A DNA stretch of 25,721 nt, taken from IMG/VR virus record IMGVR_UViG_3300008117_000262, positions 1 through 25,721 of that record; one strand, given 5' to 3'. A model generated the notes under the pieces. The model was not told the origin of the DNA and did no database searches. It was given only the letters and a program-made list of their open reading frames with translations. A program made the position numbers and the translations under genes. Source of the stretch: a virus. This document shows positions 1 through 25,721 of this stretch, piece by piece (position 1 is the first letter of the stretch; each line of letters begins with the position of its first letter).

Positions 1-3
1 CAA

Positions 4-489
4 ATGTCTGGTTTAAGCGATCTGCAAGAAGCTATCAAGGCTCAAGAACAAAATATGGCACAGCAGCAAGCAAAAATTGATGAGCAAGAACGATTAGCGC
101 TGGAGCTTGCAAATGCCCAGAAAGAGCAAATGCTATCTCTCGCGCAAGAGAGAAGAGCAAGAGTCATTGCAAATGTTTCTCTGGCCTCTGAGAGAGCTTC
201 AGAAGCTGAAGAAAATAGAGCACAAGCAGCCCTTGCAAGAGCTAAGACCATCACCGAAATTGCAGCCCTTCGCGATGATAGAATTATCAAGGTACTGGAG
301 TTTGTGAATATGCTTGAGCAGCAAGAAGCTGGGGATCGTGAAAATATTGACCAGAAAATACATGCTCAATCAGATCAAATTAATACAGAAACGCAGGGCT
401 CTGCTGAGAATATGCAGCTAGAAGCCCAGCAACAAATGGAGCAATTTGCTCGCCAAAATATGCAAACAATGCAAGAAGGAGGCTCTTAG
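4..489 (+). CDS. Coiled-coil late-operon protein, possibly 5'-partial
   Basis: No family recognised. The 161-residue product is rich in Gln, Glu and Ala and almost wholly helical, with heptad-like runs over about residues 5-95 and a Gln/Met-rich tail. The ATG has only three bases before it and the frame is open to the window edge, so this may be the tail of a longer protein (portal C-termini often end in such Gln-rich helices) or a separate gene. Being first in a + strand operon leading to scaffold and capsid genes, it is inferred to belong to head morphogenesis. Its TAG stop overlaps the stop of the opposing HNH gene and lies inside a perfect inverted repeat. Confidence 0.7.
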   Translation: MSGLSDLQEAIKAQEQNMAQQQAKIDEQERLALELANAQKEQMLSLAQERRARVIANVSLASERASEAEENRAQAALARAKTITEIAALRDDRIIKVLEFVNMLEQQEAGDRENIDQKIHAQSDQINTETQGSAENMQLEAQQQMEQFARQNMQTMQEGGS

Positions 490-506
490 AGTTCAGTAAA
501 CTCTAA
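486..506. terminator. Perfect hairpin at convergent gene ends
   Basis: TTAGAGTT and AACTCTAA form a perfect 8-bp stem around the 5-nt loop CAGTA. The left arm contains the stop codons of both the + strand coiled-coil gene and the - strand HNH gene. There is no long T-run on either side, so intrinsic termination is only possible. It could instead protect mRNA ends or mark the edge of the HNH insertion. Confidence 0.4.
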
Positions 507-1031
507 GGTATTATGATGGTATTTCATATGGCAAGAATGACAAAGAATAGCAAGATTATAGAGTTCATTGTTTTCTCTATTCTCATCAATATGATGAGCA
601 TCAAGCTTCTCGGTTTTTTTGCAAATAATACATTCATTTGGAAGTTCGCGGAGAGCATATTTTCTGTAGCTAAACTTACCTCTAATAAAATTGGGGTTTT
701 TATCCCTGACTTTATTTTTACTTCGATTTCCAGATTTGTTGTAGCATTCATTAGAGCAAAAAAACGAATTATCATTAGATTTTCTGAAATTAGTTCCACA
801 AACCTTGCAAGGAATCAAAATAATTTCATATCTCGATTTGTTAGAGCAACTTATTCCGCAAAATCTTCTTTTTTTGGTTTTGTGGTGTCTAAACTCAGTG
901 TTACATACCGCGCAATTTGTCAAAACATGGTGATCTTCACTGTAGCATTTTCTAGAGCAATACATCCAGTTGCCGCGGTTTTTCCGCGTTTTAAGAAAGT
1001 TTTTTTTACAATTTTTACAAATTCTATCCAT
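486..1031 (-). CDS. HNH endonuclease with tandem zinc knuckles (free-standing homing type)
   Basis: Predicted DNA-cleaving HNH nuclease of about 181 residues. Three successive Cys4-type knuckles come first (CKNC/CSRKC, CAVC/CGISC, CKVC/CSNEC), presumably for DNA binding or folding. A C-terminal HNH core follows: CIIC, then DAHHID with the catalytic-type His pair, an Asn, and LCHSCH. The gene is transcribed against the late operon and fills the gap between two head genes, as homing or free-standing HNH genes in phages commonly do. The ATG at 1031 is preferred; an in-frame TTG lies 6 bases upstream and neither has a clear ribosome-binding site. The family call is firm; actual homing activity is inference. 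Confidence 0.88.
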   Translation of the reverse strand: MDRICKNCKKNFLKTRKNRGNWMYCSRKCYSEDHHVLTNCAVCNTEFRHHKTKKRRFCGISCSNKSRYEIILIPCKVCGTNFRKSNDNSFFCSNECYNKSGNRSKNKVRDKNPNFIRGKFSYRKYALRELPNECIICKKTEKLDAHHIDENRENNELYNLAILCHSCHMKYHHNTLEFTEL

Positions 1032-1060
1032 TATCAACCATTATACCATAGGAGTTAATT

Positions 1061-1276
1061 ATGGCATACGATAAATCAAGCGGAAGCGGTGGGAAAAAAG
1101 GTCTTCTGCAATCAGGAAAAGGCATGTGCTCATACGGTTCAAACCCAATGTCTGCTGCGTCAAGAGTATCACCTATGTGTGGGCCTGGAATGAATCCACA
1201 GCAAAATAAAGCTAACAGGCTTTTGCAAAAAGCGCATGCTGAAAATGATTCTATGCGTGGAAAAGCAGGGATGTAA
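1061..1276 (+). CDS. Small Gly/Ser/Met-rich protein, unknown
   Basis: A 71-residue protein that I do not recognise. The N-terminal half is flexible and Gly/Ser/Lys-rich with a GSGGKKG stretch and scattered Met and Cys. The C-terminal third (about residues 48-65) looks helical and ends in a basic tail. A GGAG six bases before the ATG supports the start. It is the first + strand gene after the HNH insertion and lies just upstream of the scaffold and capsid genes, so a virion or assembly role is inferred from context only. Confidence 0.72.
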   Translation: MAYDKSSGSGGKKGLLQSGKGMCSYGSNPMSAASRVSPMCGPGMNPQQNKANRLLQKAHAENDSMRGKAGM

Positions 1277-1287
1277 AGCGGTTTTAC

Positions 1288-1659
1288 ATGAAATTTGACG
1301 CAGCCAGCGGATTAATTTTGCCCGAAGATGTCATAGATGAGAAAGCTTCATTGAAAAAAGTTATAGATGACGTCGTGGACAAAACTGTTATGCAACACCA
1401 GCATTTGGATCAGACATACTTTCTAACATTACACGCCAAGTTTAATGATAAGGGAGAATTCTGCATCAGTCCGCCTTATATCACGTATAAACTGCCTCAG
1501 TTCATGACAAATAGCTTTGTATTCTGGGTCTGCAATAGGAAATCAATTTGTGAACTACTTTGGATGGTTCCGGCCAAAAAACCTGGACAAAAGCCAAAGC
1601 CGATATTTAATGAAAACGGTGTAGCCTACCTACAAGCAAAAGGCGCAATGCCGTCATGA
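1288..1659 (+). CDS. Conserved-looking phage protein upstream of scaffold, unknown
   Basis: The 123-residue product looks folded and soluble: a helical N-terminal stretch (residues 15-40), then a mixed beta region rich in aromatics with a VFWVCNRK segment near residue 80, and a Pro/Lys-rich linker (KKPGQKPKP) near 98-106. No family or catalytic motif recognised. The ribosome-binding site is weak. The 11-base gap from the gene before and its place ahead of the scaffold suggest a role in head assembly, but that is inference. Confidence 0.75.
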   Translation: MKFDAASGLILPEDVIDEKASLKKVIDDVVDKTVMQHQHLDQTYFLTLHAKFNDKGEFCISPPYITYKLPQFMTNSFVFWVCNRKSICELLWMVPAKKPGQKPKPIFNENGVAYLQAKGAMPS

Positions 1660-1699
1660 TCGGATAATCTCATGCTAGTTACGTAAAAGGAGGGCATTT

Positions 1700-2314
1700 A
1701 TGCCAGACGAGGAAATAGTAACACCTCAAGAAAACGCAGGAACAGAGCTTGCTCAAGAGATGATCCAAGATCAAAAGATCGAGATCGCTAATGAGATAGC
1801 TCAAGATGATCTTCCAAAAGAAGACCACGTGCCACTTTCTAAGTTTATTAAAGAGCGAAAGAAACGGCAAGAAGCAGAACAAAGGGCTATGCAGTTCGAG
1901 AAGCAGAAGCAACAAGTTGAGGATCATTCACAATATGAGTCCGCAACAAGAGCCGATCTCGGACAAACGCAAAATGTGATTATACGGATTGTGGAAGAAC
2001 GCCAATGGGCTAGAAACAATCCTGAAAAATACGAGCGTCTGCAAGCTAACTTAGAGGATTTTTTAGAAAAAAAACCCTATTTGGCAGAAGCGTTAAAGCA
2101 CGCTCCTAATCGCTGGGAAGAAGCTTATGAGTTAATGGACGCGCTCTCAACTAAAGAACGCAAAGTTGCTAAGCCTGTAGAGAAAAGAAGGGATGCACCA
2201 AATTCGCCAACTTCTGTACCTAAGGCTAGTGCAATAAATGAAGTTAAAGATTTCATGGCCATGACTGATGCTGAATACCGCGCTTATAGAGAGTCTAAAC
2301 GTGTACGTCGATAG
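1700..2314 (+). CDS. Capsid scaffold-type protein
   Basis: Likely the internal scaffold that guides capsid assembly and then leaves or is degraded. The 204-residue product is highly charged and helical, with an acidic N-terminus (residues 1-45), a Lys/Gln/Glu coiled coil at about 47-77, and a basic C-terminus (RESKRVRR). A basic helical C-terminus that docks to coat protein is typical of phage scaffolds. It lies immediately upstream of the major capsid gene, the usual scaffold position, with a strong AAGGAGG ribosome-binding site. There is no sequence signature, so the call rests on position, size and composition. Confidence 0.75.
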   Translation: MPDEEIVTPQENAGTELAQEMIQDQKIEIANEIAQDDLPKEDHVPLSKFIKERKKRQEAEQRAMQFEKQKQQVEDHSQYESATRADLGQTQNVIIRIVEERQWARNNPEKYERLQANLEDFLEKKPYLAEALKHAPNRWEEAYELMDALSTKERKVAKPVEKRRDAPNSPTSVPKASAINEVKDFMAMTDAEYRAYRESKRVRR

Positions 2315-2335
2315 GAGTACAACGAGGAGACACTA

Positions 2336-3274
2336 ATGTCAGTAACAACCACTAGCGGATACGGTTCAATGTCCGACCGCTGGGCGCATAGAGCTTTGCT
2401 TCAGAGAAGCAAGCCTCAAAACGTCCACAACTTATTTGGTAGAGCATTTACTTTACCGCAAAAGAATACCGATACAATGGCGTTCAGAAGACAAGAAAAC
2501 CTTGATTCTGATCCAGTAGTTTTGCCAGAAGGAGCAGATCCAGCACCTGAGCAAATCCAAAAATTTGACATCAACGTTACCATTCAAGAATTTGGTAAGG
2601 TTGTACTTCTTTCCCGTAAAGTTTTGCTTGTCGTTGAAGATGATACTGCTTCTGAAACAGCAGATAACCTCTCTCAATGTATGCATACAATGCTTGACAA
2701 GGTAACTAGAGACGTTTGGGCAGCTGCTGTACCTCAAATTTCATGTCTTAATGGTGTGAATGGTAACGCGATTACAGAACTCACACAGACAGACGTCAAC
2801 AGAGCTATACAGTATCTTGATGATAACAACACTGAAAAGATGACACCGACAATCGAAGGTACATCCAAATTTGGTACAGGACCCGTAGAAGCTGGTTTCT
2901 GGGTTACTGCTCACGTAAACTTAAAACCAGACATTCGCTCTCTTGCAGCTTTTGTACCTACTTCACAGTACGGATCACAAGAGCCAGTATTGCAAGCGGA
3001 ATATGGAGCTACAGACGAAGCAAGATGGGTAACATCTACACTCGTTACTAAAACTGATGCTAACCCACCAGTCTACTATAACACGTTCATCGGCGCTAAT
3101 GCTTATGGATACGTTGGATTAGATCAAGTGTCTACTGAGATGATCTTGAAGCCACTTGGCTTTAATGACTACCTCAATAGATTCCAGTCTATGGGTTTTA
3201 CAGCCTGGTTTAATGCCGCCATACTCGATGACTCGCATATGGTTACTCTTTTATCAACTAAAGCAGCAGCTTAA
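2336..3274 (+). CDS. Major capsid protein, N4-gp56 family
   Basis: Main shell subunit of the head (HK97-type fold expected). The 312-residue protein carries the family's typical run: an N-terminal arm, an FxxxxLPQKNTDTMAFRR segment (about 38-53), a VTIQEFGKVVLLSRK strand (80-94), and the helix with DNLSQCMHTMLDKVTRD (107-123). Later, AHVNLKPDIRSL (about 192-203) and the central YGATDEARWVTS region are also typical. A good GAGGAG ribosome-binding site precedes the ATG. Scaffold upstream and decoration and connector genes downstream fit. N4-gp56 capsids occur in many podoviruses unrelated to N4, so this does not make it N4-like. Confidence 0.93.
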   Translation: MSVTTTSGYGSMSDRWAHRALLQRSKPQNVHNLFGRAFTLPQKNTDTMAFRRQENLDSDPVVLPEGADPAPEQIQKFDINVTIQEFGKVVLLSRKVLLVVEDDTASETADNLSQCMHTMLDKVTRDVWAAAVPQISCLNGVNGNAITELTQTDVNRAIQYLDDNNTEKMTPTIEGTSKFGTGPVEAGFWVTAHVNLKPDIRSLAAFVPTSQYGSQEPVLQAEYGATDEARWVTSTLVTKTDANPPVYYNTFIGANAYGYVGLDQVSTEMILKPLGFNDYLNRFQSMGFTAWFNAAILDDSHMVTLLSTKAAA

Positions 3275-3285
3275 GGAGGCGCGAC

Positions 3286-4053
3286 ATGGCAGACTTAAAA
3301 TTAGGCGAAACCTGTACTGAGGCATTTAAATTTATCTCAGCTGGAACAGCCCATACATTTACTTTCAACTTTCAGCCGGACAAGGTTACTTTTTATAATC
3401 TTTCCGATTGGACAGCTACAGCAGCAGGAAAACCTATCTCAGTTTGGTTTAGAGATCAAACGCCTACGGGTGACGCTTACCAGGAACAGGTTGTTGATAC
3501 GTCAGCAGGTGCATCGTTTAACTTTGTTCTTGAAACTACTAACGGTTTCACTGTTGCAGATACTGAAGGGGGCGTTTCTGATAGACACGCAACTATTAGC
3601 GGTATCACAGCTGCTGATCCTGTAGTCATCACACACAGTGCGTATACGTTCCAGACAAACCAGATCGTCACTATTACCGATCTTGGCGATGTTGGCGTTA
3701 CTGACCGTGGTATGCAACAGCTTAACAACAACAGATATTCTATCGTTGTGCTCTCCCCAACCACATTCTCTCTCAAGGATGTTATCACTGGTGAGCCTAT
3801 CGATGGTACACTGTTTACACCATATGTTAGCGGTGGAAGAATTGCTCTTGATACAGCTGTTATCAGCTTAAACAACCCGCAAGTAACTCCATACAGCAAT
3901 CTAAACCCATATAATCCTAATCCATACGCTTATGACCCGATTGAGTATAAACTTACAGCGGGTACGGCAGTTATGGGTTCTGATGGCGATGTATTCTTAA
4001 TTGAAGTCATCAAATATGGCCAGGTTTATAACCTAGGTGATTTGCTAGTCTAA
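3286..4053 (+). CDS. Head-associated beta protein with FCCH-like module
   Basis: A 255-residue, beta-rich protein directly after the capsid gene, with a very strong AAGGAGG ribosome-binding site, so probably made in quantity. Candidate decoration or head-tail protein. Residues about 107-186 form a module seen in many phage virion proteins and usually labelled ubiquitin-activating E1 FCCH-like: VTITDL, then NNNRYSIVV, SPTTFSL and finally TPYVSGG. The name reflects fold similarity and implies no ubiquitin chemistry. The flanking regions (1-105 and 187-255, the latter with NP-rich loops) are not recognised. The same module recurs in the next gene and in the tail gene at 6658. Confidence 0.8.
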   Translation: MADLKLGETCTEAFKFISAGTAHTFTFNFQPDKVTFYNLSDWTATAAGKPISVWFRDQTPTGDAYQEQVVDTSAGASFNFVLETTNGFTVADTEGGVSDRHATISGITAADPVVITHSAYTFQTNQIVTITDLGDVGVTDRGMQQLNNNRYSIVVLSPTTFSLKDVITGEPIDGTLFTPYVSGGRIALDTAVISLNNPQVTPYSNLNPYNPNPYAYDPIEYKLTAGTAVMGSDGDVFLIEVIKYGQVYNLGDLLV

Positions 4054-4090
4054 GTTTGGGAAAACATGGTGTTTGCCCCCTACGCGTTTT

Positions 4091-4120
4091 GATGGTTGCT
4101 GCGCAAGAAACCATCTTTTA
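4091..4120 (+). terminator. Possible weak terminator or attenuator
   Basis: GATGGTT (4091-4097) pairs with AACCATC (4109-4115) around an 11-nt loop and is followed by TTTTA. It lies between the abundant head genes and the next gene, where partial termination would lower downstream expression. The stem is short and the T-run only four, so this is tentative. Confidence 0.35.
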
Positions 4121-4133
4121 TATGAAGGATACT

Positions 4134-4481
4134 ATGCCACCGTTAGGACAAGCAGTACATAGAGCAAATATCGTTAATGTAACAAATTCCTATCCATGCA
4201 GCGTTGAGCATGATTTAGAGGATGGATTTGATACATTTGATTTTGTGCGCATTACTGACTTAAACGGAATGATGCCCATTCCACGTGGACAAGATCAGAT
4301 AAACAATTATCGGTATCGCATAATCGTGACAAGCCCATTCACGTTCGATTTGCAAGATGCCACGACCTATGAATATATAGACTCGACAGGTTACACACCG
4401 TATGTGTCGGGGGGTTCGGTCAATCGTGTACCGACCAATTTTTATTATAGAGGAGATGAAAATGACCAAGAAGTCACTTGA
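4134..4481 (+). CDS. Short paralogue of the FCCH-like module protein
   Basis: This 115-residue protein is almost entirely one copy of the beta module in the preceding gene. ITDL, RG..Q(I/L)NN, RY.I.V, SP.TF.L.D, IDxT and TPYVSGG line up in the same order and spacing, so the two probably arose by duplication. The ATG at 4134 is chosen because AAGGA sits four bases upstream; an in-frame ATG at 4122 and a TTG at 4056 lack a ribosome-binding site. The last 20 bases overlap the following gene. A head or connector role is inferred from position. Confidence 0.75.
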   Translation: MPPLGQAVHRANIVNVTNSYPCSVEHDLEDGFDTFDFVRITDLNGMMPIPRGQDQINNYRYRIIVTSPFTFDLQDATTYEYIDSTGYTPYVSGGSVNRVPTNFYYRGDENDQEVT

Positions 4482-4920
4482 CGAAGTTATAGATAAAGCA
4501 GCTGAGAGAGTACCTTTAGAAGATATGCCTTTAAACTCAATAAGAGATTATCGTCTATACAATGAAGAAGTGCGTAGGCTTAATAAGCTTGCTAAACAGA
4601 GAGACAAAAGCTTGAAAGAAGGTATATACCAGATTAAGCAATGTCCTGAAGAGCTACATCCTAAGCAAAGAGTTACAGTGCACAATAACCAGCAACCAAA
4701 CAATCCGGTTCCGGTGCATTTGAGCAATGATCTAATCCATTTTGATAAAAAGTTGCAACCTGGTGTTGAATATGACTTGCCTGAATGTGTCATACACCAT
4801 ATAGCTTCTTTAGGAAACCCACAATGGAAATGGAGAAATAAGGCTGACGGCTCTAAAGAAACATTTTACGATCATAAAACGCCTAGATTTTCCGTTAGAA
4901 CTGTTTACACAGGTACATAA
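4462..4920 (+). CDS. Late structural-region protein, unknown
   Basis: A 152-residue soluble protein. The N-terminal half is helical and charged (about 1-65, with a clear helix around residues 30-55). The second half is beta-like with PVPVHLSNDLIHF, then GVEYDLPECVIHHI and an aromatic NPQWKWRNK motif. No family recognised. The ATG at 4462 has AGGAG six bases upstream; the in-frame ATG at 4456 would abut the ribosome-binding site. It overlaps the gene before by 20 bases and the adaptor gene after by one (TAATG). Position between capsid and adaptor suggests a head-completion or connector role. Confidence 0.75.
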   Translation: MTKKSLDEVIDKAAERVPLEDMPLNSIRDYRLYNEEVRRLNKLAKQRDKSLKEGIYQIKQCPEELHPKQRVTVHNNQQPNNPVPVHLSNDLIHFDKKLQPGVEYDLPECVIHHIASLGNPQWKWRNKADGSKETFYDHKTPRFSVRTVYTGT

Positions 4921-5609
4921 TGACTAGATCAGTGACTCAATGCCTAACTATAATGAGACGAGCCTTAGGACGTAAAAACGTTAACGATCCTGATGCTTCA
5001 CCGGAAATTCTTTTAAGCTACCTCAACGATGCTATCAGCCTTACCATGTCTGATGATGTAAAGGTTTTTGAAAACTACGGTACACTCTCATTTACGATTG
5101 ACGACAGCACGATTAATGGTGTTTATACGTTTAATGACGTAGGCGCAGCAGATCAGTTTGTCAATATAGGCATTGAGGCATTTATATCGTTTGAAGATCC
5201 TGTCAACCGAAGCACAAGCTGGAATAGTCTACAGATTTATGAGGATCCAGGCGAGTTCTACTCTATATGGGGTATTAACAATAGCCTTATCCTAGTCCGT
5301 GGATACCCAACGATGATGCTTTATTACGGCAATGAATTTGTATTTAGGACACTACCTGATCGCGAATATCTAGTGCATATTTATGGGTATAAGCAAATAT
5401 CAGATTTCCCAGATCAATCAGGCGACCTTCCATTCGATTATTGGCTGCGTTATTTAGCCTATTTAGCTGCATCAAACTATGCAAGGGACTTCAGATATCC
5501 TCCTGATCAGCTAGCTTTGATTAAAGACGGATATTCACACGAGCGAAAGTTATTATTAACAAGACGGCATAACCAAGCAAAAACAAATCGCTGCATGCCA
5601 AGATTTTAG
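4920..5609 (+). CDS. Head-tail adaptor, P22 gp4/SU10-adaptor-like
   Basis: Probable connector that sits under the portal and joins head to short tail. The 229-residue protein starts with a helix-rich segment resembling gp4-type adaptors: a run around residues 5-17, then ILLSYLNDAISL (30-41) and DDVKVFENYG. A beta middle follows, then a helical C-terminal part with FDYWLRYLAYLAASNYARDF. The last Tyr/Ala/Leu helix followed by a basic tail is typical of this group. It is coupled to the preceding gene by TAATG and lies in the expected place between capsid and tail genes. The family call is from pattern recognition, not a profile match. Confidence 0.68.
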   Translation: MTRSVTQCLTIMRRALGRKNVNDPDASPEILLSYLNDAISLTMSDDVKVFENYGTLSFTIDDSTINGVYTFNDVGAADQFVNIGIEAFISFEDPVNRSTSWNSLQIYEDPGEFYSIWGINNSLILVRGYPTMMLYYGNEFVFRTLPDREYLVHIYGYKQISDFPDQSGDLPFDYWLRYLAYLAASNYARDFRYPPDQLALIKDGYSHERKLLLTRRHNQAKTNRCMPRF

Positions 5610-5617
5610 GAGCACAT

Positions 5618-5773
5618 ATGCCATTAGTAAAAGGTAAATCGAAAGCCGACATACGGCAAAATATTGAGACGGAAATGCGATTAGGAAATAAACCAAGGCG
5701 TCAAGCTGTGGCAATTGCTCTAAATGTTGCTAAAAAATCAGGTTACAAACCAAAAAAGAAAGGTGCAAAATGA
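5618..5773 (+). CDS. Small basic protein, DUF6496-like
   Basis: A 51-residue gene with an ideal AGGAG ribosome-binding site five bases before the ATG. The product begins MPLVKGKSK, has a helix NIETEMRLGN, and then the motif PRRQAVAIALNVAKKSG before a Lys-rich tail. The QA(V/I)AIAL..A(R/K)K pattern is common in small phage and bacterial proteins labelled DUF6496. Function unknown; the basic nature could suit DNA or virion binding. It overlaps the next gene by ATGA, so the two are translationally coupled. Confidence 0.78.
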   Translation: MPLVKGKSKADIRQNIETEMRLGNKPRRQAVAIALNVAKKSGYKPKKKGAK

Positions 5774-5967
5774 AGTGCTCTAAGATGTCAAAAGACCGTG
5801 GCGATAAAAAATACATGGAAAAAGATGAGAAGCATGACCGCAAACGCGACATGGATCAAATGAAATCCATGAAAACGGCTGGTATTGCAACTGCATTTAA
5901 AAAAGCACAAAAGCAAATGGGTAAAAAAAATACCCTTGTGAAACCAAAAGCCCAGAAGAAGGTATAA
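5770..5967 (+). CDS. Small Lys/Met-rich basic protein, unknown
   Basis: A 65-residue, strongly basic protein dominated by Lys, Asp and Met, with alternating KD/KH charge clusters (1-32), a short hydrophobic patch TAGIATAFKKA (about 36-46) and a Lys-rich end. No family recognised. The ATGA overlap with the previous small gene and a single-base gap to the next support translation. Two consecutive tiny basic proteins inside a virion operon might be minor head components or DNA-binding proteins, which is speculation. Confidence 0.65.
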   Translation: MKCSKMSKDRGDKKYMEKDEKHDRKRDMDQMKSMKTAGIATAFKKAQKQMGKKNTLVKPKAQKKV

Positions 5968-5968
5968 G

Positions 5969-6658
5969 ATGGTCTGGAATGGTACTTGGCCCATAGGAAA
6001 CATATCTGTAAAAGCTAACAGAACACCTGGTAATCAAAATACTACCTATATTGAGACCAATATGGGCGGAACAGCTAACAACATCGCTTATACTACAGCT
6101 ACAAAAGATCATTTCTGGAACCAGGGCGCAGATCTATCTGGACACCATAGATTTTTTAAAGCACCTGGATTTACTGTAGGGGGTGTCCCTACTAATCCAG
6201 GAGATCCGGGTGATGGTGGATTGGGTACAAGCATAGACGGCATTATGTATCTCAAAACTGCAAGCACATCTGTCGCACGGGTAGAGATGTTTTACCGTAA
6301 CGGTCAAGGAATTTACCAAGTAGGGCCATCTTACCAAACGGGTACATTTACAATTGCAGGAAATACAATACAAACGATTGTAGCGTTGCCCGCAAATGTG
6401 TATGGACATATTTTCATGGTATATGATGCAGATAAAAGTTTATCATGCGAAGGGATAGTCAGTTCAAGTGCTTCACAAACTAGGGGTTTTACCTCAAGGG
6501 TAAGGTCTTCTTCATCTGGTTTCGGTTCTTTCGATTACGTCATTGAGTTATTAAATGATGCTGTTGGTGGATTAAATTTAAGATGCAGACAAGGTGATGG
6601 AACTTCTGGTGATGTAAATGGTAACTGGACATGGTATCTAACTTATAGAGCGCAATAA
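5969..6658 (+). CDS. Beta-rich virion protein, unknown
   Basis: A 229-residue protein with the look of a surface virion component: Gly/Ser/Thr-rich, Trp at positions 3 and 7, and a Gly/Pro loop NPGDPGDGGLGTS near residues 76-88. Alternating hydrophobic strands follow, ending in NWTWYLTYRAQ. No Cys-based or catalytic motif is seen. AAGG upstream and TAATG coupling to the large tail gene place it in the late operon. It could be a head fibre, plug or hub-associated protein; none can be preferred. Confidence 0.75.
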   Translation: MVWNGTWPIGNISVKANRTPGNQNTTYIETNMGGTANNIAYTTATKDHFWNQGADLSGHHRFFKAPGFTVGGVPTNPGDPGDGGLGTSIDGIMYLKTASTSVARVEMFYRNGQGIYQVGPSYQTGTFTIAGNTIQTIVALPANVYGHIFMVYDADKSLSCEGIVSSSASQTRGFTSRVRSSSSGFGSFDYVIELLNDAVGGLNLRCRQGDGTSGDVNGNWTWYLTYRAQ

Positions 6659-8580
6659 TGCAAGTTTTTGAGATTACAGGTAATGTTACGGGTATATCTA
6701 GGCAGGGGGTTAATTTCCTTCAACCAAAAGATTCATATCAAAATTTATTCAACGGATACATATATAGACAAGTTGTCCAATCACGTCAGGGTTTTAGACG
6801 ATTTTCTACGTCTAAATTAACAGACGGTTTGCGCGTAATGGGTCTATTTAATAATTACCGTAGAGATGGCACGATACAATCTTTAGCGGTTACACTCGAT
6901 CATCTTTATGTCTATGATGTGGTTACAGATGCTTATGTGGAAGTGCCTACAGGTGGTTCCCTTGGTGCTGGTCACACGTTTGGTATAGCTGCAAATGACG
7001 ATTACGTGTCAGGTACAACGTACCCATTTCCTGATGGATCAGATCGTTTTGTATTTACTTCAAAAGGTATGACGCATGTTTACCAGTATGACCCAAATAG
7101 CGGCGCATATGGAACTGTAACGGACTATACTAATGCTGCTGATAACCCAACATATGTACAGCCTCCACAAGGACAGATCACAAATTCTAAATATATTATA
7201 TACTTTGGTGAGAGGCTAAATCTATTTTATCCCATTATAGGTGGCACTCCATATCCACAAGGACATCTTTTTAGTGCCATACGCACTGCATCCGGAAACG
7301 GTGATAATTTTGCTTTTTCTGGTAGTGGCCTCATCATTTTAGATACGCAGGAGTATATCAATGGAGCATCAATTCTGGGTAATGTGCTTGCTCTTAACCT
7401 ATCCCGATCTAATTGGACAGTCGAAAAGACTCGTGACGCTTTTAATCCTTATTATCCGCGAAAAGTTCCTGGTGTTGTAGGTACAGACGCAGACTTTTCT
7501 TTTGTCTCTTGGATGGATATTGTTAGATCGCTGGGCAAAACTGGCATTGTGTCTACTGACGGAAGGCAATCACAGAGAGTTGATGATAAAATACCATTTT
7601 TCACACGTGACGACATAGATCAAAAGTACTTTAATCTTATTTCAGGTGGATTTGATAGAAGAAACGCCCAGTTTCTCTTTAGCTACCTTAGTGATTTTGA
7701 AAATTTTGGTGTAGATAGCCAAGATAGATGCTTAGTTAATAACTATGAAGAACAGTCGTGGTCAGTTTATGACTATCGTTTTACCTGTTTTTGTGAAATC
7801 ACAAACGGAACAGATATAGTCTGGGACAATGTCAGCGCTGTAGATCACCCAGAATTTCCAGAGTGGGCCGAATGGGATACAACGGAAGACATTTGGGATC
7901 GTTTAGGACTTGGCGAGACAACCACAAAAACGATTGCAGGTGATAATTACGGTAACATCTGGGAGATAAACGTAGACTATGACGATTATTTTATAGACAT
8001 AACCGGCATCACAAATGCGCAACAGGCCGTTGTTACTATATCTACAGGTATCCCTTTTATTGTTGGTGATCAAGTTGCTATATCTGGCGTCTTAGGCATG
8101 ACTGAAATTAACAATTATGACCCTGAAGAAGATGTTGAGACAACACCATTTTATAATGTCGTAGCTGTTAATGCAGGCCTGAATCAGATCACAATCGACG
8201 TTGACTCATCGCTTTTTGGAGCTTATGTTTCCGGTGGGACTATATCTAAGACGATCAATTTTACAGCTGAGACTATCCCCTTTAATCCGTGGCGTTCTGA
8301 GGGTCTCAAATGTTACTGTCACTTTGTCGAATTGCTTATAAATACAGATGGCGGTGAAGTGCTATTTTCTGTCGTGGCCGATGAAGACGAAACACCATTT
8401 ATACAGAATGTCAGATTACAACCGACAAATACACAGGCGAAACGTGAGTGGATTAGTGTTAGCGTTGATCAAGAATCGAATTTCTTTACTTTTATTATGA
8501 ATCAAAATAGTCCTGGTCAGCAAATACAGATCACATCTATGAGAATACATTGCTCACCAGCAGCACCAACCAGTTACTAG
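6658..8580 (+). CDS. Beta-propeller tail hub/nozzle protein (P22 gp10-like)
   Basis: The largest late structural protein (640 residues), likely forming the short tail hub or nozzle below the adaptor. The N-terminus has the pattern of this class: KDSYQNLFNGYIYRQVVQSR then QGFRRF (about 24-49). Next come repeated propeller-like strands such as LAVTLDHLYVYD, DRFVFTSKGMTHVYQYD, YIIYFGERLNLFYP and SFVSWMDIVRSLGKTGIVSTDG. Residues about 448-530 hold the third FCCH-like module (VAISGV.GMTEINNY to YVSGGTI). The C-terminal 100 residues form a beta domain. The size and place after the adaptor fit; the exact fold is inferred from motif look-alikes. Confidence 0.75.
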   Translation: MQVFEITGNVTGISRQGVNFLQPKDSYQNLFNGYIYRQVVQSRQGFRRFSTSKLTDGLRVMGLFNNYRRDGTIQSLAVTLDHLYVYDVVTDAYVEVPTGGSLGAGHTFGIAANDDYVSGTTYPFPDGSDRFVFTSKGMTHVYQYDPNSGAYGTVTDYTNAADNPTYVQPPQGQITNSKYIIYFGERLNLFYPIIGGTPYPQGHLFSAIRTASGNGDNFAFSGSGLIILDTQEYINGASILGNVLALNLSRSNWTVEKTRDAFNPYYPRKVPGVVGTDADFSFVSWMDIVRSLGKTGIVSTDGRQSQRVDDKIPFFTRDDIDQKYFNLISGGFDRRNAQFLFSYLSDFENFGVDSQDRCLVNNYEEQSWSVYDYRFTCFCEITNGTDIVWDNVSAVDHPEFPEWAEWDTTEDIWDRLGLGETTTKTIAGDNYGNIWEINVDYDDYFIDITGITNAQQAVVTISTGIPFIVGDQVAISGVLGMTEINNYDPEEDVETTPFYNVVAVNAGLNQITIDVDSSLFGAYVSGGTISKTINFTAETIPFNPWRSEGLKCYCHFVELLINTDGGEVLFSVVADEDETPFIQNVRLQPTNTQAKREWISVSVDQESNFFTFIMNQNSPGQQIQITSMRIHCSPAAPTSY

Positions 8581-8587
8581 AGGATTT

Positions 8588-8854
8588 ATGGCACGCATAG
8601 CAGAAAGATTTAACATAGGTGATAAGAATAACATCACCCTAGAACGTTTGTTACTCCTTTTAGAAGAAATGTACATGGATATAGCCGAAGCGCTTAATAA
8701 GAAGCCTGAGGTGTATGTTAGAGATACGGACGGACAAGCAAGCGATACATTTTTGTCTATTGGTGATATAAATATTAACAGTAACACAAATAAGGTTGAG
8801 ATGCTGGTAGCGCATCCAACGCAAACAACCGTTACGTGGAAGGAGTTGATTTAA
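8588..8854 (+). CDS. Small late-operon protein, unknown
   Basis: An 88-residue protein preceded by AGAGG four bases from the ATG. The N-terminal half contains a leucine-rich helix (TLERLLLLLEEMYMDIAEAL, about 18-37), enough for a small helical bundle or oligomer. The C-terminal half is predicted beta (IGDININSNTNKVEMLV). No family recognised. It sits between the tail hub and the Gly-rich ejection-type protein and overlaps the latter's ATG by one base. Confidence 0.72.
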   Translation: MARIAERFNIGDKNNITLERLLLLLEEMYMDIAEALNKKPEVYVRDTDGQASDTFLSIGDININSNTNKVEMLVAHPTQTTVTWKELI

Positions 8855-9471
8855 TGGGATGGGCGGCACCAGTAGCAAGCGCAGCTATAAGCGCAGGTGG
8901 TTCGATCTTGGGCGGTATCATGGGAAACCAAGGCAACCAAGAGACCAAATTACAACGGCAAAGACGTAAACTTATTGATGAGCTTCTTGGATCTTTGAAA
9001 TCAGGTTCCGGAGCATTTTCAGACCTATTTAATGTTGATGAAGAGATGTTTAATAAGGCTTATGTTGAGCCCGCAATGAGTCGTTTCAGTAATCGTATAG
9101 CTCCACAGATCCAGCAAGAATTTATTGCTTCTGGCATGCAAAGAGGTACGGGACTTGATGATACATTAACTAGAGCCGGTGTCGATCTACAAAATGATCT
9201 AAACGCTCTCTATGGTGATTTTTATCAGCAAGGCCAAGGACGTAAAAATGATCTGCTTAGAGGTATTTTAGGTAGCTCTGACCAAGGTGCAGCTAATCCA
9301 ATGTCAACAGGACAGGCAGCAGCACAAGGAGCGGCCGGATATTTTGCAAGCCCAGGTTTTGGTAAAGCGGCTGAAGGCATTGGAAACTGGTTTGCAAGCA
9401 ATCAAAATGATACTATGTCAGGTCGTGTAGGCTATGAGCAAAACCGCAATAACTGGCAGGGAGGATATTAA
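8854..9471 (+). CDS. Internal virion / DNA-ejection-type protein with glycine-rich N-terminus
   Basis: A 205-residue protein resembling small ejection proteins found after the nozzle gene in short-tailed phages. The first 30 residues are a Gly/Ala/Ser-rich hydrophobic segment (AAISAGGSILGGIMG) able to insert in or line a membrane channel. A charged helical region follows, with a recognisable IAPQIQQEFIASG, QRGTGLDDTL and TRAGVDL run (about 85-118), and a Gly-rich tail. ATG 8854 is chosen because AAGGAG lies eight bases upstream; an in-frame GTG at 8836 has none. TAATG couples it to the next gene. Role inferred from context and composition. Confidence 0.72.
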   Translation: MGWAAPVASAAISAGGSILGGIMGNQGNQETKLQRQRRKLIDELLGSLKSGSGAFSDLFNVDEEMFNKAYVEPAMSRFSNRIAPQIQQEFIASGMQRGTGLDDTLTRAGVDLQNDLNALYGDFYQQGQGRKNDLLRGILGSSDQGAANPMSTGQAAAQGAAGYFASPGFGKAAEGIGNWFASNQNDTMSGRVGYEQNRNNWQGGY

Positions 9472-10673
9472 TGAATCGTGCACCGTCCCCCTTTGAGATA
9501 GGACAAGCTGTTGGTACAAACATTGCCAAAGGCTTTACTGCGTATCAAGATAAGACCGCTTTGGATGATATTCTTGAGAAGGCTTCACGCACACAGGATC
9601 CAAACGTTATCAATGATGTCATGGGTCAAATCCTACAGCGTGTATCACCGGAGAGACAGCAGGTGGCTCTTGGACTTTTGCAGCAAAAGCAGAAGTTTAT
9701 TCAGGATAATATTGAGAAGCAACAAAAACTAGCAATAGACCAAAGAGAACGCCAGGCTAAAATTAAAATGGGTGTTGACCCAGATTTGCCAACACCTCTA
9801 GCTAAAGAAGCTTTTAAGACACAGCAGAAAGATAAGAGAATAGCAAGTGTTTTTGGCGAACAACCGCAAGGAACTAGTCAAGGGCAAGGTACCAATTCCG
9901 AAAACCCTTTTGCACAGTTTAGCGATGACAAATTAGTTGCTCTTACAGGTGCGCCAGATAGAGAGATTTCAGAACCAGCTAAAACAGAATTGAGAAGAAG
10001 GCAAGAAGCAGCTAAAGCTGCCCAATCTCAGTTTGAGCCCGAAGCTGATAAATTAGAAGCTAAAAGAGTAAATGAATTAGCAACTGAAGTAGAGAAAGAA
10101 TTCCAATCAGCAACAAATGAAAACATGCGTCTGGAAAGACAGTTACAGCTTGACAAAGAGGGTAATGTTTCAACTCCTGCATTAATAAAAATTATGGATA
10201 CCTTTGGCGTGCCAATTGGAGTCCTTGGCAATCCAGCCACTGAAGAATTTAGAAAACTTGAAGCCGACTATGTACGTGATGTTAGCAAGGTTTTTCCAGG
10301 TGGAAGGATTACAAATTATGAAATTGGAGCTTATTTAAAGACAATTCCAAGCTTGATGAATAGCCCTGAAGGAAGAAAACAGATAATTGCAAACAGAAAG
10401 CTTATGAATGAAGCTAAGCGAGTGCGCTATGATGCTTATAAGCAGATCTTGGGGGAGAACAACGGGAAAAAGCCTCAAAACCTTGGCGTTTTGCTCGAAG
10501 AGAGAACGGCTCCAAAATTAATGGATATCGAAGATAGATATATAAATAACATCAATGAAGGCGTTGATAAATTTCAGCAACCTATACGCATGTTTGATCC
10601 TCAAGGAAATCCTGTAGATATACCCCCAAATAAAATAGAAGCAGCTTTAAAAGCAGGGGCGCGATTTAAATGA
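9471..10673 (+). CDS. Large helical internal virion protein (ejection-type)
   Basis: A 400-residue, nearly all-helical protein with a strong GGGAGG ribosome-binding site. It has Gln/Lys-rich coiled coil at about 55-100, a disordered Gln/Gly linker near 125-145, and a second long charged helix at about 165-225. A more globular helical part follows (VSTPALIKIMDTFGVPIGVL to about 330). Such long helical proteins follow the nozzle genes in podoviruses and are ejected with DNA. There is no transglycosylase motif. Overlapping ATGA couples it to the next gene. Function inferred from order and composition. Confidence 0.68.
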   Translation: MNRAPSPFEIGQAVGTNIAKGFTAYQDKTALDDILEKASRTQDPNVINDVMGQILQRVSPERQQVALGLLQQKQKFIQDNIEKQQKLAIDQRERQAKIKMGVDPDLPTPLAKEAFKTQQKDKRIASVFGEQPQGTSQGQGTNSENPFAQFSDDKLVALTGAPDREISEPAKTELRRRQEAAKAAQSQFEPEADKLEAKRVNELATEVEKEFQSATNENMRLERQLQLDKEGNVSTPALIKIMDTFGVPIGVLGNPATEEFRKLEADYVRDVSKVFPGGRITNYEIGAYLKTIPSLMNSPEGRKQIIANRKLMNEAKRVRYDAYKQILGENNGKKPQNLGVLLEERTAPKLMDIEDRYINNINEGVDKFQQPIRMFDPQGNPVDIPPNKIEAALKAGARFK

Positions 10674-12010
10674 ACCCAGATGTAGATAATGAGCCTTTTA
10701 ATTTTTCGCAATATCGTGTTGAAGGCATAGAGCCTGAAACGACGCCATCGCGTCCTACAGATACTAATGAAAGTACACCTTTTGATTTTAGTGCGTACAA
10801 AGTAAAAGAGCCACCTACAACTGAAGAAGAAGTAGGAAGACATCTAACTCGTACAGGAGCAAGAGTTAGTGAAGCTATCCTAGGTTTTCCTGGAGATATG
10901 GTTAAATTCAGCAAATATATTGCAGAATCTCTACCTAAACCTCCAGAATTTTTACGAAAAGAACCTTCAAAATTAAAAAAGCTTGGTAGACAGGCAATAG
11001 AACAGATCCCAGGAAATGAAGAACTTAAAAAAGTTTCGAGTTATCTGACTTCTGGTTTCACTGATCCACAAAGTGCTTATGAAGAAATTGGAGATGAAAT
11101 AACATCTTTAGCAACAATTCTTTTAGAACCTGCAAAGGCCGTTGAATCATTTCCTAAGTTACTCAGCACTATTGGTAAAGCTTTTGGAAAATCAGCAGCT
11201 GTTAAAGGTGTTGGAGAGGGTTCAAAATTACTTGGTGCTACCGAAGGACAGCAAAATGCTGTTGAACTCGGTACTTTATTTTTGACTGGACTTCTTGGTA
11301 GAAAAACTGCTGATAAATTTGTAAGCGATCAATATCAGAAAGCTAGAGCTGAAATTCCTAGAGGAACACTACTTGATACAACTGATATGTATTTTGCTTT
11401 AGAAGATGTTGAATCTAGATTGTCAAAGGGTATTTCAACTCCTACTAAAGATAAAGTACGTACTTCATTGAGTGAACTTAAAGCTAAAGCAGCTAATGGT
11501 TTGATGGAAGCGGATGAGGTTGTACAATCTGTACATGACATTAATGAAATAATGAATTCAAAAAAACTATTTGATGAGTTAAATACTACAGAAAGAAAAC
11601 TTCTGAAGTCTAGATTTGATTTAGTAAAAAATGAATTGCATCAAGAAGTAGCTAAACTTGGAAAAGCAAATCCAAAATTTTATAAGACTTGGACTGAAGC
11701 TAATCAAGCATATGGGGCTATTGCAAATAGCAAAAAAGTAAAAAATTATCTAGAGGGAAAAATAGGTTCGCTGCCAAAACATTTGATTGGATCAGCCGCT
11801 TTAGAATTGATGCTAGGTTATCCGCAAGCGGCAGCTGGTACAGCAGTTGGTTATGGATTATTAAAGAGCGGTGAGCTCTTAACAAGGATTGCAAAAAGTC
11901 CAAAACTTAGGGAGCATTACATGAAAGCAATTTTTGAAGCAGGTAACGAAAATCTTCCTGGAGTTATAAAGCATTTAAATGCATTAGATAAACAGGCCCC
12001 AAAAAATTAA
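10670..12010 (+). CDS. Internal virion / ejection-type protein with duplicated N-terminal motif
   Basis: A 446-residue protein closing the late operon. Its first 50 residues are acidic and Pro/Thr-rich and hold two copies of the motif PF(N/D)FSxY(R/K)V, at residues 9-17 and 37-45. The body is helical, with long charged helices at about 225-335. A Gly/Ala-rich hydrophobic stretch near 375-400 (SAALELMLGYPQAAAGTAVG) could insert in a membrane. No enzymatic motif seen. Base composition is noticeably more AT-rich than the fibre genes. The TAA stop overlaps the stop of a small convergent gene. An ejection role is inferred. Confidence 0.66.
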   Translation: MNPDVDNEPFNFSQYRVEGIEPETTPSRPTDTNESTPFDFSAYKVKEPPTTEEEVGRHLTRTGARVSEAILGFPGDMVKFSKYIAESLPKPPEFLRKEPSKLKKLGRQAIEQIPGNEELKKVSSYLTSGFTDPQSAYEEIGDEITSLATILLEPAKAVESFPKLLSTIGKAFGKSAAVKGVGEGSKLLGATEGQQNAVELGTLFLTGLLGRKTADKFVSDQYQKARAEIPRGTLLDTTDMYFALEDVESRLSKGISTPTKDKVRTSLSELKAKAANGLMEADEVVQSVHDINEIMNSKKLFDELNTTERKLLKSRFDLVKNELHQEVAKLGKANPKFYKTWTEANQAYGAIANSKKVKNYLEGKIGSLPKHLIGSAALELMLGYPQAAAGTAVGYGLLKSGELLTRIAKSPKLREHYMKAIFEAGNENLPGVIKHLNALDKQAPKN

Positions 12011-12129
12011 AAATAACCGCTGGGCATATCCTCGGAAGAATAGCGTGTTTCTGCATCATCATCTTTTGTATCGATGAAATAACATATTAATCCAATAAAT
12101 GGTAATATAAATATTGTGAGTGTAACCAT
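12007..12129 (-). CDS. 40-residue single-span membrane protein
   Basis: A tiny gene ending opposite the late operon. The product starts MVTLTIFILPFIGLICYF, one transmembrane helix of about 17 residues with almost no N-terminal tail. A short acidic soluble part follows (DTKDDDAETR...). AGGGGG five bases before the ATG is a good ribosome-binding site, and the gene starts three bases after its upstream neighbour's stop, so it completes a three-gene membrane cluster. Its size would suit a lysis accessory or superinfection protein, but no function can be read from sequence. Confidence 0.62.
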   Translation of the reverse strand: MVTLTIFILPFIGLICYFIDTKDDDAETRYSSEDMPSGYF

Positions 12130-12132
12130 TTT

Positions 12133-12354
12133 TTACCCCCTATAATCTTTTTTAAGCATGTCTATGATCACCTTGTATAAATGATCGATGCGTATGATTG
12201 CGTTCTGGTGATCTTGGTGCAACTTGTCAGTTACGGTTTTTATATTTGCAATCTCGTTGTGCATATCAATTTTAAAATTTCGAAAGAACGTGTACATAAA
12301 AGCAATGACGCCCATACCTGTACCGACTATCGTTATGAAAAGTGCTAAGTCCAT
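12133..12354 (-). CDS. Small membrane-anchored coiled-coil protein (holin-like size)
   Basis: A 73-residue protein with an N-terminal transmembrane helix (about 4-24, LFITIVGTGMGVIAFMYTFF) followed by a basic stop (RNFK) and a helical, heptad-like soluble tail. Proteins of this shape are common in phage accessory or lysis regions. The ATG at 12354 overlaps the upstream stop (TAATG) and has AGAGGAA about ten bases away. A longer frame to 12384 exists but lies inside the upstream gene. It has the same layout as the gene before it. Holin function is only a possibility. Confidence 0.68.
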   Translation of the reverse strand: MDLALFITIVGTGMGVIAFMYTFFRNFKIDMHNEIANIKTVTDKLHQDHQNAIIRIDHLYKVIIDMLKKDYRG

Positions 12355-12584
12355 TATTTTTTGTTCCTCTCTTCGATTGCGCAAAGTCTTCCGTGGAAGT
12401 CTTTTGCCTCTGTCATCATAGCGTTTTGAAATGCTTTAGAATCTGCTTGTATAGCTCTCAATAAATCTAAACTTTCTCGTCGATCCAAGTTAGCCTCTGA
12501 TCTTACCCATAAGAACATCGATATAATCGTTCCTATGTTTGTGAAAATAAATACAGCCATTGAAATTAATGTTGTTTTGTCCAT
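12354..12584 (-). CDS. Small membrane-anchored coiled-coil protein
   Basis: A 76-residue protein with one transmembrane helix (about 6-27, ISMAVFIFTNIGTIISMFLW), a positive RSEANLDRR stretch, and then a charged amphipathic helix to the end. GGAGG five bases before the ATG at 12584 fixes the start; codons further upstream are unlikely to be used. It is translationally coupled to a gene of matching architecture. A candidate promoter lies 30-60 bases upstream. Could act in lysis or at the membrane during infection; unproven. Confidence 0.7.
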   Translation of the reverse strand: MDKTTLISMAVFIFTNIGTIISMFLWVRSEANLDRRESLDLLRAIQADSKAFQNAMMTEAKDFHGRLCAIEERNKK

Positions 12585-12613
12585 GCAAACCTCCATGTTT
12601 TGTTTTGTCATAC

Positions 12614-12642
12614 AGTATACATAAGTACACAATTATTGAAAA
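12614..12642 (-). promoter_or_regulatory. Candidate sigma70-like promoter for the membrane-protein genes
   Basis: Read on the - strand: TTTTCA, 17 bases, TATACT. The -10 matches consensus at five of six bases and the -35 at four of six. It lies in the 79-base gap between the RHH gene and the membrane genes. Two GTRTAC hexamers (12615-12620 and 12625-12630) overlap it and might bind a regulator. Confidence 0.42.
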
Positions 12643-12663
12643 TACGAACAAAAACTTTAAATT

Positions 12664-12825
12664 TCAAGTAACATCATTTCTTTTCTCTTTTAGCTCTTTT
12701 ATTTTGTCTTGAATGGCAATACGGATGAAATCACTTGGTCGTCTATCTGTCATTACACACATAAGTTGCATTTCTTTTTTTAGCTTTTTAGGAAGTATTA
12801 CTGTAGTACGTGAGTTGGTATCCAT
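12664..12825 (-). CDS. Ribbon-helix-helix DNA-binding regulator
   Basis: A 53-residue CopG/Arc-type protein: a short N-terminal beta-strand (SRTTVILPKKL, about 5-15) that would insert into the major groove as a dimer, followed by two helices (KKEMQLMCVMTDRRPSD and FIRIAIQDKIKEL). The PSDFIRIAI segment is typical of the second helix. Start at 12825 is chosen from GGAGAT upstream; the eight extra codons to 12849 precede that site. It lies first in the - strand island and divergent from the first fibre gene, so it may repress its own promoter and possibly the fibre promoter. Confidence 0.85.
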   Translation of the reverse strand: MDTNSRTTVILPKKLKKEMQLMCVMTDRRPSDFIRIAIQDKIKELKEKRNDVT

Positions 12826-12842
12826 ATAAACATATCTCCATA

Positions 12843-12870
12843 TTAGCATACCTATATTTTAACATATAAT
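12843..12870 (+). promoter_or_regulatory. Candidate promoter for the tail-fibre cluster
   Basis: TTAGCA, 16 bases, then a perfect TATAAT (12865-12870) on the + strand, about 80 bases before the first fibre gene. The -10 is ideal and the -35 only four of six. It overlaps the opposite-facing RHH promoter, so one could interfere with the other. AT-rich sequence makes chance TATAAT fairly likely. Confidence 0.38.
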
Positions 12871-12884
12871 TCGCATTTTAACAA
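12856..12884 (-). promoter_or_regulatory. Candidate promoter for the RHH gene
   Basis: On the - strand TTGTTA and TAAAAT are separated by exactly 17 bases, with four and five of six consensus matches. Transcription would begin about 25 bases before the RHH ATG. One arm of the nearby inverted repeat lies in the spacer, fitting autorepression. Confidence 0.5.
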
Positions 12885-12921
12885 ACGAATTTATTTGCAT
12901 TTTTGATAGGGGATTGCGAAT
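12869..12921. promoter_or_regulatory. Inverted repeat, candidate RHH operator
   Basis: ATTCGCA (12869-12875) and TGCGAAT (12915-12921) are perfect inverted copies about 39 bases apart, with partial copies (ACGAATT, TTTGCAT) between them. They lie in the only sizeable noncoding gap beside the RHH gene and overlap its candidate promoter. RHH repressors commonly bind such repeats next to their own gene; binding here is inferred. Confidence 0.4.
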
Positions 12922-12950
12922 CTAAATTTAGTTAAACAAGAAGGTAATTT

Positions 12951-15008
12951 ATGCCAAAATTTCAGAGTCCAGTAGGATACACAGGCCCAAAAGCTACAAC
13001 AACAAGTTTAGGACAAGCACGTTTTGCAACAGTTGCTGAAGCCGATGCTGGAGACAGAGACGATCTTATTATATCACCGGCAACTTTAGACGCTGCGGGC
13101 GATCTTCTTATTCCCGATGCAACTGATACTGTTAAAGGTAAAATCAGAATTGCTACAGACGCTGAGGCAGTAGCAGGCGTACTTGATACAGTTGCTATGA
13201 CTCCTTACACAGTAGGTTTGATTGCAATTGCAGGTGCTCCTTTAGCTTCTGAAGTGTTAGCAGGTATAGCCGAATTGGCAACACAAGCTGAAACCAATAC
13301 CGGTACAGACGACAATAGAATTGTAACTCCTTTAAAACTGACAGGTAGATTTGCATCGCCTCCAGCTATAGGTGGGACAACTCCAGCAGCAGGATCTTTC
13401 ACAACTCTTGGCGCTACAGGCTTAGCAACTCTCAGCGGATCTGCTACCATTACAACTGGCGCAACAGCATTAAATCTTGCTTCTGATGCATCTACAGGCG
13501 CAGTAAATATCGGTACTGGGGCCGGAGCTCGTGTATTGACCCTGGGCAACGTAACGGGCGCAACTGGTGTTACAATAAATACTGGTACAGCAGGATTTGC
13601 TCTTAATACCACTGGCACAGGTGACGTGGTTGTAACTTCGGCTGATACCGTTTTAATCGACTCGGCGGGAGTTTTAGAACTCAACTCATCAGCTGGTGTG
13701 ATTGGGATTGGTAACGATGCTGTTTCGCAAAACATTAATATTGGTACGGCTGGAGTAAGAACAGTAACGGTAGGTAGCGCAACTGGTGCTTCTCAAGTTG
13801 CTATCGTGGGTGGTACGGCTGGCACATCTTTAGGTGGTAACGCCATTGCCCAAACGGTAACGGTGGGAAACCAGACAGGAGCTTCAGCTGTTGTTATTGA
13901 TTCAGGAACCGGAGCCATCAATATAGGTACAGCGATTGCCAAGACAATTACGATTGGTAATGCTACAGGAGCGACCTCAGTTGTTTTAAACTCGGGTACT
14001 GGCGCAATTAACATTGGTACATCTATAGCAAAAACAATAACTATAGGTAATGCTACTGGTGCGACAGCTCTTGTACTCAACGCTGGCTCTGGTGCTTCTA
14101 GCTTTACTTCTGTGAACGGTACATTAACGATGAATACCGGTACAGGTACTATTGCTCTTTCATCTGACGCAACAGCAACCACGGTAAACATATCCACAGG
14201 TGCTGGCGTAAAGGCATTGACCCTAGGATCTACAAACACAACATCGTCAACCACTTTACAGTCTGGTTCTGGCGCATTAAACGTAACATCTACAAACGGT
14301 GCTCTTACTGTTAACTCAGGTACAGGAGCTCTTGGAATATCTACAGACGCATCAGCGACTACAGTAAATATTGGTACTGGTGCGGCAGTTGTTAAAACTA
14401 TCTCTATTGGGGGTACAGGAGCTAACGTTATAGCCGTTGCCAACACTCAAACAGGTGGTTCCTACTCATTAGGCGCTGCTATGACGACAGGCACTATAAA
14501 TATTGGTGGTACTGGCGCTCATACTGGCACGATGACTATTGCAGGTGGTACAGGTGCTCAGGCGATAAATATTGCTGGTTCAACTGGTGGAAAAACAGTC
14601 ACAATTGCAAACGGTGCTGGAGCTAACGCAGTCACGATCGGGTCAACTAACACGACTTCAGCGACCACAATTCAAGCTGGATCTGGTGCAATTAACCTTA
14701 CTGGTAATGTCAACTTAACAGCTGTAGCGACTAAAATTAGCTATAATGGCGGAGCTGCTACAGACTTTATCGGTACTGGTACATTGACTGCTGGTACTGT
14801 AACCATCGCAAACACAAACATAGCAGCAACAGATAGAATTTTTATCCAAAGAACGGCAGCAAACGCTTCTACAACACTTGGAGAGATTAGCTATACCATA
14901 AGTGCAGGTGCTAGCTTTACTGTAACAAGCTTAATTCTGGGTACTCCTGGATCAACACAGACAGGGGATGTATCTAGCTTTGCATACTTTATCGTAGGTC
15001 AAACCTAA
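12951..15008 (+). CDS. Tail-fibre protein 1, repeat-built
   Basis: A 685-residue fibre, probably a trimeric receptor-binding or side-fibre protein. The N-terminal region has three phage tail-fibre repeats of the AT.AEA.AG....I.(S/T)P.TL type at residues 21-48, 63-90 and 105-132, exactly 42 apart. Next is the common fibre motif PAIGGTTPAAGSFTTL (about 138-153). A long shaft follows (about 160-610) of short Gly/Thr/Ala/Asn repeats such as INIGT, TITIGNATGAT and SGTGA, then a distinct C-terminal domain of about 90 residues that may be the binding tip. There are no Cys and few charged residues in the shaft. Ribosome-binding site AAGG. Confidence 0.85.
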   Translation: MPKFQSPVGYTGPKATTTSLGQARFATVAEADAGDRDDLIISPATLDAAGDLLIPDATDTVKGKIRIATDAEAVAGVLDTVAMTPYTVGLIAIAGAPLASEVLAGIAELATQAETNTGTDDNRIVTPLKLTGRFASPPAIGGTTPAAGSFTTLGATGLATLSGSATITTGATALNLASDASTGAVNIGTGAGARVLTLGNVTGATGVTINTGTAGFALNTTGTGDVVVTSADTVLIDSAGVLELNSSAGVIGIGNDAVSQNINIGTAGVRTVTVGSATGASQVAIVGGTAGTSLGGNAIAQTVTVGNQTGASAVVIDSGTGAINIGTAIAKTITIGNATGATSVVLNSGTGAINIGTSIAKTITIGNATGATALVLNAGSGASSFTSVNGTLTMNTGTGTIALSSDATATTVNISTGAGVKALTLGSTNTTSSTTLQSGSGALNVTSTNGALTVNSGTGALGISTDASATTVNIGTGAAVVKTISIGGTGANVIAVANTQTGGSYSLGAAMTTGTINIGGTGAHTGTMTIAGGTGAQAINIAGSTGGKTVTIANGAGANAVTIGSTNTTSATTIQAGSGAINLTGNVNLTAVATKISYNGGAATDFIGTGTLTAGTVTIANTNIAATDRIFIQRTAANASTTLGEISYTISAGASFTVTSLILGTPGSTQTGDVSSFAYFIVGQT
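13902..14081 (+). repeat. Two tandem 90-base units in the fibre shaft
   Basis: The units 13902-13991 and 13992-14081 encode 30 residues each (318-347 and 348-377). They start SGTGAINIGT and match at 27 of 30 residues, while about 19 of those 27 shared codons differ by synonymous changes. Related, more diverged units run through the rest of the shaft. Confidence 0.85.
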
Positions 15009-15009
15009 T

Positions 15010-15186
15010 ATGGCAAAAGATTGGATTTCCGGGGCGATAAAAAACCCCGGATCTTTAAGAAAAAAACTTGGTGTAAAAAAAGGTGAAAATATACCTTCAA
15101 GTAAGCTAAAAAAGGCTACGCATTCAAAAAATGCGAGAACAAGAAAACAAGCCATCTTGGCCGAAACCTTAAAGGGATTACGATGA
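15010..15186 (+). CDS. Small basic conserved phage protein
   Basis: A 58-residue protein of a type I recognise in many phage structural regions: MAKDWISGAIKNPGSLRKKL, then GVKKGENIP, SSKLKKATHSKN and a C-terminal helix ending AETLKGLR. The W(I)xGAIKNPG(S/A)L(R/H) start and the KATHSKN....RxAxLAETL end are its hallmarks. Function is not known; the high Lys content could suit binding to DNA or to the virion. It starts one base after the fibre 1 stop with a weak ribosome-binding site and overlaps the next gene by ATGA. Confidence 0.8.
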   Translation: MAKDWISGAIKNPGSLRKKLGVKKGENIPSSKLKKATHSKNARTRKQAILAETLKGLR

Positions 15187-15413
15187 TTAAGCAAGCCACC
15201 ATGTTTGAATTTGTTAAAGAAAACAAAAAAGTTAACATCATATTTGACTCTGATACTCCCGCAGGCGTGTTACATGACTGCCTTATGGAAGCTAAAGGAT
15301 ATGTAGTCGAAAGGATGATCCAAGCTCAAAAAGAAGAGATTGAACTAGGCGAAAAATACAAAAAATTATCCGATCAGGAAGAAGAGAGTTATAATGACAG
15401 TAGTTGTTGCTAG
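15183..15413 (+). CDS. Small acidic helical protein, unknown
   Basis: A 76-residue soluble protein: a beta-like start (FVKENKKVNIIFDSDTPAG), a central helix (HDCLMEAKGYVVERMIQAQKEE when read through), and a charged tail ending in two Cys. AAGGGA five bases before the ATG supports translation. It overlaps both neighbours (4 bases before, 20 after), which suggests tight coupling with the fibre accessory genes. It might be a fibre chaperone; there is no motif to prove it. Confidence 0.68.
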   Translation: MIKQATMFEFVKENKKVNIIFDSDTPAGVLHDCLMEAKGYVVERMIQAQKEEIELGEKYKKLSDQEEESYNDSSCC

Positions 15414-15729
15414 GGCATTTTTTGATGAAATAAGATCACTAGGTTTCGGAGGTATCTCTGGAGCCTATGCTCCTGTTGGGTCACCATTAGAGCATACAGC
15501 TCGTGGCGTATGTTTTACCAATAATACAGCTGGCGATTTATTTTTCACAGATGACACATCAGTAGATAAGATCTTTGTCAAAGCTGGATCCTTTAAACTT
15601 TGGGATATTCAGTCAAACGTTAATCCAGGCAGAGATGACAGCTATGTGCTCCCTGTTGGAACACAATTTTATGTCAAACAAATTACTGCGCCTGTTTCTG
15701 GGTCTGTTTACATAGAGAATATTAGATAA
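15394..15729 (+). CDS. Small beta-sandwich-like virion accessory protein
   Basis: A 111-residue protein of a kind often found near podovirus fibre genes. It has SGAYAPVGSPLEHTARGVCF (about 22-41), then TNNTAGDLFF, a KAGSFKLWDIQSN stretch and VLPVGTQFYVKQ, ending GSVYIENIR. The alternating strands and the CxTNNT..D(L/V)FF and (V/A)GSFKL(W/F)D elements are what I recognise. It probably binds at the tail or fibre as a small beta protein; function not established. A GAGAG ribosome-binding site precedes the ATG and the stop overlaps the next ATG. Confidence 0.72.
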   Translation: MTVVVARAFFDEIRSLGFGGISGAYAPVGSPLEHTARGVCFTNNTAGDLFFTDDTSVDKIFVKAGSFKLWDIQSNVNPGRDDSYVLPVGTQFYVKQITAPVSGSVYIENIR

Positions 15730-16397
15730 TGCTAAATAAAAGAGATATGGTCGCTCGCTTTCAAGAAACCGTAAAGCAAGAAATCATAAACCACAATAAA
15801 AGTATTGCTCAAAGCAATGGTTCCATCAATGAATTGAAAAAATTCATAGATGATCTCTACTCTGAAATCACCAAATGCAAAAATTTGCACACGTCAGAAT
15901 TTACCTTTGTTGCTAACCAGTTTGGAGACCTCTCAGAGTATGTTGAAGTTTCCAAGCAAGAATTAGATTCAAAAATAAATGACATAAAGCCAGTACTTGC
16001 TAATATTAATGAAAAGATTGACGAACTATCAGTACTTTTTATAGACGTAGCCAAAAATAAAGAAAATTTAAGTGCTCATATCAAACAAATGGCACAACTT
16101 TTTTTAGCTGTAGGGGAACACTTCCAGGAGTTAGAGACTAACTTTAACAATCAAATCGAACGTCTAGAAAAAAGTTTCATCAAAAAACTCGAAAAAACCG
16201 TTCAGGATATCAATTTGCCATCTCAACTACAGCTCATAAACCAGAATCTTAACGCTAAAATTGATGAAAATAAGCAAGTTCTAAAATCCCTTCATGAAGA
16301 AAATGCAATTCTGAAAAAAGAAATGCACATACAGAAAAAATACCTAGAACGCCATGAAACCCTATTTAAACGCTATAAAATAGCCGAAGGGGAGTAA
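15729..16397 (+). CDS. Long coiled-coil protein
   Basis: A 222-residue protein that is almost all charged helix, with heptad-like hydrophobic spacing from about 30 to 215 and no signal peptide or transmembrane helix. Segments such as LANINEKIDELSVLF and LEKSFIKKLEKTVQDINL fit parallel coiled coils. It is unusual in lying between fibre genes, which otherwise encode beta-rich shafts. TAATG overlaps bind it to both neighbours. It could be a fibre linker, a fibre chaperone or an internal protein; I cannot choose. Confidence 0.7.
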   Translation: MLNKRDMVARFQETVKQEIINHNKSIAQSNGSINELKKFIDDLYSEITKCKNLHTSEFTFVANQFGDLSEYVEVSKQELDSKINDIKPVLANINEKIDELSVLFIDVAKNKENLSAHIKQMAQLFLAVGEHFQELETNFNNQIERLEKSFIKKLEKTVQDINLPSQLQLINQNLNAKIDENKQVLKSLHEENAILKKEMHIQKKYLERHETLFKRYKIAEGE

Positions 16398-17752
16398 TGA
16401 GCCAGTCAGGTGATTTAAATCCAGTCTCAAGCAATCCTCAGATACCTACAAGCTTCATAACAGATGATGGCGATGCGATACCCATTGCAAATGAACTTGA
16501 GATATTAGGCGCTGTTGTTGCTAATGCTGGGGTTCCTGTTGAGACTGTTGGTTCAGGAAATACGGTTACAATTAACGTGCAAGTTGCCGATGCTGTGGCT
16601 GCTACAGATTTATCAGCCGTTGGACTTGCAGCATTTGATTCGGCTGACTTTTCTGTAGACGCTAATGGTTTTGTATCTTTAGTAGGTGGTGGATCTGGCA
16701 TCACTACAATTAACGGTGACTCTGGAAGCATTACAGGCGCTGTGGTTACCATTTACGCAAACAATGCTGCAAGTAACGCTGGGGGTACAGTTGAATTTGT
16801 AAATGCTGGAACAACATCAACGTTGAATATTACTGACCCTACCTTGTTTAATACAATGATCGGTTTGACATCCGGAAATTTAACCGTTACAGGTACACAT
16901 AACACATCTTTAGGATATGAATCTCTACGAAGCGTTACTACAGGAACATTAAACGTCGCGTTAGGATATCGGTCGCAATATCTATGCACTCAGGGCGCTT
17001 CTAATATAGCCGTTGGAAATAGCGCTCTTTTTTCAAATACAATAGGTTCTTTCAATGTTTGTGTTGGAGAGACAACTCTTTCAAATCTTATTGGTAACTG
17101 GAATACAGCGGTTGGGCATAGTGCGTTACAGTCATATAATGGTGATGCAAATACTGCCGTTGGGTATTTTGCAGCGCGCTTAGCTTCTGGCGCTGGTCTA
17201 ACATCAATAGGATTTCTATCATTATCAAATAATAGCACTGGTGCCAGAAATACAGCAGTTGGTTATTGGGGTCTAGCAAGCGTTACCACAGGTACAGATA
17301 ATACTGTAATAGGTTATGACGCTGGAAAAACTTATAATGGTGCTGAAAGCAACAATATTTGTATTGGTGCTAATGTAACTGGAACTTTGGGAGAAAGCAA
17401 TGTAACACGAATCGGAAGCGGCCAAACCCAAGCATATTTAGCAGGTGTATTAAATACGAATAGTGGCCGCGTTATCAAAGTTACTACACCCGGGGCATAT
17501 CCGTATACTACATTGACAACCGATCATTTAATTCTTGTAGATACTTCAGCCGCTAGAACGATAAATCTAATTGCAGCCCCAGTGACTGGCACATTATATT
17601 ACATAAAAGACAGCGTTGGATCTGCGGCAGCAAACAATATTACGATCACGCCAGCAGCTGGTAATATTGACGGTGCAGCATCCAAAACAATTGCCTCAAA
17701 TTATGGGTCGATGACGATAGTTTATAATGGTACTGAATGGTCAATCGTGTGA
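16397..17752 (+). CDS. Tail-fibre protein 2 with TAVGY-type repeats
   Basis: A 451-residue fibre. The N-terminal module (about 30-125) contains AGVPVETVGSGNTVTINVQV and GLAAFDSADFSVDANGFVSL, a form shared with fibre 4 and likely used for attachment. The shaft (about 165-320) is built of roughly 20-30-residue units around (N)TAVGY.AL or similar (NTSLGYESL, NVALGYRSQ, NTAVGHSALQS, NTAVGYFAA, NTVIGYDAG). These resemble the left-handed beta-roll of trimeric adhesin heads. A conserved C-terminal beta domain (about 375-451, ARTINLIAAPVTGTLYYIKD to MTIVYNGTEWSIV) follows. AAGGGG precedes the overlapping start. Confidence 0.83.
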   Translation: MSQSGDLNPVSSNPQIPTSFITDDGDAIPIANELEILGAVVANAGVPVETVGSGNTVTINVQVADAVAATDLSAVGLAAFDSADFSVDANGFVSLVGGGSGITTINGDSGSITGAVVTIYANNAASNAGGTVEFVNAGTTSTLNITDPTLFNTMIGLTSGNLTVTGTHNTSLGYESLRSVTTGTLNVALGYRSQYLCTQGASNIAVGNSALFSNTIGSFNVCVGETTLSNLIGNWNTAVGHSALQSYNGDANTAVGYFAARLASGAGLTSIGFLSLSNNSTGARNTAVGYWGLASVTTGTDNTVIGYDAGKTYNGAESNNICIGANVTGTLGESNVTRIGSGQTQAYLAGVLNTNSGRVIKVTTPGAYPYTTLTTDHLILVDTSAARTINLIAAPVTGTLYYIKDSVGSAAANNITITPAAGNIDGAASKTIASNYGSMTIVYNGTEWSIV

Positions 17753-17778
17753 TAAATAAAGTTAAATTAGGATAAAAC

Positions 17779-19584
17779 ATGTCTCATATAGGCGAAGGAA
17801 CAACAGGGGAGTTTTTAAGGGGGATAGGAACAATTGGTTCAGCTTCTTTTTCTTCATCAACTATAACTGTAGCAGAAGGTGGAACTGGAAGCACATCGTT
17901 TAGCGCCGGATCTGTCATATTTTCTGACGGTTCGATACTTACACAAGACAATGCTAACTTATTCTATGATAACACAAATAATCGACTAGGTATTGGCATT
18001 GGTACCCCCCTTGATACGCTCCACATTGCAGGGGCTATGGAACTTGATCACACGTCGATTGTGAACGATGATCACGCCATCGAAATTGTCTGCAATGCAA
18101 ATGGCTTTGCAGACGTGAAAGCCATGGACATCGATTATATTACAGGCGCATTAGCAGCAGGTGAAGACGAAGAGGCAATCTTAGTCAACATTGACCAAAG
18201 CCTATCTACAGGCGGAATTGTCGCAGGCTATCTATGTCTCGCAACATCAACGGGATCAGCAGTTGTAAACGGGTATGAGACTGGAATTAATATCAATCCA
18301 ATTGTCCATGAAAGTGGCACTTTCGGTAACGCTGAAGAAATATTAAACATCGCTGTAGATGTGACAGCAGCACTAAACAGTGGTGGTGCAGGTGCAATTT
18401 CAGGGTTTGTTGCAGATAACGACACAATGACCATCGGAGACAGCACGCAATTTGGCGAGATGGAAATCATTCTAACTACGCCTGCAAGTGGCGCTGGGAT
18501 AGATCCGCTGTTCGAATACTCGACTGGAGCAGGAACATATGCGTCATTTGTTCCGGCTGATGGAACCAACGGCTTTAGAAACACTGGTGCTATATTGTGG
18601 GACGCATCAACACTTGCAGGATGGGTTATAGCAGCATCAGGCAGATATGAGATTAGAATCACTAGACAGAGAAACGTTCTAGCGACTACTCCCGTGCTAG
18701 ATGAACTGCAAATTTCAGCACTGACAGAGTACAAATGGGACAAAGATGGCAACGTCAACCTCAATTCATTAACATTGACAACCCCCCTAGTAGTGTCTAG
18801 CGGTGGAAGTGGTCGAGCATCTCACACGGCATATGCTGTGATATGCGGAGGCACAACAGCAACAGGAGCTCAACAATCAGTCGCTTCTGTAGGCTCCGCA
18901 GGACAGATTTTAATGTCAAACGGCGCAGGAATGTTACCGACATGGTCAACAGCAACTTATCCAGCAACAGCAGGAACTTCAGGTAAAATTTTAGTCAGTG
19001 ACGGAACAAATATAGTATCGTCAACGCCAACTTTTCCAAATGCTAGTGCAACTACAAGGAAAATAATTGTAAGCGACGGCACAAATTGGACAGCATCCAC
19101 CGAGACTTATGCCGTACCTGGCACAAGCGGAAATGTGCTTACCTCAGACGGAACCAATTGGACTAGCGCAGTTCCTGTAGTAAAATGGTTTGGATCCATT
19201 TCCACGGGGCAAGGAAACCCTGTTGATGCTACAACGTACAATTTTATTCCAGGGGGTACATTTATAGCTAATACATCATCAACTAATCCAGGATGTAGAT
19301 TTTATGCGCCTTTTGCTTGCACAATAACAACAGTATACGGAGCTTTTAGGGTATCAGGAACATTAGGAACTAGCGAAAATTGCACTCTATATATCAGGAA
19401 AAACGACGCAACTAATACAAACATTTCCACAACAATACAATTAACAGCTGCTGATGTTACTTTTAACAAAACTAATCTATCTATAAGTTTAGTAGCTGGT
19501 GATTATATAGGATTCGGTTTTACTGGGCCGACATGGGCAACAAACCCTACGTCTGTAGGAATCGCATTATCTTTTTTAACATAA
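17779..19584 (+). CDS. Tail-fibre protein 3, multidomain
   Basis: A 601-residue fibre-like protein. An N-terminal fibre module (about 25-85) has the widespread ITVAEGGTGSTSF, FSDGSILTQDNAN and NTNNRLGIGIGTP elements. A central domain of about 230 residues (90-325) is more acidic and mixed, not recognised. Then comes a short tandem repeat region (about 390-465) with SGKILVSDGTN, RKIIVSDGTNW and SGNVLTSDGTNW. The C-terminal domain (about 470-601) is beta-rich with two Cys and could bind the receptor. AGGAT is the ribosome-binding site. The 75-base gap after it contains nothing convincing. Confidence 0.82.
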   Translation: MSHIGEGTTGEFLRGIGTIGSASFSSSTITVAEGGTGSTSFSAGSVIFSDGSILTQDNANLFYDNTNNRLGIGIGTPLDTLHIAGAMELDHTSIVNDDHAIEIVCNANGFADVKAMDIDYITGALAAGEDEEAILVNIDQSLSTGGIVAGYLCLATSTGSAVVNGYETGININPIVHESGTFGNAEEILNIAVDVTAALNSGGAGAISGFVADNDTMTIGDSTQFGEMEIILTTPASGAGIDPLFEYSTGAGTYASFVPADGTNGFRNTGAILWDASTLAGWVIAASGRYEIRITRQRNVLATTPVLDELQISALTEYKWDKDGNVNLNSLTLTTPLVVSSGGSGRASHTAYAVICGGTTATGAQQSVASVGSAGQILMSNGAGMLPTWSTATYPATAGTSGKILVSDGTNIVSSTPTFPNASATTRKIIVSDGTNWTASTETYAVPGTSGNVLTSDGTNWTSAVPVVKWFGSISTGQGNPVDATTYNFIPGGTFIANTSSTNPGCRFYAPFACTITTVYGAFRVSGTLGTSENCTLYIRKNDATNTNISTTIQLTAADVTFNKTNLSISLVAGDYIGFGFTGPTWATNPTSVGIALSFLT

Positions 19585-19659
19585 TGCTATACAGGTGCCC
19601 AATGGGTAATTTTATAAAAAAGAAATAGATCCGCTTAAAAAAATTTAAAGAGAATTTAA

Positions 19660-21072
19660 ATGACATCACCAATGTATCCTATCAAGTATAAGGGGCCAAA
19701 TGTCTATCTTGCGAACGTGGTTACAAGAAAAAGGCAGCCTTTATCAACGGATGTTTTTCAGCCAGAAACAGGAAAATATTATGTTCCTTTTTGTGGTTGG
19801 CAAGTAGGTGCAAACCCTACAACAGGTATTGAGGGGGAACTTTGGCTTTTAAGCAAAATTGTTGCTAATGTAGCCTATTGGGTGCTAATTTCTGGTGGCA
19901 ATGTTGGGACTGTCGTTTCTGTAACAGGTGATGATGGAGTTGTAACAAATCCAGATGGACTTGGCAATATTGATCTCACAGGAAACGTCGTAGGTAATGG
20001 GACTCATGCTAAACCTCTCTTTGTCCAAACTGGTGGGGCTAATACCGAACAATGGGATTTACAGCTTGCTACAGCTGTGCTTGCCACACCGTTAGATTCA
20101 AATGACGCTGGTATAGCAAGCTATAATAACTCTCACTTTACCGTAGACCCAACTAGCGGTATGGTTAGCTTAATTAATCCCTATACACCTACCAGCGATT
20201 TACATGTTGCAAGATATATTGTGAGTGCTGGAGGCGGAACAGATGGTGCAAACTATACGACCATTGCAAGCGCAATAACCGCGGCCGTAAGCGCTGGTGG
20301 AACTCAAACAATCGCTATTCAGCCAGGTACATACACTGAAAATATTACTCTTCCGGCTAATATCAATCTTACAGCCTTTCCATGCGATGCTCAAACTCCT
20401 AGCGTCATAATTTCTGGAACTGTCTCTTGCACTGATGCGGGTACACGATCTATTTCTAATATACGCCTTAGCACAAACGGAGCCGCTGCTTTATCTATTA
20501 CGGGAGTGGCAGCTACAAACGTTAGACTCACTGGATGTTCTTTTAGTGCTACTGATGCTTTTGCTATTGTAGGCACATCTAGCGGTAATGGCACTGTAAC
20601 TATGATTGATTGCATTGGTGCTTCATCAGGGACTAATAGCACGTTCCAGTTGACTACAGGCACAAACATGGTTGTGATTAATTGCCGATTTACAGGCACA
20701 ACAACGTCTAGTACAATTGGCAGCGGATGCGATCTTGGTTTGATAAACGCAAGTTTTGGACATCCGATAACTACTTCCGGGACTGCTACATTGGGCGGTC
20801 GTCAAGTATTTATCAGTTCTACAGCTACATCTTTGGTTATTGGGTCTACAGGAGAGCAAAACCTAGTCCATAGCGTTATAGGTGGCCCGGCTGCTGTTGC
20901 TGCAATTACAATTGCGGGAGGGTGTACACTCACTATCTCTTTATCTGAGATCGTTGGAGCTACTCCTAATGTGATTACAGGCGCAGGAACGATCGACAGA
21001 GGTCTTCTTGTATTTACAGGATCCGGATCAACAATTACTGTGGCAACTCAGAACGCTCTTGCGACGATTTAA
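19660..21072 (+). CDS. Tail spike/fibre protein 4, beta-helix
   Basis: A 470-residue protein likely folding as a right-handed beta-helix spike. The N-terminal 160 residues hold an attachment-type module (VVSVTGDDGVVTNPDGLG; GIASYNNSHFTVDPTSGMVSL) related to fibre 2. At about 190-230 is the typical entry to pectin-lyase-like helices: AGGGTDGANYTTIASAITAA, then TIAIQPGTYTENITLP. Short strand-turn units run to the end, where the chain stops without a separate tip domain. I see no clear catalytic acid pair, so depolymerase activity is open. The 3' end overlaps a small - strand gene by 38 bases. Confidence 0.82.
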   Translation: MTSPMYPIKYKGPNVYLANVVTRKRQPLSTDVFQPETGKYYVPFCGWQVGANPTTGIEGELWLLSKIVANVAYWVLISGGNVGTVVSVTGDDGVVTNPDGLGNIDLTGNVVGNGTHAKPLFVQTGGANTEQWDLQLATAVLATPLDSNDAGIASYNNSHFTVDPTSGMVSLINPYTPTSDLHVARYIVSAGGGTDGANYTTIASAITAAVSAGGTQTIAIQPGTYTENITLPANINLTAFPCDAQTPSVIISGTVSCTDAGTRSISNIRLSTNGAAALSITGVAATNVRLTGCSFSATDAFAIVGTSSGNGTVTMIDCIGASSGTNSTFQLTTGTNMVVINCRFTGTTTSSTIGSGCDLGLINASFGHPITTSGTATLGGRQVFISSTATSLVIGSTGEQNLVHSVIGGPAAVAAITIAGGCTLTISLSEIVGATPNVITGAGTIDRGLLVFTGSGSTITVATQNALATI

Positions 21073-21220
21073 TCATCTGTAGGATTTCTTGATAAGCAGT
21101 GTCTTTGCCCACATAATACCAGTATTCGATATCTTGGAGTTCAGCTCTGTGTATTATCGATGGTAGTTGTGTGAGTTTATCCTCTAATACGTATTGGATA
21201 TGTTGAATGTCTGCGTTCAT
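21035..21220 (-). CDS. Small soluble protein, unknown
   Basis: A 61-residue protein, mostly helical (MNADIQHIQYVLEDKL; RAELQDIEYWYYVGKDTAYQEIL). No family recognised. The start has ATAGG about six bases upstream. It is the last gene of the leftward early operon, and its last 12 codons run into the end of the fibre 4 gene on the other strand, so the two operons converge head-on without a spacer. The coding case rests on composition, strand and position, hence moderate confidence. Confidence 0.55.
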   Translation of the reverse strand: MNADIQHIQYVLEDKLTQLPSIIHRAELQDIEYWYYVGKDTAYQEILQMIKSSQERSELPQ

Positions 21221-21235
21221 TTTAAACCTATCTTC

Positions 21236-21379
21236 CTAATATGTGCATTTTTTGACTGTGTAAAGCGGCTTGACAATCAACCCCCACTTTAGCCAGTATT
21301 CGCACTGCACAGCTAGCCCTTTATACTTTCCTGGACTTAGTATTACGAATAATTTTAGACTCCAGTCGCTCCTCGGAGT
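21236..21379 (-). pseudogene. Open frame after an in-frame stop, possible decayed small gene
   Basis: These 48 codons (including the stop) follow the TAA of the upstream gene in the same frame. They read like protein, for example KLFVILSPGKYKGLAVQ then WGLIVKPLYTVKK, close to small phage proteins with a KYKG....QW.....IVKP pattern. No ATG or TTG occurs in the frame and the only GTG (21308-21310) would leave 24 residues. It may be a gene that lost its start, a readthrough extension, or chance. Confidence 0.3.
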
Positions 21380-21655
21380 TTATTTTTCTATCTCTTCACA
21401 ATGTAATTTGATTTCATTCATCAACATATCACAATAGCATTGAGCAGCTTGCTTTTTATTTGCAGCATCGCCAGGAACAGTAGCAAAAATTAACGAAGAC
21501 AAAATTCTGACGAGTGAATTAAGGGCGATGTCTTTATTCACATCTTCAATTTCTTTGCAAATAACTGGGACAAGCCTATTGTTTAACGCTGTAATCTCTT
21601 CTATGAGATGATCCGGAGTATCTTTACTAAGCACTTTTCTATAATTTATTGTCAC
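21380..21655 (-). CDS. Small helical accessory protein, unknown
   Basis: A 91-residue soluble, helical protein (EEITALNNRLVPVICKEIED; LVRILSSLIFATVPGD; QAAQCYCDMLMNEIKL). No family recognised. It starts at GTG directly after the upstream stop (TAAGTG), with GGAG eight bases before. The stop is followed by an open frame in the same reading phase. As part of the leftward early operon, a role in host takeover or regulation is conceivable but there is no direct evidence. Confidence 0.68.
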   Translation of the reverse strand: MTINYRKVLSKDTPDHLIEEITALNNRLVPVICKEIEDVNKDIALNSLVRILSSLIFATVPGDAANKKQAAQCYCDMLMNEIKLHCEEIEK

Positions 21656-21820
21656 TTACTCATCTCCATTGTCGTCGTTATCGTCATCATCATCCCATCC
21701 AGGAAAATTTTTATCCGCGCACTCTTCACATATTTGTTGGAGTTTTCCATCTGGAGTTTCCAATATTGGTGTAGTCATAAAAACATGTAGTTCTTTTTGG
21801 CATAGATAACATATATCCAT
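21656..21820 (-). CDS. Zinc-knuckle protein with acidic tail
   Basis: A 54-residue protein with two CxxC pairs, CYLC at residues 4-7 and CEEC at 31-34, spaced as a single zinc ribbon or knuckle. The tail, GWDDDDDNDDNGDE, is almost purely acidic. The ATG overlaps the upstream stop (TAATG) and the stop abuts the next GTG, so it fits the operon exactly. The acidic tail could mimic nucleic acid or bind a basic partner. No known family was identified; zinc binding is inferred from the Cys pattern. Confidence 0.7.
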   Translation of the reverse strand: MDICYLCQKELHVFMTTPILETPDGKLQQICEECADKNFPGWDDDDDNDDNGDE

Positions 21821-22083
21821 TATTTACTCGCCTCATCAAGATGATCATTGATGTATTGAAAAAGCCTAGCAACAAGTTCTTTCATATCATCAAGATCTAA
21901 TAATTCGTTGATTTCATTTTCTTCTATCAATCCACTGCAAACATATTTTTCGCCAATACGCGCTAACTCTTTAACAGCATGCCAAACTTCACAAGATTGT
22001 CGTTTAGCATTTAAATTGATAGATTTAACCAAATATTTAACTGACAATATCTCATCTAGCTCATCTTCTCTTAATTTTCTCAC
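21820..22083 (-). CDS. Small helical accessory protein, unknown
   Basis: An 87-residue acidic helical protein (DELDEILSVKYLVKSINL, then EVWHAVKELARIGEKYV, and an Asp/Glu/Leu-rich end). The GTG start at 22083 has GAGGT six bases upstream and overlaps the preceding gene by GTGA. The end overlaps the zinc-knuckle gene by TAATG. No family recognised. Confidence 0.68.
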   Translation of the reverse strand: MRKLREDELDEILSVKYLVKSINLNAKRQSCEVWHAVKELARIGEKYVCSGLIEENEINELLDLDDMKELVARLFQYINDHLDEASK

Positions 22084-22256
22084 TTACTGACCTCTAAAAA
22101 TACATAAATAAACAAGTTTAAAAAAAATAAACTTATAAAAAAATCAAAAAATGTATACTTGCCTTTTTTTTCTTCTCCCAGTCTTGTTAGTATTATTCCA
22201 ATACTCATTAAGTGTAATGCTATAATACCTAGTAAAATATATTGTACGCAACTCAC
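22080..22256 (-). CDS. 58-residue two-span membrane protein
   Basis: A tiny membrane protein: first helix about residues 5-23 (YILLGIIALHLMSIGIIL), a charged loop TRLGEEKKGKYT, and a second very Phe-rich helix about 36-53 (FFDFFISLFFLNLFIYVFL). It ends LEVSK, the same five residues as the gene upstream. GTG start and stop both sit in four-base overlaps, with GAGGT six bases upstream. The two-span hairpin fits small holins or superinfection proteins, but its place among early genes makes lysis less likely. Confidence 0.66.
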   Translation of the reverse strand: MSCVQYILLGIIALHLMSIGIILTRLGEEKKGKYTFFDFFISLFFLNLFIYVFLEVSK

Positions 22257-22483
22257 TTACTTACCTCTAAATACTCATGAAAAAACGGAATAACTTTTGA
22301 CTTCTTTTTAGCGGCAATCTGCTTAACGTGTTCTTGCTCAGACTGTAGGGATTTAAGCTGTTTTTTTAGCATGCCGATTTCGCGGAAAGCTGCGCGGTTA
22401 TTTTTGGCTAGCTGTTCGCGCGTAGATTCTAGCTCTAACCTAATGGTCTGTATAATCTCTGACTCAAACATATCGTATTGCAT
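22253..22483 (-). CDS. Small coiled-coil protein, unknown
   Basis: A 76-residue basic protein with a continuous charged helix (about 7-58: ESEIIQTIRLELESTREQL then FREIGMLKKQLKSLQSEQ), likely a coiled coil, and a C-terminal VIPFFHEYLEVSK. No family recognised. There is no strong ribosome-binding site before the ATG. It is the first gene after the tandem hairpins that follow the nuclease gene, so its expression may depend on readthrough of that structure. Confidence 0.68.
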   Translation of the reverse strand: MQYDMFESEIIQTIRLELESTREQLAKNNRAAFREIGMLKKQLKSLQSEQEHVKQIAAKKKSKVIPFFHEYLEVSK

Positions 22484-22515
22484 ATTATCGTTGCTTAAAT
22501 TTTCTCATCGTTGTA

Positions 22516-22575
22516 AAAAGGCATTGAACATGCGGCTCATGTTCGGATCGTGCGTAGGTATCCATAACTACGCAC
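22516..22575 (-). terminator. Two tandem perfect hairpins, terminator or attenuator
   Basis: Right after the nuclease stop, GTGCGTAG/CTACGCAC (22550-22557 and 22568-22575) form a perfect 8-bp stem, and GAACATG/CATGTTC (22526-22532 and 22538-22544) form a perfect 7-bp stem with a 5-nt loop. On the - strand the second is followed by AATGCC and then five T. This suits a leaky terminator between the recombination genes and the small accessory genes. Confidence 0.55.
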
Positions 22576-22580
22576 TTTCT

Positions 22581-23453
22581 TTATTGTACTGTAATCCTAT
22601 AGCTGTAAGATCCTTTCTTCCTGTACTTCTCTAGATCTACATCTGGGCAAAGGTCTGTAACTATTGCCTGATAATCCACTCGTCCTTGTGTTTCATATCT
22701 AGAAACCTTCCAGTTAGTACCTTTAGCGTTCTTGTTTCCGATACGTTCTATAACATCTTTCTTCAATCGCTCGGCTCTATCGAGCAACTCTTTTGCTATT
22801 CGTGTATCGTTGTCATACTGCGCCATAAGATCATGCAAAATCATGTCACTGCTTAGGTCCTCATAGTCTCGATCTGTTGCAGGTGGCGGATCAAATTCGT
22901 CCAGCCTACGCTTAAAATCGAGCACCTTGGGGATCATGTCGTCTATGTAAGCTTGATCGCGCTGAACAACAACTAAAGCATAGTCACCTTGTCTATGGCT
23001 GATGTAGTAGCAAACATCTAAACCACTGACAAACATCTGAAATTGAACTTGAGCCCTGTGATGCTCAGGTAGCTTACCAGATTGTGCCATTTCATGATAC
23101 TCTTTATTGTTGTTTTTTATTTCAACTATACAAGTATTTATTGAATTGATTCCGTCTAACGATGCGATAAACAACGGATTTTCTTTACTTTGCAAAACGC
23201 ATGGTTGCACTTCTATACGATATTGATCGAAGAACCATTGCCTTACTTGATCCTCAACATCTAAACCGCGTTGCATATGAGGGTTTGATGCTTGAGGTTC
23301 GCGAAGACCCATTTCTTCTTCGTATAACATTAAACAAGAACGATAGGGGCAAATTCCTAAAATTGCAGCGACCTTGCTTGCTGAAATCTTACCTTTTCTC
23401 CACTGTTTCCATTCTTCACTTCCTTGATCGAGCATAATTCTGTTAGCATTCAT
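22581..23453 (-). CDS. YqaJ/lambda-Exo-type recombination exonuclease
   Basis: Predicted exonuclease that resects double-stranded DNA ends so the Bet/RecT protein can anneal the exposed strand. The 290-residue product has the family motifs in order: QGSEEWKQWRKGKISASKVA (10-29), RGLDVED with an acidic residue at 67, ASLDG with Asp100, and VEIK with Glu111 and Lys113. PEHHRAQVQFQMF (129-141), the helical region with Gln contacts, follows. Asp-Glu-x-Lys is the metal-binding core. The residues after EIK are NN rather than the common CP. ATG 23453 has GGAG nine bases away; an in-frame ATG at 23468 does not. It overlaps the DUF29 gene by 11 bases. Confidence 0.9.
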   Translation of the reverse strand: MNANRIMLDQGSEEWKQWRKGKISASKVAAILGICPYRSCLMLYEEEMGLREPQASNPHMQRGLDVEDQVRQWFFDQYRIEVQPCVLQSKENPLFIASLDGINSINTCIVEIKNNNKEYHEMAQSGKLPEHHRAQVQFQMFVSGLDVCYYISHRQGDYALVVVQRDQAYIDDMIPKVLDFKRRLDEFDPPPATDRDYEDLSSDMILHDLMAQYDNDTRIAKELLDRAERLKKDVIERIGNKNAKGTNWKVSRYETQGRVDYQAIVTDLCPDVDLEKYRKKGSYSYRITVQ

Positions 23454-23886
23454 AAGGACACTCTCCATCTAAAATTTGTTCCTTTGTCCAAGGACACTCT
23501 TTAGGAAAAACATTTATATTTATATTTGTTTCTTTAGAAGCTTCTTTTACTGCGCGTGAATAGCATTCAGTAATAAATTCTTCTAGTTGCGCTTTTAAAC
23601 TAGGACTATCGTCTAATATGATATGCAATTGCCTAAAAGATGTTCTTATGGAATTCTGCCAGGAATGCGAGTCTATTTGTTTTTCAGGTTGAAATTTTAG
23701 CTTCAAGGAATGCATAAAAATATTCTCTAAAAAGCTTTTTACGGAGCGTTTATCTCTTCTTGCCAACGATTCAATCTCCTCAATCACATTTTCCCAGTCA
23801 ATCATTTCAAATTTCCTTTCTTTCAAAAGGTCTGCTTGCTCAGCAGACCATGCATAAAAATCAGTGTCGTAATTACTCGCTTGCAT
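23443..23886 (-). CDS. DUF29 family protein
   Basis: A 147-residue DUF29 protein. Hallmarks are the start YDTDFYAWSAEQADLLKERK, then DWENVIEEIESLARRDKRSV (29-48), the helix with FMHSLKLKFQP, the SWQNSIRTSFRQL motif (74-86), and the FP..CPWTKEQIL end. The family is mostly known from cyanobacteria and some proteobacteria, its biochemical role is unknown, and it is often found in many copies per genome. Here it lies between the annealase and nuclease genes and overlaps both (14 and 11 bases), so it is probably made with them. Function in recombination is inferred from position only. Confidence 0.88.
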   Translation of the reverse strand: MQASNYDTDFYAWSAEQADLLKERKFEMIDWENVIEEIESLARRDKRSVKSFLENIFMHSLKLKFQPEKQIDSHSWQNSIRTSFRQLHIILDDSPSLKAQLEEFITECYSRAVKEASKETNININVFPKECPWTKEQILDGECPYEC

Positions 23887-24697
23887 CGTCTATATCTCCA
23901 TTCATCTTCATTTCGATCTGTTGAGCTAGATACTGCGCTCTTCTGTCCTGAAAAAGCGAAAGCATGTTGCCATAACATTTGGCCGGAAGCTGTCTAATAT
24001 CGCCGCCATTGCATTTTTTGCGTACATGCTCTAACATCACATCAAGCTTTGAAGGATCGCATTCTGAGATGATTTTTGTGAGTTCTTCGGCTTGTTCAGC
24101 TGTTATGTACTCGATAGGCTTAACAGACTGACCGACCACCTCAACTTCAACGCTATCCGCTTGATCCATCTCCTCTTTTGTATATATACCGCTCAACTCC
24201 GCAGGAAACGCTTTTCTAATAGCTAAAGCCTCGGCACATTTAGCAAGCATAGTCCTAGGCATTTTTTGCCATAATCCGGATGGTTTGCCTTGGAAAACCT
24301 GAACGTATTCTTCAAAATGAGCAGTCGCGGGAACAATGTGCCAAGTCCCATCAGATGTGCGTTTTTTGATATAAGCAGTAGCAGACAAAAGTTTGCCATT
24401 TGCATCATGCACAAAAGATGGCTCTTGACCTGGTGCGTATCTTCCAGTTCTATCTGCGACTAAACGGTATCCATCAATTGAAGTTTGAATGGTCATTTGA
24501 TTACCGCGCTTGATATAGTAAACCTGGCGAGCGAAAGGATCTAATCCTGTACGCTGGCAAGTATATAAAAATACCTTAAACTCATCGTCTGAAGCGCCTT
24601 TGCAATAAATGCTTTTGATAGTCTCAATTTGTTCTTGTGTGAAGTGAGAAGATGGTGAGATTTCTCTTGCTTCATGTTTTACTAATTCGTTGCTCAT
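23873..24697 (-). CDS. bet: Bet/RecT-family single-strand annealing protein
   Basis: Phage annealase that pairs complementary single strands with the exonuclease encoded downstream. The 274-residue product, near lambda Bet's 261, has the conserved run from TQEQIETIKSIYCKGASDDE through CQRTGLDPFARQVYYIKR to MTIQTSIDGYRLVADRTGRY (about 20-87). FEEYVQ, LWQKMPRTMLAKCAEALAIR and KAFPAELSGIYTKEEM follow (to about 176). The C-terminal 90 residues are less conserved and probably bind partners. AAAGGA precedes the ATG; the start overlaps the upstream stop by ATGA. Confidence 0.93.
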   Translation of the reverse strand: MSNELVKHEAREISPSSHFTQEQIETIKSIYCKGASDDEFKVFLYTCQRTGLDPFARQVYYIKRGNQMTIQTSIDGYRLVADRTGRYAPGQEPSFVHDANGKLLSATAYIKKRTSDGTWHIVPATAHFEEYVQVFQGKPSGLWQKMPRTMLAKCAEALAIRKAFPAELSGIYTKEEMDQADSVEVEVVGQSVKPIEYITAEQAEELTKIISECDPSKLDVMLEHVRKKCNGGDIRQLPAKCYGNMLSLFQDRRAQYLAQQIEMKMNGDIDDASE

Positions 24698-24966
24698 GGT
24701 TTTTCCTTTTCTATGGTAATTTTGATTGATTTGTTTTCTAATATCTTTTCAGCCAGGCAATCAATAAGTTTTCTATAGAAGTCATCTTTTTCTAAAAGTT
24801 CTTCAAAGAAAGTGTTTACTCCAAGCATAAAACTATGCCTTACTTCATCCAATATCTCTTCTTTATTGAATAAGTCTTTAATAAGCTTCTCGATATGTTC
24901 GTCAAATTTTCCGTAGGAAATTCCTACAATTTTTTGATATTCGTCAATTAATTCCCTATCGCTCAT
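24694..24966 (-). CDS. Small acidic helical protein before bet, unknown
   Basis: A 90-residue helical protein rich in Glu, Lys and Leu (SDRELIDEYQKIVGISYGKF; then KDLFNKEEILDEVRHSFML and FFEELLEKDDFYRKLIDCL). No family recognised. The ATG at 24966 shares an 18-base leader and start, AAAGGAAAAACCATGAGC, with bet. Longer frames to 25026 would run into the upstream gene. It ends in an ATGA overlap with bet. A recombination-related accessory role is inferred from this coupling. Confidence 0.7.
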   Translation of the reverse strand: MSDRELIDEYQKIVGISYGKFDEHIEKLIKDLFNKEEILDEVRHSFMLGVNTFFEELLEKDDFYRKLIDCLAEKILENKSIKITIEKEKP

Positions 24967-24976
24967 GGTTTTTCCT

Positions 24977-25153
24977 TTAATATACTGTTGCGTAAAAATC
25001 GATAAGATCGCCCATATATCCATCAAGATATCTGGGGTTAGAGTCTAACACTTCCCTGAGAAGTTCGTCAGCTTCTTCATAGTCCATATTATGCTTTTGC
25101 ATAATCTCGTGTATTTTTGAGTCATAGGCCTCTATCCATAATTCCTTGCACAT
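24977..25153 (-). CDS. Small acidic protein, first gene of the early operon
   Basis: A 58-residue acidic, helical protein (MCKELWIEAYDSKIHEIMQK, then ADELLREVLDSNPRYLDGYM). It has the best ribosome-binding site of the early operon, AAGGAG seven bases before the ATG, and lies immediately after the early promoter. First genes in leftward early operons are often small regulators or host inhibitors, but nothing in the sequence shows what this one does. Confidence 0.72.
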   Translation of the reverse strand: MCKELWIEAYDSKIHEIMQKHNMDYEEADELLREVLDSNPRYLDGYMGDLIDFYATVY

Positions 25154-25190
25154 GTGGATCTCCTTTTTTGATATGTTTATACTTTAGTAC

Positions 25191-25219
25191 ATTTTAGGAA
25201 TTTGTGCAAGGTTTATCAA
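25191..25219 (-). promoter_or_regulatory. Early leftward promoter
   Basis: On the - strand TTGATA, 17 bases, TAAAAT: both boxes match consensus at five of six and the spacing is optimal. The next start codon is at 25153 with a good ribosome-binding site. A short palindrome, TACTTTAGTA (25180-25189), lies at the expected start point and could be an operator. It faces and overlaps a weaker rightward promoter. Confidence 0.65.
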
Positions 25220-25229
25220 AAAGTATAGA
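25202..25229 (+). promoter_or_regulatory. Candidate rightward promoter for the HTH regulator
   Basis: TTGTGC, 16 bases, TATAGA on the + strand, about 50 bases before the HTH ATG. The matches are moderate. It overlaps the opposite promoter, so the two would compete, as in phage control switches. Confidence 0.42.
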
Positions 25230-25279
25230 AAAAAAAGAATGATCTGGCTAGCATGTTGCTAAAACACAAGGAGAACACC

Positions 25280-25486
25280 ATGAAGCTTAGAGATTATTTT
25301 CATTTTAACAATGTGAGACGCAAGGAGTTCGCGCAAAAAGTAGGTTACAATTACGCATATATTTGCCGTGTAGCCTCTTTCCATCAAAAGCCTAGCAAAA
25401 GATTAGCTGAATCCATAGAGCATATTACTGAAGGGCAGGTTACGGTGGCTGAACTTTTAGACGCTAAATATGAGAAGAAGATATAA
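25280..25486 (+). CDS. Cro/YdaS-like HTH regulator
   Basis: A 68-residue DNA-binding protein. MKLRDYFHFN is followed by RRKEFAQKVGYNYAYICRV (about 13-31), a helix-turn-helix of the Cro/YdaS type. PSKRLAESIEHIT and QVTVAELL follow, as in small prophage repressors. AAGGAG six bases before the ATG sets the start; an in-frame ATG at 25253 lacks it. Facing away from the early operon, it likely binds the shared promoter region and controls the leftward genes. It could be Cro-like, CI-like or an antitoxin-type regulator; the sequence alone does not tell which. Confidence 0.82.
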   Translation: MKLRDYFHFNNVRRKEFAQKVGYNYAYICRVASFHQKPSKRLAESIEHITEGQVTVAELLDAKYEKKI

Positions 25487-25514
25487 AAAAACCCCCGGAA
25501 TGGAGACCGAGGGT
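25485..25514 (-). terminator. Rho-independent terminator on the - strand
   Basis: ACCCTCGG and CCGGGGGT (read on the - strand) pair with one mismatch around an 8-nt loop, and seven T follow. This would stop leftward transcripts entering from the right before they reach the HTH gene. On the + strand the hairpin is not followed by T, so it should not end the HTH transcript efficiently. Confidence 0.72.
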
Positions 25515-25623
25515 ACAGTCAGAAAAAATTGAAAAAAACGAAATTATGCTTAAAAACCAGTGTAAGGCAAAATGCTTCAGTTTGGTTTGACTATACAAAA
25601 TGCCAAAAATTGGATCAAGAAAA

Positions 25624-25721
25624 ATGGCGAGTATTTTTAAAAGGCCGTTAAAAAATGGCATCGTTATGTGGCGATTGATGTTTCGTAGAAAAGGCATAAA
25701 ACCCTTCATAACGTCATTTGC
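25624..25721 (+). CDS. Tyrosine-recombinase integrase, N-terminal fragment
   Basis: The frame runs off the right edge after 32 codons. MASIFKRPLKNG, a Trp-Arg pair and MFRRKGIKPF are what the start of phage and prophage integrases usually looks like: a small three-stranded arm-binding domain with (S/T)I.KR.LK.G...W and (R/K)RKG. The catalytic Arg-His-Arg-Tyr core would lie outside. The ribosome-binding site is weak. Its place beyond the regulator matches the int end of many temperate phages, so an attachment site may lie between 25515 and 25623 or just past the edge. Confidence 0.62.
   Translation, partial: MASIFKRPLKNGIVMWRLMFRRKGIKPFITSF

Follow-up and report, generated by a model that had tools for sequence, protein, structure and literature searches.

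Our analysis indicates that the DUF29 gene found between the bet and exonuclease genes of an IMG/VR virus record (the window, i.e., the whole stretch of 25.7 kb that was analyzed) is probably a horizontally acquired accessory gene, cargo or a "moron", which is co-expressed with Bet and Exo and is functionally apart from them. The open reading frame is genuine and overlaps co-oriented genes on both sides, its place is a variable slot that unrelated genes occupy in other phages, and DUF29 has no conserved neighbor elsewhere.

The window also encodes a major capsid protein (phrog_1357) and a tail-fiber gene. On its minus strand the transcription order is bet/RecT, DUF29 and exonuclease, with the genes overlapping head to tail (Table 1). 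The Bet and Exo proteins exceed the cut-offs of the named lambda families (TIGR01913 and TIGR03033), and their genes lie in one operon, as expected of a lambda Red-type two-component recombinase, which we predict the pair to be. The ATG of DUF29 (23886) has a GGAG 9 nt upstream, within recT. For the exonuclease, a start at 23468 gives an overlap of 26 nt with DUF29 and the ATG at 23453 gives one of 11 nt; judged by Shine-Dalgarno (SD) spacing (GGAG 9 nt upstream), the latter is probably the better start. An earlier note on this DNA had described DUF29 as lodged between overlapping bet and exonuclease genes, and this description was borne out by the family matches and by overlaps of 14 and 11-26 nt. 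Its further claim, that DUF29 is made together with both halves of the recombinase, is well supported by these overlaps and by the SD-like sites inside the upstream genes, from which we infer that the three genes are cotranscribed. Apart from the window, the surveyed contigs, which are partial, contained the trio in only two cases, the near-identical IMG/VR contigs L002 and L003, whose DUF29 proteins are 100% and 98% identical to that of the window; this recurrence shows that the arrangement did not arise by faulty assembly. Four synonymous and three non-synonymous codon changes separate the DUF29 genes of the window and L003.

Table 1. Genes and gene overlaps at the recombinase locus of the window.
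Feature	Position	Strand	Basis
Bet/RecT-family single-strand annealing protein, 274 aa	23873..24697	-	PF03837 E 6e-33; phrog_2780 E 9e-57; TIGR01913 bet_lambda 117.7 bits vs cut-off 77
DUF29 protein, 147 aa, all-helical, in the recT-exo slot	23443..23886	-	PF01724 E 9e-47; AlphaFold2 pLDDT 90.6; match to 3fcn
YqaJ/lambda-type exonuclease, 295 aa (290 aa from the probable start at 23453)	22581..23468	-	PF09588 E 2.8e-22; TIGR03033 lambda-exonuclease family 135.9 bits vs cut-off 68; phrog_434 E 1e-54
Overlap of recT end and DUF29 start, 14 nt	23873..23886	-	Sequence; SD-like GGAG at 23896-23899
Overlap of DUF29 end and probable exo start, 11 nt	23443..23453	-	Sequence; SD-like GGAG at 23463-23466, inside DUF29
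ORF upstream of bet, 90 aa, GC 30%, at the position of gam in lambda	24694..24966	-	No family

The 90-aa ORF upstream of bet gave no Pfam match over the cut-off and no convincing PHROG match. It is missing at the same place in L003, whose alignment with the window is interrupted between 24715 and 24961. The same AAAGGAAAAACC leader precedes both this ORF and bet, which suggests that the ORF may have been inserted with a duplicated ribosome-binding site.

The DUF29 protein matched PF01724 over the whole domain, with 159.2 bits against a curated cut-off of 22.5 (residues 6-141 of 147 on profile positions 2-135 of 138). Its AlphaFold2 model had a single standout structural match, the DUF29 crystal structure 3fcn (Rhodospirillum rubrum RRU_A3208; VIA Z 13.7 over 132 residues), with the next match at Z 6.0, and the predicted fold is the all-helical one of this solved family member. 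Eight columns are invariant across 37 diverse DUF29 members (D9, W13, D30, E37, H59, L61, W76 and P128), and the window protein retains every one of them. These invariant columns suggest a functional site, and no known-enzyme motif was found. Despite these likenesses to the family, the window copy is divergent, sharing no more than 45% identity with other lineages of the tree, and it lies between recT and exo, unlike every other surveyed member. A BFVD fold search gave no match, and Pfam matches to T6SS VipA and Cas_Csa4 fell far below the cut-off and were rejected. DUF29 queries also gave no match in the annotated phage genomes of INPHARED, so that there was no cultured phage for comparison, and neither "DUF29" as a whole word nor PF01724 was mentioned in the literature searched.

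DUF29 loci were identified by an alignment search, 48 of them viral and 80 in genomes. None of the other viral loci, about 40-45 in number, adjoins recT or exo. Of the records searched in full (the window and those of 47 viral loci), 10 contain RecT and 14 contain YqaJ; these counts include the window, L002 and L003. Outside the trio, the YqaJ gene nearest to a viral DUF29 is on the opposite strand at a distance of ~1 kb (L030), followed by one at 2.5 kb, also opposite (L020/L045), and the nearest RecT gene lies 2.8 kb away on the opposite strand (L049). No RecT or exo relatives were detected within 6 kb of the 80 bacterial-genome DUF29 loci with profiles that were built from the window's own kin and could miss remote SSAP families. 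Conversely, among 71 recT-relative phage records from the best 80 of at least 511 recT matches, DUF29 was present in only one, as a tandem pair ~9 kb from recT, and in none did it occupy the recT-exo slot; rarer lineages with DUF29 in the slot may lie beyond these best 80 matches. Five DUF29 phages (L020, L042, L051, L055 and L056) share the window's capsid family and carry DUF29 elsewhere in the genome. The earlier note had called for a survey of DUF29 beside Bet/YqaJ genes and had held that absence from other genomes would count against its proposal; the survey showed no recurrence except in the two near-identical contigs.

The neighborhoods of DUF29 likewise revealed no preferred neighbor or partner. 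Across 117 distinct loci, the only near neighbor that recurs broadly is another DUF29 (13/117), and the 123 immediate neighbors that were scanned gave 101 Pfam families, none of them more than twice. Tandem, divergent DUF29 pairs were observed in phage contigs (L043:106-1007, L055:5512-6444 and L233:1322-2242). The gene is common on plasmids (86 PLSDB records) and widespread in bacterial chromosomes, e.g., those of Nostoc and Photorhabdus, and on plasmids, phages and chromosomes it is a solitary or tandem gene. Viral copies are dispersed over the DUF29 tree, in which the starred branches force at least six changes. The window copy forms a long branch without firm placement, and for this reason it could have become specialized.

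To describe the junction itself, we surveyed 60 non-redundant pairs in which recT lies upstream of exo, taken from the best 80 of at least 511 recT matches. The two genes overlap or are separated by less than 90 bp in 24 of these 60 pairs and lie 90 bp or more apart in the other 36; the reverse order, exo before recT, was seen in none of the 73 same-strand first-pass pairs. Occupants of the slot are mutually unrelated and include a family of helical proteins of 57-65 aa, HNH/HTH genes, DUF551 genes, a membrane/coiled-coil protein, DUF29 and others. Most frequent was the 57-65 aa family (19/60 pairs; L156:3804-3977, L158:3786-3959, L168:3798-3974, L180:3843-4016 and 15 more), for which the members scanned gave no Pfam or PHROG assignment above the cut-off. 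As a potential recombination partner, this family is a stronger candidate than DUF29. Homing-endonuclease-type HNH/HTH genes fill the slot in 7 of the 60 pairs and may account for the gain and loss of cargo there. These genes usually overlap the slot edges (L172:3750-4523, L204:2031-2702, L166:1193-1798 and L221:3719-4405), and the one in L221, which has no Pfam match, was grouped with the others by similarity only. DUF29 was the occupant in a single pair out of the 60, that of the window lineage. Since most occupants overlap both neighbors (1-17 nt shared with recT, 4-50 nt with exo), overlap is a general property of the slot and is not evidence that DUF29 works with its neighbors. In L060, which has the closest relative of the window's exo (42%) and the best non-identical relative of its recT (56%), the slot holds a small membrane/coiled-coil gene, and in L061, with a capsid protein 85% identical to that of the window, recT and exo overlap with no gene between them. 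By eye, look-alike small membrane/coiled-coil genes with an FLWVRSEA... motif were seen in the slot of L060 (6844-7057) and elsewhere in L003 (787-1065), which is a further indication that occupants of the slot relocate within the genome.

We propose that DUF29 was inserted at the junction of recT and exo, a permissive slot, where it would be translated from the same early message as Bet and Exo, each overlap allowing re-initiation or coupling. The protein would act separately from the Bet/Exo pair and would benefit the phage or its host when mobile elements compete or come into conflict. Classical morons carry their own promoter and terminator. The DUF29 gene of the window resembles phage morons and homing-type insertions in its low GC content (34%, vs 42% for recT and 40% for exo), in its absence from the same site in close relatives, in its lack of linkage to neighbors, and in a site that hosts HNH/HTH genes in kin. 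Unlike a classical moron, it sits inside an operon and overlaps the genes on both sides; the overlaps of 14 and 11-26 nt leave no room for a promoter and terminator of its own, and hence "cargo" applies in the broad sense only. Against the cargo reading, all three contigs have an intact, mildly constrained DUF29, and in this one lineage the close packing of the gene between its neighbors could stem from a regulatory or functional tie.

A specific form of the cargo reading, which we regard as tentative, is that DUF29 is a counter-defense, superinfection-exclusion or toxin-like protein directed against the host or other mobile elements. Its abundance on plasmids, its presence on phage contigs and its tandem chromosomal copies are consistent with such a role, and its invariant residues (D, E, H and W) suggest that selection acts on a site. 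However, known defense models gave a single match, at chance level; this PADLOC CARF_HEPN match (E 0.004) was attributed to helical-bundle background, as were structural echoes of NeC3PO (Z 5.3) and MntA-HepT (E 4.5). An HEPN or other RNase motif was likewise rejected, because the R of a possible R-x4-6-H motif is not conserved: H59 is invariant, but the position seven residues before it is R, H, E or F, and F in the window copy. A toxin-antitoxin pairing was rejected as well, as no conserved partner such as an antitoxin accompanies DUF29.

The locus resembles the lambda Red operon (gam-bet-exo) in that a Bet/RecT annealing protein and a lambda-type exonuclease are encoded in a co-oriented, overlapping operon; in lambda, however, bet directly adjoins exo, with gam upstream of bet, whereas in the window an unrelated gene separates bet and exo. 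From its position, the earlier note had suggested that DUF29 is linked to recombination, or that it is cargo or an inhibitor of host nucleases, as Gam is in lambda. That DUF29 was recruited in the window lineage, either as a third component of the Red-type recombinase or as a shield of phage DNA ends against host nucleases, is in our view improbable; if true, DUF29 would thereby gain its first assigned function, with a hint at the role of its many bacterial copies. As an accessory recombination factor, DUF29 would bind Bet, Exo or DNA and modulate single-strand annealing, with its place in the operon setting the stoichiometry. The overlaps, the SD-like sites within upstream genes and the shared orientation would fit this role, as would the intact gene in three contigs and the echo of NeC3PO, a translin-type bundle that binds ssDNA/ssRNA. 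Still, a Z of about 5 is background for helical bundles, DUF29 does not recur beside recombinases in the surveyed loci, and the slot accepts unrelated genes, with related phages having the recT-exo pair and no DUF29. We therefore consider this role very unlikely, and the link to recombination drawn from position was not supported, as DUF29 adjoins recT or exo nowhere else that was searched.

An inhibitor of the host RecBCD/AddAB nuclease, resembling Gam, appears more doubtful still. Phages with exo and bet often encode such an inhibitor nearby, and gp5.9 and Gam are small acidic proteins (PMC9836394). DUF29 is small, helical and acidic. Yet its acidity is moderate and shared by most DUF29 relatives (net charge -8, pI 4.96), compared with a pI of 4.0 for the DNA mimic gp5.9 (PMC9836394), and homology to Gam was rejected, since hhalign gave a probability of 0.9% over 16 columns and there was no Pfam Gam match. 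In addition, the spread of DUF29 in bacterial chromosomes would be unexpected if the protein inhibited the repair nuclease of its own host, and lambda gam does not lie between bet and exo. Thus, the cargo part of the suggestion in the earlier note is favored by the evidence and the Gam-like part is not. Altogether, a role for DUF29 in recombination or host-nuclease inhibition is possible, without specific support.

Our survey thus separates a rare occupant of the slot, DUF29, from a recurrent one, the 57-65 aa protein. It indicates that the recT-exo junction in this family of tailed phages of roughly 38-40 kb is a variable cargo slot, and for this reason guilt by association from position is weak there, even with overlapping genes.
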